This document shows positions 1 to 64,000 of a stretch of 64,000 bases of DNA, piece by piece. Made by a program: the position numbers and the translations under genes. The first letter of the stretch is position 1, and each line of letters opens with the position of its first letter. Origin of the DNA: an uncultured Winogradskyella sp. (lineage in GTDB: Bacteria; Bacteroidota; Bacteroidia; Flavobacteriales; Flavobacteriaceae); the NCBI RefSeq assembly GCF_937958655.1, contig NZ_CALGNH010000038.1, positions 1 through 64,000 on the forward strand, in the 5' to 3' direction. The notes beneath the pieces were generated by a model. The model searched no databases. It was not told the DNA's origin and saw nothing but the letters and a program-made list of their open reading frames with translations.

Positions 1-561
1 GCTTCCTAAAGTTGCACTTGTATTTGTACAATCTATAGTTGCATCTGCTCCTGCATTTGCAGTGGGTAAATCATTATCTACAGTCACAACTACATCATCC
101 CCTGTACTTTCACAACCTGTAGCTGTTTCTGTAACGATCAAAGTGTATGTGATGGTGACTGCTGGTGTTGCTACTGGCTGAGCTGCCGTTGCATCATCCA
201 AACCTGTTGTCGGTGTCCATGCATATGTAAAGCCTGCTTGTGCTGCGCTTCCTAAAGTTGCACTTGTATTTGTACAATCTATAGTTGCATCTGCTCCTGC
301 ATTTGCAGTGGGTAAATCATTATCTACAGTCACAACTACATCATCTCCTGTACTTTCACAGCCTGTAGCTGTTTCTGTAACTACTAAAGTGTATGTGGTG
401 GTGACTGTTGGTGTTGCTACTGGCTGAGCTGCCGTTGCATCATCTAAACCTGTTGTTGGTGTCCATGCGTATGTAAAGCCTGCTTGTGCTGCGCTTCCTA
501 AAGTTGCACTTGTATTTGTACAATCTATAGTTGCATCTGCTCCTGCATTTGCAGTGGGTAA
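1..561 (-). repeat. Tandem 246-bp (82-residue) repeats inside the adhesin gene
   Basis: The phrase gcttcctaaagttgcacttg recurs at 1, 247 and 493, an exact 246-bp period. In gene direction, unit 1 is 561-316, unit 2 is 315-70 and unit 3 (cut by the edge) is 69-1. Units 1 and 2 differ at about ten positions, and the 69 bases available for three units are identical. Each unit starts LPTANAGAD and has two cysteines (in TIDC and TGCES), resembling PKD/Ig-like surface repeats. The array continues past the window. Confidence 0.95.
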
Positions 562-3075
562 CGCATTTACTACTAACGTAATACTATCTTCTTCTGGGCA
601 AGAATTATTAGCTGTGGTTACTTCAACAGTATAATCACCTGCATCTGCCGCTTCAGCTCCCGTAATGGTTAAAGTATTTGCCGTTGATAAAGTCGTTGCT
701 GGCGTTGTGTTTTTATACCATCTGTAAATAAAATCTGAAGCCACTAGTGGCGTTGTTGTATCATCAGTTGTTGCACCAGTTTCTCCAAAATCTGTAACCC
801 TTATTCCTGTTGCTGTTGCCGTTAATGTAATATCGGTATCTACACAAACTTCAGCTGGATCTGGTGTAATTACTACTGTCGATATAACATCGCTTGCTGT
901 TACTGCTACTGTTGTTCCTTGTGGACTATTTGCTATTGATGGCACTCCATCAGTTCCTATACCACTAATGAGCCTGCCATTTCCATCAACGTTTGAAGCC
1001 ACAAAAGGACCGGATCCTTCAATAGCATCTGGACAACCATCGTTATCACTGTCATTATCTAAGTGATCCGCTAGACCATCTCCATCTGTATCTCTTGTCG
1101 TTGTGCTTGAAGGGTTGTCGAAATTTGTAGCACAATCAAACTCAATATTATGTTGTCTACCTGAAGAAGAAGCTCCTGCTTCTCGGGCAATAACTCCCAA
1201 ACGAATGACATAAGATGATTTATTTGCGTGTTCCGTTGCATAATTAACTTGTGGAAAGTTATTTGTAACGTTAGGATATTCAATATTTCCTGCTGTTCCT
1301 ACCACAAAATCATCAACGGTTTGTATTGTTATTTCTGTTGGGTTATCAACAAAATAACCAACTGGTAGCTGCGACCAATTCTGCTCGCCAAAAGTACTAT
1401 TACCATCAACATCATTAAAATTAACAAAGAACTGAGGTATAATGACGTCATTAACACCTGCTAATCCTCCCGTTGTTACAAAATTAAACCTAAACTCCGT
1501 ATAAGCTTGGTCACCTACATTTGCCAAATTAAAAGCAGATTGAGGTTGAAAAGAGTTAGGGTTAGATCCATTATCATCTAAAACAGGTAATGAAGTTCCA
1601 TTTAACTCTACTATTGTTACAAGTGCATCAATACCTGGAGAAACGTTAGGAAATCTGAATGTTTCGCCTTGCAAAAAAGTGGCTACATTTCCGTCTCCTC
1701 CTGGTTCTTCGGTAAATGCATTATTAAAATTCAATACTGTATTAGAACCACATGCTGGTGGTGTTCCAGCTGTTGTTACAACGCCTTCATTTATATCTAA
1801 TATACCATCGTTATCATCGTCATCATCACAACCATCTGGAACTAAATCTCCATCGGCATTGGCATTATCGTCTGAACCTGGGCATATATCATTTGCATCA
1901 ACAACACCATCATTATCAGAATCACATTGTCCATTAGAATCTGAAAGTGCATCATCTGCTGAGCCACCAATTGTCTGCCCATTATTAGCATCAACATTAT
2001 TTGGGATACCTGTAGTTGCATCTACAGTACCATCTAATTGACCGTTTGCCAATACATTAGTTGCTAAAATATTGTCTCCACCTTCTAATGCGTCTGGACA
2101 GCCATCGTTGTCTGTATCAACATCTAAATGATCTGGAATGTTGTCACCATCGGTATCTCTGTTAGCAAATAAAACTGGTGGTATATTCCATGTATCTAAA
2201 GGTAAGCATGGCAACAAAGACATAGAATGATTAGAAAGATCTGAGCCAAGTGATCCAAATCTAAAACTAACAGAGGTTACACTTCTAAATATTCCGGATA
2301 CGTGATACTGTGTTTGACCTATATCAATACCTCCAAAAACCGAACCATCAGATTGATAACCTACGCTAAATCCTGCTGATATAGCTGTACCCGAATACAG
2401 TAATTCATTTGTAGGATTATCAACAACAACATCTGAGTCTAACCCATCACCGTAAACTACAAACTCATTAACATCATTATCTATGGTTGTAAGAATATAA
2501 TCCTCTAGAGGAGCTGGCGTTTGTGTTGTATTGGCAGTTCCGGCAACTATAAAGTCGATTCTAAATTCTGTAAAACTATTTGGGCTGGCATGATCAATCT
2601 GTGGCTGAAAATTTTCATCCTCACCAAAACCATCTTCATCTAAAACTTGAATAGAATTATCGTTTGAAAAAACAATTGTTATGATAGCATCCACCCCATT
2701 ATAAACACCTGTATATAAAAAAGCGTCACCGACTTGTGGATTAAACACATTAGACCCTTGGAAATTATTTGGACCTTGTGCCGATCCAAATGCAGGAGCT
2801 GGCGCTTGTGTACAATCGAATGGATCGCGTTCATCAGCATCTAAAATACCATCATTATCATCGTCTAAATCACAAACATCACTAACTCCGTCACTGTCTG
2901 TGTCAATATTACCTGATGCTACTGGATCACAAGGATCAACTGCTTGTCCATAACTCACAATAGCTATTGAAAGCATAAAAAACAACATTAATAAGCGTTT
3001 ACTAACACTTGTAAAAGTTGTTAATCTTAAAAAATAATCATTTTTTAATACAGAAGGAATGGTTGTTTTTCCCAT
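1..3075 (-). CDS. Giant secreted adhesin with TSP3 and tandem Ig-like repeats (partial, C-terminus outside window)
   Basis: An open frame runs from an ATG at 3075 to the window edge, 1025 codons with no stop. A hydrophobic stretch at residues 28-42 ends in SYGQA, a plausible signal peptidase I site. Acidic thrombospondin type 3-like motifs (DxDxDGxxD) occur at about residues 57-82, 305-330, 355-400 and 665-690; these usually bind calcium. Between them lie two related regions of about 200 residues with shared phrases such as 'TEFR' and 'F-QPQ'. Towards the edge comes an Ig-like segment and then 82-residue tandem repeats. In Bacteroidetes this layout is typical of T9SS-exported surface adhesins, but the C-terminal sorting domain would lie outside the window, so T9SS export is inference. 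Confidence 0.85.
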
Positions 3076-3667
3076 AAATACAGTATATTAAATTTAGTTT
3101 TTGAATGCACTAAATGCATTAACTATTGTTGTTTATTGGTGGCAACATTTAATAATACTGATAAACAGAACAAACCTGTAGGTTTATCTAAAAGATTCTT
3201 AAGACCCCTTATTTGATTAAATGCACCATCACTACGATTGCATAGAATCAATTAGAATTACACCTAAACTATATTATTAATGAAAGGTTCTAAAAATCCC
3301 TTTTACCTATTAAAACTTCACCCTAAAAAGACAATGACCATGTCTGCTATAAGCTTTAATGTTTTTTAAGAACCTGACATTAATAATAAAAACAGTGTAA
3401 TATTTTTTAATTGAGTTGATTAGCAAATTCAAAATCAAAAGTAGCATTTCACTCTATTCTTAAATTTTAATAATTATTTGGTAAATCATTTTATCGTTGA
3501 AAAGTATATTTATTCGTTTAAGTGTATTTTTTGTGACGATATTCTTCTTTTTAGCTCATTTTTGCAAAAAATCTATGGCTATAGTCTAAGATCTTAAATT
3601 CTATTTAAAAAAGTATCGTATTCAACTTTGTTTTTTATCTTGCATGTAATTAATTCCCCTTAAATAT
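3076..3667. other. 592-bp AT-rich intergenic region between divergent genes
   Basis: No ORF or RNA gene was recognised here. The region separates the minus-strand adhesin (start 3075) from the plus-strand GTPase operon (start 3668), so it should hold both promoters. A perfect 6-bp inverted repeat, AATGCA-ctaaa-TGCATT, lies at 3104-3120, 29 bases upstream of the adhesin start, and could be an operator. No convincing TTTG/TAnnTTTG pair was found for either gene. Confidence 0.6.
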
Positions 3668-4021
3668 ATGAAAACAAAAATTAACGGAGCCCAAAAGCCA
3701 GTTACTAAAGACGATGAGTCCTCTAAATTTGAGGCTATTAAGGAAATCTTGTTTGGAGAAAATATTAAAACTTATAACCATGAGTTTGAATCTGTAAAGA
3801 AAGATATCCTAAACCAAAGACAAGAAATTTTAGATTTAATAGCAGATACTCAAAAAGAAATTGATAGTGCTATTGACAATTTATCTACAGATCTAAATAT
3901 AAGAATCACAGAATTACAAGACCAACTGAATAATAATATAGACGAGCTGGAGGCTAAAAAGGTAAGTAAAGCAACCTTAAGCGACTTATTTATTAAGTTA
4001 GGTACTGCGCTAAACTCATAG
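3668..4021 (+). CDS. Coiled-coil protein of unknown function, first gene of the GTPase operon
   Basis: 117 residues, charged, with no signal peptide or membrane segment. Residues about 35-100 are rich in E, K, Q, D and L/I in heptad-like spacing, predicting a coiled coil. I recognise no enzymatic motif. It lies 5 bases upstream of the next coiled-coil gene and is probably co-transcribed with it, the GTPase and the kinase, so it may be a structural partner of the second protein. Function unknown. Confidence 0.75.
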   Translation: MKTKINGAQKPVTKDDESSKFEAIKEILFGENIKTYNHEFESVKKDILNQRQEILDLIADTQKEIDSAIDNLSTDLNIRITELQDQLNNNIDELEAKKVSKATLSDLFIKLGTALNS

Positions 4022-4026
4022 TTCTT

Positions 4027-4833
4027 TTGCAATCTCAAGATTATAAAATAGAGGAACTACAACGCCTTCTTCTTCAAAAAGAACGTGATGATATTAATGC
4101 GTTAAAAAAAGAACTTGAAGCGCTACTGTACATTATTGATAACGAGAAACAACTAGAAAAAAAAGTAGCTCCGATTATAAGTAAGCATTTAAATGCGTAC
4201 ACCAAAGAAATGCCTTCCACTCTGGGGCCTACCATTACCAAAACACTTAAAACAGAAATTGAAAATTCCAAAGACAGCATTATCGATGTTTTATATCCGA
4301 TAATTGGTAAACTTATAAAACGTTACATACAACAAGAATTTTTAAAGCTTTCTGAAAAAATAAACCAACAAGTTAGTCGACGCTTATCTATTAAAGGTAT
4401 AACACGCAAGTTAAAAGCCTTTGTTATTGGCGTAAAAGAGGAAGACATAATTATTACTAGTTTGTCTGAAACTAAAATTCAAGAAATTTTTGTAATTGAA
4501 AAATTCTCTGGCATCCTTAAAGGCAGTTTCTCTAAATCTAAAACCATAGACAAAGAGAGCTTGTCTGCAATGCTAACTGCCATTAAAGCCTTTGCAGAGG
4601 ATGCTTTAAAAAACGGTACAGATCAATTAGAAGTCATTGAATATGGCTCTGATAAAATTTACATTCAAAATTTCGGAACCTATTATGTAGCCGTGGTTTT
4701 GTATGGTGTTTTAGACACTAATTATAAAGAAATTTTAGAAAGACAACTTTTTTCATTCTCAAAAAAATATTACCGCGACTCATCTTCTAATAGTGAAATA
4801 TCCAAAGGCTTAGATAAAATATTCAACACTTGA
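4027..4833 (+). CDS. Coiled-coil protein with roadblock/longin-like C-terminal domain, putative GTPase partner
   Basis: 268 residues, read from a TTG at 4027; no in-frame ATG is available upstream after the previous stop. Residues 1-60 are coiled coil. Residues about 60-130 form an amphipathic helical region. Residues about 150-255 read as strand-strand (IQEIFVIEKFSGIL), helix (ESLSAMLTAIKAFAEDAL), strands (LEVIEYG, IYIQNFG, YYVAVVLYG), helix (NYKEILERQL). That order resembles Roadblock/LC7 (MglB-type) folds and the domain before OmpA modules in some bacterial proteins encoded next to small GTPases. There is no OmpA domain and no signal peptide. The stop overlaps the GTPase start (TTGA). The partner role is inferred from fold pattern and context. 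Confidence 0.65.
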   Translation: MQSQDYKIEELQRLLLQKERDDINALKKELEALLYIIDNEKQLEKKVAPIISKHLNAYTKEMPSTLGPTITKTLKTEIENSKDSIIDVLYPIIGKLIKRYIQQEFLKLSEKINQQVSRRLSIKGITRKLKAFVIGVKEEDIIITSLSETKIQEIFVIEKFSGILKGSFSKSKTIDKESLSAMLTAIKAFAEDALKNGTDQLEVIEYGSDKIYIQNFGTYYVAVVLYGVLDTNYKEILERQLFSFSKKYYRDSSSNSEISKGLDKIFNT

Positions 4834-5321
4834 AAGTATCAAAAAAAATAGTATTATTAGGACATTATGGAGTTGGTAAAACCTCTATAATAAGGCAATT
4901 TGTGACCAATGAATTTTCTACTAATTACCAAGTTACAATTGGTGTACATATTTTAAAAAAAGAGTTACATATTAAACATAAAGATATCTCCTTAATTTTA
5001 TGGGATATTGAAGGCACTAATGATCTTGAATTAATTAGATCTGCCTACCTATTAGGTTCTCATGCTTTCATTTTCGCTTATGATCTGTGCAGACCAAACA
5101 CCTATAATCAATTATTAAAGCAAATTGAAAGCCTTAAGCAAAAATACCCTAAAACAATATGTAAGGTTGTTGGTAATAAGTTAGATTTAATTGATACTGT
5201 AGATACCACCTCTATAGACTATAAAACAATTTTAGAACATACAGATTACCTAACCAGTGCAAAAACAGGTGAAAATATTGAACGGTTATTTAATGATTTA
5301 GCAACAAATTTGGTACTATGA
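4830..5321 (+). CDS. Ras/Rab-like small GTPase
   Basis: 163 residues from a TTG overlapping the previous stop. All five G motifs are visible: P-loop GHYGVGKTS (11-19), switch I Thr (T36 in QVTIG), DxxG in WDIEG (59-62), NKLD (116-119) and SAK (143-145). The residue equivalent to the catalytic Gln of Ras (after WDTAG) is Thr63, which predicts slow intrinsic hydrolysis and dependence on a partner. There is no C-terminal lipidation cysteine, so it is probably cytoplasmic. The next gene overlaps by four bases (ATGA). The GTPase call is certain; the process it controls is unknown. Confidence 0.92.
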   Translation: MKVSKKIVLLGHYGVGKTSIIRQFVTNEFSTNYQVTIGVHILKKELHIKHKDISLILWDIEGTNDLELIRSAYLLGSHAFIFAYDLCRPNTYNQLLKQIESLKQKYPKTICKVVGNKLDLIDTVDTTSIDYKTILEHTDYLTSAKTGENIERLFNDLATNLVL

Positions 5322-6808
5322 GTACATTGTCTTCATTAAGAGCATCATATATTAAAAAAAATACTCAATTTATACTTGTTGATGTAAATGGGGAGATCTT
5401 AGACAGTGATGATATTCTGTTTAAGTGTGAAACAGGTTGCAATATCGAAGAATTACATCCCATTTTTATTGGCTTAATAGATAGAGAACATATAGACGAT
5501 CAAAACATTTCGTGCGTACATCTAAAGATTAATAAAACAGAGCTTATTTGCGATATACTATTAAAAAAAAGTGAGACAGGTTTTGTAATTATTGTAACGG
5601 ATTTTTCAATACACTACAATTCTTTTCAAAGCCTTGCACAATCTCGTAATGAAACAGCAATAACCTCAGAGCTAATATATCTAAAAAACAATGAACTTAA
5701 TGAAATCCGCGAGTTTAAAAACAAATTTCTAGAAAATTTCAATCATCAATTAGTATCACCCGTATTAAGTATATTAACATTTTCTGATGCTTTAACAAAA
5801 ACAAAACTAACATCAGAACAGAAAAGTTACAGTTCTATCATTGCTACATCGGCAGATATGATTAAAAATATGATAAATGATACTTTTGATATTGCAAAAA
5901 TTGAAACTGGTAATTTAGAAATAATACAAAAGCGATTTAGTTTAAAAAAACTGATGAAAGACATTGTAAAAAGCTATGAAAAAAAATCTAAATTAAAACA
6001 TTTGGCAATTAACTCTTACTATGTAGATAGTATGCCAGACTATATAGTAAGTGATAAATTAAGGATTGGTCAGATAATAAACAATCTTTTAGATAATGCT
6101 ATAAAATATACCAACTCGGGTGAAATAATAATTAAAACAGAGCCCGTCTACAAAAGGGCTCGTAAACTCACATTTACGATTAAAATAATAGATACTGGTA
6201 TTGGAATTGATACGCAGCACCAAGACAGTATTTTTGATCGATTTACCAGAATAAAAACAAATTCAAATATACAAGGTAATGGTCTTGGCTTAGCAATAGC
6301 AAAAGATCTTGCTAAACTCTTAAATGGGGAAATAGAATTTAAAAGTGAGTTAGGTGTTGGCTCAGAATTTACATTTACCCTCCGAACCACCACACCTCTA
6401 AAATCACCGAATAAGGCTAAAATTATACACAAAACAACAGAAAACACTAAAAAAACGGAAATACTACTCATTGATAATAATACCATAAGCCAATTAAATA
6501 TTCTAAAAATTTTGGCGAACACAAAGGCATTTTTTGTAGATATTGTATCCAATGCAAAAGAGGCAGAAAAATCTTATTCCAAGAAACATTATGATTTAAT
6601 ACTCATAAATTATAAGCTTGATACCATTAATGGCTTAGAGCTAAGTAAAGTCCTTAATAAGGATAAAACTACAAATATTCTTTTACTAACAAGCCTTAAA
6701 ATTAAGGAGAGTGTATTAAAACAGTATTCACCTTATATAAATTATGTTTTGCAAAAGCCGTTTGATCCACAAACACTTATTGACAGCATAGAAATGTGCA
6801 TAAAATAA
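5318..6808 (+). CDS. Hybrid histidine kinase with degenerate C-terminal receiver
   Basis: 496 residues, no membrane segment, probably cytosolic. Residues 15-100 resemble a PAS-type sensor fold. HisKA follows with the H box NFNHQLVSP (His143), then HATPase_c with N box NNLLDNAIKY (Asn260), DTGIGI (292-297) and GNGLGLAIA (320-328). The C-terminal receiver (381-496) lacks the phospho-acceptor: the usual 'DLILMD' reads DLILIN, with Asn431. One acid of the metal-binding pair is lost (LLIDNN), while Thr458 and Lys480 are kept. In the H box the Glu after His is Gln and the Thr is Ser. The receiver is therefore probably a binding domain rather than a phosphorylated one. Translationally coupled to the GTPase gene. 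Confidence 0.9.
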   Translation: MSTLSSLRASYIKKNTQFILVDVNGEILDSDDILFKCETGCNIEELHPIFIGLIDREHIDDQNISCVHLKINKTELICDILLKKSETGFVIIVTDFSIHYNSFQSLAQSRNETAITSELIYLKNNELNEIREFKNKFLENFNHQLVSPVLSILTFSDALTKTKLTSEQKSYSSIIATSADMIKNMINDTFDIAKIETGNLEIIQKRFSLKKLMKDIVKSYEKKSKLKHLAINSYYVDSMPDYIVSDKLRIGQIINNLLDNAIKYTNSGEIIIKTEPVYKRARKLTFTIKIIDTGIGIDTQHQDSIFDRFTRIKTNSNIQGNGLGLAIAKDLAKLLNGEIEFKSELGVGSEFTFTLRTTTPLKSPNKAKIIHKTTENTKKTEILLIDNNTISQLNILKILANTKAFFVDIVSNAKEAEKSYSKKHYDLILINYKLDTINGLELSKVLNKDKTTNILLLTSLKIKESVLKQYSPYINYVLQKPFDPQTLIDSIEMCIK

Positions 6809-6836
6809 CTATTTTTACGCCCTTTATTAATTACTT

Positions 6837-8426
6837 ATGAGTTTTACAGAAGAAATACAAAGACGAAGAACCTTTGGCATTATTTCCCACCCAGATGCAG
6901 GAAAAACTACCCTTACAGAAAAATTATTACTATTTGGTGGTGCAATACAAGAGGCAGGAGCAGTAAAGAGTAATAAAATAAAAAAAGGAGCTACCAGTGA
7001 TTTTATGGAGATAGAACGTCAACGTGGTATTTCTGTTGCCACTTCCGTCTTAGCGTTTGAATACAATGGCATAAAAATTAATATCCTAGATACACCTGGC
7101 CATAAAGATTTTGCAGAAGACACCTTTAGAACACTTACCGCTGTAGACAGCGTAATTGTAGTGATAGACGTAGCAAAGGGTGTTGAGGAGCAAACTGAGA
7201 AATTAGTAGAAGTTTGTAGAATGCGTAATATCCCTATGATTGTTTTTATTAATAAGTTAGATCGTGAGGGAAAAGATGCTTTTGATCTATTAGATGAAGT
7301 TGAACAAAAATTAGGGCTCAAAGTTACTCCTTTAAGTTTTCCTATAGGCATGGGCTATGATTTTAAGGGTATCTATAATATTTGGGAGAAGAACGTAAAT
7401 CTTTTTAAAGGAGAAAGTAAACAACATATTAATGACACTGTAGAAATTACTGATTTAAATGCACCAGAACTCAACATTTTAGTTGGAGAAAGCTCTGCAC
7501 AAACCTTAAGAGATGAGATAGAATTAGTGGACGGTATTTATCCGAAGTTTGAAAAAGAGTCTTATCTAAATGGCGATTTACAACCTGTATTTTTTGGCTC
7601 TGCATTAAATAATTTTGGTGTAAGAGAACTGTTAGATTGTTTTATAGAAATTGCCCCTAAACCAAGACCAAAACACAGCGAAGAACGATTAGTTAAACCA
7701 GAGGAAAATAAATTCACTGGTTTTGTCTTTAAAATACATGCCAACATGGATCCTAATCACAGAAATCGCTTAGCATTTGTTAAGATCGTATCTGGTGAAT
7801 TTAAGAGAAATACACCCTATTTACATGTAAGACACAACAAAAAACTAAAGTTTTCTAGTCCTAATGCCTTTTTTGCTGAAAAGAAAGAAATTGTAGACAT
7901 CTCCTATCCTGGCGACATAGTAGGTTTACAAGATACAGGTAATTTTAAAATTGGTGATACCTTAACAGAAGGTGAAATAATTAACTACAAAGGGATTCCA
8001 AGTTTTTCACCTGAGCATTTTAGATATATCAACAATGCAGACCCTATGAAGGCTAAGCAACTTTATAAAGGAATAGATCAGCTTATGGATGAAGGTGTTG
8101 CGCAATTATTCACTTTAGATCTTAACGGACGTAAAGTTATTGGTACCGTTGGTGCACTGCAGTATGAAGTTATACAATACCGATTAGAACATGAATATGG
8201 AGCAAAATGCACGTATGAAAACCTTAATGTTCATAAAGCATGCTGGGTAGAAACCGAAAACGAAAAGAGTGAAGAATTTAAAGAGTTTCTTAGAGTAAAA
8301 CAGCGTTATCTTGCAAAGGATAAACAAGATCAGCTCGTTTTTCTTGCAGATTCTATGTTTTCTTTACAAATGACACAACAGAAGTATCCTAGTATTAAGT
8401 TTCACATGACTTCAGAGTATAAATAA
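6837..8426 (+). CDS. prfC: Peptide chain release factor 3 (RF3)
   Basis: 529 residues, the usual RF3 length. This translational GTPase removes RF1/RF2 from the ribosome after peptide release. The G1 motif SHPDAGKTT is at 17-25, DTPGH at about 84-88 and NKLD at about 138-141. The RF3-specific C-terminal domain is present (MDEGVAQLF, VGALQYEVIQYRLEHEYG). It lies 28 bases after the histidine kinase stop with no hairpin between, so read-through transcription is possible; prfC is nonetheless a housekeeping gene with no evident functional tie to the kinase. Confidence 0.97.
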   Translation: MSFTEEIQRRRTFGIISHPDAGKTTLTEKLLLFGGAIQEAGAVKSNKIKKGATSDFMEIERQRGISVATSVLAFEYNGIKINILDTPGHKDFAEDTFRTLTAVDSVIVVIDVAKGVEEQTEKLVEVCRMRNIPMIVFINKLDREGKDAFDLLDEVEQKLGLKVTPLSFPIGMGYDFKGIYNIWEKNVNLFKGESKQHINDTVEITDLNAPELNILVGESSAQTLRDEIELVDGIYPKFEKESYLNGDLQPVFFGSALNNFGVRELLDCFIEIAPKPRPKHSEERLVKPEENKFTGFVFKIHANMDPNHRNRLAFVKIVSGEFKRNTPYLHVRHNKKLKFSSPNAFFAEKKEIVDISYPGDIVGLQDTGNFKIGDTLTEGEIINYKGIPSFSPEHFRYINNADPMKAKQLYKGIDQLMDEGVAQLFTLDLNGRKVIGTVGALQYEVIQYRLEHEYGAKCTYENLNVHKACWVETENEKSEEFKEFLRVKQRYLAKDKQDQLVFLADSMFSLQMTQQKYPSIKFHMTSEYK

Positions 8427-8479
8427 TATATTGAATGTTTGACTAAACCATTCTGTAAAAATGCATTTTATCGAAGTTA

Positions 8480-8511
8480 TTTGACTTTTATCGATATATT
8501 ATTTATATTTA
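8480..8511 (+). promoter_or_regulatory. Predicted Bacteroidetes promoter for the YjdI-type gene
   Basis: TTTG at 8480-8483 and TATATTTA at 8504-8511 are 20 bases apart, close to the Bacteroidetes primary sigma consensus TTTG-N19-21-TAnnTTTG (last base A instead of G). It lies about 54 bases upstream of the ATG at 8565. Confidence 0.5.
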
Positions 8512-8564
8512 TCATGTAAATCTGAATTCATATTTTAGATTAAACCCAAACTAAACTACTTATT

Positions 8565-8795
8565 ATGGAGACAAGCCCTAATGTTTTCAGTAATGATGCA
8601 ATTACTGTTACCTACGAACCAAGTTATTGCAAAAATGCAAGGATTTGTATTGCACAACTTTCAGAAGTGTTTAGGAATTCTGTAATTCCTTGGATTGATT
8701 TAGACGGTGCCCAAACAGAAGTTATTATAAAACAAATAAATAAATGTCCGTCAGGTGCTTTAAAATATCATCTTAATCAAAAAGATGTTGCTTAA
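8565..8795 (+). CDS. Divergent 4Fe-4S mono-cluster protein, YjdI family
   Basis: 76 residues. It carries the YjdI/Fer4_19 pattern: Tyr-x-x-x-x-Cys with Cys22 and Cys28, then PWIDLDGA, then KCPSGAL with Cys61. These cysteines are expected to hold one iron-sulfur cluster; small proteins of this family are thought to carry electrons, though partners are poorly known. In other genomes the domain often sits beside or is fused to a GNAT acetyltransferase or CDGSH domain; none is adjacent here. It has its own promoter and terminator, so it is monocistronic. Confidence 0.85.
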   Translation: METSPNVFSNDAITVTYEPSYCKNARICIAQLSEVFRNSVIPWIDLDGAQTEVIIKQINKCPSGALKYHLNQKDVA

Positions 8796-8821
8796 CCTCA
8801 TTGATTTTTAATCCATGAAAG

Positions 8822-8858
8822 ATCCTAGTAGTATAAGTCTACTAGGATTTTTTATTTT
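8822..8858 (+). terminator. Rho-independent terminator after the YjdI-type gene
   Basis: A perfect 10-bp stem ATCCTAGTAG / CTACTAGGAT (8822-8831 and 8839-8848) with a 7-base loop is followed by TTTTTATTTT. It lies 27 bases after the stop codon. Confidence 0.9.
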
Positions 8859-9142
8859 CGTCTATTAATCCAAAAAAATGATTTTAAGCATCTTAAATGC
8901 ACAATCTTGAAATTAATTAGTAATCACTAAGCCAAAAAAAGTAAAGCTCTTATATTAAATTAAATCAAACAATTTTCTATTTATTTTATAAATGGAAAAA
9001 TTAGATATAATCTATTTTTTCTATAGATTGATTATAATGATTCTAGAGGAAATTGAAACTGAAGCTGAAGTCGAAAATAGCATCAACATAAGTTTGTTAT
9101 AACATTTCCATTTTTTTACTTTGAAAACCTCACTCACTAAAT
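8859..9142. other. Intergenic region between convergent genes
   Basis: AT-rich spacer between the YjdI-type gene terminator and the 3' end of the DUF3467 gene. The only candidate is a 36-codon plus-strand ORF at 8992-9102 starting MEKLDIIYFF with an acidic tail. It has no recognisable promoter or homologue, so I treat it as unsupported. Confidence 0.5.
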
Positions 9143-9460
9143 TTATGCTTGACCTGTTGGTCCAAAATTCAATGGAATTGGTGGTTGCTCGTAATCTTTG
9201 ATTTCACCATGGGCTTTTTCAAAACGATTTACATTATCTCCTAGCGCCTTCAGCAAGCGCTTAGCGTGTTGTGGTGTTAGTATAATTCTAGATTTTACCT
9301 TGCTTTTTGGTGTTCCAGGCATTATAGTCACAAAATCTACAACAAACTCAGATACCGAGTGATTGATTATAGCTAAATTAGAGTAGATACCTTCTGCAAC
9401 TTTTTCATCTAATTCTATATTTATTTGACCCTTTTTTGGATTGTTTTTTTCGTCTGCCAT
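9143..9460 (-). CDS. DUF3467 family protein
   Basis: 105 residues matching DUF3467, a small bacterial and archaeal family of unknown function. Visible features are the core GIYSNLAIINHS, the segment FVVDFVTIMPG and a C-terminal NFGPTGQA tail. There is no signal peptide. It sits downstream of rpoC, as in many Flavobacteria, but a strong terminator at 9511-9552 separates it from the rpoBC operon, so it probably has its own promoter in the 50 bases upstream. Function unknown. Confidence 0.9.
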   Translation of the reverse strand: MADEKNNPKKGQINIELDEKVAEGIYSNLAIINHSVSEFVVDFVTIMPGTPKSKVKSRIILTPQHAKRLLKALGDNVNRFEKAHGEIKDYEQPPIPLNFGPTGQA

Positions 9461-9510
9461 TATAAAATTATTTTAGCCTCCATTAAAATGGAAGTCTGAT
9501 TATTTTCGTT

Positions 9511-9552
9511 TTATTAAAAAAGCCTTCAAACTGTTTTAGATTGAAGGCTTTT
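9511..9552 (-). terminator. Terminator of the rplK-rpoC transcript
   Basis: A perfect 12-bp stem AAAAGCCTTCAA / TTGAAGGCTTTT (9518-9529 and 9541-9552) with an 11-base loop is followed on the minus strand by a T-rich tail. It lies 131 bases after the rpoC stop. The plus strand is also T-rich after the stem, so it may work in both directions. Confidence 0.9.
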
Positions 9553-9638
9553 ATTTCTATTCTATATACTTCTCAAATTGATGAGATCGAGAATCGAGTT
9601 CGGGATAAATTCGACAGCTGATTTTACTTCGCCTTGCA

Positions 9639-9654
9639 CTTCGACTACGCTCAG
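9639..9654. repeat. Dispersed flavobacterial intergenic motif, copy 1
   Basis: The 16-mer CTTCGACTACGCTCAG lies in the 3' spacer of rpoC within a more G+C-rich stretch. A variant (CTTCGACATGCTCAG followed by CCTGACA) occurs at 45031 in another spacer. Motifs of this form are common between genes in Flavobacteria; their function is not established. Confidence 0.5.
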
Positions 9655-9683
9655 TATGCCAGCTTGTGAAATCTGAGTCTCAT

Positions 9684-12600
9684 TTAATTGAAGTTCATCT
9701 CCTCTTTAGCTTTCATCATTTCATTAAACTCTTCTTTAGAGCCAACGATAATATGCTCATACTCTCTAACACCTGTACCTGCAGGTATTCTGTGTCCTAC
9801 GATTACATTTTCTTTAAGACCCTCTAAAGTATCTACTTTACCATTTACTGCTGCTTCGTTAAGGACTTTAGTTGTTTCTTGGAACGATGCTGCCGAAATA
9901 AATGATTTTGTTTGTAATGAAGCTCTAGTAATACCTTGTAATATAGGTGTTGCAGTAGCAGGACTCACGTCTCTTGCCGTAACAAGGTTCTTATCCTCTC
10001 TTCTTAAAATTGAGTTCTCATCTCTTAATTGTCTAACCGATACGATTTGACCAGATTTTAAATTCTCAGAATCACCAGCGTCTTCAACCACTTTCATTCC
10101 AAACATTTTGTCGTTTTCTTCGATAAAATCTGATTTATGAACCAACTGGTTTTCTAAGAAGATGGTATCACCAGAATCTATGATTCTAACTTTACGCATC
10201 ATCTGTCTTACAACTACCTCAAAGTGCTTATCATTAATTTTTACACCTTGTAATCGATAGACTTCTTGTACCTCGTTAACTAAGTATTGCTGTACGGCAG
10301 AAGGGCCTTTAATATTTAAAATATCATTTGGTGTAATTGACCCATCTGATAATGGCATACCAGCTTTAACATAATCATTTTCTTGTACAAGAATTTGACT
10401 AGATAATTTTACTAAGTATTTCTTAATCTCACCTAATTTAGACTCAATGATAATCTCTCTATTACCACGCTTAATCTTACCAAACGAAACCACACCATCA
10501 ATCTCACTTACTACTGCTGGGTTAGACGGGTTACGGGCTTCAAATAATTCCGTTACACGCGGAAGACCACCAGTAATATCACCTGCCTTAGCTGACTTAC
10601 GAGGGATCTTAACTAAAATCTTACCGATTTCAATTTTCTCTCCATCATCAATCATAATGTGAGCGCCTACAGGTAAATTATAAGAACGTATAGTTTCTCC
10701 TTTAGAATCTTCAATCAATAATGTTGGTATTAATTTCTTGTTTCTAGATTCTGAAATTACTTTTTCTTGGAAACCTGTTTGCTCATCAATTTCAACTTGG
10801 TAAGTGACACCTTGCTCAATATTTTCATACTTTACTTTACCAGCAAATTCTGAAATAATAACACCATTGTATGGATCCCATTGGCAAATAACATCACCTT
10901 TTTTCACTTTTGCTCCTGGTTTCACAAAGATGTGAGAACCGTAAGGAATATTATTTGTACTTAAAACAATACCTGTTTTAGCGTCCACTAGTTTTAATTC
11001 AGAAGTTCTTGAGATTACAACATCTACAACATTACCATCATTATCTTTAGATTTAACTGTTTTAAGGTCTTCAATCTCAGCAACACCATCAAACTTAACT
11101 GTTAATTTATTTTCTTCAGAAATGTTACCTGCAATACCACCTACGTGGAATGTACGTAATGTTAACTGTGTACCTGGCTCACCGATTGACTGTGCGGCAA
11201 CTACACCCACAGCTTCACCACGTTGCACCATTTTACCTGTTGCAAGATTACGGCCGTAGCATTTAACGCAAATACCTTTTTTAGCCTCACATGTTAATGG
11301 CGAACGTACTTCTATAGATTCAATTGCTGAGTCACCAATTTGCTTAGCTATAGCATCGTTTATGTGACCACCGGCTTCAATAATTAGTTCTTCAGTATGT
11401 GGATCGTACACATCGTTTAATGATGTTCTACCTACAATTCTTGCTTCGAGGTTTTCTACTACTTCTTCATTCTTCTTAAGTGCTGAAACTTCAATACCTC
11501 TTAACGTACCACAATCTTCTTGATATACAATGACATCTTGAGATACATCTACTAAACGACGTGTTAGATAACCCGCATCAGCCGTTTTAAGAGCCGTATC
11601 GGCAAGTCCTTTACGTGCACCGTGCGTAGAGATAAAGTATTCTAAAATTGAAAGACCTTCTTTAAAGTTTGAAAGAATTGGATTTTCAATAATTGAACCT
11701 CCACCTGAAGTGGATTTTTTAGGCTTTGCCATTAATCCACGCATACCTGTTAACTGACGAATCTGTTCTTTAGATCCACGAGCTCCAGAGTCTAACATCA
11801 TAAATACTGAGTTAAATCCTTGTTGGTCTTCACGGATACGCTTCATTGATAATTCTGTTAATTCAGCATTTGTAGATGTCCAGATATCAATAACTTGATT
11901 ATATCGCTCGTTATTGGTAATAAGACCCATATTATAGTTACCCATAATACCGTCTACTTGCTTATTAGCAGCATCGATCATTGCATGCTTTTCTTGTGGA
12001 ATAATAATATCACCTAAACTAAATGATAATCCTCCTTGGAATGCAAACTTATACCCTAATGTTTTAATCTCATCAAGGAATGCAGCGGTTTCTGGCACAC
12101 TTGTTTTCTTAAGAATACCATGAATAATATCTCTTAAAGATTTCTTAGTCAGTACCTCATTTATATAACCCGCAGCTTCTGGTACTTTTTCGTTAAATAG
12201 TACACGTCCTACTGTAGTTTCTATAATTTGAGTTGTTAACTCTCCGTCTTCATTAAAATCTTTAGTTCTTACTTTAATACCAGCATTTAAGTCTACTTTT
12301 TTCTCGTTGTAAGCAATAGTAACTTCATCTGGAGAATAGAATGTTAGACCTTCACCTTTTACTGTAAAGTCCTTATCGGTTTTACGGTGCTTAGTCATAT
12401 AATAAAGACCAAGTACCATATCCTGAGACGGAACTGTTACTGGCGACCCATTTGCTGGGTTTAATATATTATGAGACGCTAACATTAATAGTTGTGCTTC
12501 TAAAATAGCCTCTGGCCCTAATGGTAAATGCACAGCCATTTGATCACCATCAAAATCGGCATTAAATGCAGTACACACTAATGGGTGCAACTGAATTGCC

Positions 12601-13985
12601 TTACCTTCAATAAGTTTTGGCTGAAAGGCCTGTATACCAAGCCTGTGTAATGTAGGAGCACGGTTTAGTAATACTGGATGTCCTTTAAGAACATTCTCTA
12701 AGATATCCCAAACAACGGGCTCTTTTCTATCTATAATTTTCTTTGCAGATTTTACAGTTTTTACAATGCCTCGTTCTATTAATTTTCTAATAATAAAAGG
12801 CTTGTAAAGCTCTGCTGCCATATTCTTTGGCAATCCACATTCAAATAACTTTAATTCTGGCCCAACAACAATAACAGAACGTGCAGAGTAATCAACACGC
12901 TTACATAGTAAGTTTTGACGGAAACGTCCTTGCTTACCTTTAAGTGAATCTGATAATGATTTTAATGGTCTGTTAGAGTCTGTTTTTACGGCAGATGACT
13001 TACGTGTGTTATCAAATAATGAATCTACAGACTCTTGTAGCATACGTTTTTCATTACGTAAAATTACCTCTGGTGCTTTTATCTCTACAAGTCTTTTAAG
13101 ACGATTGTTACGGATGATTACACGACGGTATAAATCATTTAAATCTGACGTTGCAAAACGACCACCATCTAAAGGCACCAAGGGTCTTAACTCTGGTGGA
13201 ATTACAGGAACAGCCTTCATAATCATCCACTCTGGTCTGTTCTCTCTATTTTCGTTAGATTCTCTAAATGCTTCTACTACTTGTAAACGTTTTAACGCTT
13301 CAGTTTTACGTTGCTTAGAGGTTTCGTTATTTGCTTTGTGTCTTAAATCATAAGATAATTGATCTAAATCAATTCTTGATAATAATTCAATAAGACATTC
13401 TGCACCCATTTTAGCAATAAACTTATTTGGATCTGTATCTTCTAGATATTGGTTTTCTTGCGGAAGTGTTTCTAATATATTTAAATATTCTTCTTCCGTT
13501 AAGAAATCCATTTTTTGCACAGGCTCACCCTCAGCGTTTACTGCAGTACCTGGTTGGATAACTACATAACGTTCGTAATAGATAATCATATCTAATTTCT
13601 TAGATGGTAATCCAAGAAGGTAACCTATTTTATTTGGTAACGAACGGAAGTACCAGATATGTGCAACAGGCACCACTAAGTTGATATGCCCAACACGATC
13701 TCTACGTACTTTCTTCTCTGTTACTTCTACACCACAACGGTCACAAACAATACCTTTGTAGCGTATTCTTTTATATTTACCACAAGCACATTCAAAATCC
13801 TTTACAGGACCAAAAATACGCTCACAGAACAAACCATCTCGCTCTGGTTTATGCGTTCGATAATTAATAGTTTCTGGCTTTAATACTTCACCACGGGATG
13901 CTGCTAAAACAGATTCGGGTGATGCTAAACCAATAGAAATTTTATTAAACTTCTGTACTGTATTCTTATCTTGTCTTCTTGCCAT
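9684..13985 (-). CDS. rpoC: DNA-directed RNA polymerase subunit beta'
   Basis: 1433 residues, normal for Bacteroidetes. The N-terminal zinc-binding cysteines are present (ECACGKY and CDRCGVE). The active-site loop NADFDGDQM carries the three catalytic aspartates that hold magnesium. The second zinc site ([22 protein letters not shown]) and the trigger loop region ([13 protein letters not shown]) are intact. It forms the RNA polymerase core with RpoB. It lies 101 bases downstream of rpoB, and the spacer is made of short tandem repeats. Confidence 0.99.
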
Positions 13986-14086
13986 GTTTTATTATAGTCT
14001 TTAGTTGTTAGTTGTTAGCTGTTAGTTTTGGTCTTTCAGTTTTGCTCTGAGACTGTCAACTATTTACTGCTTACTATCAACTATTT
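13986..14086 (-). repeat. Short-repeat spacer between rpoB and rpoC
   Basis: The 101-base spacer contains runs of a TTAGTTG/TTAGCTG-type heptamer (agttgttagttgttagctg) and then ACTATTTACTGCTTACTATC. Reading the minus strand gives AACTAACAACTAAC-like iterations, a simple repeat type seen between genes of other Flavobacteria. No hairpin strong enough to terminate transcription is evident. Confidence 0.6.
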
Positions 14087-17000
14087 TTATTCTTCTAATC
14101 TAATATCTAATCCTAAACCTTTCAATTCGTGCATAAGTACGTTGAAGGATTCTGGTAGTCCTGGTTCTGGCATTGGCTCACCCTTAACGATTGCTTCGTA
14201 AGTTTTTGCTCTACCAATAACATCATCTGATTTTACAGTTAAGATCTCACGCAATGTACTTGATGCTCCATAAGCTTCAAGTGCCCAAACCTCCATCTCA
14301 CCAAAACGCTGACCACCAAATTGTGCTTTACCACCTAATGGCTGTTGCGTAATTAATGAGTAAGGTCCAATAGAACGCGCATGCATCTTATCGTCAATCA
14401 TGTGACCAAGTTTAATCATATAGATAACACCAACTGTTGCTGGCTGATCAAAACGATCACCTGTTCCTCCATCATATAAATAGGTGTGACCAAATCTTGG
14501 GATACCTGCTTCGTCTGTAAATCCATTAATTTGATCTAGAGTAGCACCATCAAAAATAGGTGTGGCATACGTTCTGCCTAAATCTTTACCAGCCCAGCCT
14601 AATACAGTTTCATAGATCTGACCGATATTCATACGAGAAGGTACACCTAATGGATTTAATACAATATCCACGGGAGTTCCGTCTTCTAAGAACGGCATAT
14701 CTTCTTGACGAACGATACGCGCAACGATACCTTTATTACCGTGACGACCTGCCATCTTATCTCCTACTTTTAGTTTACGCTTTTTAGCAATGTAAACTTT
14801 AGCAAGTTTTATAATACCTGCTGGTAATTCATCACCTACAGAAATCGTAAATTTTTCACGTCTTAATGATCCTTGAAGATCATTTTCCTTTATCTTATAG
14901 TTATGAATTAAATCTGCTACTAGAGTATTTGTATTATCATCGGTAGTCCATTTACCTGACGTTAAGTGCGTATAGTCATCTACAGCGTTTAACATCTTTA
15001 AGGTATACTTTTTACCTTTAGGAATAATCTCTTCACCAAGATCGTTATAGATACCTTGAGCTGTTTTTCCGTTTACAATAGCAAATAGTTTGTCTACTAA
15101 AACTGCTTGTAAATCATCAAAACGCTTATCGTAAGCATCTTCTAATTTTTCTATATCTTCTTTGTCTTGAGCTCTCTTGCGCTTATCTTTTACGGCTCTT
15201 GCAAATAATTTCTTATTAATAACAACACCATTTAATGATGGAGACGCTTTTAAAGAGGCATCTTTAACATCGCCTGCTTTATCACCAAAAATTGCTCTAA
15301 GCAGTTTCTCTTCTGGTGTTGGGTCAGATTCACCTTTTGGTGTTATCTTACCAATTAAAATATCACCTGGTTTGATTTCTGCCCCAATGCGAATCATACC
15401 ATTTTCATCTAAATCTTTAGTCGCTTCTTCTGAAACATTAGGGATATCGTTAGTTAATTCTTCATTACCTAATTTAGTATCTCTAACTTCTAAAGAATAC
15501 TCGTCTATATGAATAGATGTAAAGATATCATCTCTAACTACTTTTTCAGAAATTACAATAGCATCCTCAAAGTTATACCCTTTCCAAGGCATAAAGGCTA
15601 CTTTCATATTTCTACCAAGTGCTAGTTCTCCATTTTGGGTAGCATAGCCTTCACAAAGTACTTGTCCTTTATTTACTTTATCACCTTTTTCAACAATTGG
15701 CTTTAAGTTAATTGAAGTTCCCTGATTTGTTTTTCTAAACTTCACTAAAGGATATTCTTTAGTATCGCTATCAAAACTTACCATGGCTTCTTCCTCGGTA
15801 CGTTCGTATTTAATAATAATTTTGTCTGCATCTACATACTCAACAATACCATTACCTTCAGCATTGATTAATACTCTTGAATCTGATGCTACTTGACGCT
15901 CTAAACCTGTACCTACAATTGGTGCCTCGGGACGTAATAATGGAACAGCCTGACGCATCATATTAGATCCCATTAAGGCACGATTGGCATCATCGTGCTC
16001 TAAAAATGGTATTAATGATGCGGAAATAGAAGCAATCTGATTAGGAGCTACGTCTGTATAATTTACGTTCGTTGGCTCAATTACTGGAAAATCACCTTCT
16101 TGACGTGCAATTACTTTATCATGCTCAATCTTTCCTTTTTCATTTACTTTAACCGTTGCTTGAGCAATTAATTTTTCTTCTTCTTCCTCAGCGCTTAAAT
16201 AGGTTGGTGCGTTTTTAATATCTACAACACCATCTTCAACTTTTCTATATGGTGTTTCAATGAATCCCATTGAATTTACCTTCGCAAAAACTGATAGTGA
16301 AGATATTAAACCAATGTTTGGTCCTTCAGGAGTTTCAATAGGACAAAGACGACCGTAATGCGTATAATGCACATCACGTACCTCAAATCCTGCTCGCTCT
16401 CTAGATAAACCACCAGGTCCTAAAGCAGATAAACGACGCTTGTGTGTAATTTCTGCTAATGGATTGGTTTGATCCATAAATTGAGATAACTGATTTGTAC
16501 CAAAGAACGAATTAATTACTGAAGACAAGGTCTTAGCATTAATTAAATCGATTGGTGTAAATACTTCATTATCTCTAACGTTCATTCGCTCTCGTATAGT
16601 ACGAGCCATACGTGCTAAACCAACACCAAATTGTGTTGATAGTTGTTCGCCTACGGTACGCACACGACGATTAGATAAATGATCTATATCATCAATCTCT
16701 GCCTTTGAGTTAATTAACTCAATTAAATATTTTATAATCGTTATAATATCTAATTTGGTAAGCACTTGCTTATCCATACCGATATCTAATTGTAACTTCT
16801 TGTTCATTCTATAACGACCTACCTCTCCTAAAGAGTAACGCTGGTCAGAAAAGAATAATTTATCTATAATACCACGTGCTGTTTCCTCATCTGGCGGCTC
16901 AGCATTACGTAATTGACGGTAAATATGCTCAACAGCTTCTTTTTCAGAGTTTGTTGGATCTTTCTGTAATGTATTATGAATAATGGCATAATCACCTTGT

Positions 17001-17899
17001 TGTGCACTTTCTTTGTGCAGTAGAATGGTTTTAACTCCTGCTTCAAGAATTTCTTCAATATTGTCTTTATCTACAATGGTATCTCGATCTAAAACAATCT
17101 CGTTACGCTCAATAGAGACCACCTCACCTGTATCTTCATCTACAAAATCTTCGTGCCATGTATTAAGTACACGAGCAGCAAGTTTACGACCTATTACTTT
17201 CTTTAATCCAGACTTAGATACTTTAACCTCTTCTGCAAGGTCAAAAATTTCTAAGATATCTTTATCTCGTTCAAATCCGATAGCTCGGAAAAGCGTAGTA
17301 ACTGGTAATTTTTTCTTTCTAACAATGTAAGCGTACATAACGCTATTGATATCTGTTGCAAATTCTATCCAAGAGCCTTTAAAAGGAATTACTCTTGCCG
17401 AATATAATTTAGTTCCATTAGCATGGAATGATTGGCTAAAGAATACACCTGGTGATCTATGTAATTGAGAAACAACGACGCGCTCAGCACCGTTGATACA
17501 GAATGTTCCACTAGGAGTCATATAAGGTATTGTCCCTAAATACACATCTTGAACAATGGTTTCAAAATCTTCATGTTCCGGATCTGTACAATAAAGCTTT
17601 AATCTTGCTTTTAATGGCACACTATAAGTTAATCCTCTTTCTATACATTCTTCGATCGTATATCGAGGTGGATCAATGAAGTAATCTAAAAATTCTAACA
17701 CGAATTGGTTTCGTGTATCTGTGATTGGGAAATTTTCCATGAAGGTGTTATACAACCCTTCATTCTCTCTTGCCTCTGACTTTGTTTCTAATTGGAAAAA
17801 ATCCTGGAAGGATTTAATTTGAATATCCAAAAAGTCTGGGTAATCTGTTCTATTTACAATAGAAGAGAAATTAATTCTTTCAGCCTTTTTTGCTAACAT
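14087..17899 (-). CDS. rpoB: DNA-directed RNA polymerase subunit beta
   Basis: 1270 residues. The rifampicin pocket [20 protein letters not shown] then LSALGPGG matches the sensitive type: the Asp, His and Ser usually altered in resistant strains are all wild type. The C-terminal motifs [14 protein letters not shown] and [20 protein letters not shown] are intact. It is the second last gene of the ribosomal-RNA polymerase operon, 123 bases after rplL with a hairpin in the gap that may adjust expression relative to the ribosomal proteins. Confidence 0.99.
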
Positions 17900-17963
17900 T
17901 GATGAACGAGATTTTATTAAATAAAAACTAAAATATTGTATATAACGCTTATATACACAAAAG

Positions 17964-17999
17964 GGTTTAGGTCTTAGAGGGACACTCCAGACCTAAACC
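17964..17999 (-). promoter_or_regulatory. Hairpin in the rplL-rpoB gap, putative attenuator or RNA processing site
   Basis: A perfect 11-bp stem GGTTTAGGTCT / AGACCTAAACC (17964-17974 and 17989-17999) with a 14-base loop is followed on the minus strand by CTTTTG. In E. coli the same gap holds an attenuator and an RNase III site; equivalence here is inference. The short T run suggests partial rather than full termination. Confidence 0.65.
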
Positions 18000-18022
18000 A
18001 TATGTTGTAGGTTATGCTGAGC

Positions 18023-18400
18023 TTACTTAAGCTCAACCTCAGCTCCAGCTTCTTCTAAAGAAGATTTTAAGCCTTCTGCTTCGTCTTTAGAAACACCTTC
18101 TTTAATTGTACTTGGTGCATCATCTACTAAACCTTTAGCATCTTTTAAACCTAAACCAGTTAATTCTTTAACTAATTTCACAACTGCTAATTTAGAACCA
18201 CCAGCTGCTTTAAGTATAACATCGAATTCGGTCTTTTCTTCAGCGGCATCACCACCTCCAGCACCTCCACCAGCAGCAACAGCTACAGCTGCAGCAGCAG
18301 GCTCAATACCATACTCATCTTTTAATATAGTTGCTAATTCGTTAACTTCTTTTACTGTTAAGTTAACTAATTGTTCTGCGAAATCTTTTAAATCTGCCAT
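18023..18400 (-). CDS. rplL: 50S ribosomal protein L7/L12
   Basis: 125 residues. The N-terminal dimerisation domain ([20 protein letters not shown]) is followed by an Ala/Gly-rich hinge and the C-terminal factor-binding domain ([21 protein letters not shown], then [15 protein letters not shown]). It forms the stalk that recruits translational GTPases such as EF-Tu, TypA and RF3, all encoded in this window. It follows rplJ by 57 bases. Confidence 0.99.
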
Positions 18401-18457
18401 TTTTCTATTGTTTTAATGTGTGTGTTTTATTATAATTCTATTGTGTGTACTTGTTGA

Positions 18458-18979
18458 TTATCCTTCTCTTTCGGATAATGTTTTTACCAAACCTGCAATT
18501 GTTCCACCACCAGACTTAAGTGCTGAAATAACATTCTTAGCAGGAGATTGTAATATTGTAATAATCTCTCCAAGAAGTTCTTCTTTAGACTTAATATCTA
18601 CAAGTGTATCTAACAATTCGTCCCCAACATAAATCGCTTCTTCAATAAAAGCTCCTTTTAATAAAGGTTTTTCAGATTTTTTACGAAACTCTTTAATTAC
18701 TTTTGCTGGCGCATTACCTGTTTCAGAATACATTACAGATGTATTACCTTTTAAAATTGTTGGTAGCTCACCGAAATCTTTATCCGATGCTTCCATTGCT
18801 TTTTCTAAAAGGGTATTCTTAACAACAGCTAACTTAATGTTAGACTTAAAACATGCTCTTCTTAAATTTGAAGTTGTTGCTGCATCTAATCCAGAGATAT
18901 CTGTTAAATAGATATTTGTATTATCTGCTAATTGAGCAGTCAACTCTTCAATTACTTGGGATTTTTCTTCTCTTGTCAT
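18458..18979 (-). CDS. rplJ: 50S ribosomal protein L10
   Basis: 173 residues starting MTREEKSQVIEELTAQL, with the RNA-binding N-terminal domain and the C-terminal helix that carries L7/L12 dimers. Only 19 bases separate it from rplA, so there is no room for an E. coli-like L10 leader; autoregulation, if present, would have to use a site inside rplA or elsewhere. Confidence 0.99.
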   Translation of the reverse strand: MTREEKSQVIEELTAQLADNTNIYLTDISGLDAATTSNLRRACFKSNIKLAVVKNTLLEKAMEASDKDFGELPTILKGNTSVMYSETGNAPAKVIKEFRKKSEKPLLKGAFIEEAIYVGDELLDTLVDIKSKEELLGEIITILQSPAKNVISALKSGGGTIAGLVKTLSEREG

Positions 18980-18998
18980 AATATTCTAAGTTTAACTA

Positions 18999-19688
18999 CT
19001 ATCCTATTTTTGTATCAATAGCTATACTTGGACTCATAGTACTAGACATAAAAATGCTTTTTACATAAGTACCTTTAGCCGAAGTAGGCTTTAACTTCAT
19101 TAATGTTGTCAATAACTCGTTTGCATTACCTACCAATTTATCAGCACTAAATGATGCTTTACCTATTGGTGCGTGTACAATACCTGTTTTGTCAACTTTA
19201 AAATCTATTTTACCAGCTTTTACCTCAGATACAGCTTTCGCTACATCCATGGTTACTGTTCCTGTTTTAGGGTTTGGCATAAGACCTCTTGGCCCTAATA
19301 CTCTACCTAATGGTCCTAACTTACCCATTACGCTTGGCATCGTAACGATAACGTCTACGTCTGTCCAACCTTCTTTAATTTTTTGTAAGTACTCATCTAA
19401 CCCAACGTAATCCGCACCAGCTGCTTTAGCTTCGGCTTCTTTGTCTGGAGTTACTAATGCAAGAACCTTCATGTCTTTACCTGTACCATGCGGTAAAGAA
19501 ACAACACCACGTACCATTTGATTGGCTTTACGTGGATCTACACCTAACCTTACTGCTAAATCTACTGAAGCATCAAATTTTGTGTATGTAATTTCTTTAA
19601 GTAAAGCTGAAGCTTCTTCTACCGAGTAAAGTTTGTTCTTATCAATCTTTGCTCTTGCTTCTTTTTGCTTCTTTGTTAATCTTGCCAT
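18999..19688 (-). CDS. rplA: 50S ribosomal protein L1
   Basis: 229 residues from the ATG at 19688 ([16 protein letters not shown]). A longer frame opens at 19715 but adds nine residues that overlap the rplK end and are not part of the family. The signature [14 protein letters not shown] is present. L1 binds 23S rRNA at the L1 stalk and often represses its own mRNA. Confidence 0.98.
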
Positions 19689-19698
19689 TTCTAAAAAT

Positions 19699-20139
19699 TT
19701 AGTTTGGAGCTTCACCTCCTTTAACAGTGATACCCATCGATCTTGCAGTACCAGCTACCATCTTCATAGCTGATCCAATTTCAAATGCGTTTAAATCTTG
19801 CATTTTATCTTCTGCGATTGCTTTAACTTGATCCCAAGTTACTTTTGCTACTTTACGTCGGTTTGGTTCTCCTGATCCTTTCTTTACTTTGGCCGCTTCT
19901 AATAATTGTACTGCTGCTGGTGGAGTTTTGATTACAAATTCAAACGATTTGTCTTTGTAAACAGAAATTACCACAGGTAAAACTTTACCTGGTTTATCTT
20001 GAGTTCTAGCATTAAATTGCTTACAGAACTCCATGATATTAACTCCAGCGGCACCTAAAGCGGGTCCAACCGGTGGCGATGGATTCGCTGCACCTCCCCG
20101 AACTTGTAACTTAACTACTTTATCTAGTTCTTTTGCCAT
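19699..20139 (-). CDS. rplK: 50S ribosomal protein L11
   Basis: 146 residues with the Pro-rich N-terminal motif [20 protein letters not shown] and the C-terminal rRNA-binding domain ending [16 protein letters not shown]. It forms the base of the L7/L12 stalk. It lies 68 bases downstream of nusG. Confidence 0.99.
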
Positions 20140-20207
20140 TTTTTAAAATTTAGTACGCTTATCTATTTGGAAGCTTAGATAACACGATATCTTTATTGTA
20201 ACAATTA

Positions 20208-20753
20208 TTATAACTTTTCTACTTGCATATAGCTAAGTTCTAATGGTGTTTTTCTTCCAAAAATCTTAACCATTACTTCTAGCTTGCGTTTTTCTTCAAA
20301 TATTTTTTCGATTGTACCATCAAAACCATTAAACGGTCCATCGATAACTTTTACAGTTTCTCCTTTAGTAAATGGAATCGCAATATTAGCATCTGCTTCA
20401 ATCGTTAACTCATCTACCTTACCTAACATTCTATTAACCTCAGACTGTCTTAATGGCACTGGATCGCCGCCTTTAGTTTCACCTAAGAAACCAATAACAT
20501 TTGTTATTGACTTAATAATATGAGGTATCTCACCACTTAGGTTAGCTTGTATCATAATATAACCAGGAAAATAGACTTTTTCTTTGTTTATTTTCTTTCC
20601 GTTACGTATTTGTATTACTTTTTCAGTTGGCACTAGTACTTGGTCTACAAAATCGTCTAGACCTAGCCTTGAGATTTCATTCTCTATGTAGGTTTTAATT
20701 TTGTTTTCTTGACCACTTACAGCCCTAACAACATACCATTTTTTTTCAGACAT
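20208..20753 (-). CDS. nusG: Transcription termination/antitermination factor NusG
   Basis: 181 residues from the ATG at 20753 (MSEKKWYVVRAVSGQE). The frame is open to 20789, but that start would overlap the end of secE and add 12 atypical residues. The NGN domain is followed by a KOW motif near GETVKVIDGPFNGFDGTI. It binds RNA polymerase and couples it to the ribosome. Encoded 19 bases after secE. Confidence 0.97.
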   Translation of the reverse strand: MSEKKWYVVRAVSGQENKIKTYIENEISRLGLDDFVDQVLVPTEKVIQIRNGKKINKEKVYFPGYIMIQANLSGEIPHIIKSITNVIGFLGETKGGDPVPLRQSEVNRMLGKVDELTIEADANIAIPFTKGETVKVIDGPFNGFDGTIEKIFEEKRKLEVMVKIFGRKTPLELSYMQVEKL

Positions 20754-20772
20754 CTTTCTACTTGTATTATTG

Positions 20773-20967
20773 TTAGCTAATAATATCAAAATAAGCTTTT
20801 ACAGCTTTACTAAACACTGTATCTACTCCCCAAATGGCTAGAGAGAAAATTATTGAGAATACCGCAACAATTACTGTGAGTCTTTGAGCTTCTGGCCAAG
20901 GTGTCCAAGACACATGGTTCTTTAACTCATCGAACGATTCTTTTATGTATGTTACAAATCCTGCCAT
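20773..20967 (-). CDS. secE: Preprotein translocase subunit SecE
   Basis: 64 residues, the single-membrane-span form. The amphipathic helix with conserved W-P (HVSWTPWPEAQRLT) is followed by one hydrophobic span (about 29-50). It belongs to the SecYEG channel. Encoded between tRNA-Trp and nusG as in most Bacteroidetes. Confidence 0.97.
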   Translation of the reverse strand: MAGFVTYIKESFDELKNHVSWTPWPEAQRLTVIVAVFSIIFSLAIWGVDTVFSKAVKAYFDIIS

Positions 20968-21142
20968 TTGATTTATTTTTTTTGGTTATTAAACCTTCAT
21001 TTATAATTTTAAACGAACTTAGAAGACCTGATGAGTTAGTTAAAACTTTTAAATCCTCTACTCGTAATGCAATCTAAACGAGTTAAATGCCTTACTCTGG
21101 CTCTCTATGCCAACCTTTTTAGACTCGCTCTACTTTGCTTAG

Positions 21143-21215
21143 CACGGGTTGAGAGACTCGAACTCCCGACACCTGGTTTTGGAGACCAGTGCTCTACCAA
21201 CTGAGCTAAACCCGT
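21143..21215 (-). tRNA. tRNA-Trp (anticodon CCA)
   Basis: 73 nucleotides on the minus strand. The 7-bp acceptor stem ACGGGTT / AACCCGT, a D arm with GCTCAGTTGGTAGAGC, the anticodon loop TCTCCAAA and a T arm with GTTCGAGTC are all present. No CCA end is encoded. It sits between tuf and secE and is probably part of the same transcript. Confidence 0.98.
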
Positions 21216-21226
21216 AAACAATAATC

Positions 21227-21254
21227 AAGGCATCCCGAAAAAACGGGACACCTT
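21227..21254 (-). terminator. Hairpin between tuf and tRNA-Trp, weak terminator or processing site
   Basis: On the minus strand AAGG-tg-TCCCG TTTTTT CGGGA-tg-CCTT forms a 4+5 bp stem with a 2x2 internal loop and a T6 loop, directly after the tuf stop. No T run follows, so partial termination or RNA processing before tRNA-Trp is more likely than full termination. Confidence 0.5.
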
Positions 21255-21276
21255 AATTACTTATTTATGTATTTGT

Positions 21277-22464
21277 TTAGTCTAAAATTTCAGTCACCTG
21301 ACCAGCACCAACTGTTCTACCACCTTCACGGATAGCGAAACGTAAACCTACGTTCATTGCAATTGGTTGGATTAACTCAACGTTAATAGTTAAGTTATCA
21401 CCAGGCATTACCATTTCAACTCCATCAGGAAGTGCAATATTTCCTGTTACATCAGTTGTACGCACGTAGAACTGTGGACGGTAATTGTTATGGAATGGTG
21501 TGTGACGACCACCTTCTTCTTTCTTAAGGATATAAACCTCAGCTTTAAATTTTGAGTGAGGTGTTACAGAACCAGGTTTAGTAATTACCATACCTCTAGA
21601 GATTTGAGTTTTCTCAATTCCTCTTAATAAGATACCAGCGTTATCACCAGCTTCACCTCTATCTAATATTTGACGGAACATTTCAATACCTGTAATAGTA
21701 GATGTTAATTTCTCAGCACCCATACCAATGATTTCAACAGGATCACCTGTATTAGCAACTCCAGTCTCAATACGACCAGTTGCTACAGTACCACGACCTG
21801 TAATTGAGAAAACATCCTCAATTGGCATTAAGAAAGGCTTGTCCATATCACGTACAGGCTCTTCAATCCAAGAATCAACTTGCTCCATTAAATTCATTAC
21901 TGTATCAACCCACTTTTGCTCACCGTTAAGTGCACCTAAAGCAGAACCAGCAACTACGGGACCATTATCACCATCGTACTCATAGAATGATAATAAATCT
22001 CTGATTTCCATTTCAACTAATTCTAATAACTCTTCATCATCAACCATATCCACTTTGTTCATGAATACTACGATACGAGGAATACCTACCTGACGACCAA
22101 GTAAGATATGCTCGCGAGTTTGTGGCATAGGACCATCTGTTGCAGCAACAACTAAGATAGCACCATCCATTTGAGCAGCACCAGTAACCATGTTCTTTAC
22201 GTAATCGGCGTGACCTGGACAGTCAACGTGAGCGTAATGACGATTAGCTGTTGCATATTCTACGTGAGAAGTATTAATTGTTATACCTCTTTCTTTTTCT
22301 TCTGGTGCGTTGTCGATTTGATCAAAATCTTTTGCTTCAGATAAACCTGCATCAGCTAATACTTTAGTAATAGCAGCAGTTAAAGTTGTTTTACCGTGAT
22401 CTACGTGTCCAATAGTACCAATATTTAAGTGTGGTTTTGAACGATCAAAAGTTGCCTTTGCCAT
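21277..22464 (-). CDS. tuf: Elongation factor Tu
   Basis: 395 residues. G1 [10 protein letters not shown]3 [12 protein letters not shown] and G4 NKVD are intact, followed by the two beta-barrel domains ([29 protein letters not shown]). It carries aminoacyl-tRNA to the ribosome. It is preceded by tRNA-Thr (GGT) and followed by tRNA-Trp. No second tuf copy is in the window. Confidence 0.99.
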
Positions 22465-22497
22465 GTTTAATTTATTTAATCTTGTTTAATTATTTGT

Positions 22498-22516
22498 GTT
22501 CAAACTTTATTTGAAC
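22498..22516 (-). promoter_or_regulatory. Small hairpin in the tuf leader
   Basis: A perfect 7-bp inverted repeat GTTCAAA / TTTGAAC with a 5-base loop lies between tRNA-Thr and the tuf start. It has no T run on the minus strand and may mark a site for separating tRNA from tuf mRNA. Function is inferred from position only. Confidence 0.35.
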
Positions 22517-22529
22517 GTTTTTAATAAAG

Positions 22530-22601
22530 AGCCAACGACGGGATTTGAACCCGTGGCCTCTTCCTTACCAAGGAAACGCTCTACCCCTGAGCTACGCCGG
22601 C
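22530..22601 (-). tRNA. tRNA-Thr (anticodon GGT)
   Basis: 72 nucleotides on the minus strand. Acceptor GCCGGCG / CGTTGGC contains two G-T pairs. The anticodon loop is TTGGTAA, giving GGT, and the T arm reads GGGTTCAAATCCC. No CCA end is encoded. It is the nearest tRNA upstream of tuf. Confidence 0.97.
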
Positions 22602-22611
22602 AATTCATTTA

Positions 22612-22668
22612 CGATCGCCGATGTTAGATTTACGATTCGCAAATCGAAATTCGTAATTCGTAAATTTT
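22612..22668 (-). repeat. Simple-repeat spacer (TTACGAATT-like) between tRNA-Thr and tRNA-Gly
   Basis: The spacer is built of near-repeats such as tttacgattcgcaaatcg and attcgtaattcgtaaat, with partial self-complementarity. Similar TACGAATTACGA spacers are common in Flavobacteria. No gene is present. Confidence 0.5.
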
Positions 22669-22672
22669 ATAG

Positions 22673-22745
22673 AGCGGGAGACCGGGTTCGAACCGGCGAC
22701 ATTCAGCTTGGAAGGCTGACGCTCTACCAACTGAGCTACTCCCGC
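22673..22745 (-). tRNA. tRNA-Gly (anticodon TCC)
   Basis: 73 nucleotides on the minus strand, acceptor GCGGGAG / CTCCCGC, D arm GCTCAGTTGGTAGAGC, anticodon loop CTTCCAA, T arm CCGGTTCGAACCCGG. No CCA end is encoded. Confidence 0.98.
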
Positions 22746-22922
22746 TTGTTTAATTCCAAATAGTAAATTTTCAAATCTCTAATGGTATTTGAATTTTAGG
22801 TCTTTTAAGAATCAATCATTTCATTATTTCAAAGTTTTAGGATTGATCTCCCAATCCAAAGAATTTTTTAACACAGTTTTGCAAAAGCGGACTTTTGACA
22901 ACTGCTTGTAAAAATTTCTTTG

Positions 22923-23004
22923 TGGGGAGAGCAGGATTCGAACCTGCGAAGTTAAAAACAACAGAGTTACAGTCTGTCCTCGTTGGCCGCTTGAGTATCT
23001 CCCC
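22923..23004 (-). tRNA. tRNA-Tyr (anticodon GTA)
   Basis: 82 nucleotides on the minus strand, class II with a long variable arm. Acceptor GGGGAGA / TCTCCCC, anticodon loop CTGTAAC, T arm GCAGGTTCGAATCCTGC. The 177 bases between it and tRNA-Gly hold no recognised gene. Confidence 0.98.
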
Positions 23005-23043
23005 AAAACCAATTAATAATTGGTATAATTTCAAAATTTCAAG

Positions 23044-23117
23044 AGCCGATGGAGGGACTCGAACCCACGACCTGCTGATTACAAATCAGCTGCTCTAGCC
23101 AGCTGAGCTACATCGGC
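23044..23117 (-). tRNA. tRNA-Thr (anticodon TGT)
   Basis: 74 nucleotides on the minus strand, acceptor GCCGATG / CATCGGC, anticodon loop TTTGTAA, T arm GTGGGTTCGAGTCCCTC. It is the first tRNA of the series, just after the hpf terminator. Confidence 0.98.
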
Positions 23118-23152
23118 TTTTTCCTACTTTTCTTATCCCTAAAATAGGTCAC

Positions 23153-23178
23153 AAAAAAGCCCGCTATTTCTAACGGAC
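23153..23178 (-). terminator. Rho-independent terminator after hpf
   Basis: On the minus strand GTCCGTTA-gaaa-TAGCGGGC forms an 8-bp stem (two G-T pairs) closed by a GAAA tetraloop and followed by six T. It separates the xerC-hpf transcript from the tRNA-tuf transcript. Confidence 0.9.
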
Positions 23179-23227
23179 TGCAAATGTAATGTTTTATTTT
23201 TTTATTCAAAACATTTTTGAAAAAATT

Positions 23228-23536
23228 TTAAGCCTTTATTCTGTCTCTTAATTTCTCCTTTCGTTTTTTTATCTGTCGCTCTAAGGAAGCTATAGCTATA
23301 TCGGCACCTTCTTCGAATGTTTTACATTGTTTTTTCACTATAAAACTGTCTCCAGGCACACTAACTTTGGCTTCAAAAACTTTATTCTCTTTGTCACTTG
23401 TATTCTCAACTTTTAAATAAACATCTGATTGTATTATTTTGTCATAGAACAAATCTAATTTATCCATTCTTTTCTGAATAAAATCAATCAATTTTCTGTC
23501 TGCGTTGAAATTAACGGATTGCGTGTTTACTTTCAT
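23228..23536 (-). CDS. hpf: Ribosome hibernation-promoting factor, short HPF/RaiA form
   Basis: 102 residues with the HPF/YfiA fold: the start MKVNTQSVNFNADRKLIDFI, the segment FEAKVSVPGDSFIVKK and a Lys/Arg-rich C-terminal helix (QIKKRKEKLRDR). It binds the 30S decoding centre in slow growth. The dimerisation domain of long HPF is absent. It lies downstream of xerC with an 81-base gap and has a strong terminator. Confidence 0.95.
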   Translation of the reverse strand: MKVNTQSVNFNADRKLIDFIQKRMDKLDLFYDKIIQSDVYLKVENTSDKENKVFEAKVSVPGDSFIVKKQCKTFEEGADIAIASLERQIKKRKEKLRDRIKA

Positions 23537-23617
23537 GAACTGAATTTTTTAAGTTATACAATTGCTATATTGTATCTTAATAGACGTTAAATAGTAAATT
23601 AAGATTACAACTAAACT

Positions 23618-24502
23618 CTAATTTCTTGGGTGCGATTTTTCGTAAACTTTTTTTAATTCGGCTATACTATTATGCGTATATATTTGGGTTGCAGCTAGAC
23701 TTGTATGACCAAGAAGTTCTTTTACAGCATTTAAATCGGCACCTTTATTTAATAAATGCGTTGCAAATGTATGCCGCAAAACATGTGGACTACATTTCGC
23801 TTTTGTAGATGCCTTACTAAAATACTTATTTATTATTCTGTATACAAGTTTTTCATAGATTTTAAGTCCTTTTTTTGTTAAAAATAAAATGTCGTTGTCT
23901 TTTATTTCGGGCAATTGGTTTCTGTAGTCTAGGTAAATTTTTAAAAATGTAACTAACTGATTTATAAGTGGAATATAGCGTTCTTTATTCCGTTTTCCTA
24001 AAACTTTAATCTGTTTGTTGCTAAAATCTATGCCAGAAATCTTTAGGTTTACTAGCTCAATACGTCTAATTCCGGTGGCGTAAAAAAGTACTATAATAAG
24101 TTGGTTTCTTGCGCTTTCAAAATCGATAATTTCTATAGTATTTTCTAGGACGTCTTTTAATTCTTCTTCAGAAAAAGGCAATTGCACTTTTTTACCAACC
24201 TTTAGGGCTTTGTGATTTTTTAACGGGTTTGTATCTCTGACTTTTATTTTTTGTAAGAATTTAAAATAGGAACTAAGCGAGGATATTTTTCTATTTATAG
24301 TCCTATTTGATACACCGCTATTCACTAGCTCTACGATCCATTGTCTTATTTCTGAATAACTCACATTTTCAATGAACCGTGAATCATGATTTTCTAGCAT
24401 AAACTCCTGAAACAATTCTAGATCCCTTCCATATGCCAATACCGTATGTTTAGAATATTTCTTTTCTAAGCTTAAATAATTTGAAAAGGCTTTGAGGCTC
24501 AT
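23618..24502 (-). CDS. xerC: Tyrosine recombinase XerC-like
   Basis: 294 residues, the usual XerC/D size. The N-terminal SAM-like core-binding domain (1-90) is followed by the catalytic domain with Arg146 (YATGIRRIEL), Lys170, His240-x-x-Arg243 (HVLRHTFATH), His266 (LGHTS) and nucleophile Tyr275 (QIYTH). It resolves chromosome dimers at dif. The order xerC-hpf-tRNA-tuf is standard in Flavobacteria, supporting a housekeeping Xer and not a mobile-element integrase. Confidence 0.93.
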   Translation of the reverse strand: MSLKAFSNYLSLEKKYSKHTVLAYGRDLELFQEFMLENHDSRFIENVSYSEIRQWIVELVNSGVSNRTINRKISSLSSYFKFLQKIKVRDTNPLKNHKALKVGKKVQLPFSEEELKDVLENTIEIIDFESARNQLIIVLFYATGIRRIELVNLKISGIDFSNKQIKVLGKRNKERYIPLINQLVTFLKIYLDYRNQLPEIKDNDILFLTKKGLKIYEKLVYRIINKYFSKASTKAKCSPHVLRHTFATHLLNKGADLNAVKELLGHTSLAATQIYTHNSIAELKKVYEKSHPRN

Positions 24503-24521
24503 ATTTTATTTTATGACTTCT

Positions 24522-24554
24522 CAAATATAGTGGGAATTATTAATGGATAGCAAA
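24522..24554 (-). promoter_or_regulatory. Predicted promoter for xerC overlapping an upstream terminator
   Basis: On the minus strand TTTG (24554-24551) and a perfect -7 box TATATTTG (24529-24522) are 21 bases apart, 20 bases upstream of the xerC ATG. The TTTG is formed by the last bases of the terminator T run at 24552-24578. Confidence 0.65.
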
Positions 24555-24578
24555 AAACCATATAATCTTATGGTTTTT
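24552..24578 (-). terminator. Terminator after the papain-like lipoprotein gene
   Basis: A perfect 10-bp stem AAAAACCATA / TATGGTTTTT (24553-24562 and 24569-24578) with a 6-base loop ends in a T run on the minus strand. It lies 15 bases after the stop at 24593. Confidence 0.8.
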
Positions 24579-24592
24579 AGATTATGAAAAGC

Positions 24593-25234
24593 TTATTTAC
24601 CTATCCATTCATAAACTCTATTAAAATTCTTATTATACTTAAACATATCGACCGGATAATATTCTAATGTATCTTTATTAAAATACGTTTTATATATACC
24701 TTTAAGTTCTCGTTTATAATATTCAAAGTTATACACATTAGAATCTACGGTGCTTAAAACCTCACAAACAAATTCAGAACAGTACAGCTTTTTTGAATCC
24801 TTACTAAAACTTCTATCAAATACAACCTGCTTAGATTCATATTGATTCAAAATATTTTTTAATGTGTCTATTTTATAATCAGCTAATGTTGTTAATTCAC
24901 ACAAGCTATAATAGAATACCTCATCATGCTCTTTACTTAAAAAATATTTAAAATCATCTTTGTTAAAGTCAGTTGTAGCATTTTTATTTTCTAAGACATG
25001 ATAGACACTCCAGGCTTTCTCATTATATATTGCTATACCAACATGAGAACTTAGAGTGTCTTTGATATTAAAATCTCTAGCAAAGAAACCTTCTTTAGTA
25101 TTAGTTCCGCGAAATATCAGATATGCATTTTTAGTATTCAGTTTCGACTGATCAAACAGCATTTGCTCATTTTGGCAAGTAATAAAAAACAACGGCACAA
25201 AGACCGCTGTTAAAATTTTCTTCTTAAGAGACAA
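24593..25234 (-). CDS. YiiX/YebB-like permuted papain-like hydrolase, probable lipoprotein
   Basis: 213 residues. A hydrophobic N-terminus ends in a lipobox-like FFITC (Cys20). His64 in SSHVGIAIY and Cys152 in LYCSEFVCEVL match the catalytic His and Cys of the permuted NlpC/P60 (YiiX, C92) family, where the His precedes the Cys. Members are amidase or peptidase-like enzymes; the substrate is unknown. It follows the beta-barrel gene by seven bases and is probably co-transcribed, then closed by a terminator. Confidence 0.75.
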   Translation of the reverse strand: MSLKKKILTAVFVPLFFITCQNEQMLFDQSKLNTKNAYLIFRGTNTKEGFFARDFNIKDTLSSHVGIAIYNEKAWSVYHVLENKNATTDFNKDDFKYFLSKEHDEVFYYSLCELTTLADYKIDTLKNILNQYESKQVVFDRSFSKDSKKLYCSEFVCEVLSTVDSNVYNFEYYKRELKGIYKTYFNKDTLEYYPVDMFKYNKNFNRVYEWIGK

Positions 25235-25241
25235 GATAAAA

Positions 25242-25856
25242 TTATAGATTAAATCCTAAACCTAATTGAATAGCATAAAAATCAGTTAATTCAAATTGTT
25301 GCTCGGAATCATCGTATGAACTAGCAAAATCTGATTTGTATCTAAAACCCAAGGTAAAACTATAATCGTCATCTAATTTATATTTTAGTCCTAGGTTAAC
25401 TTGTAATCCAAAGTTCAGCCCTAAACCTGTTTCTTCATTATCACTATTAGTTAATGCGTTTTCTATTTCAGATTTGTATAAATAAGCCCCATAAGCACCT
25501 ATATCACCATACATAACCAAAGGGGCTTTTTCACTACTATAAAATCTATAACTGACTGGTAAATTGATATGATTATTATTAATAAATAACTGACTACCAA
25601 AAGCATCAGTAAAATCACCTCTTACTCTTAAAAATTCTAATCCCGTAATAATCGAAGATCTTTTATTTAAAAAAAATTCTCTTCCCAATAAACCCTCGAA
25701 TACAGATGCATTAACCTTAAAAAAATTATCTGCTTCTAAGGTGGCTATACCGAATTGGTTAGTTACCAACCACTCTCCCTTTGAATCTTTAATCTGGTCT
25801 TGTGCTTGAGAGTGAAAAAAACATAAGCCCATTGCTAATAATATTAAATATCTCAT
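25242..25856 (-). CDS. Small outer-membrane beta-barrel protein
   Basis: 204 residues with signal peptide (MRYLILLAMGLCFFHSQA, cut before QDQ). The rest alternates polar and aromatic residues in strand-like stretches (LNFGLQVNLGLKYKL, YSFTLGFRYKSDF) and ends with IQLGLGFNL, a terminal strand ending in a large hydrophobic residue. This fits an eight-stranded porin-like/OmpX-like barrel. Specific function unknown. Confidence 0.8.
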   Translation of the reverse strand: MRYLILLAMGLCFFHSQAQDQIKDSKGEWLVTNQFGIATLEADNFFKVNASVFEGLLGREFFLNKRSSIITGLEFLRVRGDFTDAFGSQLFINNNHINLPVSYRFYSSEKAPLVMYGDIGAYGAYLYKSEIENALTNSDNEETGLGLNFGLQVNLGLKYKLDDDYSFTLGFRYKSDFASSYDDSEQQFELTDFYAIQLGLGFNL

Positions 25857-25963
25857 CTTTTTTAAATTTTTATGTAAACTAACTTTTTAGAAATTTAACT
25901 TTGCAAACTAGGATGGTATTACTAAAAAAAAATTCTTGTTGTTAGTTTTTTTAGAGGAACAAA

Positions 25964-26617
25964 TTATCCATTATTATTTGATTTCGAACCACCTCCTATA
26001 ATAGCACCAAGTATAGCGCCACCAATCGCACACAATACACCACAAATCGCCCCACCGATTAATAGACCAACTAATGCACCTGTGGCCTCTTGTTTAGTAT
26101 GATTACTGCTTTTTTGAGAGTCATTGTACGATTTCATAAAAGAATTAGACATAGCAATTATCTCTTTTTCATTATCTTCTAAGTCAATGTATCCTTCATA
26201 GTCATCTAAATTTTCATACGTATTACCTTCTTTTATGTTTTGAAGTGCTATCTTAGAAATATCAGAAATATTATATTCTTCCATTAATTCATCATAACTC
26301 TTATTTTCTGAATGTTTCGCAATTACTTCATTTAAAGTTTCAACAGAGACATCACCTTCATTAAAACCCAGTTGGATTAAATATTCATCGACAATATCTT
26401 GTGTTATGGTGATATCAGAATTATTCTTAGAAACAATTGAAGCACTGGATTTCTTTGCTAAATTAATTCCTTCGATAATTTTCTGCCCATCTATCCTAGA
26501 AGAATAATTTACATCTTGAAGATTATTACCTTTTGAACAACTATACATTGTGGGCATCATAAATATTACTGTCAGAAAAATTGCTACTAGTCTTTTGGTT
26601 TCTTTAATTGTTTTCAT
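25964..26617 (-). CDS. Lipoprotein with C-terminal glycine-zipper membrane segment
   Basis: 217 residues. The signal ends at Cys27 (PTMYSCSKG), though the lipobox is loose. The middle (40-170) is acidic and helical with no recognised domain. Residues about 180-210 are a glycine-zipper hairpin (GALVGLLIGGAICG then IGGAILGAIIGGG), then an Asn/Ser tail. Glycine zippers occur in outer-membrane lipoproteins and in pore-forming toxins and bacteriocins; nothing here decides between these. A GAAA microsatellite lies in its leader. Confidence 0.7.
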   Translation of the reverse strand: MKTIKETKRLVAIFLTVIFMMPTMYSCSKGNNLQDVNYSSRIDGQKIIEGINLAKKSSASIVSKNNSDITITQDIVDEYLIQLGFNEGDVSVETLNEVIAKHSENKSYDELMEEYNISDISKIALQNIKEGNTYENLDDYEGYIDLEDNEKEIIAMSNSFMKSYNDSQKSSNHTKQEATGALVGLLIGGAICGVLCAIGGAILGAIIGGGSKSNNNG

Positions 26618-26645
26618 GATATGTGTTTATTGAATATAACATACT

Positions 26646-26669
26646 GAAAGAAAGAAAGAAAGAAAGAAA
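26646..26669. repeat. Tetranucleotide microsatellite (GAAA)6
   Basis: Six perfect GAAA copies lie 29 bases upstream of the lipoprotein start at 26617, in its predicted 5' leader (TTTC on the coding strand). Confidence 0.98.
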
Positions 26670-26693
26670 ATTTAATATTTAACACAACATTAA

Positions 26694-26701
26694 CAAATAT
26701 A
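26694..26701 (-). promoter_or_regulatory. Predicted -7 box for the glycine-zipper lipoprotein gene
   Basis: TATATTTG on the minus strand matches TAnnTTTG exactly. A TTTG lies upstream, but at 13 bases it is too close for the usual 19-21 spacing, so the -33 element is weak. The GAAA repeat falls just downstream of the expected transcription start. Confidence 0.5.
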
Positions 26702-26777
26702 AATCTCACAATGTCAAATAATTACGGTTTTCTCGTAATTAAAGTAAAGATTTTACCTACTTTTGAAGTTTTAAGAT

Positions 26778-27944
26778 TTACGTCGCTGGTTTGTAATCCT
26801 TACCATCAATTACAATTTTGGCAATAACCTCTCTAAGAATCTCAGACGTACCACCACCAATTGGTCCAAGGCGACTATCTCTAAACAACCTTGCTAATGG
26901 ATACTCTTCCATATAACCGTAGCCGCCTAAAAACTGAAGACATTGATATATAACATCATCGGCCATTTTGGTAGATTGCAACTTAGACATGGTTGCTTCT
27001 TTTACGGCATAATCACCCATATCTAGTCTTTTAGTAACGTAATAATTAAACTGTTTACATATTTCCATTTGTGTTTGGCAATCTGCAAAACTATGACGTA
27101 AGGCTTGAAAGCGATCTATGGTCTTACCAAATGCCGTACGCTCAGACATGTATTGTTTTGTGTAATTTAGTGCATATTCTGCTCTAGCATGTGCGTTAAC
27201 ACCCATAATAAGACGCTCTAGGGCTAAATGCTGCATGAGATAAACAAATCCTTGATTTTCTTCGCCCATTAAATTACTTACTGGCACATTGACGTTATCA
27301 AAAGCAATTTCTCCGGTATCTGAGGCTCGCCAACCTAATTTATCTAATTTAGTGGCCGATACTCCTTTACTATCTCTATCTATAACAAACATGCTAATAC
27401 CTTTACCTCCTAAGGAAGGATCGGTCTTTGCGGATACTACTAAATAATCACTGTAGACTCCATTAGTTATAAACGTTTTTGATCCGTTGATGATGTAATT
27501 TTCGCCTTGCTTTACAGCAGTTGTGCGCATACCTGCTACGTCACTACCGCCAAAAGGCTCTGTAATACATAGACAGCCAATGCTTTCGCCTGCTATGCTT
27601 GGTACTAAATATTTTTGTTTAATAGCCTCATCTCCTTCTTTATTGAGATGTGTCATGGCTAAGTAGGTGTGTGCCCAAATTGCGGCCGCAAAACCACATG
27701 AGTCTATTTGTTGTAATTCTTCGAGTAAAATAACCGTATAAAACAAATCTAAATCTAGCCCACCATAAGTTTCTGGGTAAGCTAAACCGAAGTATCCCAT
27801 GTCACCAAATTTCTTCCAGATGAAGCGCTCTATACTGCCTGTTTTTTCCCATTTTTCAATATGAGGCACCACTTCTTTTTTTAGAAAGTCTCTTAAACTT
27901 TCTCTAAATAAATTATGCTCTTCAGTGAAATATATACTCGACAT
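26778..27944 (-). CDS. Acyl-CoA dehydrogenase
   Basis: 388 residues. Both family signatures are visible: CITEPFGGSDVAGM (about 125-138, FAD/substrate site) and the C-terminal QFLGGYGYMEEYPLARLFRD. The catalytic base is probably the Glu in GGGTSEILRE. It oxidises an acyl-CoA to the enoyl-CoA using an electron transfer flavoprotein. Chain-length preference cannot be read here. It lies 13 bases after the ComEA-like gene. Confidence 0.95.
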   Translation of the reverse strand: MSSIYFTEEHNLFRESLRDFLKKEVVPHIEKWEKTGSIERFIWKKFGDMGYFGLAYPETYGGLDLDLFYTVILLEELQQIDSCGFAAAIWAHTYLAMTHLNKEGDEAIKQKYLVPSIAGESIGCLCITEPFGGSDVAGMRTTAVKQGENYIINGSKTFITNGVYSDYLVVSAKTDPSLGGKGISMFVIDRDSKGVSATKLDKLGWRASDTGEIAFDNVNVPVSNLMGEENQGFVYLMQHLALERLIMGVNAHARAEYALNYTKQYMSERTAFGKTIDRFQALRHSFADCQTQMEICKQFNYYVTKRLDMGDYAVKEATMSKLQSTKMADDVIYQCLQFLGGYGYMEEYPLARLFRDSRLGPIGGGTSEILREVIAKIVIDGKDYKPAT

Positions 27945-27957
27945 AGGACTAAAATTT

Positions 27958-28848
27958 TTACAAATACAAATATAATTTAATTATCTCTATCTTATGGACT
28001 GGAAAGTCTTCAACTTTTGTTAATTCATCTAAGGATTTAAAACCATCTCTTAAGGTGCGTTCTTCTATAATATTATTAGCTATCTCATAATCTATATATT
28101 TAATAAGAACCAACTCATCTCTAGTGGCATTGTTGAGATTATACTTGGTTATTGCTCTTGGTGACTTTACCGTAAAATCGTTTTTAATGCGCTCAATAAC
28201 TTCTGGTGTTAAGCCATAAACTTCCATTAGCTCTATATCTGCTACAAAACCGTCTTTATACTTCTGACGGTATTTGACGATGCGTTCAGACAATTTTTCT
28301 CCAACACCATATACTTTTTTGAGTTGAAAAGCTGTTGCTTTATTTAAGTCTATTTTTTCTTTGAATGTTTTTGGCTTATCCTTGTTTATAAATGAATTGG
28401 CATAGGTATTAGACTTAGGCCTAGGGTTTGTTACCCACTCCGGAAATTTAAAATAAGGTGAGATTTTGGTTAATAAAGAATCTGAAACTTTTGTAATCTT
28501 TTGAAATTGTTTAGCTGAATTTACCCATTGATTGTTTTCTCTAAATTGGTGCAATCTATCTATTTCTTCAGTTGTCATACCTAAAGTATAACCTTTATAG
28601 TCCGTTATATAATTTGGATTAAAGGGGTAAATTTTCGGTTTATTATTTTCAATTTCAACCAAACGTAATGAGTCGATTTCTTTTCGGAACGCATTAAGCT
28701 CTTCACTTTCTGGTTCAATTTCATCTTTAGAAATCCCGATAGCTATCGGAACCACAAAAGCATAAATGCATTGTAATACAACGATTATTGAGAGTAATAA
28801 AAAAATCCCATTCCGTTGTTGATTAGAAAACTGGAAATGGGATTTCAT
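27958..28848 (-). CDS. Helix-hairpin-helix (ComEA-like) membrane-anchored protein
   Basis: 296 residues. One N-terminal membrane segment (about 14-36, GIFLLLSIIVVLQCIYAFVV) is followed by a charged region and at least two helix-hairpin-helix units, including LNKATAFQLKKVYGVGEKLS and LNNATRDELVLIKYID. These motifs bind DNA non-specifically, as in ComEA. A role in DNA uptake is possible but unproven. A 14-bp perfect palindrome CCGATAGCTATCGG lies inside the gene at 28736-28749. Confidence 0.85.
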   Translation of the reverse strand: MKSHFQFSNQQRNGIFLLLSIIVVLQCIYAFVVPIAIGISKDEIEPESEELNAFRKEIDSLRLVEIENNKPKIYPFNPNYITDYKGYTLGMTTEEIDRLHQFRENNQWVNSAKQFQKITKVSDSLLTKISPYFKFPEWVTNPRPKSNTYANSFINKDKPKTFKEKIDLNKATAFQLKKVYGVGEKLSERIVKYRQKYKDGFVADIELMEVYGLTPEVIERIKNDFTVKSPRAITKYNLNNATRDELVLIKYIDYEIANNIIEERTLRDGFKSLDELTKVEDFPVHKIEIIKLYLYL

Positions 28849-28867
28849 AGTTTTATTATAAAATTAT

Positions 28868-30460
28868 TTATACTTTTTTATTTTTAATTGCATCCATGTA
28901 TTTTTTGAGTTCTTCTTTAACTTTAGGGGCAAGTATTACGAGACCAACCATGTTTGGCACCATCATAGCAAAAATCATTGCATCAGAAAAGCCAATTACA
29001 GAACCTAAACTTGCTGCTGCACCTATAATTACAAAAATGCAAAAGATAACCTTATAAGTATATTCCATTTTCTTTGATCTCCCAAATAAATATGCCCAGC
29101 CTTGAAATCCATAATACGACCAAGAAATCATAGTACTAAAAGCAAATAATACTACTGCAACAGTAAGCACATAAGGAAACCAGCTTATTACACTACCAAA
29201 AGCGCTAGAGGTTAATAAAATAGCTTCTGCGTCATTTGCTGGACCTGTACCAGTTAGAGAACCTGTAATTATTAAAACTAAAGCGGTCATTGTACAAACC
29301 ACTACAGTATCTATAAAAGGCTCTAGTAAGGCAACCATACCCTCACTTGCTGCGTATTTAGTCTTAACAGCTGAATGAGCAATTGATGACGAACCAATAC
29401 CTGCCTCATTTGAAAAAGCCGCTCTTCTAAATCCTTGTATTAATACACCTATAGCACCACCTGCTACACCCTCTGGACTAAAAGCTCCTGTAAATATCTG
29501 ACCAAATGCATCACCTACCATACTGATATTTGCTATGATTACAAACAATGATGCTGCTACATAGATTACAACCATAAATGGCACTATTTTATCTGTAACT
29601 TTAGCGATCTTTTTAATACCTCCGATAATTACAATACCTACTAAAATTGACATAACCAAACCAAAGGCCCATCCATAACCATGTACAAAAGACTCTTCAC
29701 CACCCGTGATATTCTCTACCAACTGAAAGGCTTGGTTAACTTGAAACATATTTCCACCTCCAAAAGATCCACCGATTACAAATATTGCGAATAATGCCGC
29801 TAAAACTTTACCAAGACCATCTAAACCTTTAGCTTTTAGACCTTTAGTTAAATAATACATTGGCCCACCATATACAGTACCATCTGCTCCAATATCTCTA
29901 TACTTAACACCAAGCGTACATTCTACAAATTTAGATGCCATTCCTAACAAGCCTGCCACAATCATCCAAAACGTTGCACCTGCTCCACCTATAGAAACGG
30001 CTATAGCAACACCTGCTATATTCCCCAAACCCACAGTAGCAGATAAAGCAGCTGTTAATGCCTGGAAATGCGAAACCTCACCTTCATGATCCTCTACAGC
30101 AATTGTTTCCTTAATATCACCTCCCGGTGTTGAATCACCAGCAGCAACTAAAGAACCATGATCATCTATTTCATCATATTTACCTCTCACTATATTAATA
30201 GACGTAAGGAAACCTCTAAAATTTATAAATTTAAAGTAGATCGTAAAATATGTGGCTCCTATAATTAAAGGAAATAAGACCCAATAAACACTAATCTCAT
30301 CTGTGAAAGGTATTTGGTAAAAAATAAATTGCACAAACCATCCGGTAGCATCACCAAAGGCTTGGTCTATTTTTTGGTCAATACCAATTTCTTGAGCTTC
30401 CTTAGCAAAATTTAATAATGGTAACAAAAGTGCAAAAATTGATAGAAGATATTTCTTCAT
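28868..30460 (-). CDS. Alanine/glycine:cation symporter (AGCS) family protein
   Basis: 530 residues with a hydrophobic N-terminal signal-like start and about ten membrane segments. AGCS signatures GLGNIAGVAIAVSIGGAGA and RAAFSNEAGIGSSSIAHS are present. The family imports alanine or glycine with sodium or protons. An extra hydrophilic stretch (about residues 95-130, GDSTPGGDIKETIAVEDHEG) lies before the core. Upstream of the start is an AT-rich spacer of TTAGTTA iterations. Confidence 0.95.
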   Translation of the reverse strand: MKKYLLSIFALLLPLLNFAKEAQEIGIDQKIDQAFGDATGWFVQFIFYQIPFTDEISVYWVLFPLIIGATYFTIYFKFINFRGFLTSINIVRGKYDEIDDHGSLVAAGDSTPGGDIKETIAVEDHEGEVSHFQALTAALSATVGLGNIAGVAIAVSIGGAGATFWMIVAGLLGMASKFVECTLGVKYRDIGADGTVYGGPMYYLTKGLKAKGLDGLGKVLAALFAIFVIGGSFGGGNMFQVNQAFQLVENITGGEESFVHGYGWAFGLVMSILVGIVIIGGIKKIAKVTDKIVPFMVVIYVAASLFVIIANISMVGDAFGQIFTGAFSPEGVAGGAIGVLIQGFRRAAFSNEAGIGSSSIAHSAVKTKYAASEGMVALLEPFIDTVVVCTMTALVLIITGSLTGTGPANDAEAILLTSSAFGSVISWFPYVLTVAVVLFAFSTMISWSYYGFQGWAYLFGRSKKMEYTYKVIFCIFVIIGAAASLGSVIGFSDAMIFAMMVPNMVGLVILAPKVKEELKKYMDAIKNKKV

Positions 30461-30546
30461 GAGTTTAGTTATTAGTTAGTTATTAATTATTAGCTGACAA
30501 GATGCTAAAAAAAAATGAGTTTTTAAAGCCATACACGTTAAAATGG

Positions 30547-31578
30547 CTAAGCTTTTTGCTCTATATTATATTCAGAATTTAGACGTTTTATCTGTTCTGG
30601 CCTGCCTAAAACAACGATTTTAGAACCAGGAACTAAACGCGTATCTGCTTCGGGATTAACTAAATAATCACCTTTATCATCTTTAAAACCTATAACGGTA
30701 CAACCCGTTTTTTTTCTTAAGTCTAAATCTCTAATGGTTTTTATCGATTGAGGGTTATAGAGTTGTTCTACCTTTACTTCTTCTACGTTAATATTTTGTT
30801 GGCCTACAATACCTAGATTGTCTATAAACTCAACTAGATCTGGTATAACCACTAGAGATGCCATATGGTCTCCTCCCATTTTATCTGGTAAAATAACATT
30901 ATTAGCGCCTGCCAGTTTAAGTTTGTTATACGAGGTTTCTTGCGACGCTCTACTTATAATAGTCATTTTACTATTAATCTGCCTTGCAGAGAGCACCACA
31001 AATAGATTATCTGCGTCACTAGGCAATGCAGCGATTAAAGTACTAGCCCTCTCTATACCAGCCTCAATAAGTATTTCGTCTTCATTGGCATTACCAAAAA
31101 CGTAAGGAATATCTTCTTCTTGTAAACGCTCCGTTATTTCTTTATTACGGTCTATGATAACATAAGGTTTTTTATAATCTGAAAGCTTTCTTGCAGCCTG
31201 TCTCCCATTTCGCCCAAAACCACAAATTATAATATGATTAGACATGGTATCAATTTCTTTTTGCATCTTACGTTGTTTTATATCTTCAAAATTATTTCGA
31301 CTTAAAATATACTCGGTTATTATAGATAGTGCATAACCCACAATAATAACACTAGCTAAAATTAAAAATATAGTAAATATTTTAGCCGGAACACCTAATG
31401 GCTGTACCTCGCCAAAGCCTACGGTTGTAATGGTAATAACCGTCATGTAAACTGAATCTATCCAACTTAAACCAGAAATAACTCTGTAACCAATAACACC
31501 AATACACAATAAAATAATCAGCAAAAGAATGGCTGTATAAATTTTGGATCTAAAAATTCTTATTAAAGGGTTATTCAT
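30547..31578 (-). CDS. Potassium channel with TrkA-type RCK domain
   Basis: 343 residues. Two membrane helices flank the selectivity filter TITTVGFGE (about 51-59). A Rossmann RCK domain (IIICGFGRNGRQAARKL) and a TrkA-C domain (about 265-340) follow. Two-helix channels of this type form tetramers gated by ligands at the RCK ring. The PspC-like gene ends two bases upstream of its start, so the two are co-transcribed. Confidence 0.95.
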   Translation of the reverse strand: MNNPLIRIFRSKIYTAILLLIILLCIGVIGYRVISGLSWIDSVYMTVITITTVGFGEVQPLGVPAKIFTIFLILASVIIVGYALSIITEYILSRNNFEDIKQRKMQKEIDTMSNHIIICGFGRNGRQAARKLSDYKKPYVIIDRNKEITERLQEEDIPYVFGNANEDEILIEAGIERASTLIAALPSDADNLFVVLSARQINSKMTIISRASQETSYNKLKLAGANNVILPDKMGGDHMASLVVIPDLVEFIDNLGIVGQQNINVEEVKVEQLYNPQSIKTIRDLDLRKKTGCTVIGFKDDKGDYLVNPEADTRLVPGSKIVVLGRPEQIKRLNSEYNIEQKA

Positions 31579-31579
31579 T

Positions 31580-31807
31580 TTACAAGTCGAATACTGAAGA
31601 GCGTTTCGTATAAATTATATCCTTAATCCGAATCCAAAATGCTAAAAATAAATATAATGCAAAGCCAAAACCTACAGTTACAAAAGTAAGATACATAAAA
31701 GACGTCCTAACAATCTTTGCTCTTATACCAATACGATCCGCTATGCGTTGACAAACATAGTAACCTCGCTTTTGAAAAAAATGTAATAAAGTGTAAAATA
31801 AGTTCAT
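31580..31807 (-). CDS. PspC-domain small membrane protein
   Basis: 75 residues. The PspC-like pattern RIADRIGIRAKIVRTSFMYL leads into one hydrophobic span (about 38-60). It is short compared with full PspC proteins of Bacteroidetes and ends in a basic tail. PspC domains often report membrane stress; here it is coupled to a potassium channel gene two bases downstream. Confidence 0.8.
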   Translation of the reverse strand: MNLFYTLLHFFQKRGYYVCQRIADRIGIRAKIVRTSFMYLTFVTVGFGFALYLFLAFWIRIKDIIYTKRSSVFDL

Positions 31808-31820
31808 TACTGCAAGTTAC

Positions 31821-33092
31821 TTATTTTTGTAGGATTAGACTATTTCCAACGGCACATTGTAAGCATTTATTTTTGTCACAATACTGTCCTTTTAGTTGTA
31901 TGAGACTTTGAGATGTAAGCGCATGTTTCTCTAAGGGTTTTAGCTCTAAGAATTTATTGACGATACTATTATTTTCAATCTTAATTTGCTTCAAAAGTTT
32001 AAACAAATCATCATCAATACTATGCCCTTTAAACTTTGCATAGCTAAACTTTAGAGGTATAATGGTATTTATAATTAATAAATCGATAAATGATTTTGTT
32101 AATTGTTTTTTTGAAGTTTTAGATGTCTTTGCAAAGGTGTAATGCGTTGTCCAAAACTCAGTGACTCCATAATTAAATAAGGCATAGAATTCCTCTCTTT
32201 TATTAAGAGCTATTATTTTTGAAAACAAATTATGCTCTAACGCATACAAATTAGCAAATTGCGATAAGCGAATAGTAGGAAAATTTGGTGGTCTCAGTCT
32301 AAAAAACTGTAGTGGCTCTACACCTAAATTTGTTAACTTAAATTTCCGTTTTAAAAAGTGATAGCGCTGTTTTAAATCCATATAATAAGCGTCTTGAATA
32401 TCTGCTATTAAAAGTTCTGCCTGACCAAATAGTAAGGCTTCCATATCTATGATCTTATTTTGAAGTTTTCTAACAACACTATAATCTACAGATTTAGCCA
32501 AACTTAAAAATGCCTCTCCGTTAACCTTAAGTCCAAAATTCTTTAAAAGCATTTTAAAAAGTACCGCTTCCCAATCGTTATTTGAATTTTGAAGTAATTT
32601 TGAAATGTCTTTAGACTTACGCTCTAACCGCTCTATAAACAAGCGCTCTAACCAATTACTAAGCAAAAAATCATTAGTGTTGGCAAAGTTATTTTCACAA
32701 TTAATCCAAGATTTAGATTGTAATAGATTTTGATAGTTCTCTAACAATTGTCTGTCCACGTAATTTTTTAACTCTAGTGTTGGAATTTCAGAATTATCTT
32801 TCCTAAAAATTTCTGTATCGTGTTCCCAAACTACATGTAAAATAACATTATCATAGGCCTTATCGTTTTCGTGACTATGCAGATACCAATCCGATGATTT
32901 TATATGAATCTCAACATTACCAGCCCAAAGTTGATCATTAATATTAAGCTGTGCATTAAAAAAATCTGGCCCAGCATTATGATTATGCGACCCTAAATGT
33001 TTAATGGAAATGATTTCATCTTTAAAAGTTTTAAGAGATGATGTAGAAAAGGCCTTGTATTTCCATACATAATGAAGAAAATCTTCTTGCAT
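31821..33092 (-). CDS. DUF2851 family protein
   Basis: 423 residues with the family signature SHNHNAGPDFFNAQL and WAGNVEIHIKSSDWYLH. The last 45 residues have a cysteine cluster (QYCDKNKCLQCAVG). The family is widespread in Bacteroidetes and uncharacterised. The conserved N-terminal His, Asp and Glu residues resemble those of nuclease-like folds, which I note only as a possibility. It lies 13 bases upstream of the PspC-like gene and is likely in one operon with the potassium channel. Confidence 0.9.
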   Translation of the reverse strand: MQEDFLHYVWKYKAFSTSSLKTFKDEIISIKHLGSHNHNAGPDFFNAQLNINDQLWAGNVEIHIKSSDWYLHSHENDKAYDNVILHVVWEHDTEIFRKDNSEIPTLELKNYVDRQLLENYQNLLQSKSWINCENNFANTNDFLLSNWLERLFIERLERKSKDISKLLQNSNNDWEAVLFKMLLKNFGLKVNGEAFLSLAKSVDYSVVRKLQNKIIDMEALLFGQAELLIADIQDAYYMDLKQRYHFLKRKFKLTNLGVEPLQFFRLRPPNFPTIRLSQFANLYALEHNLFSKIIALNKREEFYALFNYGVTEFWTTHYTFAKTSKTSKKQLTKSFIDLLIINTIIPLKFSYAKFKGHSIDDDLFKLLKQIKIENNSIVNKFLELKPLEKHALTSQSLIQLKGQYCDKNKCLQCAVGNSLILQK

Positions 33093-33201
33093 AAGACTAA
33101 AATATAAAATCTATTTAACACTCGTTAACCTTAATTATTAGTATTCTATAATTTTTTGTTTCATATTTGATCATAGATACTAACGTTGTAAATATTTAAT
33201 A

Positions 33202-33906
33202 ATGAAAAAATTAATAATAGTCATAACATTAATTTTCTGTTTTACGACCCTTGTTTTAGAAGCTCAAGGTCTTAAAATAGATCAGAACACTAGCATTAAA
33301 AACGTTGAAGGCAAAACTATTGATCTTGATACATTTACCGAGTTAATGACTTCTGGAGAATGGATGATAAGTCCTAAACAGGATAAAGATGGTAAAGCTT
33401 ACATACAGTTAAGAAAAGCGTCAAAAGAAGAAAAAGAGATGATTATGAAAATGACGAAAGAACAAATTAACGACACTGATATGTTAGGTAAGCCTATCTC
33501 TACATTTAACTTAACCGACATTAATGGAAATAAAATAACTTCTGAAAACACAAAAGGCAAAGTTGTTGTTTTTAACTTTTGGTTTACCACCTGTAAACCT
33601 TGCATAAGTGAAATCCCAGAATTAAATAGAATACATAAAAAATATAAGGATAATGATTCTATTGTCTTTGCTTCAATAACCTTTAATGAAAAACCTAAGG
33701 TTGAAAAATTCTTAAAAAAACATGCTATTAGCTATCCTCTGGTAACAGATGAGAGGGCCATAATTTCTGCTATGGGCATTAGTGCATATCCTACCAATAT
33801 TGTTATAGGCAAAGACGGCAAAATTGCCGATGCTATCGTCGGTGGATTCCCTAAAATTGGTGAGCACATTGACAGTGCTATAAAAGCGGCTTTAGAGACT
33901 AATTAA
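33202..33906 (+). CDS. Secreted TlpA-like thioredoxin-fold protein
   Basis: 234 residues with signal peptide (residues 1-22, ending LEAQG). Residues 95-234 form an AhpC/TSA-TlpA thioredoxin fold with a Cys131-Lys-Pro-Cys134 active site (FTTCKPCISEIPEL) and cis-Pro loop SAYPTNIVIG. A roughly 90-residue N-terminal extension has no recognised domain. It probably reduces or oxidises thiols in the periplasm. It is divergent from the DUF2851 gene. Confidence 0.9.
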   Translation: MKKLIIVITLIFCFTTLVLEAQGLKIDQNTSIKNVEGKTIDLDTFTELMTSGEWMISPKQDKDGKAYIQLRKASKEEKEMIMKMTKEQINDTDMLGKPISTFNLTDINGNKITSENTKGKVVVFNFWFTTCKPCISEIPELNRIHKKYKDNDSIVFASITFNEKPKVEKFLKKHAISYPLVTDERAIISAMGISAYPTNIVIGKDGKIADAIVGGFPKIGEHIDSAIKAALETN

Positions 33907-33930
33907 AAAGAAAAAAACCGTCTAAACTGA

Positions 33931-34800
33931 CTAAGATTTCACTAATTTTTTAGTAATAGATTCTTCACTCTCAGTTTTGATTTTTAATAGATAAACACCT
34001 GATTCTAGGGTCTGAGAAAAGTTCTCAAAGTTAGAAATTGATTGAGATTCATAAACGCTTTTACCAGTAATATCATAGATTTCTAACGCTATAATTGGTT
34101 TGTCAAAATCTATTGTGACTTTATGCTTGTAGGGATTTGGATAGATTTTTACTTTAGCTTTAGATTGTTCATCCAACGATAAAAGAACAACCAAAAACAT
34201 TAACTCTGTTGACGAAACGACTGAGCTGAGCGCATCTAATTCTTGTTTTAATAATTCTGCATCACAATTACAGAACAATTCAAATCTTTCGTAGCTCGTT
34301 CCTTCATTTACAAGTTCATAGTAACTTACATTATAATCAGAAAATATTTGATTTAAGTCTGCATTATTTGTAGTAACAGTTCCATTATCTTCACCAGTTG
34401 CCATTCCGTTAGAATTATCTACAAGACTTAGACTTAAACCGTGATTAAAAAGAGAATCATCTTCTGGATCACTACTTGCAATTAAAATCACGCTATTGTA
34501 GTCATTTAATTCTTGTACTAGTGCATTAATATTACAATTTTAGCAGGCACCCATGTGAATAGCACCTTGAAAGTCTTCGTTTGCGGAATAAGCAAAAGCC
34601 ATTTGGTAATAAACTACATTGTAAGTTTCAAAAATAGTATTTAAACCCTCATCGTTTGATTGGTTACCACAATCAGCGCAACCAGAATCAGCTTCATAAC
34701 CAGTTGCAGAATCAACTAATACCAACTGAAAACTTTGATACTGAGCATAAGCTTGGGCTGTCAGAAATAAAAAAATAAAAAAAGTGTATAAGTTCTTCAT
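33931..34800 (-). pseudogene. T9SS-sorted secreted protein interrupted by an in-frame TAA
   Basis: The frame from ATG 34800 has a signal peptide (MKNLYTFFIFLFLTAQAYA) and 86 codons, then TAA at 34542-34540 in the context GAC-stop-NCNINALVQEL. The same frame continues open for 202 more codons to 33931 with no frameshift. The C-terminal 75 residues are a type A T9SS sorting domain (KIYPNPYKHKVTIDF, SGVYLLKI, KKLV). The two halves contain similar phrases (DLNQIF-YNVSYYE and GLNTIF-YNVVYYQ), so the intact protein has two related repeats. It is a recent nonsense mutation, a sequencing error, or two genes; the upstream half without its sorting domain would not be surface anchored. Confidence 0.8.
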
Positions 34801-34867
34801 TTAAAATATGTTACACTTCAAAATACGTAAAAATCAAGAAATAACAACACGAGCAAGTTGGATCTAA

Positions 34868-35848
34868 TTACTCAATATAACCCATCTCTCGCATCCAATC
34901 GTCATTAAACATTTTACCGACATAACGACTGCCATGATCGTGGAATAAAACCACAACCACATCGTCTGGCCCAAAATGCTCTTTTAACTGTAGCACACCT
35001 TTTATGGCTGCACCAGCAGAGTTACCTAAAAACATTCCTTCTTCTTTGGCGAGTCTTTGAGTGTATACAGCAGCATCTTTATCGGTTACTTTGGTAAAAC
35101 CGTCTATGATAGAAAAATCTACATTTTCCGGAAGAATATCTTCACCGATACCTTCGGTAACGTAAGGGTAAATTTCATTTTCATCAAAAATACCAGTCTC
35201 GTGATATTTCTTAAAAACGGACCCATAAGTATCTATGCCCCAAATTTTAATATTAGGATTTTGTTCCTTTAAGTATTTACCAACTCCAGATATAGTACCA
35301 CCTGTGCCAACACCAACCACAAAATGAGTGACTTTACCATCTGTTTGTTTCCAAATTTCTGGCCCTGTGCTTTTGTAGTGGCCTTTGGCATTACTAGGAT
35401 TATCGTATTGATTAACATACCAAGAGTTTGGTGTTTCATCACCCAAGCGCTTAGATACGGAATAATAACTGCGAGGATCGTCTGGTTTAACATCTGTAGG
35501 GCACACTTCAACTTTGGCACCTAGCGCTTTTAAGACATCTACTTTTTCTTTAGACTGCTTGTCTGTTGTTACAAAAATACATTTATAACCTTTGATGATT
35601 GCTGCCAAGGCCAATCCCATTCCTGTATTTCCGGAAGTTCCCTCAATAATTGTTCCTCCTGGCTGCAATCTACCATCAGCTTCGGCATCCTCTACCATCT
35701 GTAAAGCCATTCTATCTTTTACGGAATTCCCAGGATTAAATGTTTCGTATTTTGCAAGCACAAGGCATGGTAATTCTTCAACGAGTTTATTCATTTTTAC
35801 CATTGGTGTATTGCCAATTGTACCTAATATATTTTCTGAGTAATCCAT
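34868..35848 (-). CDS. PLP-dependent cysteine synthase family protein (cystathionine beta-synthase-like)
   Basis: 326 residues from the ATG at 35848 (MDYSENILGTIGNTPMV); the frame opens ten codons earlier without family support. Fold-type II features are clear: the PLP lysine in GNSVKDR, phosphate loop GTSGNTG, and GVGTGGTISG. It replaces the beta hydroxyl-derived group of serine, acetylserine or similar with a thiol. The C-terminal regulatory CBS domains of eukaryotic CBS are absent. Sequence alone does not separate cysteine synthase from cystathionine beta-synthase. Confidence 0.92.
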   Translation of the reverse strand: MDYSENILGTIGNTPMVKMNKLVEELPCLVLAKYETFNPGNSVKDRMALQMVEDAEADGRLQPGGTIIEGTSGNTGMGLALAAIIKGYKCIFVTTDKQSKEKVDVLKALGAKVEVCPTDVKPDDPRSYYSVSKRLGDETPNSWYVNQYDNPSNAKGHYKSTGPEIWKQTDGKVTHFVVGVGTGGTISGVGKYLKEQNPNIKIWGIDTYGSVFKKYHETGIFDENEIYPYVTEGIGEDILPENVDFSIIDGFTKVTDKDAAVYTQRLAKEEGMFLGNSAGAAIKGVLQLKEHFGPDDVVVVLFHDHGSRYVGKMFNDDWMREMGYIE

Positions 35849-35914
35849 AGTTTTAATTTGCCTTACAAATTTAAGCAAAAGTGATAAGTATAAAGTTATA
35901 AGTTCGTTTTGATT

Positions 35915-37147
35915 TTAATCAAAACGAATAGCCTTAACTGGCGAAATCTTAGAGATGATTATTGAGGGCACTATAAGCATTAAGAAGCAACATATAAAAG
36001 TCCCTATGTTTAAAATTAATATATAGTCTAAACTTAAATAAACTGGTACATGAGTAACGTAGTACGTGTCTGGATTTAAAGGAAATAATTTAAAATATTT
36101 TTGAACCAATAATAAGCCTAAACCTATGAGGTTTCCCCACAGTAACCCTAAGCCAATTAAATATGACGCATTGTAAAGAAAAACCTTACGTATTGTCCAA
36201 TTAGAACTTCCCAGTGCTTTTAAAAGGCCTATCATATTAGTCCGTTCTAAAATGAGAACCAAAAGTGCAGTTATCATATTAATACCAGCCACAATAATCA
36301 TAATTGCAATGATACCATAGGTGTTATTATCAAAAATTTTTATCCATTCAAAAATTGTAGAATATTTTCTATTTACTGCTCGTGTGTTTAAGTGAGATGG
36401 AATCTCTCTAAAGACCTGTTCCGTTAGGGTTTCTATAGTATCAAAATCATCTATAAAAATTTCAAAATTTCCTATTTGGTTTGTTTTCCATTTATTGAGG
36501 CGCTGAATGTGGCGCAAGTCTACAATACAAAACTTCTCATCTAATTCTTGAAAGCCAGAATTATAAATACCTACAATTTCGTAATTAATTATTCTAGGTA
36601 TTGTATTTAAATCCTTACCAAAAAGGGTTTGAAATTTATCTCCAACAGCAAACCCTAAGCGCTTTGCTAAGTAACTAGAAATTAAGATTTCCTCGTTACG
36701 CTTGCCTGAGAAATCTGGTAATCTACCGTCTATTAAAAACTCTTTAAAGTAGCTCCAATTATAATTTGCACCAACACCTTTAATAATAACACCTTCAAAA
36801 GTAGTTTCGGTTCTAATAACAGCAAACTTTGTAGCTACTCCTTGTATATGCTTTATACCAGGTACTGATTTAAATTTTGGATAAAACTCTTGATCTAAAC
36901 TAATAGGAACTATAGATTCATCTGAGGCATTGGTATCGTAATTCGTAATTTCTATGTGGCCATTAAATGCCACTACTTTTTCTCTAATCTTTTGTTGCAA
37001 CCCTAAACCTGTAGAGATGGCAATTAACATAACAATAACACCAATAGCAATTGCAGCAATACCAATTTTAATTATTGGTGCCGAAACACTATTTTTATAC
37101 GCTTTATTACCAATAATGCGTTTAGCTATAAATAACTCAAAATTCAA
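35915..37147 (-). CDS. LolC/E-like ABC transporter permease (FtsX superfamily)
   Basis: 410 residues. One membrane helix near the N-terminus (about 25-48, PIIKIGIAAIAIGVIVMLIA) is followed by a MacB-like periplasmic domain (55-250) and three C-terminal helices (about 270-400). This topology fits LolC/LolE, which release lipoproteins from the inner membrane. No ATPase gene is adjacent. Its start codon is only nine bases from the divergent start of the NamZ gene. Confidence 0.9.
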   Translation of the reverse strand: MNFELFIAKRIIGNKAYKNSVSAPIIKIGIAAIAIGVIVMLIAISTGLGLQQKIREKVVAFNGHIEITNYDTNASDESIVPISLDQEFYPKFKSVPGIKHIQGVATKFAVIRTETTFEGVIIKGVGANYNWSYFKEFLIDGRLPDFSGKRNEEILISSYLAKRLGFAVGDKFQTLFGKDLNTIPRIINYEIVGIYNSGFQELDEKFCIVDLRHIQRLNKWKTNQIGNFEIFIDDFDTIETLTEQVFREIPSHLNTRAVNRKYSTIFEWIKIFDNNTYGIIAIMIIVAGINMITALLVLILERTNMIGLLKALGSSNWTIRKVFLYNASYLIGLGLLWGNLIGLGLLLVQKYFKLFPLNPDTYYVTHVPVYLSLDYILILNIGTFICCFLMLIVPSIIISKISPVKAIRFD

Positions 37148-37156
37148 ACCTCTGTT

Positions 37157-38443
37157 ATGTGTTTTAAGGTTTTCAAAAATACAGTTTTATTATTTGTCCT
37201 GGTAGTAGTTTCTTGTGCTTCTAAAACAAAAAAAGAAGTATCATTTAATGAAGAAATCCTAAAACAGGCTCCGAGAGCCTCAGCCTCCGTTAAAGATAAT
37301 AAGAGCATTATTGTTGGTGCCAACAGAACCGAATTATATTTACCCATACTTAAAGATAAACGTGTTGGTGTGGTGGCGAATCAGACTTCGGTAATCTTTA
37401 AACAAATTGCTTCTACTTCAGAGAAGTCTCCCAAAAACAATTCATATGTACATTTAGTAGATTCATTATTGAAACTAAACATCAATATAAAAAAAGTATT
37501 TTCACCAGAACATGGTTTTAGAGGAAAAGCTGATGCTGGCGAACATGTAAAAGACGGTATTGATTCCAAAACACAATTACCTATTTTTTCGCTTCACGGC
37601 AAGCACAAAAAGCCGACTAAAGTACAGTTAGAAGATTTAGATATTATCGTTTTTGACATCCAAGATGTTGGTGTACGCTTCTACACCTATATTTCTACAT
37701 TACATTATGTAATGGAGGCGTGTGCAGAAAATGACGTTCGGTTACTTATTTTAGACCGTCCAAATCCTAACGGTAATTATGTTGATGGCCCTACTTTAGA
37801 AAAAGAACATCAGAGCTTTTTGGGCATGCACCCAATTCCTCTGGTACATGGTATGACTATTGGTGAGTATGCCAAAATGATTAATGGAGAAGCTTGGCTA
37901 AACAATGGTATAAAATGCAACATTACAATTATAGAATTACAAAACTATACGCACCAAAGCTCTTATAGTTTACCAATAAGACCTTCACCTAATTTACCCA
38001 ACGATCAGTCCATTTTACTTTACCCAAGCTTAGGTTTGTTTGAAGGGACTAATATCAATGCAGGGCGAGGAACTGGGTTTCAGTTTCAGCGTTATGGCGC
38101 TCCATTTTTAGATAAAAATCATTACAGTTTTAGTTATACTCCTGTTCCTAATTTTGGATCTAAATATCCTAAACACAAGGGTGAAATATGCTATGGTGTA
38201 GATTTATCTAAGGTTGAAGCTAATAGAGCTTTTAGCCTAAAATACGTTATTGATGCCTATAAAAATGCCATAGATAAATCTCAGGTGTTTAATACAAAAA
38301 ACTTTACGACACATGCTGGCACGGCAAAACTTCAAAAACAGATAGAATCTGGACTGAGCGAAGCCAAAATAAAAGCCACCTGGAAAACCGATTTAGACGC
38401 TTTTATAAAAACAAGAAAGCGCTATTTGATTTATAATAACTAA
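37157..38443 (+). CDS. DUF1343 lipoprotein, NamZ-like exo-beta-N-acetylmuramidase
   Basis: 428 residues. The lipobox VVVSC (Cys20) follows a hydrophobic signal. Family signatures are VGVVANQTSV, FSPEHGFRGKADAGE, VFDIQDVGVRFYTYI, DRPNPNG and FEGTNINAGRGTGFQFQRYGAPF. DUF1343 enzymes (NamZ, GH171) remove non-reducing terminal MurNAc from peptidoglycan fragments, a recycling step. The function is inferred from the family; the protein is predicted to face the periplasm. Confidence 0.9.
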   Translation: MCFKVFKNTVLLFVLVVVSCASKTKKEVSFNEEILKQAPRASASVKDNKSIIVGANRTELYLPILKDKRVGVVANQTSVIFKQIASTSEKSPKNNSYVHLVDSLLKLNINIKKVFSPEHGFRGKADAGEHVKDGIDSKTQLPIFSLHGKHKKPTKVQLEDLDIIVFDIQDVGVRFYTYISTLHYVMEACAENDVRLLILDRPNPNGNYVDGPTLEKEHQSFLGMHPIPLVHGMTIGEYAKMINGEAWLNNGIKCNITIIELQNYTHQSSYSLPIRPSPNLPNDQSILLYPSLGLFEGTNINAGRGTGFQFQRYGAPFLDKNHYSFSYTPVPNFGSKYPKHKGEICYGVDLSKVEANRAFSLKYVIDAYKNAIDKSQVFNTKNFTTHAGTAKLQKQIESGLSEAKIKATWKTDLDAFIKTRKRYLIYNN

Positions 38444-38454
38444 ACCTATAAAAA

Positions 38455-38613
38455 ATGAAAGTTGCAATAAACTGTTTAATTGTTCTTTTCCTTCTAGCTG
38501 GGTGCTCATCAGACGATGACAATAGACCATTATGTTCTGAAATAAACATACAAGATCCTAATGATACTTTTATTGATTGTGAAGCACCACAATCGTTATG
38601 TCAATGTGGCTAA
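38455..38613 (+). CDS. 52-residue lipoprotein
   Basis: ATG at 38455, stop at 38611-38613, 11 bases after the NamZ gene stop, so translational coupling is likely. It has a near-ideal lipobox LLAGC (Cys17) followed by SSDDD, an acidic sorting-like tail typical of Bacteroidetes lipoproteins that reach the outer surface. The mature part is about 36 residues with five further cysteines placed in pairs (LCSE, DCEA, LCQCG). Function unknown. Confidence 0.75.
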   Translation: MKVAINCLIVLFLLAGCSSDDDNRPLCSEINIQDPNDTFIDCEAPQSLCQCG

Positions 38614-39038
38614 TTAATTTTAGTTGTTTGCAATTTATTGGGCTCTACTGCCACCACATCTTCTGCTACTAAGGCATCGCTTGGTTTAGGAATTTCGTTT
38701 ATAATCCTAACCACAAATACTATTCGTTTTGGAGATTGTACCGCTACCAAAACATGCTTGCCTTTAGATAGTTTATTTAAAGGTAATTTAAAAGACGTCG
38801 TATCTATAAAAACATCTAGATCTCTTCCATAATCTTTATTAATGGTATAGAGATAGTTTATTTTTTTATTGCTTTCAAGAATAAGTGTATCACCTGTTTT
38901 ATTTAACTTGTGAATAAGATCTTTGGCTAGAATGTTTCTGTTTTTTTCGAGCTTTGCAAAATGCCCTTGTGCTTTTAGCGTAAAGCTCAATAAGAAAATT
39001 AGAATGACAACTAAGAAGATTCGGATTAAGTTTTTCAA
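38610..39038 (-). CDS. Secreted or membrane-anchored protein of unknown function
   Basis: 142 residues, with signal peptide (MKNLIRIFLVVILIFLLSF, cut near KAQGH). The mature part has a beta-rich appearance (DTLILES, INYLYTINKDYG, KHVLVAVQSPKRIVFVVRII). I recognise no family. Its 3' end overlaps the small lipoprotein stop by four bases, tail to tail. Confidence 0.7.
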   Translation of the reverse strand: MKNLIRIFLVVILIFLLSFTLKAQGHFAKLEKNRNILAKDLIHKLNKTGDTLILESNKKINYLYTINKDYGRDLDVFIDTTSFKLPLNKLSKGKHVLVAVQSPKRIVFVVRIINEIPKPSDALVAEDVVAVEPNKLQTTKIN

Positions 39039-39199
39039 TTTTGCATACCGTTAGAATTAAACATAAAATGTTTAGCTCAACAGTCATTAATTAATCCGAA
39101 ACAAACATAAGAGGATTACTATAGTAGTTTATAAAAATCCTATGAACTACATAAATATTAGAGGAAATACATTTTTTTGTTGACAAGGTGTTAATAAAG

Positions 39200-40093
39200 T
39201 TATTTTAACAGCAATTGAAGTAAGCGATCTGGGTAATCGGTGATTATGCCATCTACCTTAAAATCTAACATTTTAAGCATATCGGGTTTAGTATTAACAG
39301 TCCAAGGAATAACTTTAAAGCCTAAGGCTTTATAGTTTTTAACTTTTGTAGGCGTTAACAATTTATAGTAAGGACTGATGATTTCTGGTGTAAAGGAAAG
39401 TGCTTCTAATCTACTTTTTATAGTCTCATTTTCATCGACCAATAGTGCCACTTCCATTTTGGGTGCTTGTACTTTAATCTCTTCGAGCACTGCGCTATCA
39501 AAGGATTGGAGATTAACACGATGCAACATATTACACCTTATAATTTCTGCAAGTACAATATTTACATAGGCTTTTGGATGTGGTGTATAAATTCCATAAG
39601 CATACTCTTGCTCGGTTTTTAGTTCTATATTAAACTTTACATTAGAGTTTTTAGCGGTGACTAGTTGAAACACATCGGACAATAGCGGCTTATGCGTTTT
39701 AAGCTTTTTTTGCTCTAAAAATCTTAGGTTTTTTTTAGAGCCACAATCAAATGCTTTTATGGCTTCATAAGTCATTTGAAACATATTGTATCGCCTACTA
39801 TTAAACGTATTTGCTTGTAAAGTATCGTCTAACACACAGATTTCTGAATTAATAAAAGGCTCGTGTGACACTACTACTTTTAAATCTTTAGAAATAACAA
39901 TATCTAACTCTAAGGTGGTAACACCAAGCTCTATAGCCTTCTCAAATGCAGGCAGAGAATTCTCTGGCATTAAACCTCTACAGCCTCTATGGCCTTGTAT
40001 ATCGATTGTTTTAGTATTGCAACCCATAAGACAACAAACAACAGTTAGGAGTACACTATTTTTCAATATCAGCAGAAAGGGTCGGCTTTTCAT
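39200..40093 (-). CDS. Glycerophosphodiester phosphodiesterase, probable lipoprotein
   Basis: 297 residues. The GDPD motifs QGHRGCRGLMPENSLPAF, LELDIVISKD and VVSHEP supply the catalytic His pair and metal-binding Glu/Asp; C-terminal IPWTVNTK and DGIITDYPD are typical. The signal ends MGCNTK (Cys25), a lipobox-like site. It releases glycerol 3-phosphate from glycerophosphodiesters. Its start lies 38 bases inside the sterol desaturase-like gene, so translation is coupled. Confidence 0.92.
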   Translation of the reverse strand: MKSRPFLLILKNSVLLTVVCCLMGCNTKTIDIQGHRGCRGLMPENSLPAFEKAIELGVTTLELDIVISKDLKVVVSHEPFINSEICVLDDTLQANTFNSRRYNMFQMTYEAIKAFDCGSKKNLRFLEQKKLKTHKPLLSDVFQLVTAKNSNVKFNIELKTEQEYAYGIYTPHPKAYVNIVLAEIIRCNMLHRVNLQSFDSAVLEEIKVQAPKMEVALLVDENETIKSRLEALSFTPEIISPYYKLLTPTKVKNYKALGFKVIPWTVNTKPDMLKMLDFKVDGIITDYPDRLLQLLLK

Positions 40094-40898
40094 AATTTTG
40101 AAAAGGTTGCTTTAGTAACTCCTTAATATGACTATTCTTTTGAGCATCTGGAAAAACATCAACACCATAGATTAAATTTTCTCTATCCATGTACATATAA
40201 GTACCGAAAAGACGATCCCAGACGCTAAAAATATTACCATAATTAGAATCTGTATAAGGTAATCTGTAATGGTGGTGAATTTTGTGCATATCTGGTGATA
40301 CAATAAAATAGCTTAAGGTTTTATCTAATGTTTTGGGCAATTTAATATTAGCATGTGTAAATTGCGAAAAGATTAAGGACATAGCCTGATAAAGCATTAC
40401 TAGAGCTATAGGCGCACCTACAATAAAAACACCAAAGAGTGTAAACGTAAATCTTATTACACTTTCTATCGGGTGATGCCTATTTGCTGTTGTGGTGTCC
40501 ACATTATGATCTGTATGATGTACTAAATGCACCATCCAAAGTGGCTTTACTTTGTGCTCAACAAAATGTGCTAAGTATGCGCCAAAAAAGTCCAATAAAA
40601 ACACTCCTAAAAATGCGTATAATACTAGTGGCATTTTGGGTAACCAATTAATAATACCAAAGTTATTCGCCACAACCCAATCTGCAGTACCTAATAACAA
40701 AAAGGCTAAAACAAAATTTATGATAACGGTAGTTAGTGTAAAAAATAAATTTGGTAAGGCATGTCGCCATTTTTTATACTTAAACTGAAAAAGAGGCAAC
40801 CCACTTTCTAGCAACCAAAAAAAGGTTAATCCACCAACAAGTATTAAGCTGCGATGAGACGACGGAATAGTTTCAAAGTAATTAATAAAGTTTTCCAA
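40056..40898 (-). CDS. Sterol desaturase/fatty acid hydroxylase family protein
   Basis: 280 residues with about four membrane segments and the histidine clusters HFVEH (111-115), HLVHHTDHN (124-132), HH at 141 and HKIHHHYR, which together bind a di-iron centre. Bacterial members hydroxylate or desaturate lipids, but the substrate here is unknown. The last 38 bases overlap the GDPD gene. Confidence 0.9.
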   Translation of the reverse strand: MENFINYFETIPSSHRSLILVGGLTFFWLLESGLPLFQFKYKKWRHALPNLFFTLTTVIINFVLAFLLLGTADWVVANNFGIINWLPKMPLVLYAFLGVFLLDFFGAYLAHFVEHKVKPLWMVHLVHHTDHNVDTTTANRHHPIESVIRFTFTLFGVFIVGAPIALVMLYQAMSLIFSQFTHANIKLPKTLDKTLSYFIVSPDMHKIHHHYRLPYTDSNYGNIFSVWDRLFGTYMYMDRENLIYGVDVFPDAQKNSHIKELLKQPFQNYEKPTLSADIEK

Positions 40899-40902
40899 GA
40901 TT

Positions 40903-41796
40903 TTAAGAAATTAGGTTAATAATCTTCCATGCTTTTTTCAAATTTACGGCAGAAACTTTAGATTTCCATTTTTCAGCTTTATCAGGTTCATTTAGAGTAA
41001 TATAAGAAGAGAAATATAAAAACGCAGCAAAAGATTCATTACGCTCTGCTATACCTTGTTTTTCCATTCTTTTTAATAATCTCAAAACCCTTTTAGGTTT
41101 ACGATTTATGAGTACTTCTTGAATTTCTAATAAATCGCAACGCTGCAGCAAAGTTTCACTATCCGCTTCACTTTTAGCAAATTCTTTAGCTTCGTTGAGA
41201 TAAATTTTTGATAAATCTATAATAGCACTACGTACATTCTTTTTAAGATGTATTGCTAAATCTAAATATTTGGACGCCAAATAGTAAGCCGTGTAAAAGG
41301 TCTTTTCTTTTTTATAACCTGCAAGTTCATTTTCTATTAATTCTGTATTAATAGCATACCGCTGTATTATCCTAGATATGTTTTGAGGCCCTTCTGTATA
41401 AGGATCTATATTGATAATATTACCATTTATATCCATTATCTTTATAGAGTCGTCATTAAACTTATCTATATAAGACTGCGGTCGTTTTCCTTTTATTTTT
41501 AAATATAAATCTGCATAGGCCTCTTCTCTCACTATAACTGGCACAAAATAGTCCCAGATAAGTGGGCTTATAACTTCATCGTCAAATAAACTATTAACAA
41601 CTATGGTTCTGCCTTTACTATCATTTACAAAAACAGAATATTGATAGGTTGTGGCTTCTTCCCAAACCATTAATACCATTTTATTCTGCACTTGTGCTAA
41701 TCTTTGAGCTATTGTAAGGTCGGTCATCCAATTTTGTGCCAACGCTAGGTTTATAGTGGCGAAAAGAATAAATGCTGTTATGAAGCGGTTTTTCAT
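40903..41796 (-). CDS. Secreted thioredoxin-like protein without CxxC
   Basis: 297 residues with signal peptide (MKNRFITAFILFATINLALA). Residues 25-125 resemble a thioredoxin-like DUF of the type WMTDLTIAQRLAQVQNKMVLMVWEEA, common in Bacteroidetes exported proteins, but no CxxC is present. Residues 150-285 are helical, with tetratricopeptide-like spacing. It ends four bases before the sterol desaturase-like gene. Function unknown. Confidence 0.7.
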   Translation of the reverse strand: MKNRFITAFILFATINLALAQNWMTDLTIAQRLAQVQNKMVLMVWEEATTYQYSVFVNDSKGRTIVVNSLFDDEVISPLIWDYFVPVIVREEAYADLYLKIKGKRPQSYIDKFNDDSIKIMDINGNIINIDPYTEGPQNISRIIQRYAINTELIENELAGYKKEKTFYTAYYLASKYLDLAIHLKKNVRSAIIDLSKIYLNEAKEFAKSEADSETLLQRCDLLEIQEVLINRKPKRVLRLLKRMEKQGIAERNESFAAFLYFSSYITLNEPDKAEKWKSKVSAVNLKKAWKIINLIS

Positions 41797-41849
41797 CTGT
41801 GTAATTTTATGCCTTTTTGAGCATCAAAAATTATTCCGAAACGGAATGT

Positions 41850-42344
41850 TTATATTTTTATTTGGGCTTTCATTGCCTCTACAATGTTATATGCTGCAGG
41901 ACAAATTGCAACATTTTTGAGTGTTAAATTAGAAATTTGTTGAAATTTTTTACGATCTGTATGCGGAAATTCGCGACAAGCCTTTGGCCTTACGTCATAA
42001 ATTGAGCAATAATTATCTGCACCTAAAAATGTACAAGGTACGGACTGTAATACATAGTCATTATCTTCATCTAAACGCAGATACGTTTCTATAAATTGCT
42101 TTGCTTTCATTCTAAAAAACTTCGCAATGCGCTGTATGTCTTTATCTGTAAATAACGGTCCTGTGGTTTTACAACAATTAGCACATTCTAAACAGTCGGT
42201 ACGCTCAAACTCTTTATTGTGCAAGTGTTGCATAAGGTAGTCTAGTTGCTTTGGAGGTTTCTTTTTTAGCTTTGCAAAAAACGCCTTGTTTTCCTTATGT
42301 TTGTCTTTAGCGAGTTTAGGTAAATTATAGATCTGATCTTGCAT
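41850..42344 (-). CDS. YkgJ-type zinc/iron-chelating cysteine cluster protein
   Basis: 164 residues from the ATG at 42344 (MQDQIYNLPKLAKDKHKE); the frame opens eight codons earlier. The cluster DCLECANCCKTTGPLF and later Cys (SVPCTFLG, YCSIYDVRPKACREFPH) match the YkgJ/UPF0153 family, which holds a metal. The family is of unknown function. It is divergent from the methyltransferase gene with 57 bases between starts. Confidence 0.88.
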   Translation of the reverse strand: MQDQIYNLPKLAKDKHKENKAFFAKLKKKPPKQLDYLMQHLHNKEFERTDCLECANCCKTTGPLFTDKDIQRIAKFFRMKAKQFIETYLRLDEDNDYVLQSVPCTFLGADNYCSIYDVRPKACREFPHTDRKKFQQISNLTLKNVAICPAAYNIVEAMKAQIKI

Positions 42345-42401
42345 GTTATAAAGATAAGTAGAATACAATGTTGAATCAAATTCTGAACCACAAAATTCAT
42401 C

Positions 42402-43142
42402 ATGAAAGACCTCTTTGGGAAAGCATTACAAGATTACCAAAATGGTAATTATACAGAAGACTTAATTACTTCTACTAATATTTCAGATAAAGATAAACTC
42501 CCGCTTCCCTATTTATTTAGAGGATACAATGACATGCCTAAGTTAGAACAAAAAGCATTACAATTATGCCAAGGTTATGTGCTCGATGCAGGTTGCGGAG
42601 CTGGCTCACACAGCTTATGGTTACAAAAATGCGGATTACATATTAAAGCCATAGATGTTTCTAAAGGTGCTATTGAAGTGGCCAAATCTAGAGGTGTATT
42701 AAACACTGAACAAAAAGCACTGTTAGCGGAAAGTGAAACTTTTGATACCATTCTTTTATTGATGAATGGTACAGGAATTTTTCAGAAATTAGACCAAGTT
42801 TCAGACTATTTAAAACACTTAAAATCATTGCTTAAAACCGATGGCCAAATTCTTATAGATTCCTCTGATATTTGCTATATGTATGACTTTGAAGATGAAG
42901 ACGAAGATGAAGACGAAGTTGAACATGAAGATGAAGTTGAAAAGCTAAACCAATTAAACAACGGCAATTACTACGGTGAACTCGATTATTACCTCAGCTA
43001 TAAGGGTGAAAACGAATATCCTATGAAATGGCTTTATCTCGATTTTAAAACCTTAAGTAAAGCTTGCCAATCCATTGGTCTTAAATGCGAAAAAGTTATG
43101 GATGGTGAGCACTTTGATTTTTTGGCTAAAATCTATGTTTAG
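42402..43142 (+). CDS. Class I SAM-dependent methyltransferase with acidic insert
   Basis: 246 residues. Motif I VLDAGCGAGSHSLWL (60-74) and the following acidic loop (AIDVS) define a Rossmann methyltransferase. Residues 162-180 form an Asp/Glu-rich insert (FEDEDEDEDEVEHEDEVE), encoded by near-perfect GAAGA(T/C) hexamers at 42885-42941. It lies between motif IV (ILIDSSDI) and the C-terminal strands. The substrate is unknown. Confidence 0.88.
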   Translation: MKDLFGKALQDYQNGNYTEDLITSTNISDKDKLPLPYLFRGYNDMPKLEQKALQLCQGYVLDAGCGAGSHSLWLQKCGLHIKAIDVSKGAIEVAKSRGVLNTEQKALLAESETFDTILLLMNGTGIFQKLDQVSDYLKHLKSLLKTDGQILIDSSDICYMYDFEDEDEDEDEVEHEDEVEKLNQLNNGNYYGELDYYLSYKGENEYPMKWLYLDFKTLSKACQSIGLKCEKVMDGEHFDFLAKIYV

Positions 43143-43149
43143 TTTTTAT

Positions 43150-43260
43150 TACTCGCAAAGGCGCTAAGACACAAAGTGATTCATAGCTACTATGAGTTGA
43201 TAATCTCTCTACTAAATCTTTTGCGGCTTGGCGGCTAAGCGAGCGACTCCCGGATCACCA
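43150..43260. repeat. Dispersed flavobacterial element (CGCAAAGGCGCTAAG type)
   Basis: This G+C-rich island in an AT-rich spacer holds CGCAAAGGCGCTAAGACAC (43154-43172) and an inverted partner, TTTTGCGGCTTGGCGGCTAAG (43219-43239, partially complementary in part). It resembles the 'GCGTCTTTGCGCCTTTGCG' elements scattered between genes in Flavobacteria. No gene is in it. Confidence 0.5.
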
Positions 43261-43272
43261 CTTCCAAGAAAT

Positions 43273-45000
43273 CTAGAAATCAAACTGATAGGTTGCACCT
43301 GCTAATGCCTGAATACCTTGAACAGGGAAATTTAAGTAACGTTGATAATCTTGATTTAAGATATTATTTACTTTAGCAAACACCGATAATTGATCATTTA
43401 CCTTATAACCTAAATGTGCATTTGCATCAAAATAACTATCCAGAGTTATGGTTTCTGCTGGCACATTTATTAATGTACCAACTATTAAACTTTCATCTTT
43501 ACGTTCTCCCCTATAAAATGCACTTGCACCAGCATACCAAGATTCAGAGATTTGCACATCCATAAAAATAGACCCAGTAATATCTGGTAAATTCCATGCT
43601 TCTGACTCAGTATCGGTGGTGTAATTAAAATAAGCTCCCTTAATCCCTAAGGTGAAATTTCTATTGACGTCTATAGTTAATTCGCCTGCAATTGATAAGG
43701 TTTTTACATCATCATAAACAATTCCAAAAGAGTTACCAAATTGGTAATCTCTTGTAGCATCTGTTCTTGCAGCATTAGCCTTATATAACGCTTTGGCTTG
43801 CTCTGCAAAGTAATTACCCTTTACATTATAACTTACATTATTAGATAATTTTCCTTTTAATCCTAAGAAACCATTATAACGTTGATCTGTTGGTGTAATT
43901 AACAACGTTGGGGAAACAAACGGATTTTCGTTAGCAAATTGATCGTATGAATTTTGCTCTAGCTGCCCTGTAATACCACCATAGGCAATTAAAATTTCGT
44001 CTACTAAACGGTAAGAGGCTTCAATATTTGGATAGATAAAGAATCTATTATCACTTAATTCCGTATCATTAAGATAAACAAGTCTTACTCCTAAGTTTAC
44101 GGTTAAATCATCTTGCCTAAGCTCGTAAGAGGGGGATAAACCAAACGTAACATTACCATAATTAATAGCCTCATCCGAGAAATAACTGTTGTTAAAACTA
44201 CCTCCAATATAATCTATGTAAAATTCTGTGGTAATCTCTTCTCCCTGCAGTGGTATATTAAGCCCTGCCTTGGCTACAAAACGGTTTTCCGCAGAATCTC
44301 GGCTATCTCCAAAACGTGTAAAACGCACACTTCCATCTTTTATAATAGCATCATCAAAATTTAATTTACCACCAAGGTAAAAACTATTAAAGGTATGGCT
44401 TGGATCTATTCTATTTGCTTCAGCCTGGCCAAAAAAGTTTTGAGGCAAACCATACCACTTATAGGTTTGCAATTCGTAACCACCATCAATCTTCCATGAA
44501 AAATCGCGTAACTTTTGAGAGTAATGTGCATTTAAGTGTGTTCTCGAAAAATCATCATCTAAAAGTAAGTTATCGATACCACCTTGTGATGAATGATGAC
44601 TAAAATAGCCTCCAACATTTTCGGTGCTGCTTAATGCATGATTAAGATATACTTCACCTAATATAGTGGTGTAAGATCCTACACCTAAAGAGGCGTAGTT
44701 ATCAAACAATTTAACAGGTTTTGCTTTATCTACATTGGCCGCTTTACCCTTGGCTGGTGTAAATGTAGATGCTACAGGAATAGAGAAGATATTATACTTT
44801 ACGTCTTTTTTCTTTACCGTATTAGAATCATTTAGCCGAGGTGTATCTTTTATTTTGAAAGCATCTGAAATTGTGGGCGTATAAGGTTTTACAACATTAA
44901 CGACTTGGTCGTCTATAGTATCCTTAGTGCGCTCTTGGGCATAAGTCAATGAAAAAGTACTTGATATGGTGATTATAGAAATTAAAAACTTGATGTTCAT
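43273..45000 (-). CDS. TonB-receptor-like outer membrane barrel without plug domain
   Basis: 575 residues with signal peptide (MNIKFLISIITISSTFSLTYA). After residue 90 the sequence is a continuous alternation of strand-like segments, and it ends FAKVNNILNQDYQRYLNF ... QALAGATYQFDF, typical of the last strands of TonB-dependent receptors. The plug domain is missing: the part between signal and barrel is short and shows no TonB box. It follows the TPR gene, 67 bases away, as a fixed pair in many Flavobacteria. Confidence 0.8.
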   Translation of the reverse strand: MNIKFLISIITISSTFSLTYAQERTKDTIDDQVVNVVKPYTPTISDAFKIKDTPRLNDSNTVKKKDVKYNIFSIPVASTFTPAKGKAANVDKAKPVKLFDNYASLGVGSYTTILGEVYLNHALSSTENVGGYFSHHSSQGGIDNLLLDDDFSRTHLNAHYSQKLRDFSWKIDGGYELQTYKWYGLPQNFFGQAEANRIDPSHTFNSFYLGGKLNFDDAIIKDGSVRFTRFGDSRDSAENRFVAKAGLNIPLQGEEITTEFYIDYIGGSFNNSYFSDEAINYGNVTFGLSPSYELRQDDLTVNLGVRLVYLNDTELSDNRFFIYPNIEASYRLVDEILIAYGGITGQLEQNSYDQFANENPFVSPTLLITPTDQRYNGFLGLKGKLSNNVSYNVKGNYFAEQAKALYKANAARTDATRDYQFGNSFGIVYDDVKTLSIAGELTIDVNRNFTLGIKGAYFNYTTDTESEAWNLPDITGSIFMDVQISESWYAGASAFYRGERKDESLIVGTLINVPAETITLDSYFDANAHLGYKVNDQLSVFAKVNNILNQDYQRYLNFPVQGIQALAGATYQFDF

Positions 45001-45030
45001 ATGTGATGTTTTGATTTCACTTCAACTTGG

Positions 45031-45052
45031 CTTCGACATGCTCAGCCTGACA
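45031..45052. repeat. Dispersed flavobacterial intergenic motif, copy 2
   Basis: CTTCGACATGCTCAGCCTGA lies in the 67-base spacer between the barrel and TPR genes. It is a variant of the motif at 9639-9654, with four bases altered or lost in the centre. Confidence 0.5.
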
Positions 45053-45067
45053 ATTTTATCACTATCT

Positions 45068-48000
45068 TTAGTTGCCGTCTGTTTCGATTGATGAATTTGT
45101 TTTTGCTTGTTCGCTTTTTATTTTATTGAGTTCTGTTTGAGCTTCTAGTACCACATCATCAAATTCTGAAAAATTAGAAATAACACTCTCTAAAATATAA
45201 TTAGCCTGAAAGGCATCACCTAAAGCATAGAAATTTTTTGCCATAACCACCAAACCTTTAGCGCTGTAATATTTATAACTGCTGTAGTCTTTTGCTAAGC
45301 GTTGAATTGTTGTGTTAGAAGCCTGATACTTCCCTTCCTTATTCTTAAAATAGGCGTTGTAATACAACGCTTCCGCAGCGACACTGCCTGTTGCAATTTG
45401 TTCAACATCAGCATAAGCAACTTTAGCTTTGGCCTCATTACCTGTTTTTATTGCAGAGCGCGCTATTATAATTTTAGCATCACTTTTTACTTTAGTATCT
45501 AAATTAGAGCTGCCCAATACACTTTCTGCATAAGCTTCTGCTTGGCTATAATCTTCAGTTTGGTAATAGGCATTCATTAAATTAGATCTTGCATATAAAA
45601 CGTTCTGTGGATAATCAGCTTCATTTTCTAGCCTTTTTAAGGCTGGTATAGCTTTGGACCAGTCAGCGTTATTTAAATATATTTCGCATAGCTTAACATT
45701 TGCCTGTTCGGTATATTCGCTTTTAGAAGCTTCTGTAACAATTTTATAATGCGGTAGCGCATTCTCAAACAAGTCTTTTTTGTAATATAATTGTGCTAAA
45801 TAAAAATGAGATTTTAAGGCATGTATTCCGTTTGGAAATTGATTGAGATACTTATTAAACTGCTTAATAGCATTATCCGTATCGTTATCTAAATATGGTT
45901 TTTCGGCTGCTAAATACATGGTATTATCTAACTCTACATCTGTGACCTCAACATAATCTAACGATTGTACCCAAGCGGCATAGTCATCTACACGACCAAG
46001 ATCTATATAAATTAACCGTGCTGTAGAAACGGCTTGTACTGCCTCACCAGAGCCAGGAAAGTCTTTAGCCACTTTTTTAAATTTGGTTAAAGCCCGTTCA
46101 TTATCATTAGTATTATAATACACCAAACCTTGACGCAACAATGCTTTAGATGTAAAAGCACTACGTTTATATTCAGAATTTAAACGATCATACATTTGCA
46201 TGGCTTGGTCTGTGTTACCAGATTTAACATAAGAATTTGCTAATTCGTACATGGCATCATCTCTTAAGGCTGAGTTTGGATAACCCGCTATAAATGTATT
46301 GAGCTCAGATATTTTAGTTGCACCCTTTCCTAAATACCCTTGGCTCATCGCTTTTTGAAAAGCTGCATAATCCGTTTCGATCTCATTTAACCGAATGGCT
46401 TTATCGTAGGCGTTAATAGCGCTCTGATAGTTACTAGATACAAAATAACCATCTGCTAATCTTAAATAAGCATCGTTAAGGCGCAGTTTATCCGTATTAT
46501 TTTGATCTATAAACTTCTCAAAATACTTAGTGGCATTATTGTAATCCTTTAACTTAAAGTAGGTATATGCTAAATTGTAATTTAAATTTTTATTAGAGAC
46601 AAGACTTGTAGCTGCCTCCATACCAGCAAACTGCTTAAACCCAATTAAAGCGTCATTGTAATTGGTTAAATTATATTCTGTTTCTGCTTTCCAAAAGGTA
46701 GCCCTTGCCACAAAGACAGAGTCTCTAGGCTCTTTTAATGAGCTATTAAACAACGCTAAGGCCTCGTTATATTTAGTTTCGTTATAGAGTTCTATCCCTC
46801 TAAAAAAAGCCACTTTTTGGTAAGCCACTTTATTCTCAAAACTAGTTTTTCCTTTTAAAAGTTCTAAGGCTTCCTTGTAGTTTTTAGACGTTATGTAAGA
46901 GTCTATTAGCAGTGTTTCTATTTCTTCCCTATAGCTAGTGTCTGGATATTGATCTAAATAACCCGCTAACACTTGTGGTACGGACTGATATGGATTACCT
47001 ATTTCGTAACTAATCTTAGCATAATTTAACCATGCGTCTTCACGGATTTTTAAGTCGTAATCCATCTCAGAAGCATTTCTAAAAGCATTAAGCGCTTCTT
47101 GCTTTTTATCTAGATTGATATAGCTCTCTCCCAAATGATAGTAGGCGTTTTGTGCTACAGAATTATTACCATCTATAATTTTATTGAATTCGGAAATTGC
47201 CGATTCAAAATCTTTTTGTTTGTAATAGGTATAACCTAATTGGTAATAATCTGTATTATTCCACTTGCCTCGTTTTCCTTTATAAGCCTTTAAATACGGT
47301 AATGCTTCGGTATATTGCTCTAAGTTAAAATAGCTTTCGCCTATAATTTTATTTAATTCAGAAGCTTCATCACCGGTTACTTTTGGCAATTGTTCTTTGG
47401 CTAGCTGTATGGCTTTTTCAAACTTACCCAATTTAAAATTGAGGTCTGCTTGGTAGTAAGATAGCTTTTCTTTGTACTTTTCGTTATCACTAACCTGATT
47501 AAAATAGGTATTAGCAGTATCGTAGTCATCACCTTCATACGCCATATAACCAATATAATATTTGGCTTGCGATCCATACTCCTTGGAATCTATGACTCGG
47601 TTTAAGTATTTAGTGGCTTGTGTTTTACTTTTAGTAGCATATAGACTATATCCATAATTAAAATTGAAACGATCGCGCTCAGTACGTGCAATACTAAACT
47701 CATCTACTTTTTGATACCACTTACGAGAATAGGTATAGTTTGAGTTTTCAAAATGATAATCTGCAACGTCTAAAAATGCGGTGTTTCTTTTTGTACTAGT
47801 TGGATAATCTTCTACAAAAGCCTCTATTAAATCGTCAGCATTATTTTGGTTTAACCGCACTGCGCAATTGGCGATGTAGTAGGAACAATCAGATTTTATA
47901 ACGGCATCAGTGGTATTGTACTTTATATCATCAAAGAGTGATTGCGCTGCCTTGTATTGTTTATTATTATAGAGGGTTAATGCTTTTTGATAATCTTTAA

Positions 48001-48091
48001 GATCACTCGTATAAATTGCTGATTTTTGCCCAAAACCTAATAAGGAAAACACAATAAAAACGATGATGAGTTGTTTTTTATAAAGTAGCAT
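45068..48091 (-). CDS. Large tetratricopeptide repeat protein (periplasmic)
   Basis: 1007 residues with signal peptide (MLLYKKQLIIVFIVFSLLGFG). The rest is TPR-like helical pairs, at least 20, including SYYQADLNFKLGKFEKAIQL, DYYQLGYTYYKQKDFESAI and AYYHLGESYINLDKKQEAL. TPR scaffolds hold protein partners; with the barrel protein downstream it may form a trans-envelope assembly. Function unknown. The -7 box TATATTTG lies 38 bases upstream of the ATG. Confidence 0.88.
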   Translation of the reverse strand: MLLYKKQLIIVFIVFSLLGFGQKSAIYTSDLKDYQKALTLYNNKQYKAAQSLFDDIKYNTTDAVIKSDCSYYIANCAVRLNQNNADDLIEAFVEDYPTSTKRNTAFLDVADYHFENSNYTYSRKWYQKVDEFSIARTERDRFNFNYGYSLYATKSKTQATKYLNRVIDSKEYGSQAKYYIGYMAYEGDDYDTANTYFNQVSDNEKYKEKLSYYQADLNFKLGKFEKAIQLAKEQLPKVTGDEASELNKIIGESYFNLEQYTEALPYLKAYKGKRGKWNNTDYYQLGYTYYKQKDFESAISEFNKIIDGNNSVAQNAYYHLGESYINLDKKQEALNAFRNASEMDYDLKIREDAWLNYAKISYEIGNPYQSVPQVLAGYLDQYPDTSYREEIETLLIDSYITSKNYKEALELLKGKTSFENKVAYQKVAFFRGIELYNETKYNEALALFNSSLKEPRDSVFVARATFWKAETEYNLTNYNDALIGFKQFAGMEAATSLVSNKNLNYNLAYTYFKLKDYNNATKYFEKFIDQNNTDKLRLNDAYLRLADGYFVSSNYQSAINAYDKAIRLNEIETDYAAFQKAMSQGYLGKGATKISELNTFIAGYPNSALRDDAMYELANSYVKSGNTDQAMQMYDRLNSEYKRSAFTSKALLRQGLVYYNTNDNERALTKFKKVAKDFPGSGEAVQAVSTARLIYIDLGRVDDYAAWVQSLDYVEVTDVELDNTMYLAAEKPYLDNDTDNAIKQFNKYLNQFPNGIHALKSHFYLAQLYYKKDLFENALPHYKIVTEASKSEYTEQANVKLCEIYLNNADWSKAIPALKRLENEADYPQNVLYARSNLMNAYYQTEDYSQAEAYAESVLGSSNLDTKVKSDAKIIIARSAIKTGNEAKAKVAYADVEQIATGSVAAEALYYNAYFKNKEGKYQASNTTIQRLAKDYSSYKYYSAKGLVVMAKNFYALGDAFQANYILESVISNFSEFDDVVLEAQTELNKIKSEQAKTNSSIETDGN

Positions 48092-48128
48092 TAGCGTCGT
48101 TTTTTTGATTATTTATGTATTGTAAATT

Positions 48129-48136
48129 CAAATATA
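48129..48136 (-). promoter_or_regulatory. Predicted -7 box for the TPR gene
   Basis: TATATTTG on the minus strand matches TAnnTTTG exactly, 38 bases upstream of the TPR start. The -33 region has no clear TTTG. Confidence 0.55.
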
Positions 48137-48220
48137 ATTTAATACACAGTCTATAACGTTAGATTTTATTCTTAATTATAAACAACCCTTTATAATTTAG
48201 TGCCGATGTACAAAGTAGCA

Positions 48221-48252
48221 TTTGGGTTTAAAAATTTTACGCCATACATTTA
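48221..48252 (+). promoter_or_regulatory. Predicted promoter for ftsE
   Basis: TTTG (48221-48224) and TACATTTA (48245-48252) are 20 bases apart, 24 bases upstream of the ftsE ATG. The final G of the -7 box is A, as in the YjdI-type promoter. Confidence 0.55.
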
Positions 48253-48276
48253 CAACTACAATTTTAGATCTCAACT

Positions 48277-48960
48277 ATGTCCGAAACCATTTTAAAACTC
48301 AAAGATGCCACTATTTACCAAGGAGATAGCATGGTACTTTCTAACGTTAATTTAGAAATGCAAAAGGGTGAATTTGTCTATCTAATCGGTAAAACCGGGA
48401 GTGGAAAAAGTAGTTTTATGAAAACACTTTACGGAGATTTAGAACTAACTGAGGGAGAAGGTAGTGTTGTAGATTTTAATTTAAGAACCATGAAAGAAAA
48501 AGACATTCCCTTTTTAAGACGAAAATTGGGTGTTGTTTTTCAGGATTTTAAATTATTGCCAGACCGAACTATACATGGCAATCTAGAATTTGTACTTAAA
48601 GCTACAGGCTGGAAAGAAAAATCCAAAATTAAAGAACGTATTGAAGCGGTCCTCGATAAGGTGTCTATGAAAACCAAGGGATTTAAGTTTCCGCACGAAT
48701 TGTCTGGTGGCGAGCAGCAGCGCATAGCCATTGCACGTGCGTTGTTAAATGAACCCGAATTAATATTAGCCGATGAACCCACTGGGAATTTAGACCCACA
48801 AACCAGCATAGAGGTTATGGAAGTATTACAAGACATTAACAAAAACGGTAATACTATTTTAATGGCTACTCACGATTATGCTTTACTTTTAAAGTATCCT
48901 AGTAAAACTTTAAAATGTGACGAAAACAAAGTGTTTGAAGTGGTACAGCGTAAAAGTTAA
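48277..48960 (+). CDS. ftsE: Cell division ATP-binding protein FtsE
   Basis: 227 residues. Walker A GKTGSGKSS (38-46), signature LSGGEQQR, Walker B LILADEPTGNLD and the switch His in MATHD are intact. FtsE with membrane partner FtsX activates peptidoglycan hydrolases at the septum. No ftsX lies next to it, which is usual in Bacteroidetes. It is the first gene after the divergent promoters facing the TPR gene. Confidence 0.92.
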   Translation: MSETILKLKDATIYQGDSMVLSNVNLEMQKGEFVYLIGKTGSGKSSFMKTLYGDLELTEGEGSVVDFNLRTMKEKDIPFLRRKLGVVFQDFKLLPDRTIHGNLEFVLKATGWKEKSKIKERIEAVLDKVSMKTKGFKFPHELSGGEQQRIAIARALLNEPELILADEPTGNLDPQTSIEVMEVLQDINKNGNTILMATHDYALLLKYPSKTLKCDENKVFEVVQRKS

Positions 48961-48998
48961 TATACGTTGAAACGGACTAATTATGCCTAAAGATCTAT

Positions 48999-49892
48999 AT
49001 GCTTTCTATACTCATCCCTATATATAATTTTGAAATAAGCCATCTTGTAAGTGATCTTAACGCATTTGCAAATCAGACACGTTTTAATATTGAAATTATA
49101 TGTTTAGAAGATGGATCTACCTTATTCCTAGAAGAAAACAGCTCGGTTTGTAAGTCATTAAACCACGTAACACACCTTATTTCTAAAACAAATAATGGCC
49201 GTATAACATCTCGTAAGCACCTTGCTAAAAGTGCAACATACGATTGGTTATTGTTTTTAGATGCTGACGTAGAGATTTCTAATAAAGATTTTATAAAAGA
49301 CTATGCTGATTTCTTTAATAGTGCATATGAAGCCGTTTATGGTGGTTGTATTTATGATACGTTTAAACCAAAACCGTCACAACTATTAAGATGGAAATAC
49401 GGGAGAAATTTTGAAGAAGTTTCATCTAGTATAAGAAACAAAAATCCTTACAAATATATTGTTTCCGCAAATTTTTTAATTAAAAAGGACACCTTTAACA
49501 AGATTACCAATCAAATAAAAACAGATGGTTATGGTTACGACCTTTTTATTGGTCAATTGTTAATGCACAATAAAACCAAGATTCTTCATATAGACAATGC
49601 AGTAATTCACAAAGGACTTGATGATAATGATGTGTTTTTAAACAAAATTGAACTTTCGGTTAACACCTTATTTAGTTTATACAAAGACAATAAAACAGTG
49701 GATGCTAATAGTACACTGCTTAAAACGTTTAAAAAAATTAGTAGTTATGGTTTAAAACCTGTTGTAAACATAATTTTTAAAGTGTTTAGAGGTGTATTGA
49801 AAAAGCAATTGTTGAGCAGCAACCCTAATATGACACTATTACAATTTTATAAATTGGGCTACCTTTGTCACTTAAGCACAGTGAGGACATGA
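48999..49892 (+). CDS. GT2 family glycosyltransferase
   Basis: 297 residues of the GT-A fold. MLSILIPIYNFE opens the sequence, and LLFLDADVEI is the DxD that binds the nucleotide-sugar metal. A C-terminal extension of about 80 residues has no clear domain. It starts 38 bases after ftsE and ends in a four-base overlap with the next glycosyltransferase (ATGA at 49889-49892), so the two are translated together. Acceptor and sugar unknown. Confidence 0.9.
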   Translation: MLSILIPIYNFEISHLVSDLNAFANQTRFNIEIICLEDGSTLFLEENSSVCKSLNHVTHLISKTNNGRITSRKHLAKSATYDWLLFLDADVEISNKDFIKDYADFFNSAYEAVYGGCIYDTFKPKPSQLLRWKYGRNFEEVSSSIRNKNPYKYIVSANFLIKKDTFNKITNQIKTDGYGYDLFIGQLLMHNKTKILHIDNAVIHKGLDDNDVFLNKIELSVNTLFSLYKDNKTVDANSTLLKTFKKISSYGLKPVVNIIFKVFRGVLKKQLLSSNPNMTLLQFYKLGYLCHLSTVRT

Positions 49893-50812
49893 GGCTATTT
49901 TTTTCGGTAGTAATTACAGTTTACAATAAAGCAGACTTTATTGAAAGCACCATTAAAAGTGTCTTAAATCAAACTTATAAAAATTTTGAAATTATAGTCA
50001 TTAATGATGGCTCTACAGACCGTAGCGAAGCCATTATTAAAACACATAATGATACTCGACTTAAATTAATTACCACGGAAAACAAAGGAGCATCACATGC
50101 ACGAAATCTTGGAATACAAAATGCTAACTATGATTATATAGCACTTTTAGATGGTGATGACTTATGGGATAAATCCTATCTTAAAGTTTTTTGTGAAGCT
50201 ATAAAAACCTTCCCTGAGCAACATATTTTTGCCTGTGCAGCTTCTCACAAATATGGTAATAAACTAATCCCTGTTAAATACAGTTTTGAACAAAGTGAGT
50301 GCTTTAAGCTCCATAATTATTTTGAAGCTAGTAAAAAACATACCATTATTACAAGTTCTAGTGTGGTTTTTCATGCCTCAATTTTAGAACAAACGGGTTT
50401 ATTTGATCCAACAATAGTTTCTGGACAAGACACTGACATGTGGATACGTTTTGGTTTGTTTGCTTCTATTGTTTTCATAAACAAAAAGTTAGCCATCTAC
50501 AACCATAATCCATATAGTCTATCTAACACTACTTTTGAGTTAAAGCATAAATCTAAATTTAACAAATACATAAATTTTGAAAAAGAAAACGCACCATTAA
50601 AGGCCTTTTTAGACCGCAACCGTTATTCTATGGCAATTCTTAGCAAAATTGTAGAAGACCCTAAAAGTTTTCAATATTACAATACTCATATAAACTACAA
50701 CAATTTAGACTCCAAACAACGCTTTTTAATTAAAAGTCCAAGATGGCTTTTACGCATTTTAATTAAGTTAAAATCGCTTAAAAAACAAAAGCTTTATTAT
50801 CCTAATCGCTAA
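49889..50812 (+). CDS. GT2 family glycosyltransferase
   Basis: 307 residues from the ATG at 49889 (MRLFFSVVITVYNKADFIE). The frame opens eight codons earlier, but this ATG overlaps the previous stop and begins the conserved GT2 strand. Motifs: INDGSTDRS, YIALLDGDDLWD (DxD), SGQDTDMWIR (catalytic Asp region). It converges on the fdtA-like gene with a four-base overlap. Confidence 0.9.
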   Translation: MRLFFSVVITVYNKADFIESTIKSVLNQTYKNFEIIVINDGSTDRSEAIIKTHNDTRLKLITTENKGASHARNLGIQNANYDYIALLDGDDLWDKSYLKVFCEAIKTFPEQHIFACAASHKYGNKLIPVKYSFEQSECFKLHNYFEASKKHTIITSSSVVFHASILEQTGLFDPTIVSGQDTDMWIRFGLFASIVFINKKLAIYNHNPYSLSNTTFELKHKSKFNKYINFEKENAPLKAFLDRNRYSMAILSKIVEDPKSFQYYNTHINYNNLDSKQRFLIKSPRWLLRILIKLKSLKKQKLYYPNR

Positions 50813-51204
50813 TTTTTAAAATCGCTATAGTTTCTAATATATTCTTGTTCATTATAATTAGTTGAAGCTAATACCAAGCAGACCGCACCAGAAGAAAAAT
50901 TATCTATTTCTCTCCATATATGTATCGGTATATATAAACCCTGATTGGGTTTGTTAAGCACTATTCTTCTTTTAGAAATTCCATCATCCACAATAACCTC
51001 AAAACTTCCACTAAGTGCTATTATTACGGACTCTTGCTCCTTATGAGCATGGCCACCTCTATAACTGTCGCTAGGCACATCGTACAAATAATAAACACGC
51101 TTTATTGAAAATGGAATTGTGTCCTTTTCTATAACTGCCAAAGCACCACGTTCATCATGAACCTTAGGTATTTCTAAAAGCTTTACATTATCAATTGTAC
51201 TCAT
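50809..51204 (-). CDS. fdtA: FdtA-like dTDP-4-oxo-6-deoxyhexose 3,4-ketoisomerase (cupin)
   Basis: 131 residues, WxcM-like/FdtA cupin. The RGGHAHK motif (49-55) with His52 and His54 is the catalytic signature. FdtA moves the keto group of dTDP-4-oxo-6-deoxyglucose from C4 to C3, a step towards 3-amino-3,6-dideoxyhexoses (Fuc3N; QdtA gives Qui3N). fdtB lies at 56167-57276 in the same locus, on the same strand. The product configuration cannot be read here. Confidence 0.85.
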   Translation of the reverse strand: MSTIDNVKLLEIPKVHDERGALAVIEKDTIPFSIKRVYYLYDVPSDSYRGGHAHKEQESVIIALSGSFEVIVDDGISKRRIVLNKPNQGLYIPIHIWREIDNFSSGAVCLVLASTNYNEQEYIRNYSDFKN

Positions 51205-51208
51205 TCTG

Positions 51209-52297
51209 TTACTTTAAGAGGTTTTGCCATTGCAGTGCAATAACATCTTTATGAAATTTCTCAACACTTAACTTGGAATTTGATTTACAATGTAAGTATA
51301 ATTTTTTATCCGCTACCATTCTATTTAAAGCGGTTGTAAAAGCTTGTTGGTTGTAGTTTTCTACCAATAGACCATTGTACTCATCTATAACTATTTCACT
51401 TGGTCCAGATTTACAATTTACAGATACCACAGGTGTTCCTAAAGCTAAAGACTCTATTAAAACTCTGGGGAAACCTTCGTACCTGCTGGTTAGCACCGTA
51501 ACATAGGCTTTACTAACAATTAAACTGGTCTGTGTTTTAAATCCTAAAAAATCAACGTAGGATGCCACATCTAATTCATTAACGTAATCTTCTAACAGTG
51601 CTCTATCCTTACCTTCTCCTAATATTTTTAATCTAAAGTTGGCCTCTATAAGATTAGATTCAGAAAATGATTTTAGAAGTAACTTAATATTTTTTACATC
51701 ATCGTCTAAACGACCATAAAAGAGAATATAATTTTCTGCTTCATCCGCTTTAGAACCATCAGCAATTAAATTATTATCGATAGGGTTATGGATTACAGCT
51801 AAATTTTTAAAATTATAAGTTGCTTTTAACTTATTAGAAATTTCCTTAGATACCGCAATGATTTTATATGCGTTTCTATATAACAATTTGGCAAAAAACT
51901 GCTTAGAATTAATATAAACCTGTGTATTATAACTCCTAACACAATAAATAACTTTACACGATTTATAGATATATTTTGAAATCAAATACTCATTAAAGAG
52001 TCCTTTTCTTGGGCGACTATCTATAATATAATCAAAGCTATTAGCTTTAATATAATTTTTAAACACTAAAAATCGTTTAATCTTGTTTAAAAGCGATTTT
52101 TGCTCAGATTTTAATTTCCCTAAATTGAGAAGCTGTCCCTTAAAGTTATAATCTATTCGATCTAAAATTGTTATTATGTGAACATCGTAACGAAAGTCAA
52201 TTAGCATTTCTGAAAGCAACGCCGATGATTTTTCTGCACCACCACCACCAAGTGAAGCCACAACAATACATACTTTTTTTACCTTGATTTTTGTCAT
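51209..52297 (-). CDS. GT4 family glycosyltransferase
   Basis: 362 residues with GT-B fold. The N-terminal glycine-rich SLGGGGAEKSS (15-25), the nucleotide-binding region ILFYGRLDDDVKN and LILGEGKDRA-like (LKILGEGKDR), and the GT4 E-x7-E region in SRYEGFPRVLIESLALGTPVV are all present. It is four bases upstream of fdtA and probably co-transcribed with it. Confidence 0.9.
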   Translation of the reverse strand: MTKIKVKKVCIVVASLGGGGAEKSSALLSEMLIDFRYDVHIITILDRIDYNFKGQLLNLGKLKSEQKSLLNKIKRFLVFKNYIKANSFDYIIDSRPRKGLFNEYLISKYIYKSCKVIYCVRSYNTQVYINSKQFFAKLLYRNAYKIIAVSKEISNKLKATYNFKNLAVIHNPIDNNLIADGSKADEAENYILFYGRLDDDVKNIKLLLKSFSESNLIEANFRLKILGEGKDRALLEDYVNELDVASYVDFLGFKTQTSLIVSKAYVTVLTSRYEGFPRVLIESLALGTPVVSVNCKSGPSEIVIDEYNGLLVENYNQQAFTTALNRMVADKKLYLHCKSNSKLSVEKFHKDVIALQWQNLLK

Positions 52298-52407
52298 TAA
52301 CAGCTATCTTTGAAACAAATGTAAGGATATAAATAAAACCTTTTGGTTTTAAATAAATGACCGTTAGATTGTAAAATACATTTTAAAACAACCACATTTA
52401 CTACAGC

Positions 52408-53553
52408 ATGAAAATCTTACTCGTTGGTGAATATAGTAGACTTCATAATTCGCTTAAAGAAGGATTAGAACACCTAAAACATGAAGTTACAATTGTAGCA
52501 GCTTATGATGGCTTTAAAAAATACGATGTTGATATTCTTATTAAAAAAAGATATCAAATAGGTTTAAAACGAAAGCTCAAAAATTTCATATTTAGAATTG
52601 GAGGTATAGATCTTGAGTCTATCAATGTAAGGCTACAAATAAAAAGGCTGCAAAGTAGATTAACCAATTACGATGTTGTTCAATTTATAAATGAAACTTC
52701 ATTTGGTTGCACTGCCTCTATGGAAAAGGACATATTTGATTTAATTTCTAATTGGAACAATAATAATATTTATTTACTTTCCTGTGGTACAGATCACATA
52801 AGTGTGAAATTTGCTTATGATGAAAAATTAAGATATTCTATTCTAACGCCATATAAAAACGGCAGTGATATTAAAGGTTTAAGCACCTATGGCTTAAAGT
52901 ATTTAAAGCCAGAATTTAGAATGTTACATAAGCACGTTTATGCGAATATAAAAGGTGTTATAGCATCAGATTTAGATTATCATTTACCGCTCATGAACCA
53001 TGATAAGTACTTAGGCTTAATACCTAATCCAATCAATACGGATAAGATGAAATTTACAAATCTTAAGATTGAAAACAAGATTATTATATTTCATGGTATT
53101 AATGATAGTAATTATTACAAGAAAGGAAATAATCATTTTGATGAAGCTCTAAGTTTGATTGAGAAAAAATATGCAAACAAAATAGAAGTGATTACCGTTA
53201 GAAGTTTACCTTATAAAGACTATATAAAATCCTATGGTGAAGCGCATATATTTCTAGATCAAGTATATGCCTACGACCAAGGCTATAATGCCTTAGAAGC
53301 CATGGCCAAAGGTAAAGTTGTATTTACAGGTGCTGAAAAAGAATGGTTAGATTATTATAATATTAAGGAAGATACTGTAGCAATAAATGCCTTACCTGAT
53401 GCTAATAAAATTGCTAAGAAAATAGCATGGCTTATTGAAAACCCTTCTAAAATTATAGAAATATCAAACAATGCTAGACAATTTATAGAAGCACATCATA
53501 ACTATATAAACGTTGCCCAACACTATCTTAAAACGTGGCATACAAAGAAATAA
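52408..53553 (+). CDS. Glycosyltransferase, GT-B-like
   Basis: 381 residues. The start MKILLVGEYSRLHNSLKEGL and the C-terminal region HIFLDQVYAYDQGYNALEAMA-KGKVVFTGAE have the spacing of a GT-B nucleotide-sugar site, but the family match is weaker than for its neighbours. It is alone on the plus strand between minus-strand genes, and its stop is one base from the convergent flippase gene end, so it must have its own promoter. Confidence 0.7.
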   Translation: MKILLVGEYSRLHNSLKEGLEHLKHEVTIVAAYDGFKKYDVDILIKKRYQIGLKRKLKNFIFRIGGIDLESINVRLQIKRLQSRLTNYDVVQFINETSFGCTASMEKDIFDLISNWNNNNIYLLSCGTDHISVKFAYDEKLRYSILTPYKNGSDIKGLSTYGLKYLKPEFRMLHKHVYANIKGVIASDLDYHLPLMNHDKYLGLIPNPINTDKMKFTNLKIENKIIIFHGINDSNYYKKGNNHFDEALSLIEKKYANKIEVITVRSLPYKDYIKSYGEAHIFLDQVYAYDQGYNALEAMAKGKVVFTGAEKEWLDYYNIKEDTVAINALPDANKIAKKIAWLIENPSKIIEISNNARQFIEAHHNYINVAQHYLKTWHTKK

Positions 53554-53554
53554 T

Positions 53555-54847
53555 TTAGCGATTTGGTTGTAAGGGTGTTTTTCTATAATATTCTCTAACC
53601 ACAAAAATTACAATTATAAAATAGATTATATAGCGCACCAAATGTGCCATAACAACCCCTTCTGTACCATAAAGTGGAATGAATAGCTTCGTAAGGACAT
53701 AAAACAATATTAAAGATATTATTTCTGTAATAACAAAGCTTTTAACAAGCCGTTTTGCCAAAAACTGATGGGATAAAACCAGGGCACATAATCGGATAAA
53801 ATCACCAACCAACTGCCATTTAAAAAGAGGTTCCATACCTAAGAAATTAGGATATATTATATCTATTATTAAATTTCTAAAAATGTAAACAAGCAACATT
53901 CCAATTCCAAAAATTGGAAGAATTGTTTTATAAATATTGATTACCTCGTTCTTAAAATCAGTTTGATTGTTGATATTAGCAAATTTTGGTATTACATACA
54001 GCGTAAATAAACCTGTAGCAAACACCATGTAATTTTTTGAAATAAACGTAACTGCAGTCCAATAACCTGCGTCTTCCACGCTTATTGAATTGGTTACGGT
54101 AGTCCTAATGTTTATTTCTACATAACTTAAGAGAAAAGAGGATACAAAAGACATAAGCGTGAATGCAAGGAGCTTGTTCTTGTATGTAAGCACAAAGTTT
54201 AATTGCTTTAAATTTACATGAGACTTAAGCGTTTTTCCAAAAACAAACACCAGCACTAACACCTGTATTACAGGTGCTAAAGCAATTGCGATTAAAACAC
54301 CATCAAGCTTAGAAGTATAAAGTCCAATTAAAATAGCTATAGTTGCTAGAAGGTAGCTAATCAGTTCAATTTTTGCATATTTTTTATAATCCGAAAGCCC
54401 ATTAACAACACCCGAAACCGCTCTATTTATGCCTATAAAAGGAATTATAACAGCTAATAACTTAAAGAGATAACTATAATCTTCTGAATTAAATAAGTAA
54501 TCTGAAAAAAATTGTGAACCAAAAAATAGAATTATTGCAGAAACTAAACCTCCAACAAAAATAAAAACAGATACTGTTGAAAATAATTTAGCTAACTCTG
54601 GCTTATCCTTTTTTTGCTCAGCTACATACTTAACAATACCGTTAAAAGTACCCAAAGTAGATGTACTGGTTAGCATTACCAATACGTTTCTTAACTGACC
54701 AATGCTTGCAATACCAGCTTCCCCAACGGTAACAGCCAATAAACGCTGTATAAATACCGAAACTATAAGCCTAATGGTTATAACAACAGCGTTTAAAGAT
54801 GTAATCTTTAAAACAATATTATTTTTAATAAACTTAGGTAGCTTCAC
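53555..54847 (-). CDS. Wzx-like oligosaccharide flippase, copy 2
   Basis: 430 residues with 12-14 membrane helices. The start KFIKNNIVLKITSLNAVVI, VGEAGIASIGQLRN and NGIVKYVAEQ are shared in pattern with the upstream gene (54859-56166), and both belong to the MOP/polysaccharide flippase superfamily. Such proteins move lipid-linked glycans across the inner membrane. Two tandem paralogs in one locus are unusual; see findings. Confidence 0.88.
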   Translation of the reverse strand: MKLPKFIKNNIVLKITSLNAVVITIRLIVSVFIQRLLAVTVGEAGIASIGQLRNVLVMLTSTSTLGTFNGIVKYVAEQKKDKPELAKLFSTVSVFIFVGGLVSAIILFFGSQFFSDYLFNSEDYSYLFKLLAVIIPFIGINRAVSGVVNGLSDYKKYAKIELISYLLATIAILIGLYTSKLDGVLIAIALAPVIQVLVLVFVFGKTLKSHVNLKQLNFVLTYKNKLLAFTLMSFVSSFLLSYVEINIRTTVTNSISVEDAGYWTAVTFISKNYMVFATGLFTLYVIPKFANINNQTDFKNEVINIYKTILPIFGIGMLLVYIFRNLIIDIIYPNFLGMEPLFKWQLVGDFIRLCALVLSHQFLAKRLVKSFVITEIISLILFYVLTKLFIPLYGTEGVVMAHLVRYIIYFIIVIFVVREYYRKTPLQPNR

Positions 54848-54858
54848 TATAAATTGGG

Positions 54859-56166
54859 TTAAAAGTTATCTATACCTTCATCATTTAATACACCAAACAA
54901 TGAACTACCAAATATTAGTAATATTATAGAAAAATACATCAAATAACTAACAAAATGTCCCATTACAACGCCTTTAAGTCCAAAAGCATCTATTAAATAA
55001 ATACTAGATACGTACATTATAATAAATAAGAAAATCTCTAAAATGATAAAATGTAAAAACATCTTTTTTGCTAAAAACTTATAAGCTATAACCATAGCCA
55101 TAACCCGCAAAACATCTCCTAGTATTTGATACCCAAACAAATCCACAACAGGTCTAAATTCCTCAGTAAAAAGAAGCGTAACCAGATAAGATCTGGTTAA
55201 ATAAACAATAAATAGTAGTAATGCAAAAAACGGCATTATCGTTTTATAAAAACTAAAGATTTCCTTTCTAAATTCTTTATGGGTATTAATTTCTCCAAAA
55301 CGAGGTAAGATATAAAGTGCTACTAATGAGTTTATAAACATTAAATAGTAATCTGAGACACGCGTCATAGCAGTCCAATACCCTGCTTCTTTCATACCTA
55401 TCTCAGCAATTAAATAATTTCTTATAATTATATACACAATCGGCAAAGCAATAGAGGAAACAAGTGCCATAATCATATAAGGCCCTAAGTTTCGTAACAC
55501 AGAAAAATTGATACTTGTAATTTGTATATTACTCATTAAATTCTTTCTAAAAGCAATTCCAGTGATTGAAATTAAAAGATTTAAGGCTGGTGTAATAACC
55601 ACTGAAAGCAAAGCACCATCAATATTATTTTGCCATATTAAAAGCATAGTCACTAAAAGCCCTAATATTTGACCTATAATGTTTATTATAATAAGAATTC
55701 TATACTTAGAAAACCCGTTCATTATAGAAAAAATGAACATGTTAAGCGCATAGAAGGGTAATACAATAGCTAAGATCTCTATGATATAAGCATAATTGTT
55801 ATTTGTAAAAATTAAATCATTGATGAATTCTGCTTTATAATAACAGAAAAACGCCAAAAATATTGAAATGAAAAATCCTGAATAAAATACGGTTGATATT
55901 GTTTTGGTTAACTCCACAACATTATCTTTAGACCTACCAATGAACTTAACAACACCATTGTACAAACCGCCAATAGCAAGCGATTGTATAGTACTGTAAA
56001 AGTTTCTTAAATTGCCTATGAGTGCCATACCTTCTGGCCCAATAAACATGGCGATAAATTTTGAAATTAATATACCAGCTATGATTTTAATGCTAAGGTT
56101 TTGAGTCTTTAAGCTCGCTGCTTTTACAAGAACTTCATTATTAATGTAATGAAAGAATTTTTTCAA
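54859..56166 (-). CDS. Wzx-like oligosaccharide flippase, copy 1
   Basis: 435 residues with 12-14 membrane helices. The N-terminal charged motif GPEGMALIGNLRNFYSTIQ and NGVVKFIGRS match the second flippase at the same positions. The family carries undecaprenyl-linked oligosaccharides to the periplasmic face. It ends 11 bases before copy 2 and starts one base after the aminotransferase gene, so it belongs to one minus-strand transcript. Confidence 0.88.
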   Translation of the reverse strand: MKKFFHYINNEVLVKAASLKTQNLSIKIIAGILISKFIAMFIGPEGMALIGNLRNFYSTIQSLAIGGLYNGVVKFIGRSKDNVVELTKTISTVFYSGFFISIFLAFFCYYKAEFINDLIFTNNNYAYIIEILAIVLPFYALNMFIFSIMNGFSKYRILIIINIIGQILGLLVTMLLIWQNNIDGALLSVVITPALNLLISITGIAFRKNLMSNIQITSINFSVLRNLGPYMIMALVSSIALPIVYIIIRNYLIAEIGMKEAGYWTAMTRVSDYYLMFINSLVALYILPRFGEINTHKEFRKEIFSFYKTIMPFFALLLFIVYLTRSYLVTLLFTEEFRPVVDLFGYQILGDVLRVMAMVIAYKFLAKKMFLHFIILEIFLFIIMYVSSIYLIDAFGLKGVVMGHFVSYLMYFSIILLIFGSSLFGVLNDEGIDNF

Positions 56167-57276
56167 TTAATAGGTGTTTAAAATAGAAATTACAGTTTTA
56201 AGTTCTGCAGTGGTCATTACAGGACTCATAGGCAAACTTAAAATTCTTTTGTGAATTTGCTCTGTTACAGGCAATTTTAAGTGACAAAATTGACTAAGCG
56301 CTTTTTGTTGGTGAGGTGGTATAGGATAATGTATAAGCCATTGTATTTCATTCTTATTCAAAAATCCTATAAAGTCTTCTCTATCCTCTACCTCTACGAC
56401 AAATGCATAAAACACATGATTTTCTGACCCATCGTAAAAAGGTAATTTAAGTTTTGGGTTGTTTATACCATTGATATAGGCCTTTGCAATAGCTCTTCGC
56501 TTAGTATTATCGGCCTCTAAAGCTTTAAGTTTAATGCGCAAAAACGCCGCCTGTAGATCATCTAAGCGACTATTATGGCCAATAAGTTCATTTTTGTACT
56601 TTTTATGGCTGCCATAATTACGTAACAGTTTTACCGTTTCTTGGAGGCGTTTATCATTTGTTGTTATGGCTCCTCCATCACCTAGTGCCCCTAAATTTTT
56701 ACTGGGATAAAAACTAAACGCTGCGGCATTAGAAATAGCTCCGGCTTTACCTAGTTCAGAAAAAGCACCGTGTGCTTGGGCTGCGTCTTCAATTAAAAGT
56801 AATTGATGTCGTTTTACTAATTTATTAATACCCTCTAAGTCTGCTAGCTGCCCATAAAGATGTACCATTATAATAGCTTTAATGGTATTATCTGTATCTT
56901 CATTAATTGTTGTTTCTAAGTGCTTACCATCTAGGTTGTAAGTATGCGGATTGGGTTCTACAAAAACAGGTTGTAATTCTGCGTGTAAAACCGATAATAC
57001 CGTGGCTATAAATGTATTTGCTGGCACAATCACTTTGTCGCCTTTTTTAAGTTTTCCAAGTTCAATATACCCTTTTAAAATTAGGGTAAGTGCATCTAAA
57101 CCGTTGGCTGTACCAATACAATATGTTGTGCCACAGTATTGTGCAAACTCAACTTCGAATTTTGCAACGTTTTCTCCCAGAATAAAATGAGTATCTTCCA
57201 AACACTTACTAAAAGCTGCTTCAAACTCATCTCGGAATCGGTTGTTTATTTTATGGAGGTCTAAAAATTTTATCAC
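56167..57276 (-). CDS. fdtB: FdtB-like sugar aminotransferase (DegT/DnrJ/EryC1 family)
   Basis: 369 residues of fold-type I. The PLP lysine is Lys193 in FSFYPSKNLGALGDGGA; Asp164 in LIEDAAQAHG stacks against the cofactor. The GSHKKYKNELIGHNSRLDDLQAAFL region is typical of dTDP-3-oxo-hexose aminotransferases. Together with fdtA it would make a dTDP-3-amino-3,6-dideoxyhexose. It overlaps the acyltransferase gene by four bases. Confidence 0.87.
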   Translation of the reverse strand: MIKFLDLHKINNRFRDEFEAAFSKCLEDTHFILGENVAKFEVEFAQYCGTTYCIGTANGLDALTLILKGYIELGKLKKGDKVIVPANTFIATVLSVLHAELQPVFVEPNPHTYNLDGKHLETTINEDTDNTIKAIIMVHLYGQLADLEGINKLVKRHQLLLIEDAAQAHGAFSELGKAGAISNAAAFSFYPSKNLGALGDGGAITTNDKRLQETVKLLRNYGSHKKYKNELIGHNSRLDDLQAAFLRIKLKALEADNTKRRAIAKAYINGINNPKLKLPFYDGSENHVFYAFVVEVEDREDFIGFLNKNEIQWLIHYPIPPHQQKALSQFCHLKLPVTEQIHKRILSLPMSPVMTTAELKTVISILNTY

Positions 57277-58220
57277 AGGTCTAATCTATGAAAATCTTGG
57301 GAATAGACAACACAACCTAATTCTTCCTTTTGCTTTAAAAGTCCTTCGTTATAGCCCAAGGCATTGTCTTCTCTAACCGTTCCCATAGAGAAAAAAGATT
57401 TTCCTTCATCTTTATATTTATATATTAAGTGAAGAAAAAGATACTCTAAAGCACGCTCCTTTTCGCCACGTTTAGTTGTAGCTCCATATTGAGATTTAAC
57501 AACCATGCCTTTATCAAAGATGGTAATTCCTGCTAAAATTTCGTTATCTAAATAAATATTGAATTGTTTAATGTTATTAGGAAATCTAGAGGCTAACAAC
57601 TCTATTTCATTTAAACTGTGTACAGGACTTGCATTGTGCTTGTCTTTTAGTCTCGGTATGAGTACGTCATTCCAAAACGGTAAGAAATCATCGGTTTGTT
57701 CTATAACAAAACCTTTGCTACTATTTTTTCTGTAATTTTTGAGTTTGGTTTTATGAATGGTAAACGGCTTACTATAATCGATTGCTAAAACTTTATCTTG
57801 TCGATATATTTTGGCACCATGCGTTAAAAGTAATTTTTTTTCATCCTCAGTGTGTTGGGTGTTATAAAATGAAGGTATGCCTTTAATAAATAAGTTTGCA
57901 ATACCTTCTGCCTTAAAATAGTCAACGACTGCATTTGAGATTTCTCCTTTTTCTGTACTACTTAAATCATTCGTAAAAATAAATCCACCATAGGTTAAGC
58001 CTTGATGAGCATAAACTTTACCATCAGTGGTATTTGCAGGACAAATAGCGACTAAGCCGTTACTTTTATAAACTAATAAGGACGCATCAGCAAAACGATC
58101 ACTATGATAGTCCATAAAATTACGGTCAAAAAGAAATGTTGCGGTATTTGACTTTGAAATAAAATCATTCCAAACTTGTTCAAAATCTGAGTGATATGAT
58201 TTTATATTGAATTTTGACAT
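57273..58220 (-). CDS. FemAB/GNAT-like acyltransferase in the amino-sugar operon
   Basis: 315 residues with two GNAT-like halves in the FemAB/BioF2-like arrangement. Visible motifs are NFMDYHSDRF, AYLTYGG-like YAHQGLTYGGFIF, and SRFPNNIKQFNIYLDNEILAGI. The four-base overlap with fdtB makes it a candidate for the N-acylation step of the 3-amino sugar, in place of the usual FdtC/QdtC hexapeptide acyltransferase, which is absent here. This role is inference from position. Confidence 0.75.
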   Translation of the reverse strand: MSKFNIKSYHSDFEQVWNDFISKSNTATFLFDRNFMDYHSDRFADASLLVYKSNGLVAICPANTTDGKVYAHQGLTYGGFIFTNDLSSTEKGEISNAVVDYFKAEGIANLFIKGIPSFYNTQHTEDEKKLLLTHGAKIYRQDKVLAIDYSKPFTIHKTKLKNYRKNSSKGFVIEQTDDFLPFWNDVLIPRLKDKHNASPVHSLNEIELLASRFPNNIKQFNIYLDNEILAGITIFDKGMVVKSQYGATTKRGEKERALEYLFLHLIYKYKDEGKSFFSMGTVREDNALGYNEGLLKQKEELGCVVYSQDFHRLDL

Positions 58221-58290
58221 TAATCAAAAATAGTTTTATTTTCTAAAGTATTTGAAGTAATATCAAATGAATGAAAAATAGGTTGAAAAT

Positions 58291-59763
58291 TTAGAATTGT
58301 ACTCTTCCAGTATCATCAATAAGTTTTCTAACTCCTTTAAGCCCAAAACTATTTAATTTAACATTGTAACTAGAATCATCTTCCAAGTTTTCAAGGTACT
58401 TCGTATTGTCACTCAGTACTGCGAATAACACCCTAAAAAGGTTGACATTAGTTCTTAAATCTTTATCATAATTAGATGTTAAATATCCACTCCATTTAAT
58501 AGCGGCAATGTTACCAAAGGTAGATTTGATTAAACTTGAGTCTTCCGTAGAATAAAGATGATTAAAACTTTTTAAACCTACCCAACCACCATGATCTGCA
58601 AGAATAATGATTATACCGTCTTTATCCCGATCAGAAATATAATTTATAATTTCTTTTAACCATAAATTTACGTCTTTTATACGCCGAAGATAATTAGTAC
58701 GTTCCTCAATAACGGATGCTTCTGTTTTACCAAATCCGACATGGTGTGGCAAAAGTTTTTCTATAAAGAAAAATTTAGGGTGCGAATCATCTACATTTAA
58801 AACCTCCCTAAAGTCATAAAATACATCTCTTATTTCATCATCTCCTTTACTATTATATGGAAAATCATCTATTGCAATATTGAAATAATCAAAAGCTTCT
58901 TGCTTTTTGTTTTGCTGAAAATATTCGTCTTCTGCAATAAAATGAGTTTTATAATTATTCTTACTAAGAATTGTAGCGACAGGGTTTGATTGGGATATAA
59001 CCTCTCTCGCATTTGCCATCTCAATTTCTGGAAATAACATGTTAGCAAATCGATGTTGCTTCATTGCAAACAAAGACGCATTAGAAGTTAAACTTGCAGG
59101 ATAATTACTTCTGAAACTATCATAAACTTTAAATTCATTTGTTTTTAACCAATCATACAAATCACTTTTAAAATTATATGGTGGTTGTTCCATAACACTT
59201 TCAGAGACGTAACCATCTGGCTGAATGAGATAAATATTTGGCGTCGCTTTAAATTTAGCACTCAAGATGTCATCTTTTTGTTTTAACCAATAGTCTGGCT
59301 TCATATCTTCATAAATATGGACTAATGTTCTAAAAAAAGATAAACTCGAAAAAATAAAAAGAAAAATAATCAGCTTTTTATAATTCTGCCTTGGTTCTGA
59401 CCAAACTAGATAACCGAAAAAAACAGTAACAACAACCAAAGCAATTCCTCTTTTTGGAGATAAAAAAAAGCTATGTAATAAAAATAAAAACAGAAAGCCA
59501 AGTAACATCAATAATAGTGCTTGAGCCAGTCGCTCTTTGGATTTACCAAGAGCTTTCATTGTATAAAAAACTGAAAGGTAAATAGCAAAGGATATACCGA
59601 AGAAACTTAAAATGAAAACTAATAAATGACCAAATGAATTAATTGCCCAATAATTATTTGAATACAAAAATATCATTGGCATAAATCCACTAATAAAAGC
59701 AGCCAATAGTGGTGTTTCTTTTTCACCATTAATAAAATTTGTTATTCTTTTCTTTATGCCCAT
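58291..59763 (-). CDS. Membrane sulfatase-fold protein (LtaS/alkaline phosphatase superfamily)
   Basis: 490 residues. Five N-terminal membrane helices (about 15-155) are followed by a sulfatase/LTA-synthase-like catalytic domain. NIYLIQPDGY carries the first metal-binding Asp, YPASLTSNASLFAM holds a candidate Ser/Thr nucleophile and IIIILADHGGW provides the metal-binding Asp-His. Such enzymes move phosphoglycerol or phosphoethanolamine groups onto glycans. It is the third gene of a module with the methyltransferase and the small DPG protein. Confidence 0.8.
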   Translation of the reverse strand: MGIKKRITNFINGEKETPLLAAFISGFMPMIFLYSNNYWAINSFGHLLVFILSFFGISFAIYLSVFYTMKALGKSKERLAQALLLMLLGFLFLFLLHSFFLSPKRGIALVVVTVFFGYLVWSEPRQNYKKLIIFLFIFSSLSFFRTLVHIYEDMKPDYWLKQKDDILSAKFKATPNIYLIQPDGYVSESVMEQPPYNFKSDLYDWLKTNEFKVYDSFRSNYPASLTSNASLFAMKQHRFANMLFPEIEMANAREVISQSNPVATILSKNNYKTHFIAEDEYFQQNKKQEAFDYFNIAIDDFPYNSKGDDEIRDVFYDFREVLNVDDSHPKFFFIEKLLPHHVGFGKTEASVIEERTNYLRRIKDVNLWLKEIINYISDRDKDGIIIILADHGGWVGLKSFNHLYSTEDSSLIKSTFGNIAAIKWSGYLTSNYDKDLRTNVNLFRVLFAVLSDNTKYLENLEDDSSYNVKLNSFGLKGVRKLIDDTGRVQF

Positions 59764-59797
59764 ACGTGTTTAACAATTATGAATCATTAAGTTATAA

Positions 59798-61180
59798 CTA
59801 CAGTTTATTTTTCATTAGAAAAATAACTCTTTTAGAATCACTTATAGCCTTTTGTTCAATAATTTCAAATAATTCTGAATACGCATGTACAAAATTTTCA
59901 AGATTGTAAAAATCAAAATGATCTTTAAAATCTGCTTTATTGTTCAATAATCGCTGCACCCAAGAATCGTCTCGCCTTGGAAATTCAATAATAAGATGCT
60001 CTGAAAATTTACTGAAAAACTCTACTGAACGCTTAAAAGGCACATTACCAGATAAAGAAATATGATGAATTATAGCTAAAGCCATTGTTACATCTGGTGC
60101 CAGCGCAGTAATCCGATCTAAAAACGAGTCGCGCTCTTTATTATTTAATCCTATGGCCGGCGTCGGTGCTAAAACATCTAGGGCAAATGGTAGCATAAAT
60201 GTTTCTTTATTGACTTTCATCGTCTTATGATTAAAGTCAACTGCATTATTGTCTATATCACTAACCAGTGCTAACTCTAAAGGCTGTTGTAACTTTCTAA
60301 CAAACGTACCGTCATTACCACCTATATCAATTACAGTCTTTGGTTGCAATTTATTAACCCATTGGTTTATAGTCTTAGATTTTTCATCAAAGGCACTGTC
60401 AGAATAATTGGTTTTATCGTAATAATTTCCCCATTCTGAATGTTCTTTTAACTTAAGCTTTTTTATGTAGTCATAAAGCGTTTCTATGATATTGAGTTGC
60501 CCTTTCTTAGAGAGCGAGCCTATTTTAGCTTCACCATTATAATCCTCATTATGTTTATCCTCTAGCTTCGCCAACAAATGAATGTTTGAATACAACGTTG
60601 GACTTAGCTTTGTTTTGGTAGGCAACAAAGAACTTATCATTTTCACAGGTATGCCATCCATAAAAGTGCTCAATAACTTAAGCATCTGCGAGCCGTGATA
60701 ATGCGCTAGGACTAAAGGGCCAAAAAAGTGAGTTATGAATTGTTTATACGCTCGCCAGGGAGAATTGTCTATATAAAAATCAAAAGATAAGGTATCAATA
60801 AAAATAGCTTTTCCTTTATAAAACGTCACATTAAAAGAAGAAGCGTCTTTTAAAGAAAATCCTTTTTCTAAGCTATATTTTTGAAGCTTTAAGGTTAACA
60901 AAGCAGCTTCTTTGTACATGTTAAAACTCCATTCGTAAGGATAGGTGACAAATGGTATTTTTTCAGCTTCGATAATAATACGATCATCATTAGCTGAAAT
61001 TTCCTTATGTGGGATCAATAAACCATTATTGAATAGGTTTTGGTAAAAACCCGTTTCAGTCAGCGCTTTGTATTGTTTAAAATAAATAGGATTAATAACA
61101 CGTTTTACAGCGTTATCATCTATTACAACGTAACCCGATGGGTCTCTAAAGGACGAGGCATGTGCGTTTTTAGATTGCAC
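59798..61180 (-). CDS. Large class I methyltransferase-like protein
   Basis: 460 residues. Residues about 275-440 form a Rossmann methyltransferase with motif I TVIDIGGNDGTFVRKLQ and the region VTMALAIIHHIS. The N-terminal 270 residues have phrases such as YPYEWSFNMYKEAALLTLKL and FIDTLSFDFYIDNSPWRAYKQFITHFFGPLVLA, seen in NoeA-like nodulation proteins, where they may bind a glycan. It lies between the small membrane protein and the sulfatase-fold gene. A glycan methyltransferase is the best guess. Confidence 0.75.
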   Translation of the reverse strand: MQSKNAHASSFRDPSGYVVIDDNAVKRVINPIYFKQYKALTETGFYQNLFNNGLLIPHKEISANDDRIIIEAEKIPFVTYPYEWSFNMYKEAALLTLKLQKYSLEKGFSLKDASSFNVTFYKGKAIFIDTLSFDFYIDNSPWRAYKQFITHFFGPLVLAHYHGSQMLKLLSTFMDGIPVKMISSLLPTKTKLSPTLYSNIHLLAKLEDKHNEDYNGEAKIGSLSKKGQLNIIETLYDYIKKLKLKEHSEWGNYYDKTNYSDSAFDEKSKTINQWVNKLQPKTVIDIGGNDGTFVRKLQQPLELALVSDIDNNAVDFNHKTMKVNKETFMLPFALDVLAPTPAIGLNNKERDSFLDRITALAPDVTMALAIIHHISLSGNVPFKRSVEFFSKFSEHLIIEFPRRDDSWVQRLLNNKADFKDHFDFYNLENFVHAYSELFEIIEQKAISDSKRVIFLMKNKL

Positions 61181-61186
61181 TTAGTA

Positions 61187-61387
61187 TTAGTTATTATCTA
61201 TATCAGAATCTTTAATATCGATATCATCAAACACATCATCTTTATCTTTTTTTGCCAAACCTAAGAATAATTTGATTTTGTACATTAGGTTTTTAGAAAA
61301 AAGTATAACACCAGCCACAGCGGCTATGATGGTTTGAATAATCATAGCACCTAGACCTGGATCAAAATAAAGAAAATGCATTACCAT
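61187..61387 (-). CDS. Small DPG-motif membrane protein
   Basis: 66 residues. FLYFDPGLGAMIIQTIIAAVAG (residues 5-26) holds a conserved DPG followed by one membrane helix. A basic segment and an acidic tail (DDVFDDIDIKDSD) follow. Related small proteins with an LDPG-T-G motif occur beside methyltransferase and sulfatase-fold genes in other polysaccharide loci. It sits seven bases upstream of the methyltransferase start and 26 bases after typA. Role unknown. Confidence 0.75.
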   Translation of the reverse strand: MVMHFLYFDPGLGAMIIQTIIAAVAGVILFSKNLMYKIKLFLGLAKKDKDDVFDDIDIKDSDIDNN

Positions 61388-61413
61388 AGTTTCTGTAAAT
61401 ATAAAACTTTAAA

Positions 61414-63213
61414 TTAAACAGATTTATTTCGCTTACGATCCACTTCCTTCAATAAAATCTTACGTAATCTTAAGTGGTTAGGCGTTACCTCAACATATTC
61501 ATCTTTCTGAATATATTCTAACGCTTCTTCTAATGAAAACTTAATAGCAGGAACAATTTTTGCTTTGTCATCTGCACCAGAAGACCTAACATTACTTAAC
61601 TTTTTAGTCTTAGTAACATTAACCACCATATCATCTCCACGAGAGTTTTCGCCAATGACCTGACCCTCGTAAATATCCTCACCTGGATCTACAAAAAACT
61701 TACCTCTATCTTGCAACTTATCAATAGAATACGGAATTGCCTGACCGTTTTCCATAGATACTAAAGAACCATTTTGGCGCTCCGGAATACCACCTTTTAA
61801 AGGCTGATATTCTTTAAAACGGTGAGCCATAATAGCCTCGCCAGCAGTAGCTGTTAATAATTGGTTACGTAACCCTATTATTCCACGAGATGGAACAATA
61901 AATTCGCAAACCATACGATCGCCCTTAGCCTCCATACTAATCATTTCACCTTTACGCATGGTCACCATCTCTATGGCTTTACCAGATACGTGTTCTGGTA
62001 AATCAATGGTCATTTCTTCAAAAGGCTCACACTTTACTCCATCTATTTCTTTAATTATAACTTGCGGCTGTCCAATCTGAAGTTCATAACCCTCTCTTCG
62101 CATCGTTTCTATAAGCACAGATAAATGCAGTACACCACGACCAAATACCATAAATTTGTCTGCACTATTCGTGTCTTCAACTCGTAATGCTAAGTTCTTT
62201 TCTAGCTCTTTGGTTAAACGTTCTTTTATATGACGAGACGTTACAAATTTACCATCTTTACCAAAAAATGGACTATCATTAATGGTAAACAACATACTCA
62301 TGGTTGGCTCATCTATAGCTATGGTTTTTAAACCTTCAGGATTTTCAATATCCGCAACGGTATCACCGATTTCAAAGCCTTCTAAACCAACGATAGCACA
62401 TATATCACCCGTTTGCACTTCATCTACCTTTTTACGCCCTAGCCCTTCAAACGTATGTAGCTCTTTAATTTTACTTTTTATAATGGAACCATCTCTTTTT
62501 ACTAAAGAAATCTGCTGATTAGCTTTTAATGTTCCTCTTGTTAATCGTCCTATAGCTATACGACCTGTGAATGAAGAAAAATCTAAAGATGTAATTAGCA
62601 TCTGCGTTGTACCTTCTTCAATTTTTGGTTCTGGGATATGCGCAATCACCATATCTAATAAAGGCTCAATATTATCGGTTGGGTTTTCCCAGTCTTCGCT
62701 CATCCAATTTTGTTTGGCAGAACCATATACTGTTGGGAAATCTAACTGCCACTCCTCTGCACCTAGTTCAAACATTAAATCAAACACCTTCTCGTGCACT
62801 TCATCTGGAGTACAATTTTCTTTATCGACCTTGTTTATAACAACACAAGGCTTTAGACCTAAATCAATAGCTTTCTGCAATACGAAACGTGTTTGAGGCA
62901 TAGGTCCTTCAAAGGCATCTACAAGTAAACAAACACCATCAGCCATATTTAAAACACGCTCTACCTCACCACCAAAATCCGCGTGACCAGGAGTATCAAT
63001 AATATTAATCTTTGTATCCTTGTAAACTACTGAAACGTTTTTAGAGGTAATGGTAATTCCACGCTCGCGTTCTAAATCGTTATTGTCTAGAATGAGATCT
63101 CCGGTATTCTCGTTATCTCTAAATAACTGGCAGTGGTACATTATTTTATCTACCAAAGTGGTCTTTCCGTGATCGACGTGAGCAATGATTGCAATGTTCT
63201 TAATCTTTGTCAT
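61414..63213 (-). CDS. typA: Ribosome-associated GTPase TypA/BipA
   Basis: 599 residues from the ATG at 63213 ([19 protein letters not shown]). The frame opens 16 codons earlier, but the predicted -7 box at 63237-63244 lies inside that extension, which rules it out. G1 [25 protein letters not shown] and NKVD are intact, followed by EF-G-like domains and the TypA-specific C-terminus (MENGQAIPYSIDKLQDRGKF). It assists 50S assembly and stress growth. Confidence 0.97.
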   Translation of the reverse strand: MTKIKNIAIIAHVDHGKTTLVDKIMYHCQLFRDNENTGDLILDNNDLERERGITITSKNVSVVYKDTKINIIDTPGHADFGGEVERVLNMADGVCLLVDAFEGPMPQTRFVLQKAIDLGLKPCVVINKVDKENCTPDEVHEKVFDLMFELGAEEWQLDFPTVYGSAKQNWMSEDWENPTDNIEPLLDMVIAHIPEPKIEEGTTQMLITSLDFSSFTGRIAIGRLTRGTLKANQQISLVKRDGSIIKSKIKELHTFEGLGRKKVDEVQTGDICAIVGLEGFEIGDTVADIENPEGLKTIAIDEPTMSMLFTINDSPFFGKDGKFVTSRHIKERLTKELEKNLALRVEDTNSADKFMVFGRGVLHLSVLIETMRREGYELQIGQPQVIIKEIDGVKCEPFEEMTIDLPEHVSGKAIEMVTMRKGEMISMEAKGDRMVCEFIVPSRGIIGLRNQLLTATAGEAIMAHRFKEYQPLKGGIPERQNGSLVSMENGQAIPYSIDKLQDRGKFFVDPGEDIYEGQVIGENSRGDDMVVNVTKTKKLSNVRSSGADDKAKIVPAIKFSLEEALEYIQKDEYVEVTPNHLRLRKILLKEVDRKRNKSV

Positions 63214-63236
63214 AACTGATGCTGATTTTAAGCGCG

Positions 63237-63244
63237 CAAAGGTA
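63237..63244 (-). promoter_or_regulatory. Predicted -7 box for typA
   Basis: TACCTTTG on the minus strand matches TAnnTTTG exactly, 24 bases upstream of the typA ATG at 63213. It supports the shorter start. No clear -33 TTTG at normal spacing. Confidence 0.55.
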
Positions 63245-63403
63245 CATCTAATAATCGGCATTGCGTTAATTATATGTTATTATTTAAGGATTAGGCCTTT
63301 TCGGTTTGTATTTTTAGGTTACGCAACGAGATAACACCAAACGTATATATTCAAGGAAACGACATGTTGATTTAATTTTTTTTAACAACTAGAAATCAGT
63401 AAA

Positions 63404-63763
63404 ATGAACATAATTAGCAAGTACACAAAATTTGTTCCCTACCTCTACTTTATATCGGTAACAATTTATTGGTTTACGTTATTAAATAGAAGCGAGGGGC
63501 TTACGGCATATCCCATTCTTTTATTTGCCGTCCCGTTTTTATGGCAATTGATTAAGCCCAATAGAAATCTTAATTTTTCATTAGGTATTGTATTTGTATG
63601 CTTATCCTCTTATCTCATATTTGCCTATTTATTTAATGTTCTGAATATTGTGAATTGGTCACAACCTGCAAAACGTCTTTTATTTTATGGTGGCATCTTG
63701 GTTGTTGCAAATTTTGTAATGTCTCTTTGGATTGTGCGAAATAGTATTAAGAAGGTATTTTAA
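63404..63763 (+). CDS. Small polytopic membrane protein of unknown function
   Basis: 119 residues with four predicted membrane helices (about 10-26, 35-50, 56-78 and 88-110), no signal peptide and no recognised family. It precedes kdsA by 37 bases; a -7 box at 63769-63776 between them suggests that kdsA has its own start point as well. Confidence 0.7.
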   Translation: MNIISKYTKFVPYLYFISVTIYWFTLLNRSEGLTAYPILLFAVPFLWQLIKPNRNLNFSLGIVFVCLSSYLIFAYLFNVLNIVNWSQPAKRLLFYGGILVVANFVMSLWIVRNSIKKVF

Positions 63764-63768
63764 AATAC

Positions 63769-63776
63769 TATCTTTG
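63769..63776 (+). promoter_or_regulatory. Predicted -7 box for kdsA
   Basis: TATCTTTG matches TAnnTTTG exactly, 24 bases upstream of the TTG start. It follows a 14-bp perfect palindrome, GTATTTTAAAATAC (63755-63768), which overlaps the previous stop codon. No -33 TTTG was seen at normal spacing. Confidence 0.5.
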
Positions 63777-63800
63777 TAATCTAATTTTAAGATTAATATT

Positions 63801-64000
63801 TTGATTGCTATTCCTAAATTAAAACATACAGATTCTAATAACTTTTTTTTGCTTTGCGGTCCTTGTGCCATTGAAGGTGAAGACATGGCCTTGCGCATTG
63901 CTGAAAGGGTTATAAGTATTACCGATAAACTTAAAATTCCGTACGTTTTTAAAGGTAGTTTTAAAAAAGCTAATCGAAGTAGAATTGATAGTTTTACTGG
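63801..64000 (+). CDS. kdsA: 3-deoxy-8-phosphooctulonate (Kdo-8-P) synthase, partial at window end
   Basis: The first 66 codons from a TTG at 63801; there is no in-frame ATG upstream. The KdsA hallmarks FLLCGPCAIEGEDMALRIAE and VFKGSFKKANRSRIDSF are unmistakable. It condenses arabinose 5-phosphate and phosphoenolpyruvate, the first committed step towards Kdo, so the cell makes a Kdo-containing lipopolysaccharide core. The rest lies outside the window. Confidence 0.93.
   Translation, partial: MIAIPKLKHTDSNNFFLLCGPCAIEGEDMALRIAERVISITDKLKIPYVFKGSFKKANRSRIDSFT

Follow-up and report, generated by a model that had tools for sequence, protein, structure and literature searches.

Architecture of the four-gene operon

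The window, the whole 64,000-nucleotide stretch of uncultured Winogradskyella sp. DNA that was analysed, contains four open reading frames on its forward strand, at 3668-4021, 4027-4833, 4830-5321 and 5318-6808. A 5-base gap separates the first two and a 4-base overlap joins each of the following pairs, so that the overlapping or nearly touching arrangement described in the original prediction is borne out by the coordinates. Reading frames and stop codons are secure; for genes 2 and 3 the TTG start codons are an assumption.

The first gene (3668-4021) encodes a 117-residue coiled-coil protein, close to whose N-terminus lies the conserved motif IKEILFGEN..Y..EF (alignment A5), and homologues are found in 76 of the 80 loci listed. 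The second (4027-4833) encodes a 268-residue protein, hereafter protein 2, which has homologues in 78 of these 80 loci. Its N-terminal half is a long helical, coiled-coil region (4033-4383; helices 2-79 and 81-118 in the AF2 model) and its C-terminal half contains a domain spanning about residues 150-249 (4474-4773). These genes are followed by a 163-residue Ras-like GTPase (4830-5321) and a 496-residue output protein (5318-6808), a hybrid histidine kinase with a HisKA-HATPase-receiver organization (Pfam).

The kinase begins with a PAS-like head (about residues 1-96; 5318-5605), after which a helix carries Gln108 in a QxRNE motif (5639-5641). The HisKA and HATPase_c domains (5717-6388) include the H-box residue His143, and this histidine is kept in 63 of 65 kinases. 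The receiver (6461-6790) has Asn431 (6608-6610) in place of the phospho-acceptor aspartate, which is retained in 43 of the 65 kinases, including that of a close relative (L009). Thus, the non-phosphorylatable receiver noted originally is real in the window copy and is not a system-wide property, which rules out the pseudo-receiver as a hallmark of the system.

The operon is a Group 1 Rup system

In Pfam, the GTPase is a Ras match (4.4e-31), and it contains the P-loop GHYGVGKT (4860-4883), Thr36, WDIEG, NKLD and TSAK. Thr63 (WDIEGT; 5016-5018) occupies the position of Ras Gln61, as expected from the prediction of a GTPase with all G motifs and a threonine at the catalytic glutamine site. Among 82 Rup-type rows, collected with a P-loop and length filter that removed 2 of 83 GTPase hits, WDxxG is followed by glutamine in three and by another residue in 78, the pattern being unmatched in one. 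In a tree built without the 71 published Rup sequences, the 82 Rup-type rows, including the window GTPase, group together (98/88), separate from six MglA rows, two of them identical (100/98).

Group 1 Rup systems were described in 2014 by Wuichet and Sogaard-Andersen as sets of a coiled-coil protein, a protein with an "unknown" domain, often with a transmembrane helix and OmpA, a Rup GTPase with no glutamine in G3, and an output protein whose N-terminal part has an invariant glutamine; Bacteroidetes are among their hosts (PMC4316618). The window operon has the same gene content in a Bacteroidetes host: a coiled-coil protein adjacent to a second conserved protein, a Ras-like small GTPase that lies outside the MglA family by Pfam and tree and has Thr63 instead of the G3 glutamine, and an output protein with Gln108, which we infer to be the published invariant glutamine. 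OmpA has no Pfam match in window protein 2, a departure from the common Group 1 form that does not argue against membership because the published wording is "often" (PMC4316618); among nine long protein 2 homologues, eight carry OmpA at E 0.001, seven of them over the curated cut-off. The window copy differs further in its pseudo-receiver. We firmly assign the operon to the Group 1 Rup systems. The four-gene set is thus not novel, since neighbourhoods with a coiled-coil protein, a partner and a kinase were published in 2014, and the Bacteroidetes module linking a GTPase to two-component output, although a real and conserved operon, belongs to this known family. No Rup member had been experimentally characterized as of 2014 (PMC4316618), and the open-licence literature contains, among the matches listed, no such characterization since.

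Output proteins share a PAS-like head and an invariant glutamine

The kinase head was modelled by AF2 with a mean pLDDT of 94, and PAS and phytochrome chains make up most of its top Foldseek hits. All 91 aligned outputs have glutamine at the Gln108 position; 64 of these outputs were collected via a model already containing the glutamine and 26 were hand-picked next to GTPases. The glutamine is the sole invariant column of alignment A9 (77 sequences). It is also present in 22/22 non-Bacteroidota-type outputs aligned alone. From 24 non-Bacteroidota-type scan loci, 15 yielded an output protein; L089, L094, L099, L119, L120, L121, L122, L123 and L127 had no usable output and were left out. Besides kinases, the proteins that keep the glutamine include class III cyclase, SpoIIE, GGDEF-EAL and sigma-54 types. 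Whereas the 2014 survey gave GGDEF/EAL and kinase as the typical outputs (PMC4316618), class III cyclases, SpoIIE phosphatases and sigma-54 activators are thus found here too.

Some heads are highly divergent. Those of L131, L118, L134, L125 and L108 share only 6-9% identity with the window head, and the sigma-54 and GGDEF-EAL cases therefore depend on a profile match. The nine least similar heads, aligned alone and compared with the other 82, matched with a probability of 93% and a score of 48.7, glutamine aligning on glutamine, against 13.5 for the best of 50 shuffles, in an alignment that extends into the kinase region. By this match the divergent heads are real relatives; of the 22 other heads, a model of Bacteroidota-type heads alone recovers no more than 9 at E 0.001. 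Four stand-alone heads (L060, L061, L080 and L100) may be decaying duplicates and were excluded as evidence. Arg110 was considered as a general second finger and ruled out, as its position is alanine in 10 of 15 non-Bacteroidota-type rows.

Gene order and co-inheritance

The order coiled-coil gene, protein 2 gene, GTPase gene on one strand is found in 72 of the 80 loci listed, or 73 when a locus with an intervening head gene is included, these 80 being drawn from at least 517 confirmed loci. This order indicates more than a chance association, and it is kept far beyond close relatives, the outcome for which a neighbourhood check had been proposed. Of 395 genomes of the phylum, 14 have protein 2 and exactly these 14 have the GTPase; in a set of 60 genomes both occur in the same 6, so that the pairing looks obligate. 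A kinase head lies next to the GTPase in 55 of 56 Bacteroidota-type loci. In four of the genomes that have both (G020, G071, G092 and G188), protein 2 and the GTPase lie on different contigs, and in all four the PAS-Gln output adjoins the GTPase. Computation thus shows that the four parts of the operon are co-inherited. Hybrid kinases are common in Bacteroidota, the one point in favour of an ordinary kinase gene having come to lie by chance downstream of an unrelated GTPase operon, but the locus counts, the genomes in which the head stays beside the GTPase with protein 2 elsewhere, and a head glutamine invariant across output types already contradict this. A linkage to PorP/SprF-adhesin genes, considered as a functional clue, was dropped: it occurs in only 4 of 88 scanned loci, a set in which some genomes are represented twice.

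Protein 2 is predicted to contain a roadblock/longin domain

Sequence searches did not classify protein 2. Nothing exceeded the curated cut-offs of Pfam or NCBIfam, Robl_LC7 (PF03259) did not match the window protein at the model cut-off, and this family is absent from the best 25 of 122 weak Pfam families for 77 protein 2 members. Robl_LC7 also had no match in the window's own genome at E 0.1, and none in 8 of a further 12 Rup genomes, which may be incomplete. Sequence searches of the PDB with protein 2 members gave no solved structure, and profiles of protein 2 and of the head gave nothing significant.

The AF2 model of protein 2 (mean pLDDT 85; whole-model pTM 0.51) shows a strand-strand-helix-strand-strand-strand-helix order in the C-terminal domain. 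Foldseek against the PDB returned 62 hits with E up to 0.001, and the best 50 of the 62 (E 8.8e-5 to 8.7e-4) are all longin or roadblock chains by title, from AP complex, Mon1-Ccz1, TRAPP, MglB, Ragulator, CPLANE and similar entries. A first hhalign comparison, with only five roadblock sequences, was not significant (1.2%). A comparison of the core region of protein 2 only with 40 bacterial roadblock domains gave a score of 32.9 and a probability of 72% over 80 collinear columns (22% in global mode); the highest score among 200 column shuffles was 21.3, and a reversed roadblock profile scored 12.3. Three other profiles gave 0.1-2.1%. With held-out subsets, the 22 OmpA-type rows gave 73% and the 55 Bacteroidota-type rows 45%.

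Model, Foldseek and profile match agree, and we predict that the C-terminus of protein 2 has a roadblock/longin fold, as had been proposed from its secondary-structure pattern with AlphaFold as the suggested check. Thus, neither a different fold at this C-terminus nor a gene order confined to close relatives, the two outcomes named beforehand as telling against the original prediction, was found. The 2014 survey predicted no MglB-type partner for Rup (PMC4316618), so the assignment of the "unknown" Rup domain to the roadblock/longin fold appears to be new. The N-terminal motifs of the coiled-coil protein and protein 2 also resemble each other (probability 75%), a similarity that we do not count because both sets were picked with similar patterns.

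PAS and roadblock folds can look alike, and one roadblock chain appears among the hits of the PAS model, at rank 40. Protein 2 might then show only a general profilin/PAS-like resemblance and serve as a kinase scaffold, envelope-linked in other phyla, instead of regulating the GTPase. We regard this as improbable: the best 50 of 62 hits of its model are longin/roadblock and not PAS, its profile fits roadblock at 72% and PAS at 0.1%, and it co-occurs perfectly with the GTPase.

Relation to known GTPase systems

The MglA/MglB polarity module of Myxococcus likewise pairs a Ras-like GTPase with a roadblock-fold partner, MglB being a roadblock-family GAP (PMC4316618). However, the window GTPase falls outside the MglA rows and keeps the G3 aspartate (WDxxG), and solved MglB chains of about 120-130 residues do not have the long helical half of protein 2. 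The tree and the absence of a Robl_LC7 match in the window genome rule out membership. MglA/MglB had been proposed as the nearest analogue; of the GTPase systems whose operon includes a kinase, the actinobacterial conservons (AGPS, CvnA-D) are nearer. These contain an MglA-family GTPase (PMC4316618) and a classical MglB-type roadblock protein, and their published abstract makes no mention of a PAS-Gln head or a coiled-coil-roadblock fusion (PMC13343842). With a Rup-type GTPase and no Robl_LC7 match in its genome, the window operon does not fit the conservon combination of MglB-type roadblock protein, MglA-family GTPase and kinase. The partner domain resembles the eukaryotic Rab/Rag platforms Mon1-Ccz1, TRAPP and Ragulator in fold, by Foldseek, and protein 2 has no significant sequence match to them; unlike these platforms, the Rup partner is bacterial, has a coiled coil and often carries OmpA.

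A putative G-protein switch

The explanation that we favour, at a probability of roughly 0.6, is a Group 1 Rup system consisting of a roadblock/longin platform, the GTPase and a PAS-Gln protein that acts as both effector and GAP. The coiled-coil pair would hold the roadblock/longin domains as a GTPase-binding platform, which may set the nucleotide state as an exchange factor or scaffold, loading or positioning the GTPase. GTP-bound Rup would dock on the PAS-like head and signalling helix and thereby change kinase output. In a putative GAP step, Gln108 would reach the nucleotide and replace the missing G3 glutamine, switching Rup off, so that effector and GAP would be one protein. In many other phyla, OmpA should anchor the platform to peptidoglycan, and the input there is thus probably the state of the envelope; flavobacterial platforms like that of the window lack this anchor.

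Alternatively, the GAP may be the roadblock/longin protein itself, in the way that MglB acts on MglA (PMC4316618), and the output glutamine may be a polar residue with a structural role in the PAS signalling helix that output switching requires. The Foldseek hits of protein 2 include MglB chains, and the glutamine, located in the helix directly after the PAS strands, could be structural in a dimeric helix. Indeed, the three GTPases with a G3 glutamine keep the head glutamine, which is thus not a simple swap for it. However, the glutamine is invariant even with cyclase, phosphatase, diguanylate cyclase and sigma-54 activator outputs, and the two best heptad registers place it at the exposed positions c and f, with a third at core d and small margins. 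The genomes with split loci, moreover, keep the head with the GTPase and not with protein 2. This alternative seems to us unlikely, although it is the strongest of those considered. With the effector-GAP reading, a broader proposal can be made, tentatively: the operon may encode a complete bacterial G-protein switch of platform, GTPase and effector-GAP, with one PAS-Gln head on interchangeable outputs and a pairing of Ras-like GTPase and longin/roadblock domain common to the MglA family, Group 1 Rup and eukaryotes.

One of the grounds on which the 2014 survey separated Rup and MglA was that Rup had no MglB homologue coupled to it, and the survey left the regulator of Rup open (PMC4316618). Should the partner prove to be a divergent roadblock/longin domain, the missing GAP becomes directly testable with a single glutamine mutant in a small soluble domain. 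The MglA-type systems and Group 1 Rup would then have one architecture in common with the regulation of Rab and Rag, and the little-studied Rup family would join the systems, in motile bacteria and human cells, in which roadblock/longin domains are the partners that handle GTPases.

Composition and kinship of the operon

Four forward-strand genes of the window form the operon, encoding a coiled-coil protein (gene 1, 3668–4021), a 268-residue product here called protein 2 (gene 2, 4027–4833), a Ras-family GTPase (gene 3, 4830–5321; Pfam Ras, 4.4e-31) and a hybrid kinase with Pfam-assigned HisKA, HATPase and receiver regions (gene 4, 5318–6808). These ORF coordinates bear out the layout of the original prediction (gaps of 5, −4 and −4 bases), and the Thr that it had noted in place of the Ras Gln is Thr63 of gene 3, at the position of Ras Gln61. 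The closest solved relatives of the GTPase are Rab6 and other Rabs, while family model searches with genes 1 and 2 gave nothing above the curated cut-off. Within its own genome the GTPase has one match at E 0.001, as does protein 2, which has a further weak one at 0.034; the runner-up matches to the Ras model (9.2e-9 or weaker) lie in longer frames.

The first part of a very large adhesin-like gene (1–3076, reverse strand), truncated by the window edge, lies divergently to the operon; it has DxDxDG-type repeats and near-identical tandem units. After the operon lies prfC (6837–8426). Two scanned loci, L009 and L047, have the same neighbour, indicating that the operon site is old within the genus; at L047, from genome G020, genes 1 and 2 are missing at the prfC site and present on another contig.

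Group 1 Rup systems were defined by Wuichet and Sogaard-Andersen (PMC4316618). These systems combine a Rup GTPase whose G3 motif lacks Gln with a coiled-coil protein and with a second protein whose domain of unknown function often precedes a transmembrane helix and OmpA. Their output protein, typically of the GGDEF/EAL or kinase type, carries an invariant Gln in its N-terminal part. The window operon has every listed part except the optional transmembrane-OmpA region, and we assign it to the Group 1 Rup systems with a probability of roughly 95%. Scanning named genomes with the alignment of the GTPase confirmed at least 517 loci, of which the best 80 were used; these come from Bacteroidota, Pseudomonadota, Nitrospirota, Cyanobacteriota, Chloroflexota, Acidobacteriota, Myxococcota and others. 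Among these best 80 of 517, protein 2 is present in 78, the coiled-coil protein in 76 and the Bacteroidota-type kinase head in 56. The loci without protein 2 are L117, whose contig is 5,750 bases long, and L118, with its GTPase 776 bases from the end. By best hits, 72 of the 80 loci (73 if one with an intervening head gene is counted) have the coiled-coil, protein 2 and GTPase genes in this order on a single strand, and the neighbourhood conservation on which the original prediction hinged thus holds for the first three genes. In the GTPase tree, the 82 Rup-type rows, including that of the window, form one group (98/88) that is separate from six MglA rows and from two further GTPases encoded in the window's own genome; the branch leading to the window row is long, and the placement of this row among the Rup-type rows is unsure.

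Fold of protein 2

The AlphaFold2 model of protein 2, built from a 77-row alignment (mean pLDDT 85.1, pTM 0.51), contains an N-terminal part of two long helices followed by two shorter ones and a C-terminal part arranged strand-strand-helix-strand-strand-strand-helix-helix. Foldseek returned 62 PDB matches at E up to 0.001. By title, the 50 listed are all from AP complexes, Mon1-Ccz1, TRAPP, MglB, Ragulator/p14-MP1, CPLANE/Fuzzy, COPI, Ykt6, Ego3 or prokaryotic roadblock proteins, chains that we take to be longin or roadblock domains. TM scores reach 0.65 when normalised to the target and are 0.28–0.36 when normalised to the whole query, the latter being low because the helical half of protein 2 is unmatched.

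Profile comparison of protein 2 with five roadblock proteins gave 1.2%. Its core, compared with 40 bacterial roadblock domains, gave a score of 32.9 and a probability of 71.8% over 80 collinear columns, or 22% when run in global mode; the best of 200 column shuffles scored 21.3 and the reversed roadblock profile 12.3, and control profiles of the N-terminal half, the PAS head and the GTPase gave 0.1%, 2.1% and 0.4%. Taken separately, OmpA-type (22 rows) and Bacteroidota-type (55 rows) subsets scored 33.5 and 28.7. Pro91, Gly162, Met182, Ala185 and Phe189 are identical in all 77 rows, and OmpA was found in eight of nine long homologues tested, seven above cut-off. AlphaFold2, Foldseek and profile comparison agree with the roadblock-like C-terminus originally read from the sequence, and we predict that protein 2 is very probably of roadblock/longin nature. 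Robl_LC7 had no match in the window's own genome at E 0.1 and was not found in eight of 12 other Rup genomes searched; the latter suggests that a classical MglB is seemingly not needed. Among the open-licence literature matches listed, judged by title and abstract start, we found no paper assigning the Rup partner to a fold.

The output head and its kinase

The model of the kinase N-terminus (77 rows, pLDDT 94.1) shows a PAS-like fold that leads into a long helix. The sole PDB match to this head within E 0.001 is the histidine kinase VC2136 (4.2e-4), followed mostly by PAS, LOV and phytochrome chains. Gln108, located in the long helix, is the only invariant column, and Gln occupies it in all 91 outputs of a broader set, 64 of which were found with a model already containing the Gln and 26 hand-picked beside GTPases. 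Because some heads are very divergent, subsets were aligned separately: 22 non-Bacteroidota-type heads and nine of the most divergent heads each yielded one fully invariant Gln column (22/22 and 9/9). The nine match the other 82 with Gln on Gln (probability 93%, score 48.7, best of 50 shuffles 13.5), a match that extends into the kinase region. With a model built from Bacteroidota-type heads alone, just 9 of the 22 are reached at E 0.001. According to Pfam, the head stands in front of histidine kinases (L113, L041, L131), class III cyclases (L105, L133, L130), a SpoIIE phosphatase (L112), a GGDEF-EAL protein (L108) and a sigma-54 activator (L118). Three of 82 Rup-type GTPase rows carry Gln at the G3 position, and the outputs at these three loci retain the head's Gln. 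In a heptad analysis the registers are separated by small margins: the two best leave Gln108 exposed and the third puts it at core d.

Four loci (L100 7873–8959, L061 8536–8934, L060 8571–8921, L080 8053–8791) carry duplicated or shortened GTPases and kinase-less, stand-alone PAS-Gln heads inside the operon, which are either real single-head proteins or decaying duplicates.

The non-phosphorylatable receiver of the original prediction stands for the window, with Asn at the phospho-site, but not as a feature of the system: 65 kinases have Asp (43), Lys (8), Ser (6), Asn (5), Ala (1), His (1) or a gap (1). With Asp retained in 43, loss of the phospho-site is repeated, yet not characteristic. The H-box His is found in 63 of the 65, and from these residue tallies kinase activity has probably been kept. 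In L070 (11123–12640), L071 (11122–12642), L096 (11108–12634) and L129 (11115–12638), the first PAS-Gln hybrid kinase is succeeded by another complete one, which has Asn at the phospho-site in all four.

Co-inheritance and split genomes

In a kin set of 60 genomes, including the window's own, protein 2 occurs in six and the GTPase in the same six; in a phylum set of 395, both occur in the same 14, which span 11 genera and share ancestry, and so are not 14 independent events. The head profile matches nine of the 395, all among the 14, the other five giving none at 1e-6. Protein 2 and the GTPase lie on different contigs in G020, G071, G092 and G188, the last three being of one genus, so that there are at least two separate cases. 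The PAS-Gln output adjoins the GTPase in all four, and the coiled-coil gene adjoins protein 2 in the three examined (G020, G071, G188); a GTPase search near protein 2 in G071 and G188 found none. This co-location indicates that the system tends to split into the coiled-coil and roadblock/longin proteins on one side and the GTPase and PAS-Gln output on the other.

Within the window's genus the system is patchy, being found in 3 of 36 other congeners searched, with protein 2 at 39–55% identity to that of the window, which suggests repeated loss or transfer.

Proposed mechanism and possible link to the envelope

We consider it likely that the PAS head is the direct target of the GTPase. TBC-domain RabGAPs supply a Gln finger, a precedent for a Gln in trans. 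Wuichet and Sogaard-Andersen (PMC4316618) raised the possibility that the Gln of these systems is provided in trans, and a putative role of Gln108 in completing catalysis in this manner is put forward tentatively.

Of 88 loci scanned, just 4 (L009 6116–7045, L011 2159–3121, L083 13157–14074, L110 13178–14095) have PorP/SprF-like, type IX secretion-associated genes near the Rup operon. The operon of some other lineages of Bacteroidota is accompanied by a gene whose product is PG_binding_1-like (Pfam match checked for L012 only): L012 (5777–6424), L013 (8022–8675), L035 (7562–8278; copy L055), L056 (11442–12068) and L058 (784–1428). It adjoins the coiled-coil gene in most of these loci, and protein 2 in these lineages is without OmpA. 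The PG_binding_1-like protein may there substitute for the OmpA anchor. Where OmpA is present, the envelope is the likely source of input.
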